A stretch of DNA of 64,000 nucleotides, taken from positions 3,806,956 to 3,870,955 of the forward strand of contig CP143429.1 of assembly GCA_039636775.1 (NCBI GenBank). Direction: 5' to 3'. Origin of the DNA: Micrococcaceae bacterium Sec5.8. GTDB lineage: Bacteria > Actinomycetota > Actinomycetes > Actinomycetales > Micrococcaceae. This document shows positions 1 to 64,000 of the stretch, in pieces. The translations under genes were made by a program, and so were the position numbers. How positions within the stretch are numbered: the first letter of the stretch is position 1; every line of letters starts with the position of its first letter. Under the pieces are notes generated by a model, which was not told the origin of the DNA, ran no database searches, and worked only from the letters and a program-made list of their open reading frames with translations.

Positions 1-1
1 G

Positions 2-439
2 CAGACCGCCGCCGCGCTGGCAGCCCGGCTCGGCACCGCACTGATCTGCGCCCATGTTGATGAGGCGAGCTACCTCGTCGAGTGGGATCCCGCACGGTCC
101 GCCCACCGGCTCTCGCTGCACCCGGATACGGACAACGCCGAAATCCGGGCTGTGACGCAGGAGCTGCGGAGCAGCATCAGCGCAGCGTGTGACAACCTGG
201 GCGTCCATTGGGCCTTGCGAACACTGGCAGGCGATCCGGCCCGTGCGCTGGGGAGGTTGGCGGCCGAGACCGGCGCCGCGATGATTATCGTAGGCACCCC
301 CGAGCCGGGCCTGGGCCACCGCATCTCCGCGGCCCTCAATGGTTCCGTGGCTGCCTGGCTCAGCCACCACCAGTTTCACCCGGTTTTGATTGTTCCGGTC
401 CGTGCTGCGGACCATCACCGGACGGGGCATGGGTCCTGA
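2..439 (+). CDS. Universal stress protein, C-terminal part (5' end outside window)
   Basis: The frame is open from base 2 to a TGA at 437-439, so only the C-terminal ~145 residues are present. Near the C-terminus the sequence has the UspA-type nucleotide-binding pattern: a VGTPEPGLGHR stretch, then NGSVAAWL, then a hydrophobic final strand (HPVLIVPV). Family knowledge: Usp domains are small cytoplasmic alpha/beta proteins, often ATP-binding, induced by stress or growth arrest. Whether the full protein has one or two Usp domains cannot be seen. It ends about 310 bases before csoR and appears to be a separate unit. Confidence 0.75.
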   Translation, partial: QTAAALAARLGTALICAHVDEASYLVEWDPARSAHRLSLHPDTDNAEIRAVTQELRSSISAACDNLGVHWALRTLAGDPARALGRLAAETGAAMIIVGTPEPGLGHRISAALNGSVAAWLSHHQFHPVLIVPVRAADHHRTGHGS

Positions 440-546
440 CCGGGAAAAACCACAGGACCGGGGCGGCCGCCCCGAAACTAAAGCGAAAGTAGTTATTCGG
501 GGTGCTGGCTTTCTCCGCCAACGGCCAAGTAAACTCTACACAGCGG

Positions 547-602
547 GTTAGAGATTCACTGTTTGAGAGTCACCGTTTGAGATTCAGTGTTTGAAATTCT
601 CA
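547..602. repeat. Four tandem copies of a 14-bp repeat
   Basis: Four consecutive 14-base units start at 547, 561, 575 and 589: GTTAGAGATTCACT, GTTTGAGAGTCACC, GTTTGAGATTCAGT, GTTTGAAATTCTCA. They sit between the Usp stop and the terminator at 618-666. A 14-bp period is not an integral number of helical turns (about 1.3). No function is assigned; repeated protein binding or replication slippage are both possible. Confidence 0.75.
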
Positions 603-617
603 GCCCGCCCATAGACT

Positions 618-666
618 GCTCCGGAGTGCGTATCCCCCAATAACGCACTCCGGAGCTCTTTTGTGT
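618..666 (+). terminator. Strong intrinsic terminator upstream of csoR
   Basis: Perfect 14-bp arms GCTCCGGAGTGCGT (618-631) and ACGCACTCCGGAGC (643-656) enclose an 11-base loop and are followed on the plus strand by TCTTTTGTGTT. This is a classical rho-independent terminator, placed to stop transcription from the Usp side before the copper operon. Confidence 0.8.
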
Positions 667-695
667 TCGGACGGATGCCTCCGGGCGCGCATCCC

Positions 696-711
696 ATACC
701 CCCGCGGGGTA
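696..711. promoter_or_regulatory. CsoR operator candidate 1
   Basis: ATACCCCCGCGGGGTA is a G/C-tract palindrome of the kind bound by CsoR-family copper repressors (TACCC...GGGTA with a G/C-rich centre). It lies 37 bases upstream of the csoR start. Assignment rests on motif similarity and on the adjacent csoR-copZ-copA genes. Confidence 0.7.
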
Positions 712-717
712 CTTGCC

Positions 718-738
718 ATATACCCTCGGGGGGTATAT
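718..738. promoter_or_regulatory. CsoR operator candidate 2
   Basis: From 718 to 738 an ATATACCC arm and a GGGTATAT arm flank a G-rich centre, a near-perfect palindrome ending 9 bases before the csoR ATG. It would cover the -10 region or transcription start, so copper-free CsoR bound here should block the whole operon. Two closely spaced operators suggest cooperative or graded repression. Confidence 0.75.
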
Positions 739-747
739 GTTGAGCCT

Positions 748-1095
748 ATGAATGAGCCTGAGATCCCGGCCCCGCCATCGGCCACCGCCGGACCGCAGCA
801 GACACACGGCTATTCCGCCCACAAGGATGCCTACCAGCTGCGGCTGAAACGGATCGAGGGCCAGGTGCGCGGCATCGCCCGGATGGTTGAGGACGACAAA
901 TACTGTATCGACATCCTCACCCAGGTTGCCGCCGTCACGAAGGCCCTGCACGCCGTCAGCCTGGGGCTGGTGGAGGAGCACATCGGCCACTGCGTGGTCG
1001 GTGCCGCCGCAGAGCCGGATCCGGCTCTGCGTGCGGAGGCCATCGACTTTAAGGTCAAAGAGGCCACCGATGCCATCGGCCGGCTGCTGCGGTAG
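748..1095 (+). CDS. csoR: CsoR copper-sensing transcriptional repressor
   Basis: 115-residue member of the all-helical CsoR/RcnR (DUF156) family. The YCIDILTQ segment supplies the first cysteine and EEHIGHC supplies the His-x3-Cys pair, matching the Cys-His-Cys Cu(I) site of characterised CsoR proteins. The core around LKRIEGQVRGI is typical. The ATG at 748 was chosen because the longer open frame to 661 runs through the operators and the terminator tail. Cu(I) binding releases the DNA. It is first gene of csoR-copZ-copA and sits directly behind two operator palindromes, so autoregulation is expected. Confidence 0.92.
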   Translation: MNEPEIPAPPSATAGPQQTHGYSAHKDAYQLRLKRIEGQVRGIARMVEDDKYCIDILTQVAAVTKALHAVSLGLVEEHIGHCVVGAAAEPDPALRAEAIDFKVKEATDAIGRLLR

Positions 1096-1157
1096 CGGCA
1101 AAACCACCCTTCACCCCACCGGATGCCGAACCGGCATCCCCCACCAGGAGTAAGTCC

Positions 1158-1388
1158 ATGAGCGCCGTCTCCACCATCGTCAACGTGTCCGGCATGACCT
1201 GCGGGCACTGCGTGTCCTCCGTCAGCGAAGAACTCGAGTCCCTCGCCGGCGTTGAAAAGGTCGACGTCGACCTCAACGCCGGGGGAATTTCCACCGTCAC
1301 CATCACCTCCGCCGGCGCCCTGTCCTCCTCGCAGATCGGCGAGGCCGTGGCCGAGGCGGGCTACCTCGTGGTGTCCAACCAGAGCTGA
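1158..1388 (+). CDS. copZ: Heavy-metal-associated domain copper chaperone (CopZ-like)
   Basis: 76-residue single HMA domain with the metal-binding loop GMTCGHC near residue 13 and a ferredoxin-like beta-alpha-beta pattern. Such proteins carry Cu(I) in the cytosol and hand it to the N-terminal domain of the CopA ATPase or to CsoR. A clear ribosome site (AGGAG) precedes the ATG. It lies 62 bases after csoR and 86 before copA, consistent with one transcript. Confidence 0.9.
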   Translation: MSAVSTIVNVSGMTCGHCVSSVSEELESLAGVEKVDVDLNAGGISTVTITSAGALSSSQIGEAVAEAGYLVVSNQS

Positions 1389-1474
1389 ACCCTGCCCGCC
1401 GCGTCCCACACCGCACACCGGGTACAGAGCACCGGCACCTGGCACCACGCACCGCAGGAAAGACAGGGAACACC

Positions 1475-3895
1475 GTGAGTAAAGAGCAACTGCTGGACCA
1501 GCCCGGGACCCGGGTCATCGAACTCGACATCGAGGGCATGACCTGCGCCTCCTGCGTCAGCCGGGTGGAACGCAAGCTTGGAAAGCTCGACGGCGTCACC
1601 GCCACCGTCAATCTCCCGCTGGAGTCAGCCCGGGTCACCGTCCCCGGAGCCGTCACCGACGCCCAAATCACCGCCACGGTGGAGGCAGCAGGCTACAAAG
1701 CCACAATCCGTGCGCCCAAGTACCCAGCGGCACGCACCGGACCTGTCGAAACTCAGACGCCGAACGAAAGCGCCGGTGGGGGTGGGAGGACCGTCGCTGC
1801 CGGGGACATGCGGGAGCGTGCGTCCAAGGGAGGAACGGCCGAGCACGCGGAGCATGTGGTCGGCGATGGCCCGGGCGTGCATACGGCATCCGCGGCCGCA
1901 GCCAGGCTCCGCCCGCGCCTGATCGTCGCAGCCGTCCTCACCATCCCGGTGTTCCTGATCTCGATGTTCCCCGCTTTCCAGTTCCCCAACTGGGGATGGG
2001 CGGCGGGAGCGATTGCCTTGCCCGTGGTGACCTGGGCCGCCTGGCCGTTTCACCGGGCCGCCGTCATCAACGCCCGGCATTTCGCCTCCACGATGGACAC
2101 CCTCGTTTCCATCGGCGTCACAGCCGCGTACGCCTTCTCCGCCTGGCAACTCGCCGCCGATCCGCGGATGACGGACCACCCCCAGGGGATGCCGGGCATG
2201 GAAGGCCCGGGCCCAGGCGGCCTGTACTTCGAGGTCGCCGCCGTGGTCACCACCTTCCTGTTGCTGGGCCGCTACCTGGAGGCCAACGCCAAGCAAAAGG
2301 CCGGTGACGCGCTCAAAGCCCTGCTGAACCTGGGCGCCAAGGACGCCACCATCCTCCTGAACGGCCTGGAGCAGCAGATCCCCGCCGATCAGCTGGAAGT
2401 CGGCGACCTCATCGTCGTCCGCCCGGGGGAAAAGATCGCGACCGACGGCATCGTCGTCGAAGGCTCCTCCGCGGTGGACGCCTCACTGGTCACGGGCGAG
2501 TCCGTGCCGGTGGAAGTCGGCCCGGACACCCTGGTCACCGGCGCCACCATCAATACCTCCGGCCGGCTGCTGGTCCGCGCCACCCGGGTGGGAGCCGAAA
2601 CAACCCTGGCCCAGATGGGCCGCCTGGTGGCCCAGGCGCAGACCGGCAAAGCGCCGATCGCGCGGCTGGCGGACCGGATCAGCGCGGTATTCGTTCCGGT
2701 GGTTCTGGTCATCGCCAGCCTCACCTTTGGCGCCTGGCTGCTCGCAGCCGGTCCGGCCATCAGCGACGCCGAACTGCGGGCCGCGTTCACGGCCGCCGTG
2801 GCCGTGCTGGTCATCGCCTGCCCCTGCGCCCTGGGCCTGGCCACCCCCGTGGGTCTTCTCACCGGAACCGGCCGGGGAGCCCAGCTGGGGATCCTGATCA
2901 AAGGGCCGCAGGTTCTCGAGGACACCCGGACGGTTGACACCATTCTGCTGGACAAGACGGGGACCGTGACCACCGGTCACCTCGCTGTTGACGGCGCCGA
3001 GACGTTCGGAGCCTTTACCCCGGCCGGGGTCATCCGCCTCGCGGGGACAGTCGAGGCCGCATCAGAACATCCAATCGCCCGCGCCGTTGCGGCGGCCGCA
3101 CTCCAGGCGGAGCGCCACAGCAGCGGAGCCCGCGCCCTTCCCGACGTTTCCGGCTTCCGTTCCGCACCGGGCGGCGGGGTCCAGGGAACCGTGGAGGGCC
3201 AGGCCGTCACGGCCGGACGGACGGGCTGGCTGCAGGAGAACGGCATCCACCCCGCCGCCGCGCAACTGGCGGCGTTCAGCGCGGCAGAGATGTCGGGGGC
3301 CACCGCCATCTGGGTCGCCGTGGACGGTGAGCCGGCCGGATTCATCAGCCTCCGGGACACGCTGAAGCCCGGCTCCGCCGCTGCAATTCTGCGGCTCCGG
3401 GAGCTGGGGCTCCGGCCGATTCTCCTCACCGGAGACAACGCGGCAGTCGCCGCGAAGGTGGCGGCCGACGTCGGCATCGCCGCCGAAGACGTCTTCGCCG
3501 GAGTACTGCCGGAAGGAAAAGTCGACGCGGTGCGGAAGCTGCAGGCCGGCGGCGCCACGGTAGCCATGGCCGGCGACGGGGTGAACGACGCCGCAGCGCT
3601 GGCCCAGGCTGATCTCGGCATCGCCATGGGGTCCGGCACCGACGTCGCCATCGAGGCCGCGGACCTCACGGTGATGGGCAATGACTTGGGGCAGGTGGCC
3701 CTCGCCATCGAACTGTCCCGCAGGACCCTGGCGACGATCAAGACGAACCTTTTCTGGGCTTTCTTCTACAACGCCGTCGGGATCCCTGTGGCGGCGCTTG
3801 GCCTGCTCAACCCGATGATTGCCGGTGCCGCGATGGCAGCCAGCTCCGTGCTGGTCGTGGGGAATTCCCTGCGGCTCCGCAGCTTCGGCAGGTAA
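1475..3895 (+). CDS. copA: P1B-type Cu(I)-exporting ATPase
   Basis: 806 residues, GTG start. An N-terminal HMA domain carries GMTCASC (residues 21-27). A poorly conserved linker of roughly 60 residues follows before the membrane domain. The CPC transport motif is at 449-451, the phosphorylated aspartate in DKTGT at 493-497, an HPIA motif in the nucleotide-binding domain, and GDGVND at 700-705. CPC plus HMA marks a P1B-1 copper exporter in the cytoplasmic membrane. The linker contains Gly/Thr/Glu-rich low-complexity sequence and is longer than usual. Last gene of the copper operon. Confidence 0.93.
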   Translation: MSKEQLLDQPGTRVIELDIEGMTCASCVSRVERKLGKLDGVTATVNLPLESARVTVPGAVTDAQITATVEAAGYKATIRAPKYPAARTGPVETQTPNESAGGGGRTVAAGDMRERASKGGTAEHAEHVVGDGPGVHTASAAAARLRPRLIVAAVLTIPVFLISMFPAFQFPNWGWAAGAIALPVVTWAAWPFHRAAVINARHFASTMDTLVSIGVTAAYAFSAWQLAADPRMTDHPQGMPGMEGPGPGGLYFEVAAVVTTFLLLGRYLEANAKQKAGDALKALLNLGAKDATILLNGLEQQIPADQLEVGDLIVVRPGEKIATDGIVVEGSSAVDASLVTGESVPVEVGPDTLVTGATINTSGRLLVRATRVGAETTLAQMGRLVAQAQTGKAPIARLADRISAVFVPVVLVIASLTFGAWLLAAGPAISDAELRAAFTAAVAVLVIACPCALGLATPVGLLTGTGRGAQLGILIKGPQVLEDTRTVDTILLDKTGTVTTGHLAVDGAETFGAFTPAGVIRLAGTVEAASEHPIARAVAAAALQAERHSSGARALPDVSGFRSAPGGGVQGTVEGQAVTAGRTGWLQENGIHPAAAQLAAFSAAEMSGATAIWVAVDGEPAGFISLRDTLKPGSAAAILRLRELGLRPILLTGDNAAVAAKVAADVGIAAEDVFAGVLPEGKVDAVRKLQAGGATVAMAGDGVNDAAALAQADLGIAMGSGTDVAIEAADLTVMGNDLGQVALAIELSRRTLATIKTNLFWAFFYNAVGIPVAALGLLNPMIAGAAMAASSVLVVGNSLRLRSFGR

Positions 3896-3922
3896 CTGCC
3901 CGGCGGGCCCGGCACCGCTTCT

Positions 3923-4195
3923 TCAGGCCGGGCCGAAGCGGAGGGCAGACCTCGCCTTCGCCTTGGCAGCCTCCTCCTCGCGATCTTTGGCCGGAGCCTG
4001 GGTCACCAGGGAGTCAAGCAGGTGGTGGGTGGCATGGGCAATCTCCTGGACTGCCCGGTTGAAGACCGCTTCGTTGGCCTTTGAGGGCCTGGTATTGCCA
4101 CTGATCTTGCGCACGTACTGCAGCGCGGCGGCCTCGACCTCAGCGGAGGTGGCGTGGGGTTCGAAATTATGGAGGGTCCGGATGTTTCGGCACAT
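3923..4195 (-). CDS. DUF2277 family protein
   Basis: 90 residues beginning MCRNIRTLHNFEPHAT and containing LQYVRKISGNTRPSKAN, both hallmark stretches of DUF2277. The family is small, soluble, and widespread in actinobacteria and other soil bacteria; its function is unknown. It is convergent with copA (27 bases between the stops) and separated by 84 bases from the exporter gene. Confidence 0.85.
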   Translation of the reverse strand: MCRNIRTLHNFEPHATSAEVEAAALQYVRKISGNTRPSKANEAVFNRAVQEIAHATHHLLDSLVTQAPAKDREEEAAKAKARSALRFGPA

Positions 4196-4279
4196 ATCTC
4201 CATGCTAAGTTCCATTGCCGCCGGGATCGAGGGCACGGGAAACGGGGCCCAGCGAGAATCTTCCGGCCTTGGCATTGCC

Positions 4280-5341
4280 TTAGGGCACTGGTTCGACGTC
4301 GTTTGCGTGGTCGAGTGCTGCGGCATCGAAGCCCTCCGGGAACCTTCTGAGCTCATCCAGCCTGACCAGCACGACGCCGCCAACGATTAGCAGCCCGCCC
4401 ATAAGCTGGATGGGGCCCGGCAGTTCGCCGAGCAGCAGCCACGCCCAGATCACGGCGAACAGCACTTCGGTGAGCGAGACGAAGGACGCCACCTTGGAGC
4501 CGAGTGCCCGCGCGGCCACAATGCCCGAAACATAGGCGAGCACGGTGGCCAGCACCACAAGTCCGCCCAGGGCCACCCACCAGGGCGTAACCCAGGGGCC
4601 GAGCCGGGTGTCTGCTGCGCTGAAGGTCATGGGCAGCAGGCCGGTCGCCGCAGCAAGCCACATGGTCACGGCCCCGACCAGAAGCCCGCCGGAGGCCAGG
4701 ACGATCGGTGGCAGGGTGTCATTCTCTTTCGCCGTGATGAAGAAGTAGATTGCGAGGCACACAGCTGCCGCGATTCCCCAGAGGACACCAACGACGTCGA
4801 CCTTGACCGCACCGGTGAGATCCAGCACCAGCACCAGTCCGCCCAAGGACAGCAGCGTCCCGGCGATGGTCAGTGGCCTCGGGCGTTTCCGGCTGGCAGC
4901 CCAAAGCCACAACACGATGATGACGGGGGCGAGATACTCCAGCAACAGCGCGACTCCGACCGACAGCCGGGCCACCGCATTGAAGTAAAACAGCTGGCAC
5001 GCAGCAACCCCGATAAGACCAAAGAGCAGCACCGTGAGCCAGTTGTCTTTCAGCTGGTGCCAGCGGCCACGAAGCGCCGGAACCGCGGGCACCGCCAGGA
5101 TCACCGCGGCACCGGTGAGACGTGCGGTAACGGCTGCCCCGGGGCTCCAGCCCGTCTCCAGCAGCGCCTTGGCAAAGGACCCTGAGAGGCCGAACACGGC
5201 GGAGGAGAACAAGGCAACGCCGAGGCCGGACGCCATGAACCCCGACGCCGCACCAAACCTGCCTGCACCGCGCCCAGCGGATGCCGACGGTCCGGATTGT
5301 ATCTGTGCCGGTGCTTCGGCGGAGCGGCGTGCGGCAGACAA
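4280..5341 (-). CDS. EamA (DMT superfamily) transporter
   Basis: 353 residues with about ten hydrophobic helices in two homologous five-helix halves, as in RhaT/EamA drug/metabolite exporters. The N-terminal ~35 residues are hydrophilic and poorly conserved, so a start further in is possible. Members export amino acids or metabolites, but the substrate cannot be read from sequence. It is divergent from the CGNR regulator gene, with 70 bases shared between their starts. Confidence 0.85.
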   Translation of the reverse strand: MSAARRSAEAPAQIQSGPSASAGRGAGRFGAASGFMASGLGVALFSSAVFGLSGSFAKALLETGWSPGAAVTARLTGAAVILAVPAVPALRGRWHQLKDNWLTVLLFGLIGVAACQLFYFNAVARLSVGVALLLEYLAPVIIVLWLWAASRKRPRPLTIAGTLLSLGGLVLVLDLTGAVKVDVVGVLWGIAAAVCLAIYFFITAKENDTLPPIVLASGGLLVGAVTMWLAAATGLLPMTFSAADTRLGPWVTPWWVALGGLVVLATVLAYVSGIVAARALGSKVASFVSLTEVLFAVIWAWLLLGELPGPIQLMGGLLIVGGVVLVRLDELRRFPEGFDAAALDHANDVEPVP

Positions 5342-5411
5342 GACTGCCTCCTGTCAGGAGTAAAAGGGGTTATGCTCATGACAGTACGCTCTGCCCTCGT
5401 AAGGAGTCAAG

Positions 5412-5954
5412 ATGCTTTTTGCCCCTGACACTGAGGTGGCCCTGCGCTCGGTGGTCAACCTCATCAACTCCGCGGCCAACGGCGAGGAACACCTCAACAC
5501 CAGCCGCGACCTCGATCACTTCCTGGCGGCGGAGGGATTCACCGGGTCGCGGACCGGGGACGCGGACGAACTGGCCAGCGTACACCGGCTCCGCGGGGAA
5601 CTCGCCTCACTGTGGCTTGCTGGCGAGTCTGCGGCCGTGGAGACCGTGAACGCCCTGCTGCGGACGGCGCGGGCACTCCCCCAACTCGTCAAGCACGACC
5701 AGTGGGACTGGCATCTGCACGCCACCTCCCCCGACGCGCCGTTGGCGGACCGGATGAGCACGGAGGCCGCGATGGCCCTGGTGGATGTCATCCGCAGCAA
5801 GGAGATGGACAGGATGCTGGTCTGCGCTGCCGAGGACTGCAACGCCGTAGTGCTGGACCTCAGCCGAAACCGCTCCAAGCGCTACTGCGATACCGGCAAC
5901 TGCGCGAACCGGGCGCACGTCGCCGCGTACCGTGCCCGGAAGGCCGGGTTCTGA
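5412..5954 (+). CDS. CGNR zinc-finger protein with N-terminal ABATE domain
   Basis: 180 residues. The N-terminal ~130 match the stress-induced ABATE-type domain. The C-terminus has the CGNR zinc finger: cysteines in LVCAAEDCN and in RYCDTGNCANRAHVAAYR, where the last motif names the family. These are putative DNA-binding transcriptional regulators of mostly unknown targets. It is divergent from the EamA exporter, so local control of that exporter is a reasonable inference. A ribosome site (AAGGAG) precedes the ATG at 5412. Confidence 0.85.
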   Translation: MLFAPDTEVALRSVVNLINSAANGEEHLNTSRDLDHFLAAEGFTGSRTGDADELASVHRLRGELASLWLAGESAAVETVNALLRTARALPQLVKHDQWDWHLHATSPDAPLADRMSTEAAMALVDVIRSKEMDRMLVCAAEDCNAVVLDLSRNRSKRYCDTGNCANRAHVAAYRARKAGF

Positions 5955-6073
5955 CGGCGTCACAATGCCCGCGCCGGCGGCGGGATGAATAGCCGCGCGG
6001 TGTTTAGCCATAGACTGGATTAATTCGCTTGGCCAGTAGGCCAGCGATAACCAATTGAGGGACACCACGACAT

Positions 6074-6838
6074 ATGGCACACCGCCCGCTTCAAAATATC
6101 TCGGCAACACTGGGGATCACCGGAATATTGGCCTTCGCATTGGCCGGCTGCGGCGCCGGGGCCCCGGCACCGGCGGCCAGCAGTTCGCCGGAAGGGTCCG
6201 CGCCATCGGCCAGCAGTTCGACGGCGGCGCCGGCCACCGCTTCGAGCAGTGCCGGCGGTTCCACCCCCAGCGCGGCCGCATCCTCGGCACCCGCGGCAGG
6301 GGCCGCCGGCCCGCTGACAGCACCGGGAACCAAGCTCCAGGCCGGTGAATCCGCGGTGACCCACAGCAACACGGGCAAGAACAAGGCGGACCCCAAGTAC
6401 GTGGAGGCAGTCTTCACCTCAACACTGACCGGCGTGGTGGCAGGAACCCCGGACGACTTCGCCAAGTTCAAGGACGCCGCGAAGTTCGCCGGGCAGACGC
6501 CGTACTTTGTCTCCGTCAGCCACCGCATGGATAGCCTGAGCAAGCCGTCGCTGGGCATCAGCGAACCCAAAGTTACGGCCCAACTCAAGGACGGGTCGGA
6601 GGCTCAGTCACTGATTGTCTTCGGGGCTTTCGACCAATGCGAGAGCACCCGCTTCGCCACGACGGGCAGCGGGGACGCGCTGGCCCTGGTAGTCGGGAGC
6701 ACCATGGTGTCCTGTCAGGTGTTCCTGGCGCCGGCCGGCGACGAGGTCAAGACTGTCGAGTACACCGATTCCCGATACATCTACGCCAACTACAGCGACA
6801 ACCCCTACTTGAAGAATCCGGTTTCCTGGACCAAGTAG
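6074..6838 (+). CDS. Predicted lipoprotein, function unknown
   Basis: 254 residues. A signal peptide ends in the lipobox LAGC near residue 27, so the mature protein should be lipid-anchored outside the membrane. An Ala/Ser/Pro-rich low-complexity linker of ~50 residues follows, then a globular domain of ~170 residues ending YANYSDNPYLKNPVSWTK. The globular part resembles no family I can name. An AT-rich upstream segment may hold its promoter. Isolated on the plus strand. Confidence 0.75.
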   Translation: MAHRPLQNISATLGITGILAFALAGCGAGAPAPAASSSPEGSAPSASSSTAAPATASSSAGGSTPSAAASSAPAAGAAGPLTAPGTKLQAGESAVTHSNTGKNKADPKYVEAVFTSTLTGVVAGTPDDFAKFKDAAKFAGQTPYFVSVSHRMDSLSKPSLGISEPKVTAQLKDGSEAQSLIVFGAFDQCESTRFATTGSGDALALVVGSTMVSCQVFLAPAGDEVKTVEYTDSRYIYANYSDNPYLKNPVSWTK

Positions 6839-6885
6839 CACCATCAGCCCGGGTTCGGGCGTCGTGGGTGACGGCGTATGGGAAT

Positions 6886-7251
6886 TTAGCGGACGCCGTC
6901 ACCCGGCGCATGGGGTCCGGCGTCCGGTGCGCCGGCTTCAGGCCGGGTCGGCGCCGACTGACCGCCGTGACCGGCCCTCCGGGAACTGAGGTTCACGCCG
7001 GATCCTTTGCCCAGGTACTCCGCATTGGGTTTGTGGCCCATCGCCAGCATGGCGAGCACCACCAGGATGACGATGAACGCGATGCCGGCGGCGGTGAAAG
7101 CCAAATCAAAACGGGGCATCTTCGCGCTGCCGCCGGAGGCAAAAATGAGGGTGGCTACAAAGGCCAGCACAGCCCAGAATGCAGAAAACATGAGCGGTCC
7201 CTTGACCGAAGTGCGCAGCTTGCGCGGTTCCCCGGATTTCTGCTGTGCCAC
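6886..7251 (-). CDS. Small membrane protein with two predicted helices
   Basis: 121 residues: a short basic N-terminus, two hydrophobic segments (around residues 20-40 and 50-72), then a polar Gly/Ala/Pro-rich tail of about 45 residues expected in the cytoplasm. Both helices have good membrane character and codon use fits the neighbourhood. No family recognised. It is convergent with the lipoprotein gene and 83 bases downstream of the next membrane protein, possibly co-transcribed with it. Confidence 0.6.
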   Translation of the reverse strand: MAQQKSGEPRKLRTSVKGPLMFSAFWAVLAFVATLIFASGGSAKMPRFDLAFTAAGIAFIVILVVLAMLAMGHKPNAEYLGKGSGVNLSSRRAGHGGQSAPTRPEAGAPDAGPHAPGDGVR

Positions 7252-7334
7252 GATGCTTCCTCCTGCAGCCGACGCCGCCAGGCGTGGCAGTTGTGATGCC
7301 GCAATCGTTCTACGCGAGGTAGAACCTGTCGCTA

Positions 7335-7928
7335 CTAGTTTACGGCCTCCGCCGAATCAGCCCGCGCATCGTGCCGCAGGGTCAGTCCGGCAAGCACCCA
7401 CAGCACACCGCTGATGATGGCCCCCCCACCGGCGACACCGAGGAGTGCGTGCGGCCCCAGGTCAATAAAGAACGGCAGCAACGCCGCCGTTCCGAGCCCG
7501 ACGGCGCCGGAGGCGATCCAGTCACGCGCCAAAGGGGACCGGCCACGGCAAGTGAAGCCGAGGGACAGTTCTGCGGCCCCGGCCAGCCCCAGGCCCACCG
7601 CCGCGAGCACACCGAAAGCCAGGTTGCCGGTGATGAAGGCCACCGCGACGCCGGTTCCGGTCAGCACCGCTCCGGCGGCTGAGAGCGCCTTGCTGGCCGC
7701 GGAGCCCGGCCGGAGCCCGGATTTACTCACGCTCCAGAGCAACACCAGGCCTGTGGCCAAGAGATAGAGTCCGCCTGTCCAGCCCATCTCCGACGAAGAC
7801 GGCGCGGCCCAGAAGACGGTGACGGCCCCGAAGGCCAGGGCGAGAACGGCGCGGACCAACACCGGTTTCCAGAGGTCGGCCGCGGCGGGAAGGGCGGTGG
7901 CGGGCTGCGGGGCTGCGGGAGAAGTCAC
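7335..7928 (-). CDS. Multi-pass membrane protein, HdeD/DUF308-like
   Basis: 197 residues with about six hydrophobic helices after a polar, Ala/Pro-rich N-terminal 20 residues. Helix spacing and short loops recall DUF308/HdeD-like proteins, but similarity is general and the family assignment is tentative. Function unknown. On the minus strand it follows the MATE exporter gene, separated by a 27-bp tandem repeat. Confidence 0.6.
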   Translation of the reverse strand: MTSPAAPQPATALPAAADLWKPVLVRAVLALAFGAVTVFWAAPSSSEMGWTGGLYLLATGLVLLWSVSKSGLRPGSAASKALSAAGAVLTGTGVAVAFITGNLAFGVLAAVGLGLAGAAELSLGFTCRGRSPLARDWIASGAVGLGTAALLPFFIDLGPHALLGVAGGGAIISGVLWVLAGLTLRHDARADSAEAVN

Positions 7929-7957
7929 CCGTCCAGTTTAGTGCGGCGCCACGCCCG

Positions 7958-8053
7958 CCGGCGCCGCGACCCGGCCGGCACCCACCGGCACCGCGACCCA
8001 GCCGGCACCCGCCGGCGCCGGCACCGGCCGGCACCCTCCGGACCGGGCCGGCG
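7958..8053. repeat. 27-bp G+C-rich tandem repeat
   Basis: About three and a half units begin at 7958, 7985, 8012 and 8038. The first two are 27 bases and differ at few positions (CCGGCNCCGCGACCCNGCCG then GCACCC). The array lies between the stop of the MATE gene and the start of the next minus-strand gene. Copy number is likely to vary between strains. Confidence 0.75.
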
Positions 8054-8061
8054 TTCCCGTC

Positions 8062-9417
8062 TCAGTGCGCTCCCAACACGATCCAGCGGTCGGTCCGCGC
8101 CCGGAGGCCCAGCGTCAGCGCCCGGGCCGCCATGTAGCCAAGCGAGAACGCCGCCCACAGCCAGAGCAGTCCGGCGCCGCCGCCAACGCCGGATTGCTGC
8201 ACGGCCAGAAGCAGGGGCAGGTACACGGCAAGGTTCACGACGCCGGCAATCGCCAGGTACTTGGCGTCCCCCGCTCCGATGAGTACGCCATCGAGGACAA
8301 AGACGAAGCCGGCAACCGGCTGTCCGGCCGCGAGCACCCAGAGCGCCAGCGTGAGCGCCGCCCGGACCTCGCCGTCGGACGTGAAGAGCAACCCCGTCCA
8401 TGGGGCCGCGCCCGCCACAAGGATCCCTGTCAGCACCCCGAAGCCGAGGCCCCAGCGGACCATGGTGCCGGTGAGCTCACGCGCAGCCGCTGGACGGCCG
8501 GCTCCAAGTTCCTTGCCGATCAGCGCCTGCGCGGCTATCGCCAGGGCGTCCAGGGCGAACGCGAGGAGGGTGAAAACGGTCATTGCGAGCTGGTGGGCTG
8601 CCAGGTTGACCGGTCCCTGCGCTGTGGCCACCACGACTGTGGCGAGAATAGCGAGCCGCAGGCTGAGCGTACGCAGCATCAGCCACGACCCCACGCTGGC
8701 CAGGGCGCGGATGCCACGCCAACTCGGTCGCAGTGACACGCCGTGGTTCCGGGCGTTCCGGCGGACCATTACCACGTACACCAGCGCCATGGCCCACTGC
8801 GCGGCGCTGGTGCCGATCGCGGAGCCGGCGACGGACAGGTGCAGCCCGTACACCAGGAAGAAGTTCAGCACGATGTTCAACGCACAACCGGCGCCCGCAA
8901 CCAACAGCGGGGTGCGGGTGTCCTGCAGGCCCCGCAGCACCCCGGTGCCGGCGAAGATCAGCAGCATCGCGACGAGCCCGGGCATTGACCAGCGCAGGTA
9001 GTCAATGGCGAACGTGCGGACCTCACCGCGGGCGCCCATCAAGTCCAGCAGCGGCTCGGCGGCCAAGGAGCCGGCCGCTGCAAGAGCAACTCCCAAGAGC
9101 AGCGCCAACCACACGCCGTCCCGGCCGGCAGCAAGGGCCCTGGGGAGTTGCCCGTTGCCGACCGCCCGCGCGACGGCCGGAGTGGTGGAATAGGCGAGAA
9201 AGACCATGAGTCCCACCGCTGTGTGCAGCACCGCGGAGGCAAGCCCGACGCCGGCCAGCTGGGCGACTCCGAGGTGTCCCACTATGGCGGCGTCTGCGAG
9301 GAGAAACAGCGGTTCGGCAATCAGCGCACCGAAGGCCGGAACTGCGAGCCGCAGGATCTCCCGCCGGCGCTCCGGCGGGGAAGGCAGCGGCGCGGGGGTC
9401 GGGGTGGAGACTGGCAC
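8062..9417 (-). CDS. MATE family efflux transporter (DinF-like)
   Basis: 451 residues with about twelve hydrophobic helices, length and layout typical of MATE transporters. The first half contains EPLFLLADAAIVGHLG, the hallmark opening of the DinF branch. Members export drugs or toxic metabolites using a Na+ or H+ gradient; substrate unknown. It is divergent from the thioesterase gene (150 bases between starts). The ATG at 9417 precedes a Pro/Thr-rich N-terminus. Confidence 0.87.
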   Translation of the reverse strand: MPVSTPTPAPLPSPPERRREILRLAVPAFGALIAEPLFLLADAAIVGHLGVAQLAGVGLASAVLHTAVGLMVFLAYSTTPAVARAVGNGQLPRALAAGRDGVWLALLLGVALAAAGSLAAEPLLDLMGARGEVRTFAIDYLRWSMPGLVAMLLIFAGTGVLRGLQDTRTPLLVAGAGCALNIVLNFFLVYGLHLSVAGSAIGTSAAQWAMALVYVVMVRRNARNHGVSLRPSWRGIRALASVGSWLMLRTLSLRLAILATVVVATAQGPVNLAAHQLAMTVFTLLAFALDALAIAAQALIGKELGAGRPAAARELTGTMVRWGLGFGVLTGILVAGAAPWTGLLFTSDGEVRAALTLALWVLAAGQPVAGFVFVLDGVLIGAGDAKYLAIAGVVNLAVYLPLLLAVQQSGVGGGAGLLWLWAAFSLGYMAARALTLGLRARTDRWIVLGAH

Positions 9418-9567
9418 GCAACCACCCTAGCGGCACCGGGTGCGCGGGTGGCTGCCCGCCGTCGTCCGAGGGTGGCGGCGGGAATCAACGCCCGGTGTGT
9501 GGCGGTCAAGACGGCGATTATGTCAGCGGCCGGCGGCGCTTCCGCGGCGCGTCAGTAAACTCTCCTC

Positions 9568-10542
9568 ATGAGTGAGACTGCCGCCAATGCCGTGACCCTG
9601 CGCTTCCTCGCGGCGCCCACTGACGTCGGCCACAGCGGCTCGGTGGACGCCGGGACCGTGCTCGAATGGGTGGACAAGGCGGCGTACGCCGCCGCGGTCG
9701 GCTGGGCCAAGTCCTACTGTGTGACGGCGTACGTCGGCAACATCCACTTCACTGACCCGGTCAACAGCGGGGACATGGTGGAGGTCACGGCCACGATTGT
9801 GTACACGGGCCGGTCATCCATGCACATCCGTACGGTGGTGTCCTCAGGCGATCCCCGGGGCGGACCGGCCACGATGCGCAGCCAATGCCTGGTGATTTTC
9901 GTGGCCGTGGGCGGAGATGGCAAACCCACCAGCGTCCCGCCGTTTAACCCGGCGACGCCGGATGAAGTTGAACAGCGCGACCACGCCCTGGCGCGGATCA
10001 AAGTCCGTGAGGACATCGTCCAGGCAATGGGCGGGCAGGAATACACTGACGCCGGAACTGCGGAGAAAGTTATCCTGCGTTTTATGGCGGCGCCTACGGA
10101 CGTGAACTGGGGCGGCAAAGTCCACGGCGGCATCGTCATGAAATGGATCGACGAGGCGGCCTATGTCTGCGCGTCACGCTACTGCGGGATGGACACGGTG
10201 GCGGTCTTCTCCGGTGGCGTGCGGTTTTACCGTCCGCTGCTGATCGGCCATGTGGTGGAGGTGGAGGCCCGGTTGGTCTACACCGGAACGAAAGGCATGC
10301 ACATCGCGGTCCATGTCCGTTCGGGCGATCCCAAGGGGCGGGTGCTGGAGCTCACCACGTACTGCCTGACCGTGATGGTGGCGCGTGACGAGCACGGCAC
10401 ATCCGTGCCGGTCCCACAATGGGTGCCGGTGTCCGAGGAGGACAAGCGGCTGCACGCCCACGCCCTGGAACTGCTGGAAATCCGGGGCCGGGCACCCGGG
10501 AACCGGCTGCCCAACCACCTCCTCGCTGCTGGCGGCAGCTAG
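9568..10542 (+). CDS. Acyl-CoA thioesterase with two hotdog domains
   Basis: 324 residues formed by two similar hotdog (4HBT) domains. The halves repeat the pattern LRFLAAPTDV...AGTVLEWVDKAAY and LRFMAAPTDV...GGIVMKWIDEAAY, then VEVTATIVYTGRSSMHI and VEVEARLVYTGTKGMHI. The second half keeps the acidic Asp/Glu of the helix. Such proteins hydrolyse acyl-CoA to free acid plus CoA. The two-domain form can be catalytically asymmetric. It is convergent with dnaB, with only 3 bases between stops and no terminator visible. Confidence 0.85.
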   Translation: MSETAANAVTLRFLAAPTDVGHSGSVDAGTVLEWVDKAAYAAAVGWAKSYCVTAYVGNIHFTDPVNSGDMVEVTATIVYTGRSSMHIRTVVSSGDPRGGPATMRSQCLVIFVAVGGDGKPTSVPPFNPATPDEVEQRDHALARIKVREDIVQAMGGQEYTDAGTAEKVILRFMAAPTDVNWGGKVHGGIVMKWIDEAAYVCASRYCGMDTVAVFSGGVRFYRPLLIGHVVEVEARLVYTGTKGMHIAVHVRSGDPKGRVLELTTYCLTVMVARDEHGTSVPVPQWVPVSEEDKRLHAHALELLEIRGRAPGNRLPNHLLAAGGS

Positions 10543-10545
10543 CCC

Positions 10546-11928
10546 TTAGAAACCGCCACCTCCGGCGTCGGCGGCCATGTTGGCGAACCGGGAGTAGTGG
10601 CCCTGGAAGGCAACCACAATATCCTTGGTGGGACCGTTACGGTGCTTGGCGATGAGAATATCCGCTTCGCCGGCCCGGGGGGATTCCTTGTCGTAAACGT
10701 CCTCGCGGTGCAACAGAATGACCATATCGGCGTCCTGCTCAATGGAACCGGATTCACGCAGGTCCGACACCATCGGCCGCTTGTCCTGGCGCTGCTCGGA
10801 GCCACGGTTCAGCTGGGACAAGGCAATGACCGGAACCTGCAGTTCCTTGGCCAGCAGCTTCAGGGCACGGGAGAACTCAGAGACTTCCTGCTGGCGGGAC
10901 TCCACCTTCTTGCCGGAGCTCATCAGCTGAAGGTAGTCGAGGATGACAAGTTTGAGATCGTGCTGCTGCTTCAACCGGCGGCATTTGGCCCGGATTTCCA
11001 TCAGCGACATGTTGGGGCTGTCGTCGATGAACAGCGGGGCGTCGTTCATCCGGCCCATGGTCGTAGCGATCTTGGACCACTGCTCGTCCTTAATCGTTCC
11101 CTTGCGCAGGTCCTGCAGGCCGATCGTGGCTTCCGCGGACAGCAACCGCATGGCGATCTCGTTCCGGCCCATTTCCAAAGAAAACATCACCGTGGCCAAG
11201 TTGTTCTTGATGGCGGCGGAGCGGGCAAAGTCCAGCGCGAAGGTGGACTTGCCGACGGCGGGGCGGGCTGCGATGACAATCATCTGGCCTGGGTGCAGAC
11301 CATGGGTGAGTTCGTCCAGTTCGTAGAAGCCGGTAGGCACACCGGTCATCCCCTCCTCGCGGTGCCCGGATGCTTCGATCTCGTCCACGGTGGATTCCAT
11401 GACGTCCTTGAGGACCACGTAGTCCTCCGCGGTGCGGCGCTCCGCCACCGCGTAGATCTCGGCCTGGGCCTGGTTTACCAGGTCCTCGACCTCGCCGTCC
11501 TGGCCGTAACCGAGCTGGACAATCTTGGTTCCGGCATTGACGAGGCGGCGTAGGACCGCGCGTTCGCCGACAATCTCAGCGTAATAGCCGGCGTTGGCGG
11601 CGGTGGGGACGGTCTGGATGAGTTCGTGCAGGTAGGCGGGACCGCCGATCCTGTTGATCTCACCCCGCTTGGTCAGTTCATCCGAGACCGTGACGGCGTC
11701 GGCGGGCTCACCCCGGCCGTAAAGATCGATGATGGCTTCGTAGATGGTCTCGTGGGCCGGGCGGTAGAAGTCAACGCCGCGGAGAATTTCGACGACGTCG
11801 GCAATGGCGTCCTTCGACAGCATCATGCCGCCGAGGACAGACTGTTCGGCGGGAATGTCCTGCGGCGGCTTGCGGCTGCCTTCGGCTCCCCGCGCTCCCT
11901 CGATTGAGTCCAGATGCGTAACTGACAA
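10546..11928 (-). CDS. dnaB: Replicative DNA helicase DnaB
   Basis: 460 residues. The N-terminal helical domain starts at PPQDIPAEQSVLGGMM, followed by the RecA-like ATPase with Walker A ARPAVGKST (221-229) and the DYLQLM Walker B region. It unwinds DNA at the fork as a ring-shaped hexamer. No intein is seen. The start is a TTG at 11926-11928 preceded by GGAGG at 9 bases spacing, the best ribosome site here. It lies downstream of the rpsF-rplI block on the same strand, but ~3.7 kb and several genes intervene, so it has its own promoter. Confidence 0.95.
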   Translation of the reverse strand: MSVTHLDSIEGARGAEGSRKPPQDIPAEQSVLGGMMLSKDAIADVVEILRGVDFYRPAHETIYEAIIDLYGRGEPADAVTVSDELTKRGEINRIGGPAYLHELIQTVPTAANAGYYAEIVGERAVLRRLVNAGTKIVQLGYGQDGEVEDLVNQAQAEIYAVAERRTAEDYVVLKDVMESTVDEIEASGHREEGMTGVPTGFYELDELTHGLHPGQMIVIAARPAVGKSTFALDFARSAAIKNNLATVMFSLEMGRNEIAMRLLSAEATIGLQDLRKGTIKDEQWSKIATTMGRMNDAPLFIDDSPNMSLMEIRAKCRRLKQQHDLKLVILDYLQLMSSGKKVESRQQEVSEFSRALKLLAKELQVPVIALSQLNRGSEQRQDKRPMVSDLRESGSIEQDADMVILLHREDVYDKESPRAGEADILIAKHRNGPTKDIVVAFQGHYSRFANMAADAGGGGF

Positions 11929-12226
11929 AACTGCCGTCCTCCATTGTGTGCCGCAGCGGGTATCACTTCGCCTGCGACGCGTATGCCTTGGTCCGTGCTG
12001 TGCCGGTGGCGCCGGCCCCGGCGGATCCCCGACGAGTTAAGTCCTATCAGCCGGCTGCGACACTTTGTCCGCCCCGGCGCTGCCGGCCCCCATAACTGTC
12101 CGGCTCTGCGGGCCAGGCTTTGCGGGCTGGGCCCGGGGGTAGCGCCGGGTTTCAGTATCCTCGGCTCGATATCCAGCAACGTTATCCCCCGACCGGGCAG
12201 GCACCAACCCGAGAGCCGGCTACCCC

Positions 12227-12235
12227 TGTGGATAA
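12227..12235 (-). promoter_or_regulatory. DnaA box (perfect)
   Basis: TGTGGATAA, the exact reverse complement of the consensus TTATCCACA, about 300 bases upstream of the dnaB start. Confidence 0.65.
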
Positions 12236-12281
12236 GCTGTGCACTACTGCCGTCAGCTTGTGCACAGCCTGTGGGAACAGC

Positions 12282-12290
12282 TGTGGATAG
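12282..12290 (-). promoter_or_regulatory. DnaA box-like site, one mismatch
   Basis: TGTGGATAG, one mismatch to consensus, 55 bases from the perfect box at 12227 and in the same orientation. Confidence 0.45.
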
Positions 12291-12525
12291 AAAGTTTCTT
12301 GGGCCCCCGGCAGCCCCCTGACCTGCGAAAACAATGGATCTGCCGTGTGGACACAAAAGAATTTCGGGCCGCCGTCGTCCACAGACCGCAGCCATGGCCT
12401 GGGGATAGCGGCCGGACCATGAGGCCATACCCGGGCCGGAATATGCGAATTTAGTGATGTTCCCCACAAATATTCCGGTGGAAAGCCGCCGCCGCCGACC
12501 CGCTCATGCCCGGCGCAGAATGTGC

Positions 12526-12534
12526 TGTGGATAA
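12526..12534 (-). promoter_or_regulatory. DnaA box at the promoter of the membrane-protein pair
   Basis: A perfect TGTGGATAA ends 25 bases before the ATG at 12560. If the transcript is leaderless (TATGCT -10 at 12548-12553), this box covers roughly -34 to -26, where DnaA would compete with RNA polymerase. Confidence 0.6.
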
Positions 12535-12559
12535 CTGTGATCTGGCATATGCTCGTTCT

Positions 12560-13027
12560 ATGGGCGATGTCTTGATGGTTACGCTGCCTGCCCTCATTCT
12601 GGCGGCAGTACTCTGGGCGTTTGTTACGGCCCTTAGGCCGCGCGATTTTGGCGTGTCGGACGCGGAGCGCTACCAACGGGAACTGGCGGTACGCTCACAG
12701 GCGCACTACGCTGCCCAGGTGCAGGCCGCGACGGCTGCCCGGGCCCGGCTCGACGCCGTGACCCGGCCCAGCCAGAACGAACAGCAGCAATCACAGCAGG
12801 CCGACCACGCCCGCAACATGCTGCGGGCACAGACGGGATCCGCTCCGGCATTCGGGCAGCCCGGCTACCAGGGCCCGGTCCTGCCCGGTGGCCACCTAAA
12901 CCCCCAGTTTGCCCTGCAGTTGCAGTCATTGGCCCAGAACGGCAAGAAGCCCGAAGCCATCAAGCTGCTGCGGCAGGCAACCCATTCGGATCTCTCGACC
13001 GCCAAGAATTACGTAGATCGGCTGTAG
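12560..13027 (+). CDS. Membrane-anchored protein with bL12 C-terminal-like segment (first of pair)
   Basis: 155 residues: a hydrophobic N-terminal helix (about 5-25), a long Gln/Ala-rich region likely to form a coiled coil, and a C-terminal helix-turn-helix pattern KPEAIKLLRQATHSDLSTAK that resembles the C-terminal domain of ribosomal protein L7/L12. An upstream ATG at 12506 would place the DnaA box inside the coding region and create a soluble Cys-containing extension. The ATG at 12560 is preferred, since a TATGCT -10 lies 6 bases before it and no ribosome site is visible, suggesting a leaderless mRNA. Function unknown. Confidence 0.7.
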   Translation: MGDVLMVTLPALILAAVLWAFVTALRPRDFGVSDAERYQRELAVRSQAHYAAQVQAATAARARLDAVTRPSQNEQQQSQQADHARNMLRAQTGSAPAFGQPGYQGPVLPGGHLNPQFALQLQSLAQNGKKPEAIKLLRQATHSDLSTAKNYVDRL

Positions 13028-13032
13028 TTTTC

Positions 13033-13602
13033 ATGGAATCGCTGCTCATCCCCCTGCTAATTTTGGTGCTCGTCGGCGCCGGCGTTCTACTGGGCGCCCG
13101 CGCCCTTAACCGCAGCCGTCAATCCCGGCCGGCGGCGCCCCCGGCACCCGTGCGCGACCCGATCGAGCTGGCACGTGCCTCGGCGGCCAAGCTCGACCAG
13201 GAGCAGCACCGGCGCCTCTACGCGCTGATCGCCCAGGGGCAGGCCATGGGTGCCATCAAGCTCTACCTCGAAGCCACCGGTGACGGCCTGCGGGCCTCAC
13301 GGGACGCCGTAGGCGCCCTCGCTGCCCATCCGCAGCCCTTCCGCCCGGAGACGGCCCAACAGGCTCCCAGCGAGGAGGACGACGACGCCCCCCAGCGGTT
13401 TGCCTACCGCTACCGGGCCATCGCCAGCAAAGGCGAGGTCACCCGCGAGGTCAGCAGCAATATGCTCAACGACGAGATCTACGGCCGTATCCGTACCATG
13501 GCCCGGAGCGGCGACACGGAGGCGGCGGCGGCGGCGCTCACCCGCCACTCAGACATCTCCATCAAGCAGGCCCGGGAGTTCATCGCGCTCCTGGAGGACT
13601 GA
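13033..13602 (+). CDS. Membrane-anchored protein with two bL12 C-terminal-like segments (second of pair)
   Basis: 189 residues. One N-terminal membrane helix (about 3-23), then a first segment QGQAMGAIKLYLEATGDGL (around 69-87) and a second near the C-terminus, GDTEAAAAALTRHSDISIKQ, both with the AIKxxRxxTxxxLxxAK character of the bL12 C-terminal domain. An acidic linker with EEDDDAPQ separates them. It starts 5 bases after the previous gene and shares its architecture, so the two look like a duplicated, co-transcribed pair. By analogy with bL12, the segment may be a protein-docking surface; that is inference only. Confidence 0.7.
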   Translation: MESLLIPLLILVLVGAGVLLGARALNRSRQSRPAAPPAPVRDPIELARASAAKLDQEQHRRLYALIAQGQAMGAIKLYLEATGDGLRASRDAVGALAAHPQPFRPETAQQAPSEEDDDAPQRFAYRYRAIASKGEVTREVSSNMLNDEIYGRIRTMARSGDTEAAAAALTRHSDISIKQAREFIALLED

Positions 13603-13617
13603 CCTCCGCCCTCCTGT

Positions 13618-14244
13618 TCAGTGCCGCCCGGAAATACCCGCTAGCAACTGCTCGAACGGCAGAGATTCGAGAGCGCCCTGCCTGGAATGCGGTTGTGGAC
13701 CCAGCAGCAGGCCGGCGAATTCGCCTGACGCCCGGTCGATCCGCGCGGAAAGCGGTGAGACGGCGCCGTCGTTATGACCCCAATCCTGCGGACCGGCAAA
13801 AACAGCCGTGCCGGCTGTCCGGCTACGAAGGTAGGTGAACAGGGGCCGCATGGCGAAGTCGAGGACCATCTGGTGCCGGTCAGTTCCGGCAGTGGCGCCC
13901 AGCAACACGGCCTTGCCCTCAAGGGAGGAGGGGTCGAGGACGTCGATGAAAGACTTGAAGAGGCCGCTGTAGGACGCGCTGAAGACCGGACTGACAGCGA
14001 TGATGCCGTCCGAGGCCACAACACCCGCGATGACGTCGGCCAGCGCCGGACCCGCGTAGCCAGTCACAAAATTATTGGCGATGTCTACGGCGATGTCCCG
14101 CAGTTCGACCACCGCGATGTCGACGCCGTAACCTGCGGCGGCCAACTGCCGCTGCGCGGAGGCTGCCAACTGGTCAGCCAGCAGGCGGCTGGACGACGGG
14201 ACGCCCAGTCCGGCGGAGAGAACGGTAATGCGGCGCGATTCCAC
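13618..14244 (-). CDS. NADPH-dependent FMN reductase family protein
   Basis: 208 residues with a flavodoxin-like fold: first strand RITVLSAGLG and the FMN phosphate loop VPSSSRLLADQL, then VSPVFSASYSGLFKSFIDVL, typical of SsuE/CE1759-type FMN reductases. These supply reduced flavin to monooxygenases using NAD(P)H. The GTG at 14244 is preferred because GAGGAGC precedes it. An upstream in-frame start at 14316 would add a cysteine-rich stretch that is probably not translated. No partner monooxygenase is adjacent. Convergent with the bL12-like pair (15 bases). Confidence 0.8.
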   Translation of the reverse strand: MESRRITVLSAGLGVPSSSRLLADQLAASAQRQLAAAGYGVDIAVVELRDIAVDIANNFVTGYAGPALADVIAGVVASDGIIAVSPVFSASYSGLFKSFIDVLDPSSLEGKAVLLGATAGTDRHQMVLDFAMRPLFTYLRSRTAGTAVFAGPQDWGHNDGAVSPLSARIDRASGEFAGLLLGPQPHSRQGALESLPFEQLLAGISGRH

Positions 14245-14348
14245 GGCAATGCTCCTCAGATAATGTTTCCGGCTGCAAACGCAATGCATGCATTTGCATG
14301 TACCTGAACAAGCCACATCCTGGGTTGTTTATTCCTGCCCCTTGTCCC

Positions 14349-15209
14349 TCAGATCAGGACAAATCCCTCGATGCAGCTCACCGTGCTCCCTCCGACCCAG
14401 ATGTCATCCGCCACGGCGTCGACGTGGATCCGGCCGGAGCGTCCCAGCACCGTCCCCTGCGCCGCACGGTAGGACTCCGGTGCCCGGCCGCTGCGGATCA
14501 GCCACTGGGCCGCACCGGCATTGAAGCTGCCGGTGACGGGGTCCTCGGCGGCGGCGTCGCCCGGAATGAACGTCCGCACCTCGAAATCCACCTCGGATCC
14601 GGCCGGATGGGGACCGATCACGCCGACTTTGAGACCGGCCATGGCCGTGTAGTCGGGCCTGACGGCGAGCACCTGCTCTGCTGACTCGAGCAGCACACCA
14701 ATCCAGTCGGGTCCGTTGACCAGCCAGGACGAGTCCAGCAGCGCTTCCCGTGGCACCCGCAGGCCTGCGGCGATCCGGTCAAGGTCCGGGCCGGCGACCG
14801 GACCCGTCCGCGTCAGCGGCGGCGCCGCGAACGCCAGCCGGCCGGCGTCGCGCTTTACCCGAACCAGTCCGGCGGCGCACTCCTGCACCACCGTGCCGTC
14901 CCCGCGGGGAATTCCGCCGGCCTCAAGCCAGGCATGCGCGGAGCCGAGCGTCGGGTGACCGGCAAAGGGAAACTCCTCACTGCCCGTAAAGATCCGGACC
15001 CGGTAGTCGGCACGGGGATCCGTAGGCGGCAGCAGAAAAGTGGTTTCGGAAAGGTTGGTCCAGTTGGCGAACTGTTGCATCACCTCCGGAGAAAGGTCCG
15101 TGGCGTCGAGGACGACGGCGAGCGGGTTCCCCCGGTAAGGCAGGTCGGTGAAGACGTCCACCTGCGTGAAGGGGCGGAGGCGGGCCGCTGTGGCAGGAGT
15201 TGAGGTCAC
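14349..15209 (-). CDS. PhzF family isomerase
   Basis: 286 residues with the PhzF signatures FTQVDVFTDLPYRGNPLAVV at the N-terminus, NLSETTFLLPP carrying the catalytic glutamate (E55), and SEEFPFAGHPTLG. PhzF proteins have a diaminopimelate-epimerase-like fold and isomerise small cyclic acids, but most members outside phenazine clusters have unknown substrates. There are no phenazine genes nearby, so a phenazine role is not supported. Its start is 65 bases from the divergent DUF1801 remnant. Confidence 0.85.
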   Translation of the reverse strand: MTSTPATAARLRPFTQVDVFTDLPYRGNPLAVVLDATDLSPEVMQQFANWTNLSETTFLLPPTDPRADYRVRIFTGSEEFPFAGHPTLGSAHAWLEAGGIPRGDGTVVQECAAGLVRVKRDAGRLAFAAPPLTRTGPVAGPDLDRIAAGLRVPREALLDSSWLVNGPDWIGVLLESAEQVLAVRPDYTAMAGLKVGVIGPHPAGSEVDFEVRTFIPGDAAAEDPVTGSFNAGAAQWLIRSGRAPESYRAAQGTVLGRSGRIHVDAVADDIWVGGSTVSCIEGFVLI

Positions 15210-15274
15210 TGCGGCAGGCTACCACCGGCACCTGCCCGGCTGACAAGACCGCCACCCTCTGCCAGACTGCCCGC

Positions 15275-15526
15275 ATGCCAGTGAACACGAGCCGGGACAG
15301 GACCGAAAACAAAATTACGGCAACAGGCGCGTCGGTCGAGGAGTTTCTCGCCGCCATCGAGCATCCCGTCCGGCACCGTGACGGGCTCCGGCTGCTGGAC
15401 CTGATGGCACAGGTCACCGGGCAGCCGGCGGAGATGTGGGGCCCGACGGTTGTCGGCTTCGGCCGCTACCACTATGGGTACCGGCACGCGACATTGATCC
15501 TGCACCACCCCCAGCCAGTGGACTAA
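15275..15526 (+). pseudogene. DUF1801 protein, C-terminally truncated
   Basis: 83 residues. The opening half reads like DUF1801: KITATGASVEEFLAAIEHP, then LMAQVTGQPAEMWGPTVVGF, GRYHYGY. In intact relatives this continues with a SGREGD-like and PRKxxLxxY segment. Here the frame changes to unrelated residues (LILHHPQPVD) and stops, roughly 40-50 residues short. No continuation was found in other frames downstream. Probably a decayed gene, though a short functional form cannot be excluded. Confidence 0.6.
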
Positions 15527-15607
15527 GGGACCTCGGAGCCGGCTATCGTCCATCACGCTTGGCGCCACGAACTCCAAGGGAACCCCACGCGGGGGGTTAA
15601 GCAGACA

Positions 15608-15649
15608 GCCCCCGTCGCCGGTTCCCAGGAGGAATCCGGCGGCGGGGGC
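15608..15649 (-). terminator. Terminator of the rpsF-rplI operon
   Basis: A 14-bp inverted repeat with one G/A mismatch: GCCCCCGTCGCCGG at 15608-15621 and CCGGCGGCGGGGGC at 15636-15649, loop of 14. On the minus strand it lies 36 bases past the rplI stop. No long T-tract follows, as often in high-G+C genomes. Confidence 0.6.
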
Positions 15650-15684
15650 CAACAGGCAGTTCAGGACTGCGGAGCCTGTGAGGG

Positions 15685-16137
15685 CTACTTGCCTGCGACT
15701 ACGTCCAGGTCGATCACAGCGGCAACGTCGGCGTGCAGCCGGACGTTGGCCTGGTAGGAACCAACCGACTTAATGTGCGTCGGCAGTTCAACCTTGCGCT
15801 TGTCAATGCGGCCAAGGCCAGCGGCCTCAACAGCATCGGCGACGTCGCCCTGCTTGACGGTACCGAACAGGCGTCCGGTCTCGCCAGCCTTGACAACGAG
15901 CTTGACCGGCTTGGCGGAGAGTGCAGCGGCCTGCTTCTGAGCGTCTTCCAGGGAAGCGTGCTCGCGGGCGGCGCGGGCAGTCTTGATGGACTCAACCTGC
16001 TTCTCGCCACCCTTGGACCAGGTCAGGGCGAAGTTGCGGGGCAGCAGGTAGTTACGTGCGTAACCGTCCTTGACCTCGACAACATCGCCCGCAGCACCGA
16101 GACCGGTTACTTCGTGGGTCAGAATGAGCTTTGCCAT
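15685..16137 (-). CDS. rplI: 50S ribosomal protein bL9
   Basis: 150 residues starting [20 protein letters not shown] and continuing [15 protein letters not shown], the diagnostic N-terminal domain of L9. A long central helix and a C-terminal domain follow. It binds 23S rRNA near the L1 stalk. Last gene of rpsF-ssb-rpsR-rplI, 17 bases after rpsR, and followed by the hairpin at 15608-15649. Confidence 0.97.
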
Positions 16138-16154
16138 GTTAGTTAATCCCTTCC

Positions 16155-16394
16155 TTAGCCGCGGCCAGCGCCGGAGTAAGGCAGCAGAGCAACTTCGCGG
16201 GCGTTCTTGATTGCCTGGGCGATCTTGCGCTGTTCCTGCACCGTGACGCCGGTGACGCGACGGGCGCGGATCTTTCCGCGGTCGGAGATGAACTTGCGCA
16301 GCAATGCTACGTCCTTGTAGTCGATGACAGTGATGTCAGCGGCCTTCAAGGGGTTGGACTTTGGTTTGGGCTTACGGAGTTCAGCCTTAGCCAT
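16155..16394 (-). CDS. rpsR: 30S ribosomal protein bS18, zinc-free form
   Basis: 79 residues from the ATG at 16394 (a GGAG-like site precedes it; the frame stays open further but that extension is not conserved). The diagnostic core is [18 protein letters not shown] and [15 protein letters not shown]. The N-terminus [14 protein letters not shown] lacks the Cys-x-x-Cys pairs of the zinc-binding S18 type, so this is a C-minus form. S18 heterodimerises with S6, encoded two genes upstream. Confidence 0.95.
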
Positions 16395-16519
16395 CGTGGA
16401 GCTCCTATTCGATGGAGCCCGTGGATATTGATCCACGGGATGGTGGTGATCCGTCGCGGTCGGCGCCATCCTGCCTTGCGGCGTTCTGGCGGGTCGCGCG
16501 GTCGGACCTTAGATGTTGT

Positions 16520-17116
16520 TTAGAAGGGAGGTTCGGAATCCGGGCCGTTGCCCCAGCCGCCGCCTGCATTGCTGACCCCGGGCGTGGCCCAAGGGTCATC
16601 CTGCTGCTGCGCGGGCTGGTTGCCGCCCCAGGTTCCACCCGAGTTGCCGCCGCCCTGGTTTCCACCAGAGCCGCCACCGAAACCGCTGCCGCCGCTGTTG
16701 CCGCCGCCGAAGCCACCCTGGGCGCCGTTGCCGGCGCCCCCACCGCCGGAGCGCTGGGTACGGTTGACCTTGGCGTTGGCGTAGCGCAGGCTGGGGCCGA
16801 TTTCATCGACCTCAAGCTCGATGACGGTGCGCTTCTCGCCTTCCTTGGTTTCGTAGGAACGGCTCTTCAGCCGGCCGGAAACAATCACGCGCATGCCCTT
16901 GGTCAGGGATTCGGCGACGTTTTCGGCGGCTTCGCGCCATACCGACGCGCGAAGGAACAGGGTTTCCCCGTCCTTCCACTCGTTGGACTGGCGGTCGAAG
17001 GTGCGGGGAGTAGACGCGATGGTGAAATTGGCTACAGCCGAACCTGACGGTGTGAACCTCAGTTCGGGGTCACTGGTGAGATTACCGATGACCGTAATAG
17101 TGGTTTCGCCTGCCAT
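16520..17116 (-). CDS. ssb: Single-stranded DNA-binding protein
   Basis: 198 residues. The OB-fold occupies about residues 1-115 ([20 protein letters not shown], then [19 protein letters not shown]). A long Gly/Asn/Gln-rich disordered linker follows, ending in the acidic tip DSEPPF that recruits replication and repair partners. It binds ssDNA as a tetramer. Placement between rpsF and rpsR is the usual one. 55 bases separate it from rpsF. Confidence 0.97.
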
Positions 17117-17171
17117 CTACTGCCTCCTTGTTCGTTCCTGCGGGGTGAAGAGTGAAAATCAGGAGCTGAGC

Positions 17172-17477
17172 TTACTCAGCAACAACCTTCTGTACTTCGG
17201 GGCGGGTGATCTTGGTGCGCATGATGGTCTCATTGAGGCTCAACTGGCGATCAAGTTCCTTGGCGGTAGCCGGCTCAGCGGTGAAGTTCACCACGGCGTA
17301 GATACCCTCGGACTTCTTCTGGATTTCGTAAGCCAGGCGACGACGGCCCCAGATGTCAACCTTTTCGATGGTTCCACCATCGGTCGTGATGACGTTCAGG
17401 AACTTCTGAAGCGTTGGCTCAACGGTACGCTCTTCGACCTCGGGGTCGATGATTACCATCAATTCGTAAGGACGCAT
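17172..17477 (-). CDS. rpsF: 30S ribosomal protein bS6
   Basis: 101 residues from the ATG at 17477, which a GGAGG at 17485-17489 on the minus strand precedes. Typical S6 sequence: [16 protein letters not shown], then [23 protein letters not shown]. It partners with S18 in the small-subunit platform. First gene of rpsF-ssb-rpsR-rplI. A small hairpin lies just before its ribosome site. Confidence 0.96.
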
Positions 17478-17506
17478 ATGTGAACCCACCTCCTTTGGGC
17501 TAAGCG

Positions 17507-17525
17507 GTTACGGCATTTCCGTAAC
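17507..17525 (-). promoter_or_regulatory. Leader hairpin upstream of rpsF (possible S6:S18 site)
   Basis: GTTACGG and CCGTAAC form a perfect 7-bp stem with a 5-base loop, followed on the minus strand by CCGCTTAGCC and the rpsF ribosome site. Many bacteria carry an S6:S18-binding autoregulatory leader here with an exposed CCG. The place and size fit; identity is unproven. Confidence 0.4.
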
Positions 17526-17717
17526 AGGAGGTTCATTTGCGGTGCCATGCGCCGGCCGCACCTCCAGGAACGGGGGCAGGACGCAGCACAGACTTCAATA
17601 GCTTAGTGCATCGGGACCCGTTTCAGCTATTCCAGGCCCGTCCAGACTAGGCACGGCCAGCGGGGTTTAGAGGCCCGGCCGGCGGCCATGTGGACAACCC
17701 TGTGCCAGAATCGGGGA

Positions 17718-18398
17718 ATGAACACCGGATCCCTTGTCCGCGGCGGCAACCGGCGTGCCCGGCGCAGCCGGCTCCGCCTGGTTGCCATGCTTTTCGCCGG
17801 GTTGCTGGCGGCCACGGCCACCGGCGCGACCGGCAACTGGGTGGAGGCTCCGGCGGTCGGCTGGGGCGCTGCCTCACTGACCTACGTGGTGTGGGTCTGG
17901 GTGGTGATCGGTCGTTTTAATCCGGCCGAAACCCGGTCACATGCCACCGCCGAGGATCCGTCCCGCAGGATCACTGACCTGCTCATCCTGGCGGCAAACG
18001 TCGCCAGCCTGGGCGCGGTGGCCGCCGTCGTGGTCGATTCCCATGCCGGCGGCGCCTCCCGGTTCGCGGGCGGACTGCTTGCGCTGGCGTCCGTGGCCCT
18101 GTCCTGGCTGCTGGTGCAGACACTGTTCACGCTCCGGTATGCGGCGCTGTACTACAGCACGGGTGGGAAGGCCGGTTCTGCCGTGGGCGGCATCGACTTC
18201 AACCAGGAACGCCACCCGCAGTACACCGACTTTGCCTACCTCGCGACGAGCCTCGGCATGACCTACCAGGTCTCCGACACGGCCCTGCAGAACCACGGCA
18301 TCCGGGCTGAGGCGCTCAAGCACAGCCTGCTGTCCTACCTCTTTGGCACCGTCATCCTCGCCACGACGATCAGTCTCGTGATCAACCTGGCCTTCTGA
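17718..18398 (+). CDS. DUF1345 membrane protein
   Basis: 226 residues from the ATG at 17718 (an earlier in-frame ATG at 17688 adds ten unconserved residues). The C-terminal half contains the family hallmark HPQYTDFAYLATSLGMTYQV. About five membrane helices. DUF1345 proteins are widespread and their function is unknown. Convergent with the aminopeptidase gene (31 bases between stops). Confidence 0.8.
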   Translation: MNTGSLVRGGNRRARRSRLRLVAMLFAGLLAATATGATGNWVEAPAVGWGAASLTYVVWVWVVIGRFNPAETRSHATAEDPSRRITDLLILAANVASLGAVAAVVVDSHAGGASRFAGGLLALASVALSWLLVQTLFTLRYAALYYSTGGKAGSAVGGIDFNQERHPQYTDFAYLATSLGMTYQVSDTALQNHGIRAEALKHSLLSYLFGTVILATTISLVINLAF

Positions 18399-18429
18399 CC
18401 TGCAGAGCGGCCGTAGATCCGTCCCGCGG

Positions 18430-19740
18430 CTACGCCGCCGTGCGGAAGAACAACGCGGTCACCCTCGCGAGCCGGTGCGGGTCCTCGACCCCGCACAGTT
18501 CCCGGGCCGAATGCATCGACAGGAGGGGCACACCGACGTCGACTGTCCGGATCCCGAGGCGGGTGGCGGTCAGCGGGCCGATCGTGGAGCCGCAGGGCAT
18601 CACGTTGTTGGAGACGAACTCCTGGTAAGGAATGCCGGCGCCGGCGCACAGCCGCGCCCAGAGGGCTGCCCCCGTGGCATCCGTGGCGTAGCGCTGGTTG
18701 GCGTTGATCTTCAGCAGCGGGCCGCCGTTCAAAGCCGGCCGGTTAGCCGGATCGTGCCGTTCGGGGTAGTTGGGATGGACGGCATGACCGGCGTCGGCGG
18801 AAACGCAGAACGACGCCGCCAAAGCCTGCCGCCGCTGGCTCGCCGTGGCGCCCAGGCCGTCGGAAATGCGCACCAGCACGTCTTCGAGGATGGGACCGCT
18901 CGCGCCGGACCGGGAGGCGGAGCCGATCTCCTCATGATCGAAAGCGGCCAGAACGGCGATCGGCGCCCCCGGAGGCAGCGGCGCGTCGGCGTGGTCTATC
19001 AGTGCGGTCAGCCCGGCATGGGTCGCCGACAGGTTGTCCAGCCGACCGGAGGCGAAGAACTCACCGTTCGCGCCGAAGACAGCGGGTGCCTGGGTGTCGG
19101 CGATGACGACGTCGTAGCCGCCGATCAGGGCAGCGTCAACATCCGCGCCGGCCACCCGGGCCGCCAGCAGGCCCAGCAGGTCGTTAGCGGCAGGGTCCCC
19201 CAGGCCATAGACCGGGTTCATATGCTGCTGCTTGTCCAGGGCCAGCCCCTCGTTCACGGCACGGTCCAGGTGGATGGCGAGCTGCGGGAACCGCAGCAGC
19301 GGCCCGGTGGCGGTGAGGTGCTCGGTGCCGTCCACCATCACCAGGCGTCCGGCGAGCTGCAGTTCCCGGTCCAGCCAGGAGTTCAGCAACGGTCCGCCGT
19401 ACACCTCGACGCCAGCCTGCAGCCAGCCGAATTTGCCGGTGGTGGGTCTGGGTTTGAGCTTGAACGAGGGGGAGTCCGTGTGGGCTCCGAGGATGTTGAA
19501 CCCGGTGGTGGGACCGGCCGTCTCCGGCGTGACCCAGGCGATGATGGCGCCGTCGCGGATGACATAAAACTTCCCGGCGCCGGCGGGCAGGTCCCAGTGC
19601 TGCAGCTCATCAAGGGCGGTGAATCCTGCGCCGTTCAGCCGGCGGGCGGCTTCGTGGACGGCGTGGAAGCTCGACGGTGACGCGGTGACGTACGCGCCGA
19701 GGTCTTGGATGTGGGCTGCGGCATTGGTCTGGAAGGGCAT
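18430..19740 (-). CDS. apeB: M18 family aminopeptidase
   Basis: 436 residues, the usual length of the M18 (aspartyl aminopeptidase-like) family. Metal- and substrate-binding signatures: GAHTDSPSFKLKP near residue 90, DNLSATHAGL, and FDHEEIGSASRSGA in the middle. It is a cytoplasmic dinuclear-zinc enzyme that removes N-terminal residues, preferring acidic or neutral ones. Divergent spacing of 146 bases to the permease terminator suggests its own promoter. Confidence 0.9.
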   Translation of the reverse strand: MPFQTNAAAHIQDLGAYVTASPSSFHAVHEAARRLNGAGFTALDELQHWDLPAGAGKFYVIRDGAIIAWVTPETAGPTTGFNILGAHTDSPSFKLKPRPTTGKFGWLQAGVEVYGGPLLNSWLDRELQLAGRLVMVDGTEHLTATGPLLRFPQLAIHLDRAVNEGLALDKQQHMNPVYGLGDPAANDLLGLLAARVAGADVDAALIGGYDVVIADTQAPAVFGANGEFFASGRLDNLSATHAGLTALIDHADAPLPPGAPIAVLAAFDHEEIGSASRSGASGPILEDVLVRISDGLGATASQRRQALAASFCVSADAGHAVHPNYPERHDPANRPALNGGPLLKINANQRYATDATGAALWARLCAGAGIPYQEFVSNNVMPCGSTIGPLTATRLGIRTVDVGVPLLSMHSARELCGVEDPHRLARVTALFFRTAA

Positions 19741-19812
19741 GGCTCCGAGTCTAACGCTGCGCCCCGCGGCCGGTTGCCCTATGCCGGTTGCCCTATACGG
19801 GACAAACAGAAG

Positions 19813-19855
19813 CGGGCGGCGCAGAGGCCGGCGAATCCGGCCCCTGCGCCGCCCG
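19813..19855 (-). terminator. Terminator downstream of the amino-acid permease
   Basis: 19-base arms (19813-19831 and 19837-19855) pair with a single mismatch around a 5-base loop. On the minus strand the stem is followed by CTTCTGTTTGTCCC, and it starts 31 bases after the permease stop. Confidence 0.7.
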
Positions 19856-19886
19856 GGCGGCCTGTCGTGGTTCTGACGCCGCTAAG

Positions 19887-21314
19887 TTAGGACACCGGGC
19901 CGGCAGCCGCGCCGGCATCAACCGTCTCGGTCCCGGAGGTTCCCGGCTCGCCGGCCGGGGACTTTCCGCCGTGCTTCCGGTAACGCCATACGCCCACCCC
20001 GACCACGACGGCGGCGAGGGCCAGCGAGAGGAGCAGTGATTCGCGGGTGGTCTCCAGGATGACCATGCCGATCAGCAGGGCGGCGATGCTGATGATGGCC
20101 ACCCAGGTCAGGTAGGGGAAGAGCCACATCTTGAGCTGCAGGTCCTTGGCCGCGGCTCCCATTCGGCGCCGCAGGATCAATTGCGAGCTTGCGATCACCA
20201 GCCAGACGAACAAGGCGATGGCTCCTGAGGTGTTGACCAGGAACAGGAAAACGGTGTCGGGGGCGATGTAGTTCAGTCCCACAGTGATGAAGCCGACCAC
20301 AGTGGAGGCCAGGACGGCTGCAGCAGGGACGCCGCGCCTGGAAATCCGCATCCAGGCGCGCGGTGCGTCGCCACGGCGGGAGAGGGAGAACAGCATCCGG
20401 CTTGCGGTGTAGAGGCCGGAGTTGAGGCAGGACAGCACCGAGGTCAGAACCACGATGTCCATGATGGTGCCGGCGCCGGGGATACCGAACAGCTCGATGA
20501 CAGCAACGTACGGGCTCTTGGCGACGGAGGCCGAGTTCCAGGGCAGGAGGGTGACCACTACCGCGATGGAGCCGATGTAGAAGACGAGGATGCGCCAGAC
20601 GGTGGATTTCACGGCCTTCTTGACGGCGTCGACCGGGTTTTCGGACTCGCCCGCGGCAATGGTGGCGATCTCAGCTCCGAAGAAGGAGAAGACAACCACC
20701 AGGATGCCGGCCAGCACGGCGCCCGGACCGTTCGGCATGAAGCCGCCGTTGTTCAACAGGTTGCTCACGCCGGGGGCGGGAACGCCCGGGATCAGGCCCA
20801 GGATGGCGGCGACGCCGAAGAGCAGGAACAGCGATATGGCCGCAACCTTGATGGAGGCAAACCAGAACTCGAACTCGCCAAAGGATTTCACCGAGCCCAG
20901 GTTGGTAAGGGTCAGCAACACCATCAGCAGCAGGGCCCAGACCCACTGGTCAATTCCCGGCACCCAGCGGTGCATGATCGCAGCGCCGGCGGTGGCCTCG
21001 ATGCCCAGGACAATGATCCAGAACCAGGCGTACAGCCAGCCGATGCTGAAGCCGGCCCAGCGGCCCAAGGCCTTATCCGCATAGGTCGAGAACGACCCGG
21101 TTTCCGGGTTGGCCGCCGCCATCTCGCCAAGCATCCGCATGACCAGGATGACAACAAGGCCGGCTGCCATGTAGGCGACCAGGATTCCCGGTCCGGCCTG
21201 CTGAATGGCTGCACCGGAGCCGACAAACAGGCCGGCACCGATCACCCCGGCGATGGCAATCATGGACAAGTGCCTGGGTTTCAGGGACTTGGAGAGTTGC
21301 TGGTCAGCCTGCAT
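19887..21314 (-). CDS. Amino-acid permease (APC superfamily, GabP/AAT type)
   Basis: 475 residues from the ATG at 21314. The first helix SMIAIAGVIGAGLFVGSGAA is the family's substrate-binding signature; about twelve membrane helices follow. The AAT branch imports amino acids or GABA with protons; substrate not readable. The frame stays open upstream to 21542, but that stretch has no permease similarity and contains the hairpin at 21478-21509, so it was excluded. Confidence 0.87.
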   Translation of the reverse strand: MQADQQLSKSLKPRHLSMIAIAGVIGAGLFVGSGAAIQQAGPGILVAYMAAGLVVILVMRMLGEMAAANPETGSFSTYADKALGRWAGFSIGWLYAWFWIIVLGIEATAGAAIMHRWVPGIDQWVWALLLMVLLTLTNLGSVKSFGEFEFWFASIKVAAISLFLLFGVAAILGLIPGVPAPGVSNLLNNGGFMPNGPGAVLAGILVVVFSFFGAEIATIAAGESENPVDAVKKAVKSTVWRILVFYIGSIAVVVTLLPWNSASVAKSPYVAVIELFGIPGAGTIMDIVVLTSVLSCLNSGLYTASRMLFSLSRRGDAPRAWMRISRRGVPAAAVLASTVVGFITVGLNYIAPDTVFLFLVNTSGAIALFVWLVIASSQLILRRRMGAAAKDLQLKMWLFPYLTWVAIISIAALLIGMVILETTRESLLLSLALAAVVVGVGVWRYRKHGGKSPAGEPGTSGTETVDAGAAAGPVS

Positions 21315-21477
21315 AAGGCGCCGTCCTTTTGTGAATTGTGCGGGTCCGCAGGTGGATAGAAGAGATATGTGGGGCGGACCACATCGTCGTTTCACCCTAA
21401 ACCCGGCCCCGCACGTCGCGTCCTGTGCGATCTCACATATTACGGCGGCGAAGGCGGGGCACACTGCCAAGAAGAAG

Positions 21478-21509
21478 GCCCGTGAGGCAAAGAAAGTTGC
21501 GTCACGGGC
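21478..21509 (-). terminator. Hairpin downstream of the response-regulator operon
   Basis: GCCCGTGA and TCACGGGC arms with an inner GCAA/TTGC stem give about 12 base pairs interrupted by one G/G mismatch around AGAAAG. On the minus strand it follows the response-regulator stop by about 100 bases and is followed by CTTCTTCTTGG. Best read as a terminator. Confidence 0.55.
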
Positions 21510-21525
21510 AATTTCGAAATGTGCC

Positions 21526-21541
21526 TGAAACCACTGTTTCA
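21526..21541. promoter_or_regulatory. Short palindrome upstream of the permease
   Basis: TGAAACCACTGTTTCA has 6-bp arms (TGAAAC/GTTTCA) around CACT. It could be an operator for the permease gene or part of the terminator zone. No regulator can be named. Confidence 0.3.
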
Positions 21542-21607
21542 AGCATTTCCCGCGCGCAGACGTCCCGGGGGTCCTTTAGGGATCGAGGGTTTGCGGCCCC
21601 CTACTGT

Positions 21608-22339
21608 TCAGTAGTCCGGGTTGCTTGGCACCACCAGGCCGGTTTCGTAGGCGTAGACCACTGCCTGGACCCGGTCACGCAGGTGAAGCTTGGTAAGGAT
21701 CCGCCTTACATGTGTTTTGACGGTGGCCTCGGCGAGGAAGTACCGGTGCGCGATCTCGGCGTTGGAGAGCCCCTCCGCCATCGCTCCGAGCATCTCGGTT
21801 TCACGCGGGGTGAGGTCCTCCAGCAGCGGATCCCTGGCGGGCCGGACCCCGCCGGGGGCGGCCCTCCGGTCCGACGCTGCTGCACCGGCCCGGACGTAGG
21901 CTTCGAGCAGACGGCGGGTGACGCGCGGTGCCACCACGGCGTCGCCGCTCGCCACGACCCGCACGGCATGGATCAGTTCGGCGGGAGCCACGTCTTTGAG
22001 CAGGAACGCTGACGCGCCGGCCTGTAGCCCGGCGAACGCGTACTCATCCAGGTCAAAAGTGGTGAGGATGATGATCTTCGTGTGGGCTGCGGCGGCGGTG
22101 ATGGCCCGGGTGGCTTCGATTCCATCCAGTACCGGCATCCGCACATCCATCAGCACGACGTCAGGTCCCAGGGCGCGCACCTGGCGGACCGCATCGGCGC
22201 CGTCGGACGCCTCGCCAACAATGCTGAGATCGTCCTCGCCCTCAAGGATCAGGCGGAAGCCCATCCGCAGAAGTGGCTGGTCATCGACCAGCAGTACGCG
22301 GATCCGCCCTGATCCCTCCGCCGATTCATGGTGACTCAT
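21608..22339 (-). CDS. NarL/LuxR-type response regulator
   Basis: 243 residues. Receiver domain with acidic pocket VLLVDDQPL and phospho-acceptor D65 in VVLMDVRMP; a linker with Ala/Pro-rich sequence; and a C-terminal LuxR-type HTH with LTPRETEMLGAMAEGLSNAE and ATVKTHV. Its start overlaps the kinase gene end by 4 bases (ATGA), so the two are translationally coupled. With the ABC exporter genes upstream it forms a probable four-gene operon, whose likely target is that transporter. Confidence 0.9.
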   Translation of the reverse strand: MSHHESAEGSGRIRVLLVDDQPLLRMGFRLILEGEDDLSIVGEASDGADAVRQVRALGPDVVLMDVRMPVLDGIEATRAITAAAAHTKIIILTTFDLDEYAFAGLQAGASAFLLKDVAPAELIHAVRVVASGDAVVAPRVTRRLLEAYVRAGAAASDRRAAPGGVRPARDPLLEDLTPRETEMLGAMAEGLSNAEIAHRYFLAEATVKTHVRRILTKLHLRDRVQAVVYAYETGLVVPSNPDY

Positions 22340-23667
22340 GTGCCCTGCTTTCCGTTGTCGCCGTTCCAGTGCAGCACGGCGTGCACGCGCCAGCCGTGAT
22401 CGCCGCTCCGACCCGCCTGCACCGCGCCCGCGTAGATGCGCGCCCGCTCCAGCATGCCCGCAAGGCCTTGCCCGGCGCCCCCTGACCTGTCGGGGTCCCG
22501 GGCACCCTGCACGCTGATGGCGCCGGCGTCATCGACGGTGCCCTTGCCGTCATCGATGACGTCGATGGTGACCCTCGGACCGTTCCGGGCGATCACCACG
22601 TCCACGCGGCCCAGCGAACGGCCGTAGCGCAGCGCGTTCGTCAGCGACTCCTGCACGATCCGGTAGACCGTCAACTGGAACGCGGCGTCGTCCGGCAGCG
22701 ACGGGCCGGTGTGCCTGTAGTGCAGCGGAAGTCCCGCCATGCGGAAACCTTGCAGCAGCTTGGCCAGGCTGTCCCCCGCCGCGAGCGGTTCGCGCGGAGC
22801 CTGCCCGGGGGTCACGTCTTCGCGTAAGACGCCCAGGACACGCCGCATGTCCGCCAGTGCGGTGCGGCCGGTGCGGGAAAGTTCCGCGAGTACCACGGCT
22901 GCCCTCGCCGGGTCTTTTTGAACCACGACGGCGGCCCCATCCGACAGGCTGATCATGACTGTGAGCGAGTGTGCCACGACGTCGTGCATTTCCCGGGCAA
23001 TGCGGTTGCGTTCCGTGACCGAGCCAAGCCGCGTGGCCCGGGCCGCCCAGGCGGCGACCTCGTGCTCATGTTCGCGCCGCTGCCGGACCGAAACGCCGAG
23101 CCCGGTGGCTATGACGTTCGAGAGCGAGATGCTGATGCCGGCGGCGATGCTGCTGATCAACTGGAAGTTCTCCGGCGTGTTCACCCCCATGTCCGGCAGC
23201 CTGCCGTCCAGCGGACCCACGGCAAGCACCAGATACAGGAACACCAGCGGCGCAGTGGCGGCCGTCAGGCACCCCAGCGCGACCCTGCGGGTGCGGGCCG
23301 CGGCCACGGAGTACAGCGCAAACCACAGCCCGGCCGCAACGTTCGAACCCCACGGATGCAGCAGCGTCACCGCCAATTCAAGGACCGCCACGGCAGCCAC
23401 TACTGCCACCGGGTGGCTTCGCCGCAGCGCCAGGGCGGCCGCAGCGGCACCGAGCAGCACAGCGACGGGCCAGACGCCGTCGCGCACTGATCCCTCGGCG
23501 GTGGGAATCACCAGCAGCAGGTAGCAGGCCACAACGATGGCATCCATGGCGCGTGGATGCTGGAGCAGGTAACGCCGGATCCGGCCCCGGCGCCGGGCGG
23601 TGATCTCCGCAAAGGACGCGTCGGCCTGACCGGCCGGCGCGTCCTTTGGAGGAACTGCATCCATCAT
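22336..23667 (-). CDS. Sensor histidine kinase (HisKA_3 type)
   Basis: 443 residues. Several membrane helices fill the first ~190 residues with little extracellular sequence. The dimerisation motif NRIAREMHDVVAHSLTVMIS carries phospho-accepting H228, followed by a HATPase_c domain with DVIDDGKGT. Such kinases with little outside domain often sense the membrane or an associated ABC transporter. Cognate regulator is the next gene. Confidence 0.9.
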   Translation of the reverse strand: MMDAVPPKDAPAGQADASFAEITARRRGRIRRYLLQHPRAMDAIVVACYLLLVIPTAEGSVRDGVWPVAVLLGAAAAALALRRSHPVAVVAAVAVLELAVTLLHPWGSNVAAGLWFALYSVAAARTRRVALGCLTAATAPLVFLYLVLAVGPLDGRLPDMGVNTPENFQLISSIAAGISISLSNVIATGLGVSVRQRREHEHEVAAWAARATRLGSVTERNRIAREMHDVVAHSLTVMISLSDGAAVVVQKDPARAAVVLAELSRTGRTALADMRRVLGVLREDVTPGQAPREPLAAGDSLAKLLQGFRMAGLPLHYRHTGPSLPDDAAFQLTVYRIVQESLTNALRYGRSLGRVDVVIARNGPRVTIDVIDDGKGTVDDAGAISVQGARDPDRSGGAGQGLAGMLERARIYAGAVQAGRSGDHGWRVHAVLHWNGDNGKQGT

Positions 23668-23689
23668 GTTCTGAGCCTAGACGGTGGGC

Positions 23690-24580
23690 CTAGACGTCCC
23701 GCCGTTTCAACAGCACGCCGGCCAGAACCACCGGAATGACAACCCACGCGCCCAGCACCAGGGCCGCCTGCCAGGCTTCCAGGGTGTCCGGCATGTGCTG
23801 TGCGGCTGTCATCGGTTCCACCGTATTGCCGGGCAGGTATTTGCGGGCCTCGACGAAAAAGTCGCCCGGGATCAGCTGGAAGGCAATGGGCGCCACGAAG
23901 AACAATCCGACCAGGCTCATGATGCCGCCGGCGGAGTTGCGGATCAGCGAGCCCAACGCCATGCCGATTGCTGCGACGGCCGCGACGTAGAGGCTGTTCA
24001 CGAGCAGCAGTTTCACCGACTGGGAGCTGGCGAGGTCCAGCTTGAGGTTGTAGTTCTCCAGAATGGGCAGTGACACGAGGCCGGCCAGGTACACGGACAC
24101 TGCGGTGAGGACGAACGCCGTCACCATGACCACCAGCAGTTTCGCAGCATATGCCGGGATCCGTTGGGGAACGGCAGCGAAGGTGGAGCGGGCCATGCCC
24201 GTGGTGAATTCGGAGCTCATCAGCAGCACTCCCAGCGAGCCCAGGATCAGTTGGGCAAAGGCGATGCCGGACGTGGGGACGCCGACGGCCAGGTCCGCGC
24301 CCTGGGCGGCGAAGGCGGCCGCCGCCTCCGGGTCGCTGGCCGCCGCCTCCGAAAACTGTCCGGTTCCCCAGGCGGAAAGGGCTCCGAAGCCGACGACCAC
24401 CAAAACGGTGCTGCCAAGCAGGATCACGGTGGAAAGGAGGGTGCGGAACTTGATGAATTCGGAGTTCAGCACCCGCAAGAAACTGGGCCCGGGCCCGGTG
24501 CTGGTGGCGGATACTTTGCCGGCGGGGGCATCGGCCGTATGCGCGCCGCGGGGGGACGGTTCAAGGGTGGTTGAGCTCAT
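23690..24580 (-). CDS. ABC-2 type transporter permease
   Basis: 296 residues. About six membrane helices follow a polar N-terminus. The layout, with LGSLGVLLMSSEFTTGMARSTFAAVPQR between helices, matches ABC-2 permeases of the bacitracin/antibiotic exporter type. Encoded 3 bases after the ATPase gene and 22 bases before the kinase gene, so it belongs to the same operon. Together with the ATPase it probably exports or detoxifies a lipid- or peptide-like compound; substrate unknown. Confidence 0.85.
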   Translation of the reverse strand: MSSTTLEPSPRGAHTADAPAGKVSATSTGPGPSFLRVLNSEFIKFRTLLSTVILLGSTVLVVVGFGALSAWGTGQFSEAAASDPEAAAAFAAQGADLAVGVPTSGIAFAQLILGSLGVLLMSSEFTTGMARSTFAAVPQRIPAYAAKLLVVMVTAFVLTAVSVYLAGLVSLPILENYNLKLDLASSQSVKLLLVNSLYVAAVAAIGMALGSLIRNSAGGIMSLVGLFFVAPIAFQLIPGDFFVEARKYLPGNTVEPMTAAQHMPDTLEAWQAALVLGAWVVIPVVLAGVLLKRRDV

Positions 24581-24583
24581 GGC

Positions 24584-25528
24584 TTAGTTGCCTCCGGTCT
24601 GGACGGGGGCGGCGCCGCCCGTGGTGATCAGCGAGTGGTATTCGACCTCGTCCTTGGTCAGTTCCATGTAGGCCTCCTCCAGGCTGGCCTGCAGCGGGGT
24701 GAGTTCGTAGACCATGACGTGGTTCTCAAGGGCGGCCCGGGCGATCCCGCGCGGATCCAGGCCGGTGACCTCGAGCAATTCAGTTTCTTGCAGCTCCACG
24801 GACACCCCGTCGCGGGCGAGCAGGCGCATCAGCTGGTCCGGCGCGTCTGTGCGGACGCGCGTGCGGATCTGGCCCTTGCCGGTGATGATGTCCTGGATCG
24901 GCGCGTCGGCGATGATCCGGCCGCGGCCAATGACGATCAGGTGGTCCGCGGTGACGGCCATTTCGCTCATCAGGTGGCTGGAGAGGAAGACCGTGCGCCC
25001 CTCGGAGGCCAGATATTTCACGAGGTTGCGGACCCAGACGACACCCTCGGGATCCAGACCGTTGACCGGCTCGTCCAGGATGATGGTCTGCGGATCGCCG
25101 AGCAGCGCGGCGGCGATCCCGAGCCGCTGCCCCATGCCGAGCGAGAAGCCGCCGACCTTCTTCTTGGCCACATCGGCCAGTCCCGTCATCTCGATGACGT
25201 CGTGGACACGCTTCTTGGGGATGCTGTGCGTGGCTGCCATGGCGCGGAGGTGGTTGTACGCGGAGCGGCTGGTGTGGACGGCTTTGGCGTCAAGCAGCGC
25301 GCCGACGTCCCGCAGCGGGGCGGCGTGCCGGGCAAAGGGGGCGCCGTTGACGGTGACGGTGCCCGACGTCGGCCGGTCCAGTCCCATGATCATGCGCATG
25401 GTGGTGGACTTGCCGGCGCCGTTCGGGCCCAGGAAGCCGGTGACCCGGCCGGCTTGGACGGTGAAGTTGACGCCGGCGACGGCGGTTTTATCGCCGTAAA
25501 CCTTGGTCAGGCCTCGTGCTTCGATCAT
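24584..25528 (-). CDS. ABC transporter ATP-binding protein
   Basis: 314 residues. Walker A GPNGAGKSTT, signature FSLGMGQRLGIAAALLGD and Walker B TIILDEP, with the switch histidine in FLSSHLMSEM. An extra C-terminal region of ~90 residues is typical of BcrA/CcmA-type exporters. It powers the ABC-2 permease encoded next to it. First gene of the minus-strand unit ATPase-permease-kinase-regulator. Confidence 0.9.
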   Translation of the reverse strand: MIEARGLTKVYGDKTAVAGVNFTVQAGRVTGFLGPNGAGKSTTMRMIMGLDRPTSGTVTVNGAPFARHAAPLRDVGALLDAKAVHTSRSAYNHLRAMAATHSIPKKRVHDVIEMTGLADVAKKKVGGFSLGMGQRLGIAAALLGDPQTIILDEPVNGLDPEGVVWVRNLVKYLASEGRTVFLSSHLMSEMAVTADHLIVIGRGRIIADAPIQDIITGKGQIRTRVRTDAPDQLMRLLARDGVSVELQETELLEVTGLDPRGIARAALENHVMVYELTPLQASLEEAYMELTKDEVEYHSLITTGGAAPVQTGGN

Positions 25529-25625
25529 GGAAGCGTTCCTTTGGTAGCAGTGGGGTTCTTGTATCCACCACGCTACGGGGGCGCAGGGCCGAATTCGCCG
25601 GTCTCAGGGATGATTCAGGGACGAC

Positions 25626-27155
25626 TCAGGGTAGTCCGGGAGGATGACGGCTCGGGTCTCGCACTGCGGGAGAATAATACGTCAGGGCGCCCGGCAGCAC
25701 CGAAAACTCGACGCTTCGCACCCCGGGCATGACCTCCCCGTCCACCGCCAACACCATGGTGGTGTCCCCGGGCTCCACCCGGATGGTGCTGGATTCGCTG
25801 AGATGGGTGATCCGCGACGTCGCGACCGTGCCGGTAAGCACCGACCACAGCAACCGGAGCCGGGCAAAGGATTCATCCGCGGTGATCATGCGCAGGTCCA
25901 GGACGCCGTCGTCCAGCACCGGCCGGATAAGCGGGGCATGGTCGCGCGGGAAGTACCGCCCACGGCCGACGTACAGGATCCAGAGTTTGTGCCGCACCCC
26001 GTCAACGATCAGCGTGGTGGGCCGCTCCGCGGCGAACGTCCGGAACATCGCAATCACCCCGGCCAGAGGTTTGCCGAGCGCTGGCTGGAGCATCTCGCGC
26101 CGCCGGACCAGGTTGGGGTACAGCCCGATGCTCGCCGTGTTGAGCATGGTCAGGCGCACAAGTTCGGGGCGGTCAGGGAGCCCGCGCTCCACCGCCACCG
26201 ATCCCAGGTCAGCCCGTGCCGCTTCCCCGCCGGTAGCAGCCGCGACGGCCGCCGCCAGGGTGGGGGTCCCCGCATCCCGGGCGAAGTGGTTCAGCGTTCC
26301 GCCCGGAAGAACCAGGAGGGGCAGCGAATGCCCGACGGCGACAGCGGCCGCCGTTCCCACTGTTCCATCGCCGCCCCAGACACCAAGGGCCGCGACCTCA
26401 GGCCGCAGCGCGACGCGGGCAATCTCCGCGATAAGGTCCTCGCCCTGGGCGACCTCCCGTATATGCGCTTTGGGGAATATTTGTTGGAGAGCTGCTGCCG
26501 TCTCCTGCGAGTAGGAGCCGCCGAGCGTGTTGACCGCTATGCCCAGGCCTGCACCTTCCGGCAGCTCGGCGGCCTTCACGGCGGTCCGCCGTGTCGGTGG
26601 GAAGGGTGGCCGGACGGGCCACCAGGATCGCGTGATGAGGGCCGACCCTGCGCCGATCGCCGATCCGAAGAACACGTCCGAGGGCCAGTGGGCACCGGTA
26701 TGGACACGGGAGTAGGCAACGCCCGCCGCCACCGGCGCGAGGGCCGCTCCGAGGATGGGCCGGAGAAGGCCGACGCCGAGGGCGAACGCCACGGCCGAGG
26801 CCGAGTGGCCCGAGGGCATCGAGGAACTGGTGGGCTGCGGGTGGACAAACCGGTAGGACGGAAGGTGTTCCGGGAGCGGCCGTGTCCGCGGCAACAATGT
26901 CTTGAAGACCAGGTTCGTGACCCCGGAGGCCACCGCCTGCGCCAACACCCCGTGCAGGGCGGCACGCCGGGTCCGTCCCGGAAAGAGGCCCATCACAGCG
27001 GCGACGCCGAACCAGAGCTTGCCCTGGTTGGCCGCGGCGGAGAGACGCCGGAAAAAGGTGTCATGGTCTCCGCCGGGGAGGCCGGAAACGCCACGCACGA
27101 TCTTCCGGTCGAATGCCCCAAGCCGTCCCCTGACTTTCCGCAGCAAGCTTCGCAT
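25626..27155 (-). CDS. PAP2 phosphatase fused to diacylglycerol-kinase-type lipid kinase
   Basis: 509 residues in two parts. Residues ~30-180 form a membrane PAP2 phosphatase with KTLLPRTRP, PSGHSASA and SRVHTGAHWPSD, the three catalytic blocks. From ~200 the protein is a DAGK-like kinase with GVWGGDGTVGTAA and GGTLNHFARD. Fused proteins of this kind occur in actinobacteria and may dephosphorylate one lipid and phosphorylate another, or act on isoprenoid or phosphatidic lipids. Direction and substrate are not readable. Confidence 0.85.
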   Translation of the reverse strand: MRSLLRKVRGRLGAFDRKIVRGVSGLPGGDHDTFFRRLSAAANQGKLWFGVAAVMGLFPGRTRRAALHGVLAQAVASGVTNLVFKTLLPRTRPLPEHLPSYRFVHPQPTSSSMPSGHSASAVAFALGVGLLRPILGAALAPVAAGVAYSRVHTGAHWPSDVFFGSAIGAGSALITRSWWPVRPPFPPTRRTAVKAAELPEGAGLGIAVNTLGGSYSQETAAALQQIFPKAHIREVAQGEDLIAEIARVALRPEVAALGVWGGDGTVGTAAAVAVGHSLPLLVLPGGTLNHFARDAGTPTLAAAVAAATGGEAARADLGSVAVERGLPDRPELVRLTMLNTASIGLYPNLVRRREMLQPALGKPLAGVIAMFRTFAAERPTTLIVDGVRHKLWILYVGRGRYFPRDHAPLIRPVLDDGVLDLRMITADESFARLRLLWSVLTGTVATSRITHLSESSTIRVEPGDTTMVLAVDGEVMPGVRSVEFSVLPGALTYYSPAVRDPSRHPPGLP

Positions 27156-27183
27156 CCGACCACCCTACTGCCGGAGCAGGGTC

Positions 27184-28371
27184 TTAGCCCGTGCGCAAGG
27201 GCCTCGCGGCGCCGGCGAGCAGGAGTGCACCGACGATTGGAAGGACAATGGCCAGCAGGGCCAGCCGGATGCCCATCAGGTCCCCGAGGTAGCCGAGCAG
27301 CGGGGGGCCGGCCAGGAACGCGAGATACCCAATGGTGGAGACAACCGAGACCCGGGCGGCTGCGTGCGCTGGATCATCGGCAGCGGCGGACATGCCCATC
27401 GGGAACGCAAGGGCAGCCCCTGCCCCCCACAGCACCGCCCCGGCGGTAGCCAGCCAAAAGTCTCCGGCCAGGACGAACAGGCCCAGGCCCGCGGCGGCGG
27501 CGGCCATGCTCGCCCGAAGCACGGGCACCCGGCCGTAGGCGTCGATAGCCCGGCCGCCGAAGAAGCGCACCGCGGTCATTGCCAGCACGAAGACGGCGAA
27601 GAGCAGCGCGCCGGCGGACTCGCTGGCGTCCAGCCCGTCCACGGCAGCCTTTGCGATCCAGTCGTTTCCCGCCCCTTCGGTGAGCGTCGCGCCCAGCACC
27701 ACCACGCCGATCAGCAGCGTCCGTCCATCCCGCCAGGCCGACGCGGCAGTCGCTTTCCTGGTTTCCCCCGCCCCCGGGCCGGGCTCCGGCAGGTGTGGCA
27801 GGAAGTAGCGGGGCGCAACCAGAGTCAACGCGGCGACGACGACGGCGATGACCAGCAGGTGCGCGGGAAGCCCGACGCCCAGGCCCGCAAGGCCGGCGCC
27901 GATCAGGGCACCGAGAAAGGCGCCGCCGCTGAAGGCCGCGTGGAACTGCGGCATGATGGTGCGCCCAAGCTGGTGCTCGACGTCGGCGCCTTCGATGTTC
28001 TGGGATACGTCCCAGAGCCCGATGCCCATGCCAAAGAAGAACAACGCGGCCGCAGTTCCCGGAACGGACCCGCCCAGCAGCGCCAATGCCACGCCGCCAC
28101 CGGCCAGGGCCACCAGAAGACCGGCGGCGCGCACAGCGCTGGCCGTGCCGATCCGGCCGACAACGCGGCCGGCCGTGGGCAGGGCAATCAGTGAACCTGC
28201 CGCCACGCACAGCAGCAGGGTGCCCATCTGTCCGGAGGAAATGCCCAGTATCTCGGTCACGGCCGGGATGCGGGCGGCCCAACTGGCGAACACGAGACCG
28301 TTGATTCCGAAAATGAGGAAGGTCGCGGCGGTTGCGGCCTTCAGTTGCGGATGGGTTGCCGTCTTCGTCAT
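27184..28371 (-). CDS. Major facilitator superfamily transporter
   Basis: 395 residues with twelve predicted helices. FGINGLVFASWAARIP near the N-terminus and GRVVGRIGTA in the loop after helix 2 are typical of the actinobacterial MFS sugar/fosmidomycin-like branch. Substrate unknown. It lies 28 bases upstream of the PAP2-kinase gene on the same strand, so these may be co-transcribed. Confidence 0.82.
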   Translation of the reverse strand: MTKTATHPQLKAATAATFLIFGINGLVFASWAARIPAVTEILGISSGQMGTLLLCVAAGSLIALPTAGRVVGRIGTASAVRAAGLLVALAGGGVALALLGGSVPGTAAALFFFGMGIGLWDVSQNIEGADVEHQLGRTIMPQFHAAFSGGAFLGALIGAGLAGLGVGLPAHLLVIAVVVAALTLVAPRYFLPHLPEPGPGAGETRKATAASAWRDGRTLLIGVVVLGATLTEGAGNDWIAKAAVDGLDASESAGALLFAVFVLAMTAVRFFGGRAIDAYGRVPVLRASMAAAAAGLGLFVLAGDFWLATAGAVLWGAGAALAFPMGMSAAADDPAHAAARVSVVSTIGYLAFLAGPPLLGYLGDLMGIRLALLAIVLPIVGALLLAGAARPLRTG

Positions 28372-28470
28372 ACGATCACTACTTCCACCGGGTGTTGGGT
28401 GAGCTGGTCAAGTTCTTCGGCACAGGGCTGCCCGCATCCAATGGTAAGTACACACAGCTCCATCCCGACG

Positions 28471-28522
28471 CTCCCGCAGATCCGGCAACCAGACCGACAA
28501 CCCTCCCGCACATCCGGCAACC
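28471..28522. repeat. Direct repeat upstream of the MFS gene
   Basis: CTCCCGCAGATCCGGCAACC (28471-28490) and CTCCCGCACATCCGGCAACC (28503-28522) differ by one base and start 32 bases apart. They lie between the dehydrogenase stop and the MFS start. No gene or further structure was found in this 214-base gap. Confidence 0.6.
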
Positions 28523-28585
28523 CACCCTTCGCGCCATTTGCGGGTTCGTCGGGTGGAACGCGCACGACCTGAGGGAGCGTCGTGA

Positions 28586-31411
28586 TCAGCGGGTGAGTTC
28601 CTCCAGCACCTCGAGCACGTGGCGGTACTGGGCGCCCGTGGCCCGGGTCATGCCCAGTTCGCAGGTCCGGTTGCACGACACATGCGCGGCGGCGCCCATG
28701 TCGGCGACCTCCGCTGCCTGCTTCGCGGTTGCCGAGGCGGTCAGTTCGGGGTGCAACATGCCCCGGTCGCCGGCGAATGCACAGCAACCCCAGTTTTCCG
28801 GAATTTCCACCCGCTCGGCCACGGCACCGGCCACGGCACCGAGGGCCTCGTTGAGGCCCATCCGGGTGGAAGAGCAGGTGGGGTGGAGCGCCAGGGACTC
28901 CAGCTTTCGGTGGTCAGAGAGCCGGGGCAGGATGTGTTCCGCGGCGAAGTCCACGGCGTCCACCATGCGCAGGGCACGCTGCCCGGCCGCGGGCAGCTCC
29001 GATTCCACGGCCTGGCGCAGGCCCTCAGTGCAGGAAGAAGCGTCACATACGATCGGTAACTCGCCATCCCGCGTTGCCTCCCGCAGGGCGGCCAGGGTTT
29101 TCTCCCGCATCGTTGTTTGGCCCGCGGCCATGCCCTTGGAGGACCAGGGCGTACCGCAGCACAGGCCGTCAATACCGGCCGGCACGAGGAGGGTGAGCCC
29201 GGCCCTGGCACAGAGCTGTTCGAAGCTGTACTGAACGCCGCGTTCCTCTGCGTTCGGCTCTGCTCCTGCAGGGCCGAACATGGTGCCGACACACGCCGGG
29301 AAATAGACGGCATCAACGTCTCCTGCCGGTGCGGGACGCTTCCGCACCGACCCGCCGCCGGGCAGCTCGGCGGAATACAGCGGCACGGTATCCGCTCCCA
29401 GCACTGCCCGTGCTGCCTTGTTGGGCGGTGCGATGGCGGCGGCAGGGAGCTTGTGGACCACCGTCAGCGCCAGGGACGCGCCACGGGTGACGCCTTCCCA
29501 GTGCCTGGCGGCGGCGTTCCAGGCGCCGTTGGCGAGCGGTCCGGCGCCGGCCGTCCGCAGGCTCTTGACGAGCGACCCGGTGTTGATGTCCACCGGGCAG
29601 GCGGTCTGGCACATGCCGTCGACGGCACAGGTGTCCACGGACTCGTACCCGTAGTCCTTCTCCAGCTCCTTGACCAGCGCTGTATCTCCGGCCAGCCGGG
29701 CGGATTCGATGGCGCGCAGCGTGACGATGCGCTGCCGCGGAGTGAGGGTGATGTCTTTGCTCGGGCACACGGGCTCGCAGTAACCGCAGGAGACGCAGCG
29801 GTCCACTTCCGCCGCGACGGGCGGGACCGTCTTAATGTGCCGCAGGTGGGCCAGCGGGTCTTCATCCATCAGCACGCCCGGGTTGAGCATCGCTGCGGGG
29901 TCGAAGAGCTGCTTGATGGTGCGCATGACGTCGTAGAGCTCATCGCCGTATTGCCGTCGAACGTAGGGGGCCATAACACGCCCGGTGCCGTGCTCTGCCT
30001 TCAGCGACCCGCCCTCCGCCAGGACCAGGTCCACCATGTCCTCGGTGAAGGCGCTGTAGCGGTCCAGTTCGGCCGTGGTGGCGAAGCCGTCAGTGAGCAT
30101 GAAGTGGACGTTGCCGTCTTTGGCGTGGCCGAAGATCACGCTGTTGCTGTAGCTGTATTTGTCGAAGAGCCGGATCAGTTCCCGGCAGGTGCGTCCCAGC
30201 ACCGGGACGGGGACCACGATGTCTTCCAGCAGCGCAGTGGTGCCCCGGGGGCGCGCTCCGGCGACCGAGGCGTAAAGGCCCTTGCGCAGCTGCCACAGCT
30301 GGCCGCGTTCGCGTGAGTCGCCGGTGAACCGGGCCGGGGCGGACAGCCCGAGGCCAGGGAGGACGCCCTCGCCACGGTGCCGGAGTTCTGCCAGTTGGGC
30401 CGCGCTGCCGGCAGAGTACTCCACGAGCAGCGCAGCGTGGTCGGACACTGCCAGGTCCCGCACAACGGAAGGTGTGCCCTTGAGCGTCTGGCCCACCTTG
30501 AGGGACAGTGCATCCATCAGCTCCACCGTGGCTGCGCCCGTCTCGACGAGCGCGGGCAGCGCTGAGTTCGCGGCCTCGAGATCCGGGAACACCAGCAGGG
30601 CCGCCGCGGCGTGCGGGAGCCGCGGGATGGTGCGGAACACCGCCTCCGCCACGAACCCGAGGGTGCCTTCGCTGCCGACGATCAGGTGGGCCATGATGTC
30701 CACCGGGCGCTGGAAGTCCAGCAGGGAGTTCAGCCCGTAGCCCATGGTGTTCTTCATGGAGAACTGCTGCCGGATCCGGCGTACGGAGTCGGCGTTGTTC
30801 CGGACACGGTCCGCCAGCCGGGCCAGCCCTGCGTAGAGGTCCGGCTCGAGGGCGCGGAGTTTCCGGTCGGCGTCGGGCGCCCCGGTATCGATCACCGTGC
30901 CGGAGGGCAGCACCACGGTCAGGGATTCCAGGGTGCGGTAGGTGTTGTCGACAGTGCCGCAGTTCATGCCGGAGGAGTTGTTGGCAACGACGCCGCCGAT
31001 TGTGCACGCCGCCTCGCTGGCCGGATCGGGGCCGAATTTCCGGCCGTAGCGGGCAAGTCTGGCGTTGAGCGCCCGCACGGTGACGCCGGGCTCGACGCGC
31101 ACCCGCGCGCCGTCGTCGAGCACGTCAATATTCCGAAAGTTCCGGCGGACATCCACCAGCACGCCGTCGGTGACGGCCTGACCGCTGAGGCTTGTTCCGC
31201 CGGAACGGAAGGTCAGCGGCACGCCCTGGGCGGCGCTGGCGCGCAGTAACCCGCCGACCTCGGCAGCGTTCCCGGCCGTGACGACTGCCTGCGGTATGAG
31301 CAGGAAGTGCGAGGCGTCATGGGCGTTGGCGTGCAGGTCGATCGCCCGGGTCTTCACCTGGGCGGGATCCTGCACTGCCGAGCGGAGCCCCGCCAGGTCC
31401 AGGGGCGCCAT
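28586..31411 (-). CDS. FAD/4Fe-4S D-lactate dehydrogenase-type oxidoreductase
   Basis: 941 residues joining two modules. The N-terminal half is an FAD-linked oxidase (PCMH fold): LTFRSGGTSLSGQAVTDGVL, C-terminal FAD domain to ~530. Then two 4Fe-4S motifs (CVSCGYCEPVCP; CAVDGMCQTACP) and CCG cysteine domains (GLCCGTPWSSKGM; NWGCCAFAGDRG). This equals a GlcD-GlcF fusion, a membrane-associated Dld-II-like enzyme oxidising D-lactate (or a related 2-hydroxyacid) to pyruvate. Its ATG overlaps the permease stop (TGATG), so they are coupled. Confidence 0.87.
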   Translation of the reverse strand: MAPLDLAGLRSAVQDPAQVKTRAIDLHANAHDASHFLLIPQAVVTAGNAAEVGGLLRASAAQGVPLTFRSGGTSLSGQAVTDGVLVDVRRNFRNIDVLDDGARVRVEPGVTVRALNARLARYGRKFGPDPASEAACTIGGVVANNSSGMNCGTVDNTYRTLESLTVVLPSGTVIDTGAPDADRKLRALEPDLYAGLARLADRVRNNADSVRRIRQQFSMKNTMGYGLNSLLDFQRPVDIMAHLIVGSEGTLGFVAEAVFRTIPRLPHAAAALLVFPDLEAANSALPALVETGAATVELMDALSLKVGQTLKGTPSVVRDLAVSDHAALLVEYSAGSAAQLAELRHRGEGVLPGLGLSAPARFTGDSRERGQLWQLRKGLYASVAGARPRGTTALLEDIVVPVPVLGRTCRELIRLFDKYSYSNSVIFGHAKDGNVHFMLTDGFATTAELDRYSAFTEDMVDLVLAEGGSLKAEHGTGRVMAPYVRRQYGDELYDVMRTIKQLFDPAAMLNPGVLMDEDPLAHLRHIKTVPPVAAEVDRCVSCGYCEPVCPSKDITLTPRQRIVTLRAIESARLAGDTALVKELEKDYGYESVDTCAVDGMCQTACPVDINTGSLVKSLRTAGAGPLANGAWNAAARHWEGVTRGASLALTVVHKLPAAAIAPPNKAARAVLGADTVPLYSAELPGGGSVRKRPAPAGDVDAVYFPACVGTMFGPAGAEPNAEERGVQYSFEQLCARAGLTLLVPAGIDGLCCGTPWSSKGMAAGQTTMREKTLAALREATRDGELPIVCDASSCTEGLRQAVESELPAAGQRALRMVDAVDFAAEHILPRLSDHRKLESLALHPTCSSTRMGLNEALGAVAGAVAERVEIPENWGCCAFAGDRGMLHPELTASATAKQAAEVADMGAAAHVSCNRTCELGMTRATGAQYRHVLEVLEELTR

Positions 31412-33144
31412 CAGGGGACCATCCAGCCGAGGACGGGGGTGGACTGCAGGAAGATCAGCACGGTGATGAGCGCCAGCAGGCCCAGGCTCCAGCCGATCAG
31501 TTTGCGGAACAGGGTCCCCTCGGCGCCGTCAAGGCCCACGGCCGCAGCGGCGACGGCCAGGTTCTGCAGTGACAGCATCTTCCCCATCACCCCGGCGGAG
31601 GAGTTGGACGCGGCCATCAGCACCGGCGACAGGCCGGTCTGCGCCGCGGCAGTGGCCTGCAGCTGGCCGAACAGGGAGTTGGAGGACGTGTCGGAGCCGG
31701 TGAGGGCAACGCCGATCCATCCGATCAGCGGGGAGAGGATGGCGAAGAAGCTGCCTGCGGAAGCCAGCGCGAAGCCCAGGCTGGTGGTCTGGCCGGACAG
31801 GTTCATCACGAAGGACAGGCCAAGGACGGCGGTGACGGTGACAATGGTCCAGCGCAGCTGGACAACGGTGTCCCGGTAGATCCGCAGGGCCTGTGCGGCC
31901 GAAATCTTGTAGATCGCCAGGGTGATCAACCCGGAAAACAGCAGCAGGGTGCCCGTCGCCTTGAGGTGGTCGAGCTTGAACTTGGTGGCCGCAACCGGCT
32001 TGCCGGCCGAATCGGTGATGTCCAGACCGGGCCAGGCGAAGCTCACGCTGCCGACCTGTCCGAGCCAGGTCTTGACGAACGGAATCTGGGCCACCGAGAA
32101 CACCGCGATGATGATCAGGTAGGGGGCGATTGCCATCCAGATCTGCCGGGGTTCGGGCCGGGAATTATCCGTCGGCACCGTGGTGCCTGCCGCGGTGCCG
32201 ACCGAATGACGGGCAGCGGTCCCGGCGACGGCGGATCGGCCGCTACGGGAGGCGCTGCCGGCCGTCAGGGCGACGGGGGCGGCCGCGGCGTCCTCAGCGC
32301 CTTCAACGGCGCCTTCCATCCCGATAATTTCCTTCGGCTGCCAGTACTTGAGCATCAGCAATACGGCGGCGACTGTCACGACGGCGGCGACGACGTCGGT
32401 CAGTTCCACGGCGAAGAAGTTGGACGTCACAAACTGGGCCACGCCGAAGGTGGCGCCGGCCACGAGGGCCACGGGCCAGGTCTGCCTCAGGCCGCGGCGG
32501 CCGTCGACGATGAAAACCAGCAGAAGCGGAACGATCAACGCGATGAACGGCGTCTGGCGGCCGGCCATGGAGGACAGGTCATGCAGCGGCAGGCCGGTGA
32601 CGCCGTTCAGGGCGATGATGGGCGCCGCCATGGCGCCGAAGGCTACGGGCGCGGTGTTGGCCAGCAGCGAGACCACGGCGGATTTCAGCGGTTTCATGCC
32701 TGCGGCCATCAGCATGGCCGCAGAGATGGCCACCGGCGCGCCGAAGCCTGCCAGGGATTCCAGCAGGGCACCGAAGCAGAAGGCAATGAGGATGGACAGG
32801 ATTCTCAGGTCATTTGAAATGGAGCGGATGGTCCGTCCCAGCACTTCGAACCAGGGGGTGGCCACGGTGAGCCGGTAGATCCACAGCGCGTTGACCAGGA
32901 TCCACAGAATGGGGAACAGGCCGTAGAAGATTCCGGCTGCGGTGGCGCTCAGGGCCTGGTTCACCGGCATCTGCCATCCCACGACGGCCAGCACCAGGGA
33001 AAGCGCCAGGCTGGCCAGTGCGGCCTTGGGGGCTTTGACCTTGAAAACGCCCAGCAGGACGAAGAGCAGAAGCAGAGGAAGCGCCGCGCAGAGCGCTGAA
33101 ATCACAAGGGACCCTGCGATGGGGTCGAGGATCTGCTGAAACAT
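31411..33144 (-). CDS. lctP: Lactate permease
   Basis: 577 residues from the ATG at 33144 (upstream in-frame codons run into the operator region). Typical L-lactate permease family sequence: MFQQILDPIAGSLVISALCA, FGALLESLAGFGAPVAISAA and ATSLGFALASAG. About a dozen or more membrane helices; imports lactate, glycolate or related 2-hydroxyacids with protons. A polar loop around residue 330 carries repeated Ala/Thr/Ser. Leads the operon with the dehydrogenase; divergent from the GntR regulator. Confidence 0.9.
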   Translation of the reverse strand: MFQQILDPIAGSLVISALCAALPLLLLFVLLGVFKVKAPKAALASLALSLVLAVVGWQMPVNQALSATAAGIFYGLFPILWILVNALWIYRLTVATPWFEVLGRTIRSISNDLRILSILIAFCFGALLESLAGFGAPVAISAAMLMAAGMKPLKSAVVSLLANTAPVAFGAMAAPIIALNGVTGLPLHDLSSMAGRQTPFIALIVPLLLVFIVDGRRGLRQTWPVALVAGATFGVAQFVTSNFFAVELTDVVAAVVTVAAVLLMLKYWQPKEIIGMEGAVEGAEDAAAAPVALTAGSASRSGRSAVAGTAARHSVGTAAGTTVPTDNSRPEPRQIWMAIAPYLIIIAVFSVAQIPFVKTWLGQVGSVSFAWPGLDITDSAGKPVAATKFKLDHLKATGTLLLFSGLITLAIYKISAAQALRIYRDTVVQLRWTIVTVTAVLGLSFVMNLSGQTTSLGFALASAGSFFAILSPLIGWIGVALTGSDTSSNSLFGQLQATAAAQTGLSPVLMAASNSSAGVMGKMLSLQNLAVAAAAVGLDGAEGTLFRKLIGWSLGLLALITVLIFLQSTPVLGWMVP

Positions 33145-33191
33145 GAGTCTCCAGATTGTGTTAGGCGTCACAACTCCGTGGCGCCCTTTGA

Positions 33192-33202
33192 TTGTCTTAC
33201 AA
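33192..33202. promoter_or_regulatory. LldR-type operator upstream of lctP
   Basis: TTGTCTTACAA is a palindrome fully matching TNGTNNNACNA, the site reported for the Corynebacterium LldR regulator of lactate genes. It lies 48 bases upstream of the lctP start, at the divergent promoter of the local FCD-type GntR regulator. A second TTGTCTT is at 33230-33236. Confidence 0.65.
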
Positions 33203-33258
33203 GTACACATGAACGTCAAGAGATGTTTGTTGTCTTGTCTGGCAGGATTGGGAGTACT

Positions 33259-33273
33259 TCAAGAAACTCTTGA
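33259..33273. promoter_or_regulatory. Palindrome upstream of the GntR regulator
   Basis: TCAAGAAACTCTTGA has 6-bp arms around AAC and ends 15 bases before the regulator start. It is a plausible autoregulatory operator, or may overlap the promoter. Confidence 0.4.
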
Positions 33274-33288
33274 CGGGAAGGAGCCCCG

Positions 33289-33981
33289 GTGGCCGGGCGA
33301 ATTACGGCAGTCTCGATCGTGGATGCGGTGGCCTCGGACCTGCGGAGCCGGATCTTTTCCGGGGAGCTGGGGTCCGGGGACGCCTTGACGGAGTCTGAGG
33401 TCGCTTCTTCCTACGACGTCGCCAGGCCGACCGCGAAAGCTTCGATCGAGAAGCTGGTCGCCGAGGGTCTGTTGGACCGGGGTACCCACAAGACCGCCCG
33501 GGTGGTCGAGCTCGGCCCCGACTCCGTACGGGACATCTATCTCGCCCGCGCCTATCTGGAAAGCGAGGTGCTCCGCCGCCTCGCACGCACGGGGGACGTG
33601 CCGGCAGCGGCGGTGCAAGCCAACCGTGACATCGCGGCCGTGCAGACCGGCGCTCCGATCGACGTCGTCGAACCGGACATGCGGTTCCACACCAGCCTGA
33701 TTGACGCCGTCGGCAATGAACGCATCAGCCGGATGTACCGCTCGCTGGTGGGAGAGGTGCGGTTGTGCATGGTCCGGGTCCAGTCCCTGCATCTGCTGGA
33801 CACCGCTTTGATCCAGGCAGAACACCAGAAAATCCTCGAGCTGATCGAGTCAGGCGAGGGCGACGCCGCCGCCGTGCTGCTCGACGAGCACCTGGGGCGC
33901 GCCCGGGAACGGCTGGTCGCGGCCATGGGTGGAACCCCCGGGCCGGAGGCCGAGCAAAGCTCCGGACTGCTGCCGCAGTAA
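33289..33981 (+). CDS. GntR-family regulator with FCD domain (lactate-type, LldR-like)
   Basis: 230 residues, GTG start with GGGAAGGAG ahead. N-terminal winged-helix HTH (residues ~10-70: LTESEVASSYDVARPTAKAS), then an all-helical FCD domain with FHTSLIDAVGNE and the EHQKILELI metal/effector-binding histidines. FCD GntR proteins such as LldR bind lactate-type ligands. Divergent from lctP and separated by the LldR-type operator. Regulation of the lctP-dehydrogenase operon is an inference from place and motif. Confidence 0.85.
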   Translation: MAGRITAVSIVDAVASDLRSRIFSGELGSGDALTESEVASSYDVARPTAKASIEKLVAEGLLDRGTHKTARVVELGPDSVRDIYLARAYLESEVLRRLARTGDVPAAAVQANRDIAAVQTGAPIDVVEPDMRFHTSLIDAVGNERISRMYRSLVGEVRLCMVRVQSLHLLDTALIQAEHQKILELIESGEGDAAAVLLDEHLGRARERLVAAMGGTPGPEAEQSSGLLPQ

Positions 33982-34005
33982 CCCCACCAGCAGTTAGCTG
34001 TTCTG

Positions 34006-35688
34006 CTAGCGGGCGCGTTCGACGCGCTTTTCGTCCCAGACCGGCTCGGCCGATTCGTAGACCTTCCCGTCGGAGCCAAAGACCAGGAAGCGGTCGAAGG
34101 TCCGGGCGAACCAGCGGTCGTGCGTCACGGCCAGGACCGTGCCCTCAAAGTGGTCGATGGCCCGTTCCAGTGCCTCGGCCGAGTGCAGGTCCAGGTTGTC
34201 GGTGGGTTCGTCGAGCAGCAGCAAGGTGGCGCCGGAGAGTTGCAGCAGCAGGATCTGGAACCGGGCCTGCTGCCCGCCGGACAGGGATTCGTACTTTTGC
34301 TCCGATTGCGGGGCCAGCCCGTATCCGTCGAGCGCGCCGGCGGCGGCCTCGCGCCCCATCCCCGAGCGGTGTTCGTCGCCGCGGTGCAGGATTTCAAGCA
34401 GGGTCTTGCCCAGGAGGTCGGGCCTGACATGGGTCTGGGCGAAGAAACCGGGCCGGATCCGGGCGCCGAGCTTTACCGTACCCTCGTGCGGGACCTCGGC
34501 AATGTCCACTTCGGACACCGGCAGGTGCTCCCGCTCGGGATCGGTGCCGCCGGTGGCCAGCAGGCGCAGGAAGTGACTCTTCCCTGAACCGTTGGAGCCC
34601 AGGACCCCCACCCGGTCACCGAACCAGACCTCGGTCGAGAAAGGCTTCATCAGCCCCGTGAGTTCCAGCTTCTCCGCCACGATGGCACGCTTGGCGGTCC
34701 GGCCGCCCTTGAGCCGCATTTGCACGTTCTGCTCGATCGGCAGGGCCTCGGGCGGACCGGCTTCGAGGAACTTCGCCAGCCGGGTCTGGGCAGCGTGGTA
34801 CCGGTTGGCCATGTCGGAGCGGAACGCGGCTTTGTTCTTGTACATGTTGACGAGTTCCTTGAGCTTGATGTGCTCCTCGTCCCAGCGTTTCCGAAGCTCC
34901 TCGAAGCGGGCGTTCCGGTCGGCCCGGGCGTCCACGTAGGACCCGAAACCGCCGCCGTGGATCCAGGCCCCGGCGCCGTTGATGCCCGGCTCCAGGGTGA
35001 CGATGCGGCCCGCGGCGTTGTTCAGCAGTTCCCGGTCGTGGCTGATGAAGAACACCGTCTTCTTCGACTCGTTCAGCTTCGCCTCCAGCCAGCGCTTGCC
35101 GGGAACGTCGAGGTAGTTATCGGGCTCGTCGAGGAGCAGCAACTCATCGGGGCCGGCGAAAAGCGCCTCCAGCACCAGCCGCTTCTGCTCACCGCCGGAA
35201 AGGGTCGACGCCGGCCGGTGCTGTGCCCGGTCAAAGGGCAGACCGAGGGCGGCCATGCAGACTTCGTCCCAGACCGTTTCGACGTCGTAGCCCCCGGCGT
35301 CCCCCCAGTCCACGATCGCCTGCGCATACGTCATCTGGGTGGGCTCGTCGTCGTACTCCATCATCGCCAGTTCCGCGTCGTCCACGGCGCGGGCGGCGGC
35401 CGCGAGGGCGGGAGGCGCAGCCGAGACCAGGAGGTCGCGGACGGTGGAGTCGTCCCGGACCTGACCGACAAACTGGCGCATGATGCCCATATTCCCGGAA
35501 CGCCCAATGACGCCTTCGTCGGCGATGAGATCGCCGGAGATAATCCGGAACAACGTCGTCTTGCCTGTTCCGTTGGGACCAATCAGCGCCGTCTTGGTGC
35601 CGTCCGGAACCTTGAAGGTCACGCCGTTGAGCAGCTGGGTGCCGTCGGAGAGGAAGTAATCGATGTTGGAAACGTCAATATGAGCCAC
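34006..35688 (-). CDS. ABC-F family ATPase
   Basis: 560 residues with two ATP-binding cassettes and no membrane domain. Walker A GPNGTGKTTL and GSNGSGKSHF; signatures LSGGEQKRL and LSGGQQARF; Walker B LLLLDEPDNYLD and LLLLDEPTDNLD. An arm of ~80 helical residues links the cassettes. ABC-F proteins bind ribosomes and act in translation quality control or antibiotic protection. Subtype unclear; no antibiotic resistance context. Confidence 0.88.
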   Translation of the reverse strand: MAHIDVSNIDYFLSDGTQLLNGVTFKVPDGTKTALIGPNGTGKTTLFRIISGDLIADEGVIGRSGNMGIMRQFVGQVRDDSTVRDLLVSAAPPALAAAARAVDDAELAMMEYDDEPTQMTYAQAIVDWGDAGGYDVETVWDEVCMAALGLPFDRAQHRPASTLSGGEQKRLVLEALFAGPDELLLLDEPDNYLDVPGKRWLEAKLNESKKTVFFISHDRELLNNAAGRIVTLEPGINGAGAWIHGGGFGSYVDARADRNARFEELRKRWDEEHIKLKELVNMYKNKAAFRSDMANRYHAAQTRLAKFLEAGPPEALPIEQNVQMRLKGGRTAKRAIVAEKLELTGLMKPFSTEVWFGDRVGVLGSNGSGKSHFLRLLATGGTDPEREHLPVSEVDIAEVPHEGTVKLGARIRPGFFAQTHVRPDLLGKTLLEILHRGDEHRSGMGREAAAGALDGYGLAPQSEQKYESLSGGQQARFQILLLQLSGATLLLLDEPTDNLDLHSAEALERAIDHFEGTVLAVTHDRWFARTFDRFLVFGSDGKVYESAEPVWDEKRVERAR

Positions 35689-35735
35689 GGTTCCATCCTC
35701 CCACGGCCGTCCCCGCGGCCCCGATCCGCCGGCGC

Positions 35736-37730
35736 TCAGCCCGCGGCGGTGAGGAATTCCTTGAGCAACGGGCCAGAAACGGTGGCGCCGAGGCCGCCTT
35801 CTTCGACGAAGACGGCAACGGCGAGGTCGCCGTGAACGGCTACGATCCAGGCGTGGGTCTTGGGCGGGTTCTCGTCACCGAACTCCGCGGTTCCGGTCTT
35901 CGCCCCCACCGGCGCTCCGGGAACAGCGGCCAGGAAGCCGGCATGCCCGGAGGTGACCACTGCACGCATCATGTCCGCCAGGGCGGTGGCTTCCGCCGCC
36001 GTCACGGGTGTGCCGGATGCCTTGGCCGGCGCGGGGGCTGAGGAAGGTGGTGCCGCAGCGGCCGGCGTTGATGCAGCAGCTGCCGACGCGGTGGGCCCTG
36101 CGGCTCCGGCTGCCGCGCCGGGATTCACCACGAGCTGCGCAGCGACCGGGGCGCCCTTGGCGACCGAGCCTGCCATGATGGCGGCAGCGAGGGGGGACAT
36201 CAGCACCTTGCCCTGGCCGATCATTGAGGCGGCGTGTTCGGTACCGGAGGCATCGCCCGGAACCGAACCCAAAAACGCCGAAGCGCCCAGCGACGGGGCA
36301 TCCACTGCCACGCCGAGCGACGTGGCAGCGGACTCGAGCTGGGCCTGGGTGACCGCGTCGCGGGCGTTGATGAACGCGGTGTTGCAGGAGTGCGCGAAGG
36401 CATCGCGCAACGTCACGGATCCCAGGGAGGAGGCCGGATATCCTTCGGCGTTCTTAAAAGTCCGGCCATCGACGGAAAGCGTCGCCGGGCACTCCACCAG
36501 GGAATCCGGAGTCATGCCGTCGCGGATCATGGCCAGTGAATCCACAACTTTGAAGATGGAACCGGGGGCGTACTGGCCCAGCAGGGCGGTGTCGTAGCCG
36601 TTGCTGCCCGGTCCGGAGGCGGCGGCGAGGACGGCGCCGCTGGAGGGCCGGAGCGCCACGATGGCCGACGCCGGGCCCACCTTGCCCAGCACGTCCTCGG
36701 CCAGCTGCTGCAGGTTCGGGTCGAGGGTGGTTTTCAACGGGGTCCCGGGTACCATCGGCGCCTGGAACAGGACCCGGCGGCCGCCGTTGGCCAGGCCCTG
36801 CCGTTGCTCAGCGGTCAGGCCGGTCAGTTGGGCAAAGATCTGGGTGCCGTCGCTGCCGCGAAGCTGCGCGTCGTACTGCTGTTGCAGTCCGCCGGTGCCT
36901 GTGATCTCTCCTGCCGTGAGCGCCCCGCCGGATTGCTCAATCTGTTCGGCATTCGCCTCGGCCGCGGTGCCCAGCAGGGCCCGGGCAAAGCCGCGGCTGG
37001 GGGCGAGGGGCTGGGAGTCTGCGATGGCGCGCGCCCCCCGGATCGCAGCGATCTGATCGTCCGTGATGGTCCGGCCGTCCTCGCGCAGGGTGATGGCCGG
37101 GACGAAGGCCTCAGGGCCGGCCGCTTGGACCTGCTGGACGTAGGCCGCGGGGTCCACGCCTACCAGCTGTGCGAGTTCGGTGGCAGGCGGAGCCGGATCG
37201 GCGGCGGCCAGCAGGGGTTTGTCGATGCCGACGCTCACCACTGACCGGTAGGTGACCAGCTTGGTGTCCCCTGCGCCCAGGATGTCGGCGCGCTGCGGGG
37301 TGTCGGTCGCCGTGCCGAGGACTTCCCCTTCAGCCAGCTCCGGCACCAGAAGCTGCGGGCTCCAGACGGTGACCCACGTGTCCCCGGATTTCTTCAGCAG
37401 GGCGGACGTGGTGTATTTCCACTCCCCTGAGCCGATCTTCCAGACATAGTTCAACGGGACCGTGGCGGTGTCCTTGTCGAGCGTCAGCTCACCGCTGTCC
37501 ACGGCGGGCTTGACCGGGTTCAGTGCTTTGAACACTTCTTTGAGCTGACCGTCCGCTGCCGTGGACTCCTTGCCCTCAAACGGCACAGCCCCGATGTCGA
37601 GAGCCGCGACGGCGGCAGCAAGCTGCTTTGCCGCATCCTGCGCGCCGGCGCGGCCGTCGGAACAGCCCACCAACGAGCCGCCAAGAATGAGCCCAACCAG
37701 GGCCAGTGAAAGTTTTGATGAGTTCCCCAT
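35736..37730 (-). CDS. Lipoprotein penicillin-binding transpeptidase (NTF2-like N-terminal domain)
   Basis: 664 residues. Signal peptide with lipobox at C23 (SLVGC). An N-terminal NTF2-like (MecA_N) domain is followed by a dimerisation segment and a transpeptidase domain. Catalytic S391 in PGSIFKVV, the SxN motif S448-C-N, and KTG at 611-613. It cross-links peptidoglycan outside the membrane. An Ala/Pro-rich insert of ~45 residues precedes the KTG motif. Class B PBP of the PBP2a-like kind; lipid anchoring is unusual but seen in actinobacteria. Confidence 0.85.
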   Translation of the reverse strand: MGNSSKLSLALVGLILGGSLVGCSDGRAGAQDAAKQLAAAVAALDIGAVPFEGKESTAADGQLKEVFKALNPVKPAVDSGELTLDKDTATVPLNYVWKIGSGEWKYTTSALLKKSGDTWVTVWSPQLLVPELAEGEVLGTATDTPQRADILGAGDTKLVTYRSVVSVGIDKPLLAAADPAPPATELAQLVGVDPAAYVQQVQAAGPEAFVPAITLREDGRTITDDQIAAIRGARAIADSQPLAPSRGFARALLGTAAEANAEQIEQSGGALTAGEITGTGGLQQQYDAQLRGSDGTQIFAQLTGLTAEQRQGLANGGRRVLFQAPMVPGTPLKTTLDPNLQQLAEDVLGKVGPASAIVALRPSSGAVLAAASGPGSNGYDTALLGQYAPGSIFKVVDSLAMIRDGMTPDSLVECPATLSVDGRTFKNAEGYPASSLGSVTLRDAFAHSCNTAFINARDAVTQAQLESAATSLGVAVDAPSLGASAFLGSVPGDASGTEHAASMIGQGKVLMSPLAAAIMAGSVAKGAPVAAQLVVNPGAAAGAAGPTASAAAASTPAAAAPPSSAPAPAKASGTPVTAAEATALADMMRAVVTSGHAGFLAAVPGAPVGAKTGTAEFGDENPPKTHAWIVAVHGDLAVAVFVEEGGLGATVSGPLLKEFLTAAG

Positions 37731-37814
37731 CGCGCCATTATGCCCTGAACGCCGGACAATTCCCTTGTCACATGGTCCCCGCCGGCGGCCTGAACGCAGC
37801 AGCGGCGGGCGGAC

Positions 37815-38471
37815 TCAGAAGCGCCGGATGATCCTGCGCTGGGATGCTACGGCGATCGCCGCTGTACGGTTGTCCACCCCGAGCTTGCCGTAAATGTGCA
37901 CCAGGTGCGTTTTGACCGTTGCCTCGGAAATGAACAGCTGTTTGGCGATGGCCCGGTTGCCCAGCCCCGTGGCCAGGAGTTCCAGTAATTGGATTTCCCG
38001 GGCGGACAGGACCGGTTCGGGATTCCTGATCCGGCCCATCAGCCGGGCGGCCACTTCGGGGGCCAGCGCGGTCTGGCCCGCCGCGGCGGAGAGCACAGCC
38101 TGGCGGATCTGCTCCGGCGGGGCGTCCTTGAGCATGTAGCCGCTTGCGCCGGCCTCCACTGCGGCGAGAATGTCCGCGTCCGAGTCGTAGGTGGTGAGGA
38201 TCAGCACGGGCGGGGACGGCAGGCCTGCGAGTCCAGCTTTGATCCTGCCGGTCGCCGTGACGCCGTCCATACCGGCGCCCATCTGGAGGTCCATGAGAAC
38301 GACGTCGACCGGCTCGCCAAGGGTTTGGAGCCGCGACAGCTCCGCCAGCGCTGCTCCGCCGTCGGCTGCCTCGGCCACCACGGCGATGCCCTCGAAATCG
38401 CCCAGCATGGCGCGAAGCCCGGCCCGGACCACCGGATGGTCATCGACTAACAGCACGTGGATATCGTTCAT
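37815..38471 (-). CDS. NarL/LuxR-type response regulator
   Basis: 218 residues. Receiver domain with VLLVDDHPV and phospho-acceptor D61 (VLMDLQMG), then a C-terminal LuxR HTH with LSAREIQLLELLATGLGNRAIA. Overlaps the kinase gene by 4 bases (ATGA). Divergent from the FtsX/ATPase ABC pair, which it probably controls. Confidence 0.9.
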   Translation of the reverse strand: MNDIHVLLVDDHPVVRAGLRAMLGDFEGIAVVAEAADGGAALAELSRLQTLGEPVDVVLMDLQMGAGMDGVTATGRIKAGLAGLPSPPVLILTTYDSDADILAAVEAGASGYMLKDAPPEQIRQAVLSAAAGQTALAPEVAARLMGRIRNPEPVLSAREIQLLELLATGLGNRAIAKQLFISEATVKTHLVHIYGKLGVDNRTAAIAVASQRRIIRRF

Positions 38472-39814
38472 GACTCCTTCCCCACCGCAGCATCCCCGAG
38501 CGGGAGGCGGATAGCCACGACAGTTCCTTCACCGGGTGCGGATTCAACATCCAGCCGGCCGGCAAGTGCCGCCACCCGTTCCCGGAGCGACGTCAGCCCG
38601 AAACCCGAGCCATCCGCGCGGCTGGAGACCGCCGCGACAGCAACGGGATCAAACCCTGCCCCGTCGTCGTAAATATCCATCGCTACCTCGCTGCCCAGAA
38701 ACGACAGGGTGACGACGGCGGTGCGCGCCCGGGCGTGTACCCACACGTTCGCGAGGCTTGCCTGCGCGGCCCGGAGCAGGGTGGTGCGGTACTGGTTCGG
38801 CAGCTCCACGGGGGCTCCTTCGAGGTCGAAGCGGCAGCGCAACCGGGCCCCGCGGGCGGCCGCCTCGGTTTCCGTTTTTTCGCAGAGCCGGCGCAGGCTT
38901 TCCACCAGGGGGTCCTGCGTCGGGTTCTCCGCCGGGTCCCCGGCCGGGCCACCCGCCAGGGAGGGTGGCTGCAGGCCGCGGACAAAGTTGCGAGCCTCCG
39001 CCAGGTTTGCCGAAGCGGTCTCTTGCACCGTCCGGAGCCGCTCCCGGGCCAGGGCGGCGTCCCCGTCGTCGAGTGATTTCTCCGCCGAACGGCCCATCAG
39101 CACGATGCTGGAGAACCCCTGGGCCAGCGTGTCGTGGATTTCGCGGGCCAGCCGGGTCCGCTCGGCCAGGGTCCCGGCTTCATGCTGGCTGCGGGCAAGT
39201 TCGGCCCGGGTGCGGCGCAGTTCCTCAGCGGCGAGCCGCTGGTTCTCGGCCTCCAGGTAGAGCGCCCGGTAGGCCAGGCCGGTGACCACCGCAAAGGCCG
39301 CCCCGAATGCCGGTCCCAGCACCATGGGTAGTTGCAGGGCACTCCCGTCCTTGCTGGCGTTGTGAAACCACAAGGCCGCCACCACCAGCACGGTGCTGAG
39401 CGCGATCGCTGGCAGGGCCAGGCGCAGATCCAACACATGCAGCTGCAGGAAGAACAGCGGAAAGGCCAACCAAACGAAGTCGGCGCTGGCCCAGATCAGC
39501 AGCAGCCAGAGGAGGCAGACCATTCCCAGCCACAGGCCCGAGTACGGTCGAGGATCGAACCGGGACGGATCGGTGGCGTGGTGTTTCTCCAGGACGGTGC
39601 CCAGCAGGTAGACGGCGGCGAGCACCAAGGCGGTGGCCGGGGCGAACCAGCCCGTGCCCGGAAGACCCTCGCCCAGCAGCCGCACGCAGGCGACGAACAG
39701 CAAAATGGCGAAACCGCTGTGCAGGCACACCCGCAGAACGCGCAGAATCACGTCCGCGTTACTCCCGCCTGCCATCGGCGCGCCGGCCGGCGGGCCGTCC
39801 GCGTTCCCAAACAT
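38468..39814 (-). CDS. Sensor histidine kinase (HisKA_3 type)
   Basis: 448 residues from the ATG at 39814. In-frame codons further upstream run through the divergent promoter zone and were left out. About six membrane helices occupy residues ~25-185; the kinase part has RLAREIHDTLAQGFSSIVL with phospho-acceptor H227, then a HATPase domain with DIYDDGAGFD. Little extracellular sequence, so it probably senses through membrane helices or the partner transporter. Coupled to the response regulator. Confidence 0.9.
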   Translation of the reverse strand: MFGNADGPPAGAPMAGGSNADVILRVLRVCLHSGFAILLFVACVRLLGEGLPGTGWFAPATALVLAAVYLLGTVLEKHHATDPSRFDPRPYSGLWLGMVCLLWLLLIWASADFVWLAFPLFFLQLHVLDLRLALPAIALSTVLVVAALWFHNASKDGSALQLPMVLGPAFGAAFAVVTGLAYRALYLEAENQRLAAEELRRTRAELARSQHEAGTLAERTRLAREIHDTLAQGFSSIVLMGRSAEKSLDDGDAALARERLRTVQETASANLAEARNFVRGLQPPSLAGGPAGDPAENPTQDPLVESLRRLCEKTETEAAARGARLRCRFDLEGAPVELPNQYRTTLLRAAQASLANVWVHARARTAVVTLSFLGSEVAMDIYDDGAGFDPVAVAAVSSRADGSGFGLTSLRERVAALAGRLDVESAPGEGTVVAIRLPLGDAAVGKES

Positions 39815-40001
39815 GTTTTCAGCGTAGCCCGCACCGGTCCGTTTCCGGCCGGCGGACCCTGCCCTGACGCCACGATCAACCTTTTGTATGACCCGCGGTT
39901 CAACCTTTCCGGCGTCCAGCCCCAACCGTGCGGGCGATGCCCGCCCGGTCCCGCCGCCGGAGGCTTGTAACAAGAAGACGCCCCCCAGCAGAAGGACCCC
40001 T

Positions 40002-41096
40002 ATGTATCTCGCTATCCGCGATCTTCGCTTCGCCAAAGGCCGTTTCCTGCTCATGGGCGGAGTCGTCGCGCTCATCACCGTGCTGCTCGTCTTGTTGTCC
40101 GGGCTCACCGCCGGCCTCGGCAATCAGTCCATATCCGCCCTCGCCGCCTTACCGGCTGACCAGATTGTCTTCGGAGCTCCGGCCGGCGGCAGCGCCAAAG
40201 CTTCCTTCACCGAGTCAGAGGTGACCCGCGGACAATTGTCGGTATGGTCCGGCGCGGAAGGAGTCGCGCGGGCCGAACTGCTGGGCATCAGCCAGAGCCG
40301 CTTCCAGGCGGTGGGCACCACCGGCACGCCCACCGGGACGGCCAGCGTGGCCGTCTTCGGAACCGAGGGGAGCGGCCTGGCGCCCGCACCCGTGGTCGAC
40401 GGAACGGTGGTGGTCGGCTCCAGCCTCGCCCGGGACCTTGGACTGCAGGCCGGCAGCAGGGCCACTATCGGCGGCACGGCGTTGACGGTTTCTTCCGTGG
40501 TCCCGGATCAGTGGTACGCCCACACAGGAGTTATCTGGACCACCCTCGCCGATTGGCGGACGCTCGCCCACATCGACGCTGCCGGCGCGGCAGCGACCGT
40601 CATTGCCGTCACCGCCGATACCGGACATTCCCCCGGCACCGCCGCCACAAACACAGCGGCCGGCACCCTCAGTACCACCCGCGACGGCTCCTTCCAGGCG
40701 CTCGGGTCCTACAAAAGCGAAAACGGGTCCCTCCTGCTCATGCAGGCCTTCCTCTACGGAATCTCCGCTCTCGTCATCGTGGCTTTCCTGACTGTATGGA
40801 CGGTGCAGCGAACCCGTGACATCGCCGTCCTCAAGGCCCTTGGCGGGTCTTCCGGCTATGTGCTCCGGGACGCCATGGTCCAGGCAGCGATCGTGCTCCT
40901 CACCGGGGCCGCGGCCGGCGGTGCAGTTGGCATAGCGGGCGGAGCCTTCGCTTCCCGGGCTGTCCCGTTTTTGCTGACGCCGAACACTACTGTGCTCCCC
41001 GTCGCGGGCATCGTCGTCCTGGGACTGGCGGGCGCCGCCTTGGCAACCCGCGGCGTTACCCGGGTGGACCCGCTGCTGGCCCTCGGTGGCAACTGA
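40002..41096 (+). CDS. FtsX-like ABC transporter permease
   Basis: 364 residues from the ATG at 40002 (AGAAGGA ahead; the open frame from 39888 adds unrelated residues). N-terminal helix, a large extracellular MacB-like domain, then three C-terminal helices with VQRTRDIAVLKALGGSSGYV, the FtsX/MacB hallmark. It lies 187 bases from the divergent kinase gene and is co-transcribed with the ATPase gene 43 bases later. Such pairs expel lipoproteins, peptides or drugs. Confidence 0.87.
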   Translation: MYLAIRDLRFAKGRFLLMGGVVALITVLLVLLSGLTAGLGNQSISALAALPADQIVFGAPAGGSAKASFTESEVTRGQLSVWSGAEGVARAELLGISQSRFQAVGTTGTPTGTASVAVFGTEGSGLAPAPVVDGTVVVGSSLARDLGLQAGSRATIGGTALTVSSVVPDQWYAHTGVIWTTLADWRTLAHIDAAGAAATVIAVTADTGHSPGTAATNTAAGTLSTTRDGSFQALGSYKSENGSLLLMQAFLYGISALVIVAFLTVWTVQRTRDIAVLKALGGSSGYVLRDAMVQAAIVLLTGAAAGGAVGIAGGAFASRAVPFLLTPNTTVLPVAGIVVLGLAGAALATRGVTRVDPLLALGGN

Positions 41097-41139
41097 CCCG
41101 CCGCCAAAATCCCTAAACATTCTTTGAAAGGCATATACA

Positions 41140-41841
41140 GTGAATAGCGCTCTTAGCCTCGTCCACGTCACCCTCGAGTACCCCGATGGTGATGGCACGC
41201 TCAAGGCCCTTGACGACGTTAGCCTGCACATCGCTCCGGGGGAATTCCTGTCCCTTGTGGGCCCCTCCGGATCAGGCAAATCCTCCCTGCTGGCAGTGGC
41301 CGCAACGCTCGTCAAGCCCACAGTGGGCAGGGTGGTCATAGGCGGGGCGGACGCAGGATTGCTTTCCGATGCGGGCCGCGCCTCCCTGCGCCGGGACCGG
41401 ATCGGCATCATCTTCCAGCAGCCGAATTTGCTGCCGTCCCTGACGGCATTGGAGCAACTGGTGATCGCTGAGCACCTGCGCGGCAACTCGGCAGGTGAGG
41501 CGTCCGGCCGTGCCGCGGGACTCCTGGACCTTGTCGGTCTGGCTTCGGTCGCGGGCAAGCGCCCCCACCAACTATCCGGCGGCCAGCGGCAACGGGTGAA
41601 CATCGCCCGCGCCCTCATGGGAGACCCCGTTGTGCTCCTGGTGGATGAACCCACGGCAGCTCTGGATCAGGAGCGAAGCGAGGCCATTGTGCAACTGCTG
41701 CGCCAGGTGACCGATGAGTTCAGGGTGGCCACCGTGATGGTCACGCACGACACCGGTCTTGTCCCGCTGACGGATACGGTGGCCAGCATGCTCGATGGCG
41801 CACTCTGCGCACCGCGGCCGGCCGATGCCGTCCCCGCTTGA
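41140..41841 (+). CDS. ABC transporter ATP-binding protein (MacB/LolD type)
   Basis: 233 residues, GTG start preceded by GAAAGG. Walker A GPSGSGKSSLL, signature LSGGQRQRVNIARALM, Walker B VVLLVDEPTAALD. The length and sequence match the MacB/LolD group that pairs with FtsX-like permeases. Partner of the permease encoded immediately upstream. Confidence 0.9.
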   Translation: MNSALSLVHVTLEYPDGDGTLKALDDVSLHIAPGEFLSLVGPSGSGKSSLLAVAATLVKPTVGRVVIGGADAGLLSDAGRASLRRDRIGIIFQQPNLLPSLTALEQLVIAEHLRGNSAGEASGRAAGLLDLVGLASVAGKRPHQLSGGQRQRVNIARALMGDPVVLLVDEPTAALDQERSEAIVQLLRQVTDEFRVATVMVTHDTGLVPLTDTVASMLDGALCAPRPADAVPA

Positions 41842-41854
41842 GGTGCTGAGGGTC

Positions 41855-43294
41855 CTAGAGTCCCAGGCGTGGGACGGCCAAACCAAATATGTCTCTTAGG
41901 GCATATTTGGCGGCATGATATCCCGGCATCCCCGTCACCCCGGGGCCTGGCGGAGTTGAGGAGGAACACAGGTATACGCCGGGCAAGGGCGTGCGCCAGG
42001 GAACGGGACCAACCACGGGCCGCTGAAGAAGGCCGCGCAGATCCATCAGTCCGGCGCTGAAGTCCCCGCCGACGTAGTTCTCGTTGTACAGGCTCAGACC
42101 AGCCGCCGTCGTGACGTGGTGGCCGACGATGAGGTCACGGAACCCGGGAGCGAACCGCTCCAGCTGGGCTATGACGGCCTCGGCCATGTCCACGGTGGAA
42201 CCTGCCGGGACGTGGCAGTAGCTCCACAGGATGTGCCGCCCCGCAGGCGCCCGTCCGGCGTCGAAACGCGACGGCTGGGAGACCAGGACGTACGGGCGGT
42301 CGGGATGCCGGCCGGCGGCGACGAGATTCTCCGCTTCCGCCATTTCCGCGCGGGTTCCGCCCACATGGATGGTGCCGGCGTCGGCCAGCCCGGGCGCTGT
42401 CCAGGGGACCGGTCCAGAAAGGATGAAGTCAACCTTGCAGGCCCCGTCGCCGAACCGGAACGATTCGAGGGCGCGGCCGTACCGCTCCGGAAGTTTGCCG
42501 CCTGCCAGCCGCAGGAGTCCCGGCGGCGCCACATCGAGCAACGTGGCCTGCACCGGAGGCAGCTCCGCCAGGGATCCGATCCGTGCGCCGGTCTCCACCG
42601 CTCCGCCGTGGGCCTCGATGTCGGCGATCATCGCCCCCGCAATGGCCGCGGAGCCGCCGATCGGTACGGGCCAGCCGACTGTATGGGCCAGCGTGCCGAG
42701 CATAAGTCCGGCTCCGGCGGCCGCCAGCGCTGGCAGCCGGGACACCGCATGCGCAGCGACGCCGGTCAGCAGCGCGGGCGCGAGGTCTTCGCGGAACCTT
42801 GCACCCCAGAGCGGTGAACCCTGCTCCAGGACGCGGGCGCCGAAGAGAGCGGCCGCCACCGGGTCCCGCGGAATACGTAGGAGCTGGTTCAGTGTCAGGT
42901 CTGTGATGCCGTCCGCGTGCTGGACGAGCGGGGCCATGAGCTGCCTGAACGCCGTCCCGTCGCGTCCCAGACCCGCGGCTGTTTGCTCCAGTGAGCGGTA
43001 GGCCAGGGCGGCCCGTCCGCCGTCGAGCGGGGTGCCGTAGGAGACCTCTGGAACTTCGAGCCGGATCCGCCGGGATAGCTCGAAGTCCCGGAAGAACGGT
43101 GAGGCCAGGGCCATTGGGTGCACCGCCGAGCAGACATCATGAAAGTGCCCGGGTTCAATGAGCTCCGTTGTGCGCAACCCGCCGCCCGGCGATGGTGCGG
43201 CCTCGTAAACGTGCACTTTTAGTCCGGCACGTGCCAGTGTCACGGCGGCAGCGAGCCCATTCGGTCCTGATCCAACAACGGCGACATCAGGCAT
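41855..43294 (-). CDS. FAD-dependent oxidoreductase, phytoene-desaturase-like
   Basis: 479 residues. Dinucleotide-binding motif VAVVGSGPNGLAAAVTLARA at the N-terminus, then a long substrate domain. The C-terminal SSTPPGPGVTGMPGYHAAK is typical of actinobacterial NAD(P)/FAD proteins related to phytoene dehydrogenases. No carotenoid genes lie nearby, so a carotenoid role is not supported. The start overlaps the GT87 stop by 8 bases, indicating coupling; substrate unknown. Confidence 0.82.
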   Translation of the reverse strand: MPDVAVVGSGPNGLAAAVTLARAGLKVHVYEAAPSPGGGLRTTELIEPGHFHDVCSAVHPMALASPFFRDFELSRRIRLEVPEVSYGTPLDGGRAALAYRSLEQTAAGLGRDGTAFRQLMAPLVQHADGITDLTLNQLLRIPRDPVAAALFGARVLEQGSPLWGARFREDLAPALLTGVAAHAVSRLPALAAAGAGLMLGTLAHTVGWPVPIGGSAAIAGAMIADIEAHGGAVETGARIGSLAELPPVQATLLDVAPPGLLRLAGGKLPERYGRALESFRFGDGACKVDFILSGPVPWTAPGLADAGTIHVGGTRAEMAEAENLVAAGRHPDRPYVLVSQPSRFDAGRAPAGRHILWSYCHVPAGSTVDMAEAVIAQLERFAPGFRDLIVGHHVTTAAGLSLYNENYVGGDFSAGLMDLRGLLQRPVVGPVPWRTPLPGVYLCSSSTPPGPGVTGMPGYHAAKYALRDIFGLAVPRLGL

Positions 43295-44756
43295 GCGCGG
43301 CCGCCTTACGCCAGGGCAGCACGGATGCGGAGGGACGGAGCGGGTCTACCCGCAACCGGTCCGGAACGCCCGCAAACGGCCCGCCCTGCGGATCGTCCAT
43401 CCCGGAACGGCGGACTACGTCGTAACGGGGCTCCCAGAGGTCCCATGCGACCCGGGTCATCAAGTAGCCGATGGCGATCATGTGGAAGACCACGGCGAGT
43501 ACGTAATAGGGCATATCTATATTGTGCTGTGACACCCCGCCGCTCGTCACCTGCCCCAGATACAGCCAGACTGCCGCCCAGTGCAGACCCTCGAAGGTTT
43601 GCCAGATCAGGAAGTCACGCCAGCGCGGCCTGGCGAGGGCAAGCAGCGGGATGAGCCAGATGACGAATTGGGGAGAGTAGACCTTGTTGGTCAGGATAAA
43701 CGCGGCCACGATCAAAAAAACCAGCTGCGCCAGCCGGGGCCGCCGCGGCGCCGTCAGGGCCAGAATCCCGATCAGCACGCAGGCCAGCACAAACAGGTTC
43801 AGGGCCAGGGTGTTGACCACCGCGGCTTCGAGGGGGAGCCAGCCCAGCCGTCCGGCGACGAGGTTGTAGGCAAACCACGGCGAGCTGTAGCCGGCGGGCC
43901 GGTCTTCGGTGAACTGGTAGAAATACCGCCAGCCCGCAGGGTTGGCGAGGGCGACAGGGACGTTGACCGCCAGCCAGGCAGCGGCCGCGGCGCCGGCGGT
44001 GATCAGAAGGACACGGATCCGGCCGGTCCGCAGGGCCAGGAGCAAGATGGCTCCGAGGATGAGTACGGGGTAAAGCTTGGTTGCGGTGCCGAGTCCAATG
44101 AAGACCCCTGCCAGGACGAGCTTATTGCGCGAGAAGCAGTACATGCCCAGGGCCAACAGTCCCACAGCCCACATGTCCCAGTTGATGGTCCCGGCCAGGA
44201 TCATCCCGGGGGCCACGGCCACCATGGCAGCGTCCCAGGCCCGACGCCGGGCCATCCGTGCCGTGGCGAGCACCGTAATGATCCAGACGGCAGCGATCAG
44301 GGCGGCGTTCAGGTCAAAGTAGGCCAGGATCCGGCCGGCGGAGACGTCCCCTCCGGGGACCAACAGGGCCGTGGCGCCGGCGATAAACCCCATGAGGACG
44401 GGGTATTCGAACAACGCTCCCTGCGTGATGAAAGGGAAGGCACCCGCCCCGAGCCCGCGGTTCTTGAACAGCTCCGGAAAATCCGAATAGCAGGTGGCAT
44501 AGAACTGCCCCGGGGTTTCCCAGCCGTTGACCCGGCAGTAGGACTTGAAGACAATGCCAATCGCGGCTGCTATGACGGTCATCAGGATCAGGACGCGTTC
44601 CACGGTGAAAAATCCAGGGGAGACCGCGCCGGGGGCTGAACGGCGGCCCATCGGTCCCCCGACCAGTTCCGTAAAGTTCCGCAGCAGGGGATCGCTGCGG
44701 CTCGGGATGACCAGCCGGACACGTGTGCGGTGGTCCGGCGGCTTTGTCTCCTGCAT
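43287..44756 (-). CDS. GT87-type polyprenyl-phosphate-dependent membrane glycosyltransferase
   Basis: 489 residues with about ten membrane helices and a soluble N-terminus. The GT87/DUF2029 pattern is seen in RILAYFDLNAALIAAVWIITV and in the loop FKSYCRVNGWETPGQFYATC after the first helix. GT87 enzymes use polyprenol-phosphate mannose (or other sugars) to extend glycolipids outside the membrane. Coupled to the FAD oxidoreductase. A 714-base leader with structured elements precedes it. Confidence 0.78.
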   Translation of the reverse strand: MQETKPPDHRTRVRLVIPSRSDPLLRNFTELVGGPMGRRSAPGAVSPGFFTVERVLILMTVIAAAIGIVFKSYCRVNGWETPGQFYATCYSDFPELFKNRGLGAGAFPFITQGALFEYPVLMGFIAGATALLVPGGDVSAGRILAYFDLNAALIAAVWIITVLATARMARRRAWDAAMVAVAPGMILAGTINWDMWAVGLLALGMYCFSRNKLVLAGVFIGLGTATKLYPVLILGAILLLALRTGRIRVLLITAGAAAAAWLAVNVPVALANPAGWRYFYQFTEDRPAGYSSPWFAYNLVAGRLGWLPLEAAVVNTLALNLFVLACVLIGILALTAPRRPRLAQLVFLIVAAFILTNKVYSPQFVIWLIPLLALARPRWRDFLIWQTFEGLHWAAVWLYLGQVTSGGVSQHNIDMPYYVLAVVFHMIAIGYLMTRVAWDLWEPRYDVVRRSGMDDPQGGPFAGVPDRLRVDPLRPSASVLPWRKAAAHA

Positions 44757-45470
44757 GTCCCCGAGCTTACCGGGGCAACACCGGCTTGCCGCGCTGTGCC
44801 GGCGCGGGCGGCGGCAGGGGCGGCGGCCCGGCGATAACGGGTGGGCTGCCCACGCGTCGCCGCGCGGGCAGCCCGGGTTCCATTTTCGAGGTCAGTCATC
44901 AGTACTCCCTCGATGGCTGACGATGCCTCAACGGCTGAGGCCGTTGCGGTGCATGAGAAGAACGGCGTCTTCACGCCTCTGATCGAGGAGTTGTCCGCTG
45001 AACCGCGGGGGCGGCGGGCCGGGGGCCTCAGGTGCCGCAGGACTCTCCAGAGTTGCTGCTTCATGGTGGTCACCTCCCCCCGGCCGCACGGGATGCGTGG
45101 CTGGGTGGTGATACTGGCAATCGTCACGTCGGACGAAAGAATGGCTCCGGGACGCAGGGGACAGGATCCCAACAAGAAGCCGGGTTCCGAACTTCGGGGA
45201 TACGGCGCAGCCGCATGGCTCCGCCTGGCAGGTCTCACGTTACGACTGAGACAGTCAGTGTCGATGGAGCTCTGGTTCGGGCCCTGGATCCCTCATCGCG
45301 GAAGCCTGGCCGGAAACTGAAGGTCAGGAGACAGCCCGGCGGGTGTGAGGGCGCGGTTCAGCGTCAGAGGCCGGTGTGTCGGTGACGGAATGCATCCGTC
45401 CGCTAGTCAAAGAATGGAGCGGTTGGCCACCGAACTAATAAACTTTTCTGAAGTCTTTTCTAAACCTCAT
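44757..45470. other. 714-base region between GT87 and the histidine phosphatase
   Basis: No certain gene. The minus strand holds a strong ribosome site (GGGGGAGGTGACCACC) before an ATG at 45064; the frame starts MKQQLWRVLRH but runs on into GT87 in another phase (to 44588). On the plus strand a frame begins MADDASTAEAVAVHEKNG near 44913 without a ribosome site. Neither has recognisable similarity. An inverted repeat CAACGGC/GCCGTTG is at about 44929-44946 and a longer stem at 44843-44874. Confidence 0.5.
44843..44874 (-). promoter_or_regulatory. Long stem-loop with GNRA tetraloop in the GT87 leader
   Basis: Read on the minus strand, GGGCTGCCC pairs with GGGCAGCCC, a G-T wobble follows, then CGCG pairs with CGCG around the loop GCGA: a 14-bp stem with a GNRA tetraloop, starting about 90 bases before the GT87 ATG. 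Only the minus-strand version has the wobble and tetraloop, so it fits an RNA element of that transcript. No terminator T-tract follows. Confidence 0.55.
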
Positions 45471-46055
45471 TTATAGTCCCCACCGGACCACTGCCGGAGT
45501 TTTCTTATCCCAGCCGAGCGTGCAGACTTTTGCCGTTCCCAGGACGAAGTGCCGCCCTTCGTGCGGATCCAGCCCCAGCCACCGCGCGGTCAGGATCCTG
45601 GAGAAGTGCCCATGGGCCACGACCAGGACGTTGTCCAGGCCGGATTCCAGTACCCGCGCCACAATTTTGTCCGCGCGCGCGGCGACGTCGTCGAGGGCTT
45701 CGCCGTTCGGCACCCCGTGCGTCCAGACCAGGTACTCCGGGTTGTCCTTGCGGATAAGGTCCGAACTGATGCCTTCATAGTCGCCATAGTCCCACTCGAC
45801 GGCGAGCGGCTCCAGCTCGGCATCGGGAAAGCCTGCCAGCTCTGCGGTCCGGCGGGCCCGCCGCAGAGGGGACGTCAGGACCAGGTCAAAGTCGACGGCA
45901 TCGAGCACCTTGCGGGCCTCCACGGACTGCTGTTCGCCTTCGACCGTGAGCGGGAGGTCGGTGAGCCCGGTGTATTGGCCGCTTTTGGACCACTCGGTTT
46001 CGCCGTGCCGGAGAATCCACAGCTGCGGGCGGGGGCTGTTAGCAGATTCGATCAC
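45471..46055 (-). CDS. Histidine phosphatase family protein (phosphoglycerate mutase-like)
   Basis: 194 residues, GTG start, directly following the CCA-enzyme stop (TAAGTG), so co-transcribed. The catalytic RHGETEW motif is near residue 16, with the acidic HGVPNGEA and the second histidine in VVAHGHFSRI. Members dephosphorylate sugar phosphates or other small esters. It is shorter than glycolytic Gpm, so an acid-phosphatase/CobC-type role is likelier. Confidence 0.87.
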   Translation of the reverse strand: MIESANSPRPQLWILRHGETEWSKSGQYTGLTDLPLTVEGEQQSVEARKVLDAVDFDLVLTSPLRRARRTAELAGFPDAELEPLAVEWDYGDYEGISSDLIRKDNPEYLVWTHGVPNGEALDDVAARADKIVARVLESGLDNVLVVAHGHFSRILTARWLGLDPHEGRHFVLGTAKVCTLGWDKKTPAVVRWGL

Positions 46056-47522
46056 TTAGGACTCCTCAGTTGAGAGTGCGGAGGCGGACTCGGGCTGGGC
46101 CGCCCACCATTCCTGCAGTTTGGCCTCGGCCACGGCCGGATCCAACGGGCCGTGTTCCATCCGTTCTTCCAGCAGGAATTTGTAGGCACGCCCTACGACG
46201 GGGCCGGGCCTGAGTCCCAACAGTTCCATGATCCGGCCGCCGTCCAGGTCCGGCCGGACAGCTTCGAGGGACTCCTGCTCGCGCAGGGCAGCAATCCTCG
46301 CTTCAAGATCGTCATAAGCAAAGGCGAGCCGCTCAGCCTTGCGCTGGTTGCGGGTGGTCACATCCGAACGGGTCAACCGGTGCAGGCGTTCCAGGAGCGG
46401 ACCGGCGTCGGTGACGTAACGGCGGACGGCGGAATCGCTCCAGCCGGCGTCGCCGTAGCCGTAGAAACGCATGTGCAGCTCCACCAGCTTGGCAACAGCC
46501 TTCGTGGTGTCATTGTCGAACCGCAGCGCCTTCATTCGTTTTGTTGTCAGTTTGGACCCGACCATGTCGTGATGCCGGAAGCTCACCGCGCCGCCCGGTT
46601 CGAAACGGCGCGTGGCCGGCTTCCCGACGTCGTGCATCAACGCCGCAAACCGCAACACGAAATCTGGAGCGGGCACAGCACCGTCGTCAGCCGTTTCGAG
46701 TGCGGCCGCCTGCTCCAGGACCTGGAGCGAGTGCTGGTAGACGTCCTTATGGCGGTGGTGTTCATCGGACTCCAGGCGCAGGGCGGAAACCTCGGGCAGC
46801 ACGAAATCGGCCAGTCCCGTGTCCACCAGCAAGTCAACCCCGGCCCGCGGGTGCGCCGCGCAAATGAGCTTGACGAGCTCCTCACGAACGCGTTCGGCGG
46901 AAATCATGGTGATCCTTTCCGCCATCCTGGACATTGCGGCACGCACATCCTCGTGCACCGTGATCCCCAGCTGCGCGGCGAACCGCGCCGCGCGCATCAT
47001 GCGCAGCGGATCGTCGGAGAAGGAGGATTCGGGTGCTCCCGGGGTGGCCAGGATCGACCCATGAAGGTCCCGGACCCCGCCGAACGGATCCACAAGCTCC
47101 AGTGCCGGCAGGCGCAACGCCATTGCGTTGATGGTGAAGTCACGGCGCAGCAGGTCATCCGTCAGCGACTTTCCGAACGCGACGACGGGTTTGCGGGAGT
47201 CGTGATCGTATGCCTCGGCGCGGTAGGTGGTGATTTCTATCTGAAAGCCGGCCTTGCGCATTCCGATGGTGCCGAAGGCACGCCCGATCTCCCAGAAGTT
47301 ATCAGCCCACTTCTTGATCAGGGCCACCGTCTGGTCCGGGGTGGCATCGGTGGTGAAGTCCAGGTCAGGGGAGATCCGGCCCAGGAAGAGATCGCGGACG
47401 GGTCCGCCCACCAGGGACAGCTCGTGGCCGGCATCCACGAACCGCTGCCCCAGCTCGAGGACCACCGGGTCTACCTGGAAGTCAACAGTGTGCGGGTCAG
47501 TCTGGTGATGTGCATGCGCCAT
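46056..47522 (-). CDS. cca: CCA tRNA nucleotidyltransferase
   Basis: 488 residues. N-terminal polymerase head has GGPVRDLFLGRISPDLDFTT with the catalytic DxD; a neck domain follows, then an HD domain with FAALMHDVGKP. It adds CCA to tRNA 3' ends, or may be a related poly(A) polymerase-like form in this branch. In mycobacteria pcnA/cca lies beside the same NUDIX-murJ block, supporting synteny. Divergent from the NUDIX gene. Confidence 0.9.
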   Translation of the reverse strand: MAHAHHQTDPHTVDFQVDPVVLELGQRFVDAGHELSLVGGPVRDLFLGRISPDLDFTTDATPDQTVALIKKWADNFWEIGRAFGTIGMRKAGFQIEITTYRAEAYDHDSRKPVVAFGKSLTDDLLRRDFTINAMALRLPALELVDPFGGVRDLHGSILATPGAPESSFSDDPLRMMRAARFAAQLGITVHEDVRAAMSRMAERITMISAERVREELVKLICAAHPRAGVDLLVDTGLADFVLPEVSALRLESDEHHRHKDVYQHSLQVLEQAAALETADDGAVPAPDFVLRFAALMHDVGKPATRRFEPGGAVSFRHHDMVGSKLTTKRMKALRFDNDTTKAVAKLVELHMRFYGYGDAGWSDSAVRRYVTDAGPLLERLHRLTRSDVTTRNQRKAERLAFAYDDLEARIAALREQESLEAVRPDLDGGRIMELLGLRPGPVVGRAYKFLLEERMEHGPLDPAVAEAKLQEWWAAQPESASALSTEES

Positions 47523-47692
47523 AGTTTCTTAAGCTTGTCAGAAATCCCGGCCAGCACCACACCGAACCCTTCTGAAGTCCGGCCGCTGGCGTCGAAGATG
47601 TGGGTGGCAGGGGCAATCCACTTTCCCGGCCGTCCACTTTCCTGTCATGTTTAGGTCATCAAGTGCGGACAAGAGTCGTTAGAGTGGACTTC

Positions 47693-48241
47693 ATGGCCCA
47701 TCCCGTACCGAGCGCTCCTGGCAGGAGGACAAACGCACCGTTGCCCTCGGCAATCGGTGCAAATGTCGCGCCGGTGCAGCACTCCGGGCAGGCCTCCCTT
47801 CCCACTGTGGAGGAAATCTCTGCCGGCGGCGTCGTCGTGGATACTTCCGACGCCGAACTCCGCGTGGCGATCATTGCCCGCCTAAACCGCGGCGGGCGGC
47901 TGGAATGGTGCCTGCCGAAAGGTCATCCGGAAGGCAAGGAAAGCAACGAGGAAGCCGCCGTACGTGAAATCGCGGAGGAAACCGGCATCGAGGGCAAGAT
48001 CCTCGCGCCGCTGGGCAGCATCGACTACTGGTTCACGGTCAGCGGGCACCGCGTCCATAAAACCGTCCACCACTATCTGTTGCAGGCCACCGGCGGGGAA
48101 CTGACCATCGAGAACGATCCGGACAAGGAAGCCGTCGACGTCGCCTGGGTTCCCATCAACGAACTGGCACGGAAGTTGTCCTTCCCGAACGAGCGCCGCA
48201 TCGCCGACCTCGCCAAGGAAGTACTTCCGGAGCGCCGCTAG
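47693..48241 (+). CDS. NUDIX hydrolase
   Basis: 182 residues from the ATG at 47693; the open frame further back is not conserved. The NUDIX box spans residues 77-99 (GHPEGKESNEEAAVREIAEE). It hydrolyses nucleoside diphosphates linked to another group; substrate unknown. A TAGAGT element at 47680-47685, 7 bases before the ATG and no ribosome site, suggest a leaderless mRNA. The place matches mycobacterial mutT4-like genes ahead of murJ. Confidence 0.85.
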   Translation: MAHPVPSAPGRRTNAPLPSAIGANVAPVQHSGQASLPTVEEISAGGVVVDTSDAELRVAIIARLNRGGRLEWCLPKGHPEGKESNEEAAVREIAEETGIEGKILAPLGSIDYWFTVSGHRVHKTVHHYLLQATGGELTIENDPDKEAVDVAWVPINELARKLSFPNERRIADLAKEVLPERR

Positions 48242-48301
48242 GGCCACGCGGGCCTGCGAGCGGGATGTGGATAGCACCTTTTGCCCTGCCCGGGTGAGAC
48301 G

Positions 48302-50293
48302 ATGAAGACAATGTCATCCGCCAAACCCACCCCCGCGCCCCCCGGTCCTGCCGATTCCAAAGCCGTCCAATCCGGAGAAGTCCGTTCCAGTGCCATCATG
48401 GCTGCAGGAACGCTGGTTTCGCGTTTCCTGGGATTCGCCAAGACCTGGATGCTGGCGGCCGCCCTCGGCCTGGGCTCCACCGTCAACGACACCTTCATCA
48501 ACGCGAACAACCTGCCGAACCTGATTTTCCTGCTGGTTGCCGGCGGGGTGTTCAATGCTGTCCTGGTGCCGCAGATCATCAAGGCAAGCAAGGCCCCGGA
48601 CAGGGGAGCGGACTACATCAGCCGGCTGCTGACTCTGGCAGTCCTGATCCTCTTGACCCTCACGCTGCTGGTCACCCTGCTGGCACCGTGGGTTATCCAA
48701 CTGACCACTCAGGGCTACTCGCCGCAACAGAAGGCCCTCGCGGTCACGTTCGCTTTCTGGTGCCTGCCGCAGATCTTCTTCTACGGCCTCTACGCCCTGC
48801 TGACCCAGGTCCTTAACGCCCATGGCGCCTTCGGGCCTGCGATGTGGGCGCCCATCCTCAACAACATTGTCGCCATTGCCGGATTGGGCATGTTCATCGG
48901 CATTATGGGAACCAACGCGGTCAATCCCCATACTCTTGATACCTGGAACTCCACCCAGACCCTGCTCGTGGCCGGGTTCTCCACCATCGGCGTAATGGCC
49001 CAGACCGCCATCTTGTTGGTCCCTGTCTTCCGCCTCAGGCTCGGTCTCCGGCCTCGATTCGGCTGGCGGGGCGTGGGTCTGGGCCAGGCCGCCAAGCTCA
49101 GTGTCTGGACTCTGGCAACGGCCGCCGTCGGGCAGTTGGCATTCCTGTATGTCATGCGCATCGCCACGATCCCGGGAGCGGAACGGCTCCGGCTGGAACA
49201 GGCCGGCGATCCGGCGGCGAAGTCTTTGCCGGGGAACGCTGTGCTCGAAGTGGCGAGCCAGCTCTACCTGCTCCCGCACTCCATCATCGCCCTGTCCCTG
49301 GCCACGGTGCTGTTCAACCGGATGACCCGTGCCTCACAGGACGGCGACCAGGCAGCGCTGCGCGACGCGCTCTCCCGCGGGTTGCGCACCATGGCCGTGG
49401 CGACGGTGTTCGGGGCACTGGCCCTCTTCGCCCTCGCGGGACCGCTGGGGATGTTCTTCTCCGGCAATGTGCCCCAGGACGGCGTCATGCTGGCGCAAAC
49501 CCTGACCATTTTGGCTCTCAGCACACCGTTCATGAGCGCCAACTTCATGATGTCCCGGGTGTTTTATGCCAACGAGGATGCCCGGACGCCGTTCTTCATT
49601 CAACTGGTGCTGGCCCTCGTCAACGTTGTTGCCGCCTTCTCCATCCAGTTTCTCCCATTCGATCAGATCATTTTCGCCATCGCCGCGCTCTACACCGGCG
49701 GTAATATCCTCTCCGTGATCGTCAGTGCGATCTTCCTGCGGCGGCTTCTCGGGCATCTCGACGGTCCACGGATCGCCAACGCCTATATCCGGATGGGCTA
49801 TGCCGCGTTGGGTTCCGCCCTCACCGGAGCCGGCGCTTTGTGGCTGCTGGGAAGCTACAACAGGGAGGGCTTTGCCTGGAGCTCACCCATCGCGGCTCTG
49901 GTGACGATCGCCGTCGTCGGTCCCGTCATGCTGGCGGCCTACCTGCTCCTTTTGAAGTTGTTCCGCGTGACTGAGCTCAGCGACCTGCTGCAGCCGCTGC
50001 TGACCCGGCTGCGCCGCCGGCCGGCCGGAGAGTCCGGGTCCGCAGATCTTTCAGACATCCCCGCAGCGGCGCGGCCCCGGCCGGAAAGAGCGACCGTATC
50101 CGTAGATACGGGCCTTATTCCGAGAATCTCGGGGGAATTCGACGCCGCGTCCTTCCGCGCCGGGCCCGACCTGGACGAACGCGATGAACGGAGCGGACGC
50201 GCTGGACCGGAGGGCGGGTCCCTACCTGCCGAGGAGGAGCCCGGCCCCGCGGGCCACAGCCCCGATGTCCCTTTCGGCGGTGAGAAGAAATAA
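48302..50293 (+). CDS. murJ: Lipid II flippase MurJ (MviN)
   Basis: 663 residues from the ATG at 48302; an ATG at 48311 is an alternative. Typical MurJ with about fourteen membrane helices (SRFLGFAKTWMLAAALGLGS near the N-terminus; NANNLPNLIFLLVAGGVFNA). It flips lipid-linked peptidoglycan precursor. A cytoplasmic C-terminal tail of ~100 residues, charged and disordered, follows the last helix, but the pseudokinase and extracellular domains of mycobacterial MviN are absent here and encoded by the next gene. Confidence 0.92.
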   Translation: MKTMSSAKPTPAPPGPADSKAVQSGEVRSSAIMAAGTLVSRFLGFAKTWMLAAALGLGSTVNDTFINANNLPNLIFLLVAGGVFNAVLVPQIIKASKAPDRGADYISRLLTLAVLILLTLTLLVTLLAPWVIQLTTQGYSPQQKALAVTFAFWCLPQIFFYGLYALLTQVLNAHGAFGPAMWAPILNNIVAIAGLGMFIGIMGTNAVNPHTLDTWNSTQTLLVAGFSTIGVMAQTAILLVPVFRLRLGLRPRFGWRGVGLGQAAKLSVWTLATAAVGQLAFLYVMRIATIPGAERLRLEQAGDPAAKSLPGNAVLEVASQLYLLPHSIIALSLATVLFNRMTRASQDGDQAALRDALSRGLRTMAVATVFGALALFALAGPLGMFFSGNVPQDGVMLAQTLTILALSTPFMSANFMMSRVFYANEDARTPFFIQLVLALVNVVAAFSIQFLPFDQIIFAIAALYTGGNILSVIVSAIFLRRLLGHLDGPRIANAYIRMGYAALGSALTGAGALWLLGSYNREGFAWSSPIAALVTIAVVGPVMLAAYLLLLKLFRVTELSDLLQPLLTRLRRRPAGESGSADLSDIPAAARPRPERATVSVDTGLIPRISGEFDAASFRAGPDLDERDERSGRAGPEGGSLPAEEEPGPAGHSPDVPFGGEKK

Positions 50294-50468
50294 TACGAAC
50301 AGGTGGGGTACTCGGGGCCGTGCTTCCGTGGCCGGGACAGTGCATCGGCTAGGATCGAAGACTAATAAGGGGAGTTGCAGACCACGGGTTCTACCGGCTT
50401 GCCGGGCGGCGTGCGGTCACTGCTGAAGCGATTAGTCCAGCAGCTCCCGGACTGTCTAGGAGGAACCC

Positions 50469-52016
50469 GTGTCCCACCCGATCGATGTCGGATCAGTACT
50501 AGGTGGCCGCTACAAGGTCACTGCCACCGTACTGACCTCGCATGACCAGGATCTGGTGCTGGACGGAGTGGACCAGGTGCTCAACCGTTCCGTGAGCATC
50601 CTGGTGGCCGGGCCCGGCAACGCGGATCAAGTCGCGCAAAGTGCCCGGGAAGTTGCCACCGGCGAACGTCCCGGCAGCGTGCAGGTCCTCGACCTCGGGG
50701 TCAGTGATGCCACCACTTACCTCATCACGAACCACACGTCGGCCGCTGACCTGCTGGACCTCGTGGTGTCCTCCAACCCGCCGTACGTTGAACCGTTCTT
50801 TACCGACACGCTGGGCAGCGAAATCTTCGGACAGCCGCGTTCCCACGAGCCCGAAACTTACGACGGGCTCTACGAGGAGGAAGACACAGACACCGGGTAC
50901 ATCAACTACGGGCAGCACCAACGTCCCGCTGTTCAAGCACCGGATGCAGGACTGGCTGTTTCTCCTGCATCCACTGACCATCCGGCGGCGCCGGCAGCCG
51001 CCGGGGCAGCAACGCTTGCCGGTGCCGCAGGAGCCGGCGCGGCGATCTCATCCAAGGGCAGGTCGCCCCAGACCACGCCCCGGGACGCAACACCCCAACC
51101 CACGGCCCCCCAGCCGGTGCAGGATGGGGTCCCGGTCTCCTCCGGCTCCCAGGCTTCCGCAGCCGAGGCGCCCGCAGCGGCCCCCAAAGTTTCACTGTGG
51201 TCTGAGAACGACTACGATCAACCCACTCCCGGGAACCGGGAGATCTCCGACGACGACCACGCCACGGCCCCTGCCACGGCCGACCACGCCCCCGGATTTT
51301 TTCCGGGCTCGGCCCGGGACAACGGCTCGCCCGCCGACAACGAGGACAGCAAGGACCAGGAACCCCACCGTGAGCCCCGGTCCATGCGCTGGTTGGTGGG
51401 GGGGCTCCTGGCCGCTGTCCTCGTGGTCGGACTGGTGCTCGCCGTGACCAACCTCGGAAGCTTGTTTAAGACGACGCCGCAGCCTGCCGCGGGCGGCCCA
51501 GCGTCCACCAGCGCCCCCGATACCGCCCCGGCTGAGCCGTCGGGCACCGCCAGTCCTGCACCGGCCGCCGGTCCGCCCGCCGTCGAAAGCGTCACACGGC
51601 TCGGCAACTTCGATTTCGCTGGAACTTACGACGGCGACCTCGTCAAAACCTTCGACGGCAACGCTGCCAGCTACTGGTCGGAGATGGAATTCGCCACCGA
51701 CAACTGGGGCGGCCTTGCGACCGAGGTTCCGCTCGTCGTCAAGCTCAAGGGCCCCTCCCAGGTCTCCTCGGTGACCTTGAGCCAGTTGGGTGCCTCCGGC
51801 GGAAGCATTAGCGTTTACACCAACGACCGACCTTCCCTTGAGGGTGCCAGGCAGGTAGGCAGCAACAGCTTCACCTCACCGGACCTGACCATGCCGCTGC
51901 CGGAACCAACGACGGCGCAATACGTCATAGTTTCCATCAAGACCCTTCCCAAGCTCGCGGCCCCGAAAACGCGCTACGGATACGGACTGCGCCTGGCCGA
52001 GATCAAGGTTCAGTAG
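50469..52016 (+). CDS. Pseudokinase-like membrane protein, MurJ partner
   Basis: 515 residues, GTG start behind AGGAGGA. The N-terminal ~110 residues read like a degenerate kinase N-lobe ([33 protein letters not shown]) with no catalytic motifs. A long Ala/Pro/Thr-rich region follows, one membrane helix ([20 protein letters not shown], about 305-325), then a C-terminal extracellular domain of ~140 residues resembling that of mycobacterial MviN. Together with murJ it reproduces the domains of Rv3910 in two genes. It likely receives a phosphorylation/FHA-type signal and regulates MurJ. Confidence 0.75.
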
Positions 52017-52117
52017 GGCCCTGCCGCCCGGCAGCGGCGCCGGCAATCCGGGACGCAAGCATGCACCCGTCGGGGGGCGGTCGCGTGAGGTGTCACTCTG
52101 GGGTGCCCGGCACCGCC

Positions 52118-52144
52118 GGAATATTCAATACCAAGTAGTAGTTG
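52118..52144 (+). promoter_or_regulatory. SigR/SigH-type promoter of trxBA
   Basis: GGAAT at 52118-52122 and GTTG at 52141-52144 are separated by exactly 18 bases, matching GGAAT-N18-GTT of the thiol-stress ECF sigma factors (SigR in Streptomyces, SigH in mycobacteria), whose classical target is trxBA. Transcription would start near 52150. Confidence 0.7.
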
Positions 52145-52203
52145 TGCCATGTGGCCGGCCCATCCAGGCGGGCGCATCGACAAAGGAAGAGGTTCACCGC
52201 TTA

Positions 52204-53160
52204 GTGAGCACCGTAGAAAACACCGCGTCCGACGTACGTGATGTCATCATCGTCGGCTCCGGCCCCGCTGGCTACACCGCCGCGGTGTACACGGCGCGCG
52301 CCAACCTGAAGCCACTGCTGCTGGCCGGGTCCGTGACGGCTGGCGGAGAGCTGATGAACACTACCGATGTTGAAAACTATCCCGGCTTTCCGGAGGGCAT
52401 CATGGGCCCGGACCTGATGGAGAACTTCGAAAAGCAGGCCGCCCGCTTCGGCACCGAGATCCAGTTCGAGGATGTGACCGCCCTTGATCTGGACGGCGAT
52501 ATCAAGACCGTCACCACCGGCTCCGGGGAAACCTTCCGGGCGCGCTCCATCATTCTCTCCACCGGTTCGGCCTACCGCGAGCTTGGCCTGCCTAACGAGA
52601 AACGTCTCTCCGGCCATGGTGTCAGCTGGTGCGCAACCTGCGATGGTTTCTTTTTCAAGGATCAGGACATCGCCGTCGTCGGCGGTGGCGACTCCGCCAT
52701 GGAAGAAGCTCTGTTCCTCACCAAGTTCGCGAGGACGGTCACGGTGGTCCACCGCCGCGACACCCTCCGGGCCTCCAAAATCATGGCGGACCGCGCTCTC
52801 GCCCACGAGAAGATCAGCTTCATCTGGAACAGCGGCGTCGAGGACGTTCTGGGCGAGAACAAGGTAACCGGCCTTCGACTGAAAAACCTCCTCGACGGTG
52901 CCGAGACCCAGCTTGCCGTTACCGGCGTTTTCGTGGCAATCGGCAACGATCCCCGCACCGATCTCGTGAAGGGGAAGCTTGACCTGACGGCCGAGGGGAC
53001 CATCGCGGTCGCGGGCCGCAGTTCAAAGACCAGCCTCAAGGGTGTCTTTGCAGCCGGTGACGTCATCGACCCCACTTACCGCCAGGCGATCACGGCCTCA
53101 GGGTCCGGCTGCGTCGCCGCAGTTGACGTCGAGCACTACCTCGCCGACCTTGACGCCTAA
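52204..53160 (+). CDS. trxB: Thioredoxin reductase
   Basis: 318 residues from the GTG at 52204; the earlier in-frame ATG at 52090 would place the promoter inside the gene. FAD motif [15 protein letters not shown] at the N-terminus, redox pair C143/C146 in [11 protein letters not shown], and NADPH motif [12 protein letters not shown]. It reduces thioredoxin with NADPH. Coupled to trxA, 39 bases downstream, and preceded by a SigR-type promoter. Confidence 0.95.
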
Positions 53161-53199
53161 ACGGCGCACCAAGCCATCAACCGAGAGAAAGACAGGACT

Positions 53200-53526
53200 A
53201 TGAGCAACGCCAAAGAAGTAACAGACGCTAGCTTCAGCACCGACGTGCTGGCATCGGACAAGCCGGTCATCGTGGACTTCTGGGCCGAGTGGTGCGGCCC
53301 GTGCCGCAAACTCGGACCGATTCTCGATGAAATCTCCGTGGAATACAGTGAGAAAGTCGACGTCGTCAAGGTAAACGTTGATGACAATCCCGCTATTGCG
53401 GCCCAGTATGGAATCACGTCGATTCCGGCGGTCTACCTGTTTCAGGGCGGAGAGGTGAAGGGCACAGTCATCGGCGCGCGGCCCAAGCAGTACTTCGAAA
53501 AAGAGTTCGCCGACGTCTTGTCCTAG
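53200..53526 (+). CDS. trxA: Thioredoxin
   Basis: 108 residues with the active site FWAEWCGPCRK (C32, C35) and the cis-proline region SIPAVYLF. Reduces disulfides in the cytosol with electrons from TrxB. A start at the ATG 53200 has GAGAAAG ahead. It is the last gene before a 4.3-kb stretch without genes. Confidence 0.96.
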   Translation: MSNAKEVTDASFSTDVLASDKPVIVDFWAEWCGPCRKLGPILDEISVEYSEKVDVVKVNVDDNPAIAAQYGITSIPAVYLFQGGEVKGTVIGARPKQYFEKEFADVLS

Positions 53527-53822
53527 TGTTAGCCGCCGGCTTCCGACGCCGGCTATGACCGGATGGCTCCGGCTCGAAAGAGGTGGGGCCGTCCGCGTTT
53601 AAGGGAAACGCTGCAATCCTACAACCCGATCCTACGGGTCCTCGTCACTCTTCCTCAGACAGCCAGTGGCTTGGTCCATCGTCCAATTCGGGTTGTTTTA
53701 GCGGTGTATCTGCAGGACACCCGCTTTCATGCGCTTGCGCTACCCGAACTGCGAAGGCATGAGGTGAGTCCAGGCGCGCACGATGATCCTGTGTGGCCCG
53801 ATGCCCGCTGAGTGGATTCAAT

Positions 53823-53836
53823 GTTTCACGTGAAAC
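53823..53836. promoter_or_regulatory. parS site 1
   Basis: GTTTCACGTGAAAC, perfect palindrome of the ParB-binding consensus. Confidence 0.95.
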
Positions 53837-53906
53837 GGGATATCGAACCCTTTCCCCGAAATTGCGGAAGGGTCCGCCGACACCGTTCCCACAAGACGAC
53901 ACGAAG

Positions 53907-53920
53907 GTTTCACGTGAAAC
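53907..53920. promoter_or_regulatory. parS site 2
   Basis: GTTTCACGTGAAAC, 84 bases from site 1. Confidence 0.95.
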
Positions 53921-54641
53921 AGCGACAGGTCTCCGCTGTCACCGTAGGCAGAAAAGCCATAAGCCCGCAGACTTCCTATGCAACAATCACGGCCAACATG
54001 GGGTGGACCCGGATCTCCGGCAGTCCGGCGGCAGCGACAGAAGGTACCCAGTGGCTGATGTCCTGCCGGCCGTCCATGGCAGCACTCGGACCTACCCCGC
54101 GAAGTCTGGCCCCCTAAAACGGCCTCCTGTGGCACCATTACCCCCGCAGCTTAGCCTTCTGCCTGCGATTGGAAGGACGTAGAAGCGTAGCGATTTTCGC
54201 CGTGATCACCTACATAATCTCCTTCAGCCTAAAGCTACGCCCACGGCCCCGGCATACGCCACACCATAATTCAGAGTCAGTTTGACCGGGCGCCAACGGG
54301 CGTATCACAAGGAACTACTACCGCGGTCCTCATGATGCCCGGCCGACGGGTCCTCGGCCGGCGTGGTGTCAGCTCCAAGGTTGCACCTACTAGCTACGGT
54401 CACTTTCGGAAAGCGCCACGCACCACGGCTGCTAACGGATTGCGCTGAACTCTCGTCACACTATGTGGCGGGACGGACGTTCAACCGACAACTCCGCTGG
54501 ATGCCTAGGTCTAGTGGGTGCCTGCACGCCTCGTCTGCCGGATATACCAGGTCCAGGACCGGAGACTCCGCGCAGTCCCGAGGCAGCGACGCAGATAATA
54601 GGGCGCAGACACCTGCCCATCCAGGGAGTCGGCATCCTTAT

Positions 54642-54655
54642 GTTTCACGTGAAAC
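54642..54655. promoter_or_regulatory. parS site 3
   Basis: GTTTCACGTGAAAC, flanked by AT and AT, extending the palindrome. Confidence 0.95.
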
Positions 54656-54763
54656 ATGGTGCCTCCGCCGGTGTAAATCCGGGCGCCGCCGGAGTGCAGC
54701 TGACTGGAAATTCTGAGGGTCAGAATTAAACGGCATGCACGGCACCGACTTCCGCCATTCCAT

Positions 54764-54777
54764 GTTTCACGTGAAAC
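54764..54777. promoter_or_regulatory. parS site 4
   Basis: GTTTCACGTGAAAC, 122 bases from site 3. Confidence 0.95.
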
Positions 54778-55720
54778 ACCGCATCCCCATCACCAACGTA
54801 CGGCCGGATCAACATCCGTCTTGATCCCGCCGGTACCAGTCCCATCCGGAGGCTGTGCCCGCGACCTGGAAAGGAGCCCTACGCGCACCGATCAGGCGGG
54901 CCTGCCTACCACTCTGCCCGGAAAGGCCGACCAGCAAAGTATGCATCCAGCCAAAACTGCGCCACTGAGGGCGTGCGCCCGTAGAAGATACGGGTTGACC
55001 GTGGGCACCTGACCACTTCCTGTCCGGGCACCTTCCGACTCCGCCCTCTCGTCCACAGTGCGCAAACCCGAGGCTGCTGTGCCACGGATCCGGCGTGGAC
55101 AGCATGAGCATCAACGCCGCAAGCCTCCACCCGCACCGCTCTGGCCGCCACAGCAGCCCCACTGGGCGCTCAAGAGTCGGCCTAAGGGCCCGGAACTGTC
55201 TCGGATCTCCATGAGAGTCATACGAGGGCTCCTGGTATGCACCCGTACCGTCCCACCTTGGCTCGGCAGTGGACTGAACGCAACAGCATCAGTCCAAGCG
55301 ATCCTTGACAAGCGCGACGATCACGGACCCGCGTGTCGCCATCTATGGGCTCTCTCAGCCCCTAATGGCGGACACGCGGCTTCAGCACACATATGGGAAG
55401 CCGGGCAGTTGAGTCGTGCATTCCGGCATCGCACGAGGCCAGTCGTGGGTAGAACAGTCTCGGCCCAAGATCTTAGTGAAACAGGCCGGGCGGCATCGGG
55501 GAACCAGGTGACCACCGACCTTTCGTTCTGTACCGAACACGGACTGGTCTTCGCCCAGCTCCAGCAAGTCATGGCGCGGGACCGTCAGCGAGCTCCGATG
55601 AGCGCATCTGAAGCGACTTCACCGCTGCCCAGTACTGCGCTCTGAGGTCATCTTCTCCTGGACGACCGAGGGGCCGCCCATGGATATATTGGCTATTTCC
55701 TGTCCGGGTTTTACACATGG

Positions 55721-55729
55721 TTTTCCACA
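55721..55729 (+). promoter_or_regulatory. DnaA box-like site in the gene desert
   Basis: TTTTCCACA, one mismatch from TTATCCACA, between parS sites 4 and 5. Confidence 0.4.
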
Positions 55730-55982
55730 GGCAACAACCGCGGCTGCTGACACTTTGTACGAGCTATACCCTGATCTCAGTAGGTCCGCGGGCGTGCTCG
55801 CAGAACGGCAGATCGCTCCCGTTCGTCATCGTGACGCACAAGCATTCGAGATAGTGGAGATTGACCCCGCCGAGCTGGTGTGGCGCCAAGAGGCAGCTTC
55901 GAGGTGACCAATTAACCGAAATGGGTGGCTATATTGGGTCCAGCCAGCTGCCAGCCGATATGGAACCAGTAGGTCGTTGCAT

Positions 55983-55996
55983 GTTTCACGTGAAAC
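55983..55996. promoter_or_regulatory. parS site 5
   Basis: GTTTCACGTGAAAC inside an extended palindrome ATGTTTCACGTGAAACAT. Confidence 0.95.
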
Positions 55997-56106
55997 ATAC
56001 CGGCGAATTTTGCCAACATCAGAATGTTGCGGGCGCAGGGGTAGCCTCCGCGTCTTGGAGTTGAGCGCTACTGGCCGATCACAGCCCAGCGGCACTGGAG
56101 CCAAAC

Positions 56107-56115
56107 TTATCCACA
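56107..56115 (+). promoter_or_regulatory. DnaA box (perfect) in the gene desert
   Basis: TTATCCACA, 111 bases from parS site 5. Confidence 0.55.
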
Positions 56116-57046
56116 ACGATATCCACCGGCTTATCGACGCGCTATTGGGGCACGCTGGCCCCTGACGGCGCCTGGGTATGGTGCCCTGGGACGGTGCACC
56201 GTCCATACCTGAATCTTCACCGAGATCCGCTTTCTCCAACGAAAGCTCCGCCGGCCCGTGAGGCATGCAGTCGGGCCATGACCGACGCTGCTTCCTAGCC
56301 CCGCATCTGCGTGGAGAGGCTAGAGGGCAGATGCCCCGGCTGCTGCCACGGTCCAATCGGAGCGTTGCTCCGTCCCTTAGGTAACGACTTGCCCATACCA
56401 TCCAACTTACGACGACTCTCTCCCCGATGGCGCGTGACAAGTCGAAGGGTTCCTGCGAGGCGTTGCCCCGTCGTAAGGAACCAACGCGCCTGTATTGTGC
56501 CGCTGCATTTTCCGGCTGCAGTAGCCATCCGGTCCGCTGCTTTTGGCAGCGAAGAACGAGACCGGGAGTCAGTCTTCGCCCAGAAGTGATTCGCAGCGAC
56601 TGGCAGAGTCAGGACTTCCTCACACCAGCGCCTGGCGGTATTTGCCGACAGCAACAAGGGGGCCCCGTTGGTTTGTGATCTGACGCAATCGAGCATAGCC
56701 ACTGCATCGACCATGCGGATGTCGGTCTTTGGGGGACCGCAGCCCCCTGCCCGCTAGTCCTGGGCCCGACACAGATGGCCGATACCCGGTCGTTCCAGCG
56801 CAGGTACGAAGTCGACTCCAAAGATCGAAGTGAACCGCTCAATGCCCCCGAGATCCCCATCGACCGCCAGGGCGTCTCCGCGGGCCTAGCCAGCCGGCCC
56901 GGCGCCTCTGCGTACACAAAGCCCCCTCCAGAGCCGCTGCGGCCCTTGGGGGCCCACCAGTACCCAACGTGCCCACGCCGCCGCTCAAGACCCGTGGGCA
57001 GCACCACACATTGAAAATGACACGCCACGAAACCAGCAAGTTCTAT

Positions 57047-57060
57047 GTTTCACGTGAAAC
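57047..57060. promoter_or_regulatory. parS site 6
   Basis: GTTTCACGTGAAAC, first of three sites at intervals of 128 and 137 bases. Confidence 0.95.
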
Positions 57061-57174
57061 GGAAGCATCTCATCACCTGTCACACCGTTCTGTTGCCTGG
57101 CAGAGCCTCCCACCAAACGATTGGACTCCTCAGAACGGGCAGGATGCCCGGCTTTCCCACGCCTCCGTAGCAAG

Positions 57175-57188
57175 GTTTCACGTGAAAC
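57175..57188. promoter_or_regulatory. parS site 7
   Basis: GTTTCACGTGAAAC. Confidence 0.95.
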
Positions 57189-57311
57189 GGCCACGGCGCC
57201 GGTTGCCGTCGACCACCCTGGTCTCCTCCTCACTCACGCCAGAGGGACCGTAACCCTCGAGGGGGGCGCGCGCACAACTAGGATCACTCACCCCGCGGAT
57301 CACGGGGCAAG

Positions 57312-57325
57312 GTTTCACGTGAAAC
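57312..57325. promoter_or_regulatory. parS site 8
   Basis: GTTTCACGTGAAAC. Confidence 0.95.
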
Positions 57326-57796
57326 TTTATGATCATCGGCGAGCAATAGCCATTCCGACAACTGGTCCGGATGATGTCCACGACTAAGAGAAGGAGCCAC
57401 TTGCGCAGGAAACCTGGCCGCACTTCGACCAATTATGGCGGCCGTCCAGTTGCTCTCCACGCCTGAGCCGATCCACTGACATCTTGGATCGAAAGGAACT
57501 GAGCGCCGGGCAATAGGCAATGATTCCAAGCCTGGCGGCAACGACCCAGACGAAAAAGCTACTGGGTGCGTTCTTCCCCGGTTTCGGGGCAAGTTCCGGC
57601 ATCAACGTAGTGGGTAAGCCGCACCGCGATTACCGCCTACCGTCCCGGACTTCCGAAACGGCATTCAGTGGTGGCGGTCCGGAACCCTGGCGGATCAGGA
57701 CGGCGGGAGCCCACCGCTAGACCTGTCGGAATACCAACAGGAAAATTTGGGTCGTACAGCGCGCACGAAGGTACAGCTGACCAAGAACAGAGAAAC

Positions 57797-57810
57797 GTTT
57801 CACGTGAAAC
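57797..57810. promoter_or_regulatory. parS site 9, next to the parB stop
   Basis: GTTTCACGTGAAAC, 22 bases beyond the parB stop codon. Confidence 0.95.
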
Positions 57811-57831
57811 CGTCCCAAGAGCCTCGAAGTT

Positions 57832-59055
57832 TTAGGCGGCCGGTCCGGAGGTGAGTACGTCCATGATGCGGTTGAGATCATCTACGCTGGCGAACTCTAT
57901 GCTGACCCGCCCCTTGCGCGCACCAAGCGAGATCTTAACGTTGGTATCTAGTCGGTCTGACAGTGATGAAGCCAGATAATCCAGGCGTTCGTGCCGCGCG
58001 CCAGGTCGCGGAATGTTGTTCTTCGGGGTTCCAGAAGGATTCTGGTACAGCGTCACTGCCTCTTCCGTCGCGCGGACCGACATGCCCTCAGCAACAATTT
58101 TCTGGGCCAGCCGTTCCATGGCTGCAGCATCCGGTAGCGCCAACAAAGCCCGGGCGTGGCCGGCTGAGATCACTCCGGCTGCAACGCGACGCTGTACGAG
58201 CGGTGGCAGCTTGAGAAGACGGAGGGTGTTGGACACCTGGGGGCGCGATCGCCCAATACGATCGGCCAACTGTTCATGGGTAGTTCCGAAGTCCTCCAGC
58301 AACTGCTGGTACGCCGCAGCTTCTTCGAGCGGGTTCAGTTGACTCCGGTGGAGGTTTTCCAACAACGCATCGCGAAGGAGGTCATCGTCTGTGGTGTCAC
58401 GCACGATCGCGGGAATGGTTTCGAGCCCGGCAGCCTGTACTGCACGCCACCGGCGTTCGCCCATCACGAGCTCATAGGGTTCTCCACCTCCTTCGGTTGA
58501 TGTGCGAACCACAATCGGCTGGAGCACGCCAATTTCACGAACCGAGTGCACCAGCTCAGCCATGTCGTCCTCGTCAAAGACGGAACGCGGCTGCTTCCGA
58601 TTGGGATGGATATCAGAGACAGGGATTTCCGCGAATCGGACTCCCGGGACCTCGACGAGTTCCACGCCACGGTCAACGGGTGGCAGGGGTTCTGCGGGTC
58701 TGTCAGCAGCAGTCCCGGCTTTGGAAGAACTAGCGGGGGATTCGCTCTTGGTCGTCGCAGTTCCACGCCCGGTTGACTTCTTAGCAGAACCACGGGTGGC
58801 GGCCTCCGTTGGGACGGAGGGGCCTTGGTCGGCCTGTGCCTCCGGCGGAACCTGGACCACTTTCACCGCGTCGGCGATGGATGCTTCGAGGGCCTCTTCC
58901 GCGGCGGCGGCTTCGACACCCGCTGTTCGTTTCCGACCTTCAGGAAAGAACAGATCCACGGGACGGGACGGCGCTGCACCGCTGGCGGAAGCCGCAGCAG
59001 AACTTGGAATGAGTGCCCCAAGTCCACGGCCAAGGCCGCGTCGCTTGTCGCTCAT
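57832..59055 (-). CDS. parB: Chromosome partitioning protein ParB
   Basis: 407 residues. A short conserved N-terminus ([17 protein letters not shown]) is followed by ~110 residues of Ala/Ser/Gly-rich linker, then the CTPase domain with GERRWRA (about 199-205), and a helix-turn-helix [17 protein letters not shown] (about 264-280) that recognises parS. A C-terminal dimerisation segment ends the protein. ParB loads at parS and slides as a CTP clamp. It is downstream of parA and faces the gene desert. Confidence 0.95.
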
Positions 59056-59122
59056 GGATAGATCCCTCCATTGGAAGAGCCGGGCGTGACCGGACTCTAG
59101 CTAGTGCAATTTCGAAAAAGTT

Positions 59123-60190
59123 CTAACGTTCCGCGATTTCAGCTGCGGCTTCAAGGTACGAGAGAGCACCGCTGGATGAGGGGTCGTAGGTCATCACGGT
59201 CTGCTGGTAGCTGGGAGCCTCAGAAATTCGTACAGAACGCGGCACCACGGCGCCCAGGACCTGCCTGGGAAAGTGTTCACGAACTTCTGCTGCCACCTGG
59301 GCTGCAAGGTTGGTGCGGCCGTCATACATGGTCAAGAGAATTGTCGACACTTCCAGATCGGCATTGAGGTGCTTCTGGATCATTTCGATGTTCTTCAACA
59401 ATTGGCTCAGACCCTCCAATGCGTAGTACTCGCACTGGATCGGAATGAGCACCTCACTGGCGGCACAGAACGCATTAACTGTCAGTAGGCCAAGACTAGG
59501 GGGGCAGTCGATGAAGATGTAATCCAGCCGTTCCTCACCGTTTTTCGCCCGCTCTTTGGCATAGACATCGATGGCCCGGCGTAGACGCTGCTCGCGGGCA
59601 ACCAGACTAACCAACTCAATCTCCGCACCTGCAAGGTGAATAGTGGCGGGCGCGCAGATCAATTTGGCAATATCGGGACAGGGAGCCACTACGTCCTGCA
59701 GTGGCACGTCGTTGATGAGGACGTCGTAGATGCTGTCAACGTCGGCATGGTGTTCTATTCCCAGTGCCGTCGATGCATTTCCCTGAGGATCGATATCGAT
59801 GACCAACACGTTCAGGCCCGCGGCAGCCAGCGCCGCGGCGATATTCACGGTGGTGGTTGTCTTACCAACGCCACCCTTCTGGTTCGAGACGGTGAACGTG
59901 CGGGTCTTCTCGGGCTTCGGCAGCTCGCGGCCCAAGAGACGCTCCCGCCGTTTGGTTTCCCGGGCTAGTTCGCGGGCAATGGGGCTGGCATCATCCAGGG
60001 AGTCCAGCACGTTTGCGGCGTTTGCCCCTGGTGTTTCACGTGAAACACCGGCTTTGCCGGTGGATTTAGCAACCGATCCCGTACGATTTCTGGCATTCAC
60101 CGGAGTGGGGGCAGGCGCAACAACGGCCCGTGCGGACCCCAGGGACACAAACGGAGGAATCCGCTGCGTGGAGGCTTCGCTACTGGTCAC
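59123..60190 (-). CDS. parA: Chromosome partitioning ATPase ParA
   Basis: 355 residues, GTG start at 60190. The Walker A deviant KGGVGKTTTT is at about 105-114, so an N-terminal extension of ~100 low-complexity residues precedes the ATPase core; shorter ParAs begin nearer the P-loop. Further ATPase motifs: DIDPQGNAST and FIDCPPSLG. ParA forms ATP-dependent gradients that segregate ParB-parS complexes. A parS site lies within its coding sequence (residues 49-53, VSRET). A later start is possible. Confidence 0.93.
   Translation of the reverse strand: MTSSEASTQRIPPFVSLGSARAVVAPAPTPVNARNRTGSVAKSTGKAGVSRETPGANAANVLDSLDDASPIARELARETKRRERLLGRELPKPEKTRTFTVSNQKGGVGKTTTTVNIAAALAAAGLNVLVIDIDPQGNASTALGIEHHADVDSIYDVLINDVPLQDVVAPCPDIAKLICAPATIHLAGAEIELVSLVAREQRLRRAIDVYAKERAKNGEERLDYIFIDCPPSLGLLTVNAFCAASEVLIPIQCEYYALEGLSQLLKNIEMIQKHLNADLEVSTILLTMYDGRTNLAAQVAAEVREHFPRQVLGAVVPRSVRISEAPSYQQTVMTYDPSSSGALSYLEAAAEIAER
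60033..60046. promoter_or_regulatory. parS site 10, inside parA
   Basis: GTTTCACGTGAAAC within the parA coding sequence, encoding residues 49-53. Confidence 0.95.
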
Positions 60191-60276
60191 TGGAACACTC
60201 TCACTCTCATTCGGCGTTTGATGCCGGTTACTAGCCTAACCTCTTACCCAGGGAGACCTTGGGCAACGGGCAGATG

Positions 60277-60927
60277 CTAGGTTTTCTTTTGAGGCTTATT
60301 CACAACGATCCGGACAACCGTTGTGGGTTCTTCGAGGAGGTCTTCACCCACCAGCACCACGGAGGTCTGGACGCCGCCGAGCTTACGGATGGCCTTGGCG
60401 GCCTTCTCAACTTCCTCCCCGGCGCTGCGTCCCTTAATGGCCACGACTTCGCCCTTGCCGGCAAGCAGCGGGATGGTCAGTCCGGCCAGGTTTGAGAGCG
60501 CCGAGACAGCCCGGGCAGTCACGACATCGGCGTTCACCATCCCCACCGCGAGTTCCGCGCGGGTCCGCATAACCGTGACGTTCCCCAGGCCGAGATCGTC
60601 CACCACCTCCTGGAGCCAGATTACGCGGCGTTCAAGCGGTTCAATCAGAGTCAGTTCCAGATCGGGACGGGCTATCGCCAAACACAGACCCGGCAGGCCG
60701 GCGCCACTGCCGACGTCTGCGACGTGGCTCCCCTCAGCAATCTGGTTCTCAATAACAGCGCAATTGAGCACGTGCCGGCTCCAGAGCCGGGGGACCTCAC
60801 GCGGACCTATGAGTCCACGTTCCGTTCCGGATGTAGCCAAGTGTTCAACGTATCGTTCAGCGAGGTGCAGGCGGTCACCGAAGATTTGTTGTGCTGCCCG
60901 TAGTTCGGTTTCGGAAATCTCAACCAT
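60277..60927 (-). CDS. rsmG: 16S rRNA (guanine-527-N7)-methyltransferase RsmG
   Basis: 216 residues. S-adenosylmethionine-binding motif VADVGSGAGLPGLCLA and preceding LWSRHVLNCAVIENQ are typical of RsmG (GidB), which methylates G527 of 16S rRNA; loss gives low-level streptomycin resistance. The ATG at 60927 (MVEISETEL) matches the usual start; a GTG at 60942 would add five residues. It follows khpB on the same transcript. Confidence 0.92.
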   Translation of the reverse strand: MVEISETELRAAQQIFGDRLHLAERYVEHLATSGTERGLIGPREVPRLWSRHVLNCAVIENQIAEGSHVADVGSGAGLPGLCLAIARPDLELTLIEPLERRVIWLQEVVDDLGLGNVTVMRTRAELAVGMVNADVVTARAVSALSNLAGLTIPLLAGKGEVVAIKGRSAGEEVEKAAKAIRKLGGVQTSVVLVGEDLLEEPTTVVRIVVNKPQKKT

Positions 60928-60944
60928 GGAACTTGCCAGCACGT

Positions 60945-61565
60945 TCAGTTCGCTGAGACGACGATGTGGCGATCCGCGCCTTCGCCTTCGGACTCGCTGA
61001 TCAGGCCCAGGTCGGCGACGGCGTCATGCACAATCTTCCGCTCGTAAGCACTCATCGGGGCAAGGGCGACAGTCTCACCGGATGATGTCACGGACGTCAC
61101 AGCCTCTTCTGCGATCTGCTGCAGTTCGCCGGCACGCTCGGAGCGGTAGCCGTTGATATCCAGTACCAGGCGCGAGCGGTTCTCCGTGGCGGACAGTACA
61201 GCGAGGCGGGTCAACTCCTGCAGGGCCTCCAGAACTTCACCGTCCTTACCAACCAGGCTCTCCAGGCCGGCCGATTCTTCCTCGGCGACTATTGAGATAT
61301 ACGTGCGGCCACTGCGTACTTCGATGTCGATGTCGCCGTCAATGTCGGCAATGTCCAGCAATTCCTCGAGGTAATCCGCGGCGACGTCGCCCTCTTCCTC
61401 CAGGCGGCTGGCGGACTCGCCCTTGTCCCCGGCAGCCTCAGTGCCAGCGACAGCCCCGGAGCGGCCGGTGGAGTCCTGATCGGTGTCCTGAACAGCGCTC
61501 AAAGCGTCGCCCTGACCTTCAACGGCTTCAGTGGAAATAGCGTGGTCGGTGCTCTCGGCAGACAT
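60945..61565 (-). CDS. khpB: RNA-binding protein KhpB (Jag)
   Basis: 206 residues. An acidic low-complexity N-terminus of ~70 residues precedes a KH domain and a C-terminal R3H domain (YERKIVHDAV). The usual Jag_N domain is not evident. KhpB binds RNA and influences cell division and elongation. It overlaps the yidC stop by one base (TAATG), so both are coupled. Confidence 0.9.
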   Translation of the reverse strand: MSAESTDHAISTEAVEGQGDALSAVQDTDQDSTGRSGAVAGTEAAGDKGESASRLEEEGDVAADYLEELLDIADIDGDIDIEVRSGRTYISIVAEEESAGLESLVGKDGEVLEALQELTRLAVLSATENRSRLVLDINGYRSERAGELQQIAEEAVTSVTSSGETVALAPMSAYERKIVHDAVADLGLISESEGEGADRHIVVSAN

Positions 61566-62545
61566 TACTTCCTCTTTCTGTTCTTACGTTGTGGCTGGAC
61601 ACGCTGGCTCCTGGCCACCACGGCCGCAGCCTCAGCGGCCTCAGCGGCCTCGGCTTCGGCCTTCTTGGCACCTGACAGGGGCAGGGCCGGCAGGCCTTTA
61701 GCGGCGCGGCGCTCGGCCAAAGCCTTCGCGGCAGGGGATCCCGGCGTCGGCATGCGGCGGATGACGAAGAACTGCTGTGCCATGGTCCAGAGGTTGGTGG
61801 TGGTCCAGTAGATCAGAACGCCGATAGGGAAGTTGATGCCACCGACGCCAAAGACGAGCGGCAGGATATAGAGCATCATCTTCTGCTGCTTCATGAACGG
61901 GCTCGCCATGGCCTCTTCAGACATGTTCTTAGCCATGATCTGCTTCTGCGTGATGAACTGCGAAGCCGTCATGGCCAGGATCATCACAATTGAGAGGATC
62001 CACACAGCCACCACGTTGCCACCCTCAGGCGTGCCGTGAAGCAGGGTGGCAGAAAGTGGTGCGCCGAAGATACTCGATTTGTCGAACTGCACCACCTGCT
62101 CATGGCTCATTGCACCGATGCTCGTCCCGGACGTGGCCGCCGCCGTGATTCCGGAAAGGACCTGGAAGAGGGCAAAGAAGAACGGCATTTGGATCAGCAT
62201 GGGGAGGCAGGCCGAGAACGGATTGGTTCCGTGCTTCTTGTACATCGCCATCTGTTCTTGCGCCATGGCCTGGCGGGACAGCTGGTCAGTCTTGCCCTTG
62301 TACTTGTCCTGCAGCTTTTTCAGATCAGGCTGCAGGAGCTGCATGCCGCGCTGGGCCTTGATCTGCTTGACGAACACGGGGATCAGGGCTGCACGGATCA
62401 CGAGCACCAGCCCAATGATGGACAGCGTCCACGTCCAGCCATTGGCGGCGGGCATCCCGATGGCACTCAGGCCATCGTGGAACACCACCATGATGGCAGA
62501 CACAAGCCACTTGAACGGAAACATGATTGTTCCAAAGAAATCCAT
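61565..62545 (-). CDS. yidC: Membrane protein insertase YidC
   Basis: 326 residues with five-helix YidC core: a first membrane helix, hydrophilic-groove arginine in VLVIRAALIPVFV, the cytoplasmic hairpin KLQDKYKGKTDQLSRQAM, and LPMLIQMPFFFALF. A basic C-terminal tail (RSQRVQPQRKNRKRK) follows, probably contacting the ribosome. It inserts proteins into the cytoplasmic membrane. Precedes khpB and follows yidD by 16 bases. Confidence 0.95.
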   Translation of the reverse strand: MDFFGTIMFPFKWLVSAIMVVFHDGLSAIGMPAANGWTWTLSIIGLVLVIRAALIPVFVKQIKAQRGMQLLQPDLKKLQDKYKGKTDQLSRQAMAQEQMAMYKKHGTNPFSACLPMLIQMPFFFALFQVLSGITAAATSGTSIGAMSHEQVVQFDKSSIFGAPLSATLLHGTPEGGNVVAVWILSIVMILAMTASQFITQKQIMAKNMSEEAMASPFMKQQKMMLYILPLVFGVGGINFPIGVLIYWTTTNLWTMAQQFFVIRRMPTPGSPAAKALAERRAAKGLPALPLSGAKKAEAEAAEAAEAAAVVARSQRVQPQRKNRKRK

Positions 62546-62561
62546 ACGATATCCCTATTCG

Positions 62562-62957
62562 TCAGGCCGCAAAGCGGCCTTCTCCATCAGTCTGAGCAGC
62601 CAGGTACTTGTCCGGATTGTTCAACACAACAATTGTGGGGGTGCGGCCTGCGGGCCACTGGAATTTACCGGCGGGGACGTGGTCCACACCACCGGCATTC
62701 CAAGGATGGCAGCGCACCAGGCGCCTGGCTGCCAACCAGGTCCCCTTGACCGCTCCGTGGACCGTGATGGCCTCGAGGGCATAGGCCGAGCAGCTGGGAA
62801 AAAAGCGGCAGACCTGGCCATACAGCGGCGAAACCACCTTGCGGTAGGCCATAAGCAAGAGGATGAGGATATTGCGGGGCAGGTTCCAGAGGGTCCGGCC
62901 CAGCCAAGCTCCTGCGGATTTTGCAGGCGGGACGACGGCGGCAGTTAAGTTACGCAC
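62562..62957 (-). CDS. yidD: Membrane protein insertion efficiency factor YidD
   Basis: 131 residues, GTG start. The core YRKVVSPLYGQVCRFFPSCS, with SAYALEAI and RCHPWNAGGVDHVP, is characteristic. It is longer than typical YidD (about 80-90), with extra N- and C-terminal residues. It is membrane-associated by an N-terminal helix and assists YidC. It overlaps the end of rnpA by 8 bases. Confidence 0.92.
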   Translation of the reverse strand: MRNLTAAVVPPAKSAGAWLGRTLWNLPRNILILLLMAYRKVVSPLYGQVCRFFPSCSAYALEAITVHGAVKGTWLAARRLVRCHPWNAGGVDHVPAGKFQWPAGRTPTIVVLNNPDKYLAAQTDGEGRFAA

Positions 62958-63360
62958 GCGGGGTCCCTTCCTGTGTTGTCTCGCTAGAAACTGAAGTAGC
63001 AGCCTTAGGAAGGCGGCTGCTCAACCGTTTCATATTGGTTTCGAGGGCGGTGTCATAGTCTGATCGCAGTTGGTCCCAGCTGGCACTCGCCGCGGCGGGC
63101 AGAGCCCGGACCACGATGGCGTACCCACTGCCGTAGTTCTGCAACGACAAGGCACCGATTTCTCTCAGTCTCCTCTTAACGAGGTTCCTGACAACAGCGT
63201 TCCCGACACTCTTGGAAACGATGAATCCGATCCGGCTTGGTTCATCGGCAGCCAAAGCTGCCGTATATAACACTACGTTCCGGCGTCCATTGCGGACACC
63301 GGAACGTACAGTTGTGGAAAAATCGGTTGGTGTCCTCAGACGGTTGCGGGTGGCCAGCAC
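62950..63360 (-). CDS. rnpA: Ribonuclease P protein component
   Basis: 136 residues, GTG start. Conserved basic motif RNLVKRRLREIGAL and an N-terminal RLRTPTDFSTTVRSG typical of RnpA. It helps the RNase P RNA process tRNA 5' leaders. The RNA subunit gene is not in this window. Located 41 bases after rpmH, as in most bacteria. Confidence 0.95.
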   Translation of the reverse strand: MLATRNRLRTPTDFSTTVRSGVRNGRRNVVLYTAALAADEPSRIGFIVSKSVGNAVVRNLVKRRLREIGALSLQNYGSGYAIVVRALPAAASASWDQLRSDYDTALETNMKRLSSRLPKAATSVSSETTQEGTPRA

Positions 63361-63401
63361 CTTTAAACTCGCACAGGGATGTGGACCGACGAGTCAGTTA
63401 T

Positions 63402-63539
63402 TTAGGCCGACAGCTCGGTGCGGCCCTTGCCACGACGGGCTGCCAAAATGGCACGGCCGGCACGGGTACGCATACGAAGGCGGAAGCCGTGCTTCTTGGC
63501 TCGACGGCGGTTATTCGGCTGAAAAGTCCGCTTGCTCAC
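63402..63539 (-). CDS. rpmH: 50S ribosomal protein bL34
   Basis: 45 residues: [20 protein letters not shown], then [20 protein letters not shown] and TELSA. GTG start at 63539, with GGAG 8 bases before it. It is a standard marker of the origin region, divergent from dnaA. Confidence 0.95.
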
Positions 63540-64000
63540 GTTAGTTACTCCAGTGGGATCAAAGGTGCGCCCACCCGATCAAGGGGAAGAACTGGTCGAC
63601 GCTAAGTTTTGTATGTGCCGCTTCCCTCGACTCGCACGACACATACGTCGGGAGAGAAACAAAAGAGGCGAAAAGCGTACACATGGGACTTCACAACGTT
63701 AGGGCTTGCCGCCCTCCCGAGTCAAACCAGAGTCCATCCGCAGATTTTCCACAGGTGTGGCTAAGTCCTGCTCCAGCCTGTGGACGAAGCACTCCACCCG
63801 GCCGGATTTCGAACTACACCGTTGTGATTATCCACAGCATAGAACCCAGCTATCTTCTGGCATTTTCATCCTCTACAGTGGCTCAGTAGCCCATTATCCA
63901 CGGACTGTGCATAACCCTGTGGATTGTGCGGTCTCCAGTGCGCTGGATCGACCCGCCCGGCTGAAGGTAATGAAGGCAAGCAAGTTTGAGGAACTGATCG
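63540..64000. other. rpmH-dnaA intergenic region, origin-proximal
   Basis: No gene found. DnaA-box sequences cluster here: TTATCCACA at 63828-63836 (perfect); TTTTCCACA at 63745-63753, TTATCCACG at 63894-63902 and TGTGCATAA at 63906-63914 (one mismatch each); TGTGGATTG at 63918-63926 (two mismatches). These fit the dnaA promoter/oriC side of the origin. dnaA itself is expected on the plus strand just past 64000; its start is not seen. Confidence 0.75.
63828..63836 (+). promoter_or_regulatory. DnaA box (perfect), origin-proximal
   Basis: TTATCCACA, in the expected dnaA promoter region. Confidence 0.7.

Follow-up and report, generated by a model that had tools for sequence, protein, structure and literature searches.

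In bacterial chromosomes, ParB loads at parS sites as a CTP-dependent clamp and then slides or spreads along the DNA. The link between the start of replication and segregation is known mostly through proteins, with ParA/Soj acting on DnaA. An action of ParA or ParB on DnaA, or binding to it, has been described for B. subtilis, V. cholerae and D. radiodurans (PMC7022226), and PMC5815017 outlines the view that transcription or other bound proteins disturb ParB spreading. The parS cluster of C. glutamicum is described as ten parS within 35 kb, nine of them intergenic, a single parS being reported as sufficient for chromosome architecture in this species (PMC7083940). In B. subtilis and S. coelicolor, clusters of DnaA boxes near oriC are described as repressing initiation at the wrong time (PMC4585315). 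For E. coli and B. subtilis a table in PMC4285127 gives TTATCCACA as the high-affinity DnaA box, and it lists TTGTCCACA as preferred in Streptomyces and M. tuberculosis.

The locus described here is the spacer between trxA and parB, in which parS sites and DnaA boxes occur together. It lies in the window, the whole stretch of 64 kb that was analysed, which forms the final part of a 3.87-Mb chromosome linearised at dnaA. In a tree of ParA, ParB and GidB the closest named relative is Arthrobacter sp. AL12, and the window is Arthrobacter-like; the spacer adjoins the replication origin region of this soil Arthrobacter. The two border genes are convergent and the spacer runs from the stop codon of one to that of the other (Table 1). 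It is probably best read as a centromere near the origin, in which a control module that would bind DnaA is embedded, and it is near certain that the locus would serve to load ParB.

The sequence-only reading had counted nine perfect parS between trxA and parB. An exact search of 53527-57831 confirmed this number for GTTTCACGTGAAAC, with a tenth copy at 60033 within parA. When up to two mismatches were allowed, the window still returned only these ten sites, against 0.12 expected from 100 shuffles. The whole genome contains ten exact parS in total, all inside the window, and together with parA and parB they lie no more than 10.2 kb from the end of the chromosome as linearised at dnaA.

Table 1. 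Features of the trxA-parB spacer and its borders, in window positions
Feature	Position	Strand	Remarks
trxA	53200..53526	+	Left border gene, points into spacer; Pfam Thioredoxin, E 4e-30
Spacer	53527..57831	no strand	Without recognisable genes, convergent; 4,305 bp, 60.6% G+C
parS 1	53823..53836	+	Exact match
parS 2	53907..53920	+	Exact match
parS 3	54642..54655	+	Exact match
parS 4	54764..54777	+	Exact match
Array A	55709..55731	+	Two diverged boxes at a distance of 12 bp (TTTTACACA, TTTTCCACA); most relatives have a stronger array A
AT-rich motif AATTAACC	55910..55917	+	Between the arrays, 185 bp before array B
parS 5 (central)	55983..55996	+	Exact match; 112 bp before array B (first slot 56095)
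Array B	56107..56139	+	Exact TTATCCACA at 56107-56115, then diverged boxes at 56119 and 56131
parS 6	57047..57060	+	Exact match
parS 7	57175..57188	+	Exact match
parS 8	57312..57325	+	Exact match
parS 9	57797..57810	+	Exact match; 21 bp beyond the parB stop
parB	57832..59055	-	Right border gene, points into spacer; Pfam HTH_ParB, E 1.6e-35, and ParB_N, E 2.6e-35
parA	59123..60190	-	Pfam AAA_31, E 8.3e-56
parS 10	60033..60046	+	Exact match; inside parA

The absence of plausible genes and of a recognisable insertion element, both noted from the sequence beforehand, was borne out, for the insertion element as regards a transposase gene. A Pfam scan of all ten spacer ORFs of at least 100 aa gave no match at the cut-off (two weak matches had E values of 0.0098 and 0.024) and no transposase. 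The codon-position composition is flat, with a G+C of 0.60 at all three positions of the longest frame (260 codons). By the same type of measure, no other part of the window goes as far without a coding-like frame as the spacer does (3,582 bp); the next such stretch, at the window edge, is 980 bp. An Rfam scan of the spacer found nothing above cut-off, with a single sub-threshold match (E 0.46); promoter-like and terminator-like sites were in no excess over shuffles, and a plasmid comparison with the spacer sequence gave zero matches. The spacer had also been described as lower in G+C than both its sides, which holds against the left flank (64.2% over 10 kb) and fails against the right flank (59.6% from parB to the window end).

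A ParB match was found in 197 of the 198 genomes of the genus. From the top of the listed matches 100 loci were fetched, several near contig ends being skipped, so that the set leans towards close ParB relatives. Four in which trxA was not found (L165, L172, L177 and L190) were dropped, and the remaining 96 spacers with both trxA and parB make 97 with the window; the named loci mentioned below overlap partly with this set and were not added to it. The 97 spacers are 3,917-9,145 bp long (median 5,837) and carry 6-11 exact parS each, 799 in total: six in 7 spacers, seven in 16, eight in 34, nine in 29, ten in 9 and eleven in 2. Longer spacers carry more parS (Spearman 0.41).

No coding-like frame of 100 codons is present in 93 of these gaps. 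The other four contain IS21-like frames (L205), an IS110 frame (L228), a frame without Pfam match (L216) and a marginal frame of 112 codons (L237), while the longest open frames in the gaps are at about shuffle level (median 225 vs 209 codons). Conserved protein-coding genes, which would have spoken against a ParB-loading role, were looked for in the 97 gaps and none was found. It is highly improbable that the spacer is an unannotated locus for a non-coding RNA or a small protein, given the Pfam and Rfam scans without a match above cut-off, the 93 gaps without a frame (at least two of the other four holding IS genes) and the drift at a neutral pace outside the sites.

Another proposed origin is from decayed genes at the cwlM position that carry parS by chance, and the sequence-only reading had suggested that such decay made room for the spacer. 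A cwlM-like gene does occupy the same place in some relatives and is missing from the genus: it was absent from 25 of 25 genus genomes searched, save for one weak 59-residue domain match, so the gene loss is real. An origin of the spacer from this loss is nevertheless not supported and is disfavoured as extremely improbable. In A. koreensis and A. gandavensis the gene lies between trxA and a spacer with parS, so that both are present side by side; no remnant was detected in the 97 gaps (best E 0.67), and the open frames there are about as long as shuffling would give. In A. koreensis, the gap of 4.8 kb holds six parS, and its first 1.2 kb is the cwlM-like gene (PG_binding_1 twice and Amidase_3).

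Spacers compared two by two hardly align at all, with an alignable fraction of median 0 and mean 0.008, and the recurrent blocks in the profiled reference spacers are the DnaA-box arrays and parS. A DNA search of the 198 genus genomes with the spacer returned the window itself and, in 26 other genomes, nothing longer than pieces of about 47 bp, some of which cover array B and parS flanks. Ten close pairs, which are not fully independent (L233 was used twice, and L230, L233 and L256 are related), have a non-parS spacer identity of 58.7-74.7%, compared with 72.1-86.0% at parB fourfold sites; in one pair the spacer is marginally above the fourfold sites. The gapped fraction of these alignments is low (0.04-0.18). 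At the aligned place, 77 of 85 parS are still exact; of other 14-mers, 807 of 52,055 (1.6%) are kept. Since parS is kept so far above other 14-mers and gaps are few, the sites are selected and the letters between them hardly at all, while the room that they occupy changes slowly. The parS positions do not vary as randomly as the surrounding sequence, and the remainder can be regarded as near-neutral spacer. The earlier suggestion of a dedicated ParB-loading platform is therefore well supported from sequence comparison, with parS kept against near-neutral drift and recurrent in number and place throughout the genus.

Distances of 84-137 bases within pairs and a trio of parS had been noted, but spacing of this kind is nothing special: spacings of 60-150 bp make up 10.8% in the 97 gaps and 11.7% under random placement. 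Spacings below 30 bp are clearly depleted (0.4% vs 4.3% at random).

A separate feature is seen at the parB end, where 43 of 97 spacers have a parS no more than 40 bp from the parB stop. In 36 of the 43, this site forms the centre of an extended perfect inverted repeat (at least five further pairs), compared with 17 of 756 other parS, and in 34 of these 36 at least four of the next eight bases are T on the parB strand. The repeat and its T-rich continuation together have the shape of an intrinsic terminator around parS. The window's own parB-proximal parS is without this extension.

The sequence-only reading overlooked a second conserved component, a module of DnaA boxes. With parS masked, the DnaA box ranks top in a count of 8-10-mers over 26 named spacers. 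Of the exact TTATCCACA copies, 192 are on the trxA-to-parB strand and one is on the opposite strand, and 96 of the 97 spacers have at least one; shuffled spacers are expected to hold 0-2. The boxes form two head-to-tail arrays near the spacer middle with a period of 12 bp and a distance from A to B of 308-400 bp. Array B reads TTATCCACAAAGTTATCCACAGcGaTATCCACCG, and array A is looser. Under a relaxed floor, the array-pair score is at least 42 on the trxA-to-parB strand in 97 of 97 spacers and at most 35 on the other strand. A search of the whole genome with R1, the model of array B, gave array B of the window (E 6.7e-10) as its sole match at E <= 0.001. The locus thus holds a cluster of DnaA boxes beyond chance expectation and outside oriC, and it is likely that DnaA binds the arrays.

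Measured from the start of array B, at least 92 of 97 spacers have a parS at a distance of 85-125 bp, 65 before the array and 27 after it. Among the remaining five, the window, L178 and L251 fit once array placement is corrected, L237 has a parS at about -131 and L198 has only a two-mismatch parS. It has to be asked if this is a plain parS cluster in neutral spacer, with the boxes as leftovers or of minor regulatory use. Clustering of parS within 5-40 kb is described as usual in bacteria (PMC8357415), and parS spacers extend more widely in the family than the arrays do. This account is unlikely, however, as the DnaA boxes are the most conserved element after parS, with 21 of 21 exact boxes kept in the ten close pairs, and are one-stranded and at fixed distances in 97 of 97 spacers.

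In 30 of 96 spacers a single copy of the AT-rich motif AAATYAAY is found between the arrays; elsewhere the gaps hold ten copies in all. The AT maximum of the interval between the arrays has a median of 0.60 over 40 bp in the 97 spacers, compared with 0.55 in 1,075 other stretches of the same spacers. Arrays flanking an AT-rich motif would suit a second or cryptic replication origin, but this too is improbable. In seven of seven genomes examined, the dnaA-dnaN spacer carries boxes of its own together with a conserved AT-rich stretch reaching 0.70-0.725 over 40 bp, and the GC skew keeps its sign across the module (-0.036 on both sides, 68 spacers), a weak test as the skew is faint in this genome. 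Most likely, oriC stays between dnaA and dnaN.

Among the named loci, some of them with partial spacers, the arrays were found in the trxA-parB spacer of core Arthrobacter, Pseudarthrobacter, Paenarthrobacter and Sinomonas, and L044 carries them though its contig ends early. They were absent from A. koreensis, A. gandavensis, A. pullicola, L052, L053 (2.3 kb examined) and L058, and from the loci of Glutamicibacter, Kocuria, Rothia and Psychromicrobium. In the ParA-ParB-GidB tree (81 rows) the carriers form one group of 26 rows with a support of 92, including L044, which was scored for arrays separately and then added. The arrays map to a single clade, core Arthrobacter plus Sinomonas. Model R1 has matches in 31 of 149 genomes of the order, the strong genus matches being at the trxA-parB locus; it also matches elsewhere in the order (e.g., G289, G109 and G310), and array-like sites outside the genus are possible. 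Under stricter filters there was no R1 match in one of four genus genomes and in seven of seven other family genomes drawn. Long parS-bearing spacers are spread more widely in the family than the arrays. Psychromicrobium, near the core clade, has a gap of 57-93 bp with one parS, and gaps of the Cellulomonas type contain genes and no exact parS.

In the favoured reading, that of a centromere with a DnaA control module, ParB clamps would load at the spacer parS and spread over DNA without promoters of its own, a gene-free segment being favoured because transcription and bound proteins are thought to disturb spreading. Selection would act on the sites and on how many there are, and approximately on the room that separates them, leaving most spacer bases to drift. 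DnaA would build cooperative filaments on the two one-orientation arrays, and the module may regulate as an origin-proximal control site through titration or inactivation of DnaA, comparable to the B. subtilis and Streptomyces clusters and to datA. Inside the ParB domain, it would allow initiation control and segregation state to affect each other, and its position may couple it to ParA and ParB. DnaA may regulate there, be regulated, or both.

Several observations weigh against this reading. Psychromicrobium manages with its short gap and one parS, and the window's own array A is weak. The evidence for DnaA, drawn from the motif of the boxes and their orientation, is indirect. As one parS is enough in C. 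glutamicum, nine sites may be redundant, and the long parS spacers without arrays (A. koreensis and L058) imply that the module is dispensable for the platform. The IS elements in the spacers of L205 and L228 imply that insertions are tolerated. A more specific proposal, to be held tentatively and with the balance against it, is that DnaA filaments on the paired arrays and ParB-parS about 100 bp away form one regulated replication-segregation unit. Either ParB loading or ParA arrival would set DnaA activity, or DnaA would gate ParB or SMC loading at the central parS, with the spacer selected for room and not for sequence.

Segregation and the start of replication may thus be linked at one spot. 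If this is true, a single cis locus would carry ParB and DnaA sites at fixed spacing, and the link would be testable by small deletions. Both kinds of site are conserved through a large genus while nearly all other bases have changed. The locus also offers a gene-free bacterial centromere as a clean natural case, in which the number of sites and the distances between them can be compared with neutral surroundings. A literature search, with subscription papers mostly outside its reach, found no prior description of such a locus.

The module resembles the oriC of the same genome, in the dnaA-dnaN spacer, in its type of box, the arrangement in arrays and an AT-rich stretch. It differs in its lower AT maximum, its distance from dnaA-dnaN and the absence of a GC-skew switch, the last being a weak test where skew is faint. 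As described in PMC4585315, datA and DARS of E. coli are also conserved non-coding control regions with DnaA boxes, a likeness drawn by description; unlike them, the module here lies inside a centromere. The clusters of B. subtilis and S. coelicolor covered by the same source similarly have boxes near but outside oriC. In contrast to these, the present boxes, known from sequence alone, form two unidirectional arrays of 12-bp period at a fixed distance, each beside parS in the centromere. With C. glutamicum, as portrayed in PMC7083940, the locus shares several identical parS near oriC, mostly outside genes and beside parAB. It differs in that nine parS are gathered in one convergent, gene-free and freely drifting spacer of 4.3 kb, together with arrays of DnaA boxes.

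Directly behind parB, the last parS is enclosed by a terminator-like hairpin in 36 of the 97 trxA-parB spacers compared. The last parS of the window lacks the hairpin extension. Of the four spacers with coding-like frames of at least 100 codons, three are L205, L228 and L216. IS genes, IS21-like and IS110, lie inside two of these, and the third has a coding-like frame of 238 codons, for which there was no Pfam match. A cwlM-like gene is the usual neighbour of trxA in some relatives (L051, L056 and L071), whereas it was absent from all 25 genus genomes searched, save for one weak domain match.

DnaA boxes also occur away from the spacer, both within the window and in an extra cluster (locus L121) approximately 17 kb rightward from dnaA. 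A dense DnaA-box cluster was present at 16.7-19.5 kb in all seven genomes examined.

Coordinates of the last parS and of the DnaA boxes outside the spacer
Feature	Sequence	Position	Strand	Content
DnaA boxes	Window	12227-12534	minus	two exact and one near, inside 308 bp
Last parS	Window	57797-57810		
DnaA-box cluster	G000	C1:17231-17881	both orientations	five exact boxes

Toward the trxA side, the gap of the relative L058 carries short repeats around AACAATTGTCCGC. These possibly represent a different array; the usual paired head-to-tail DnaA-box arrays are absent from this species.
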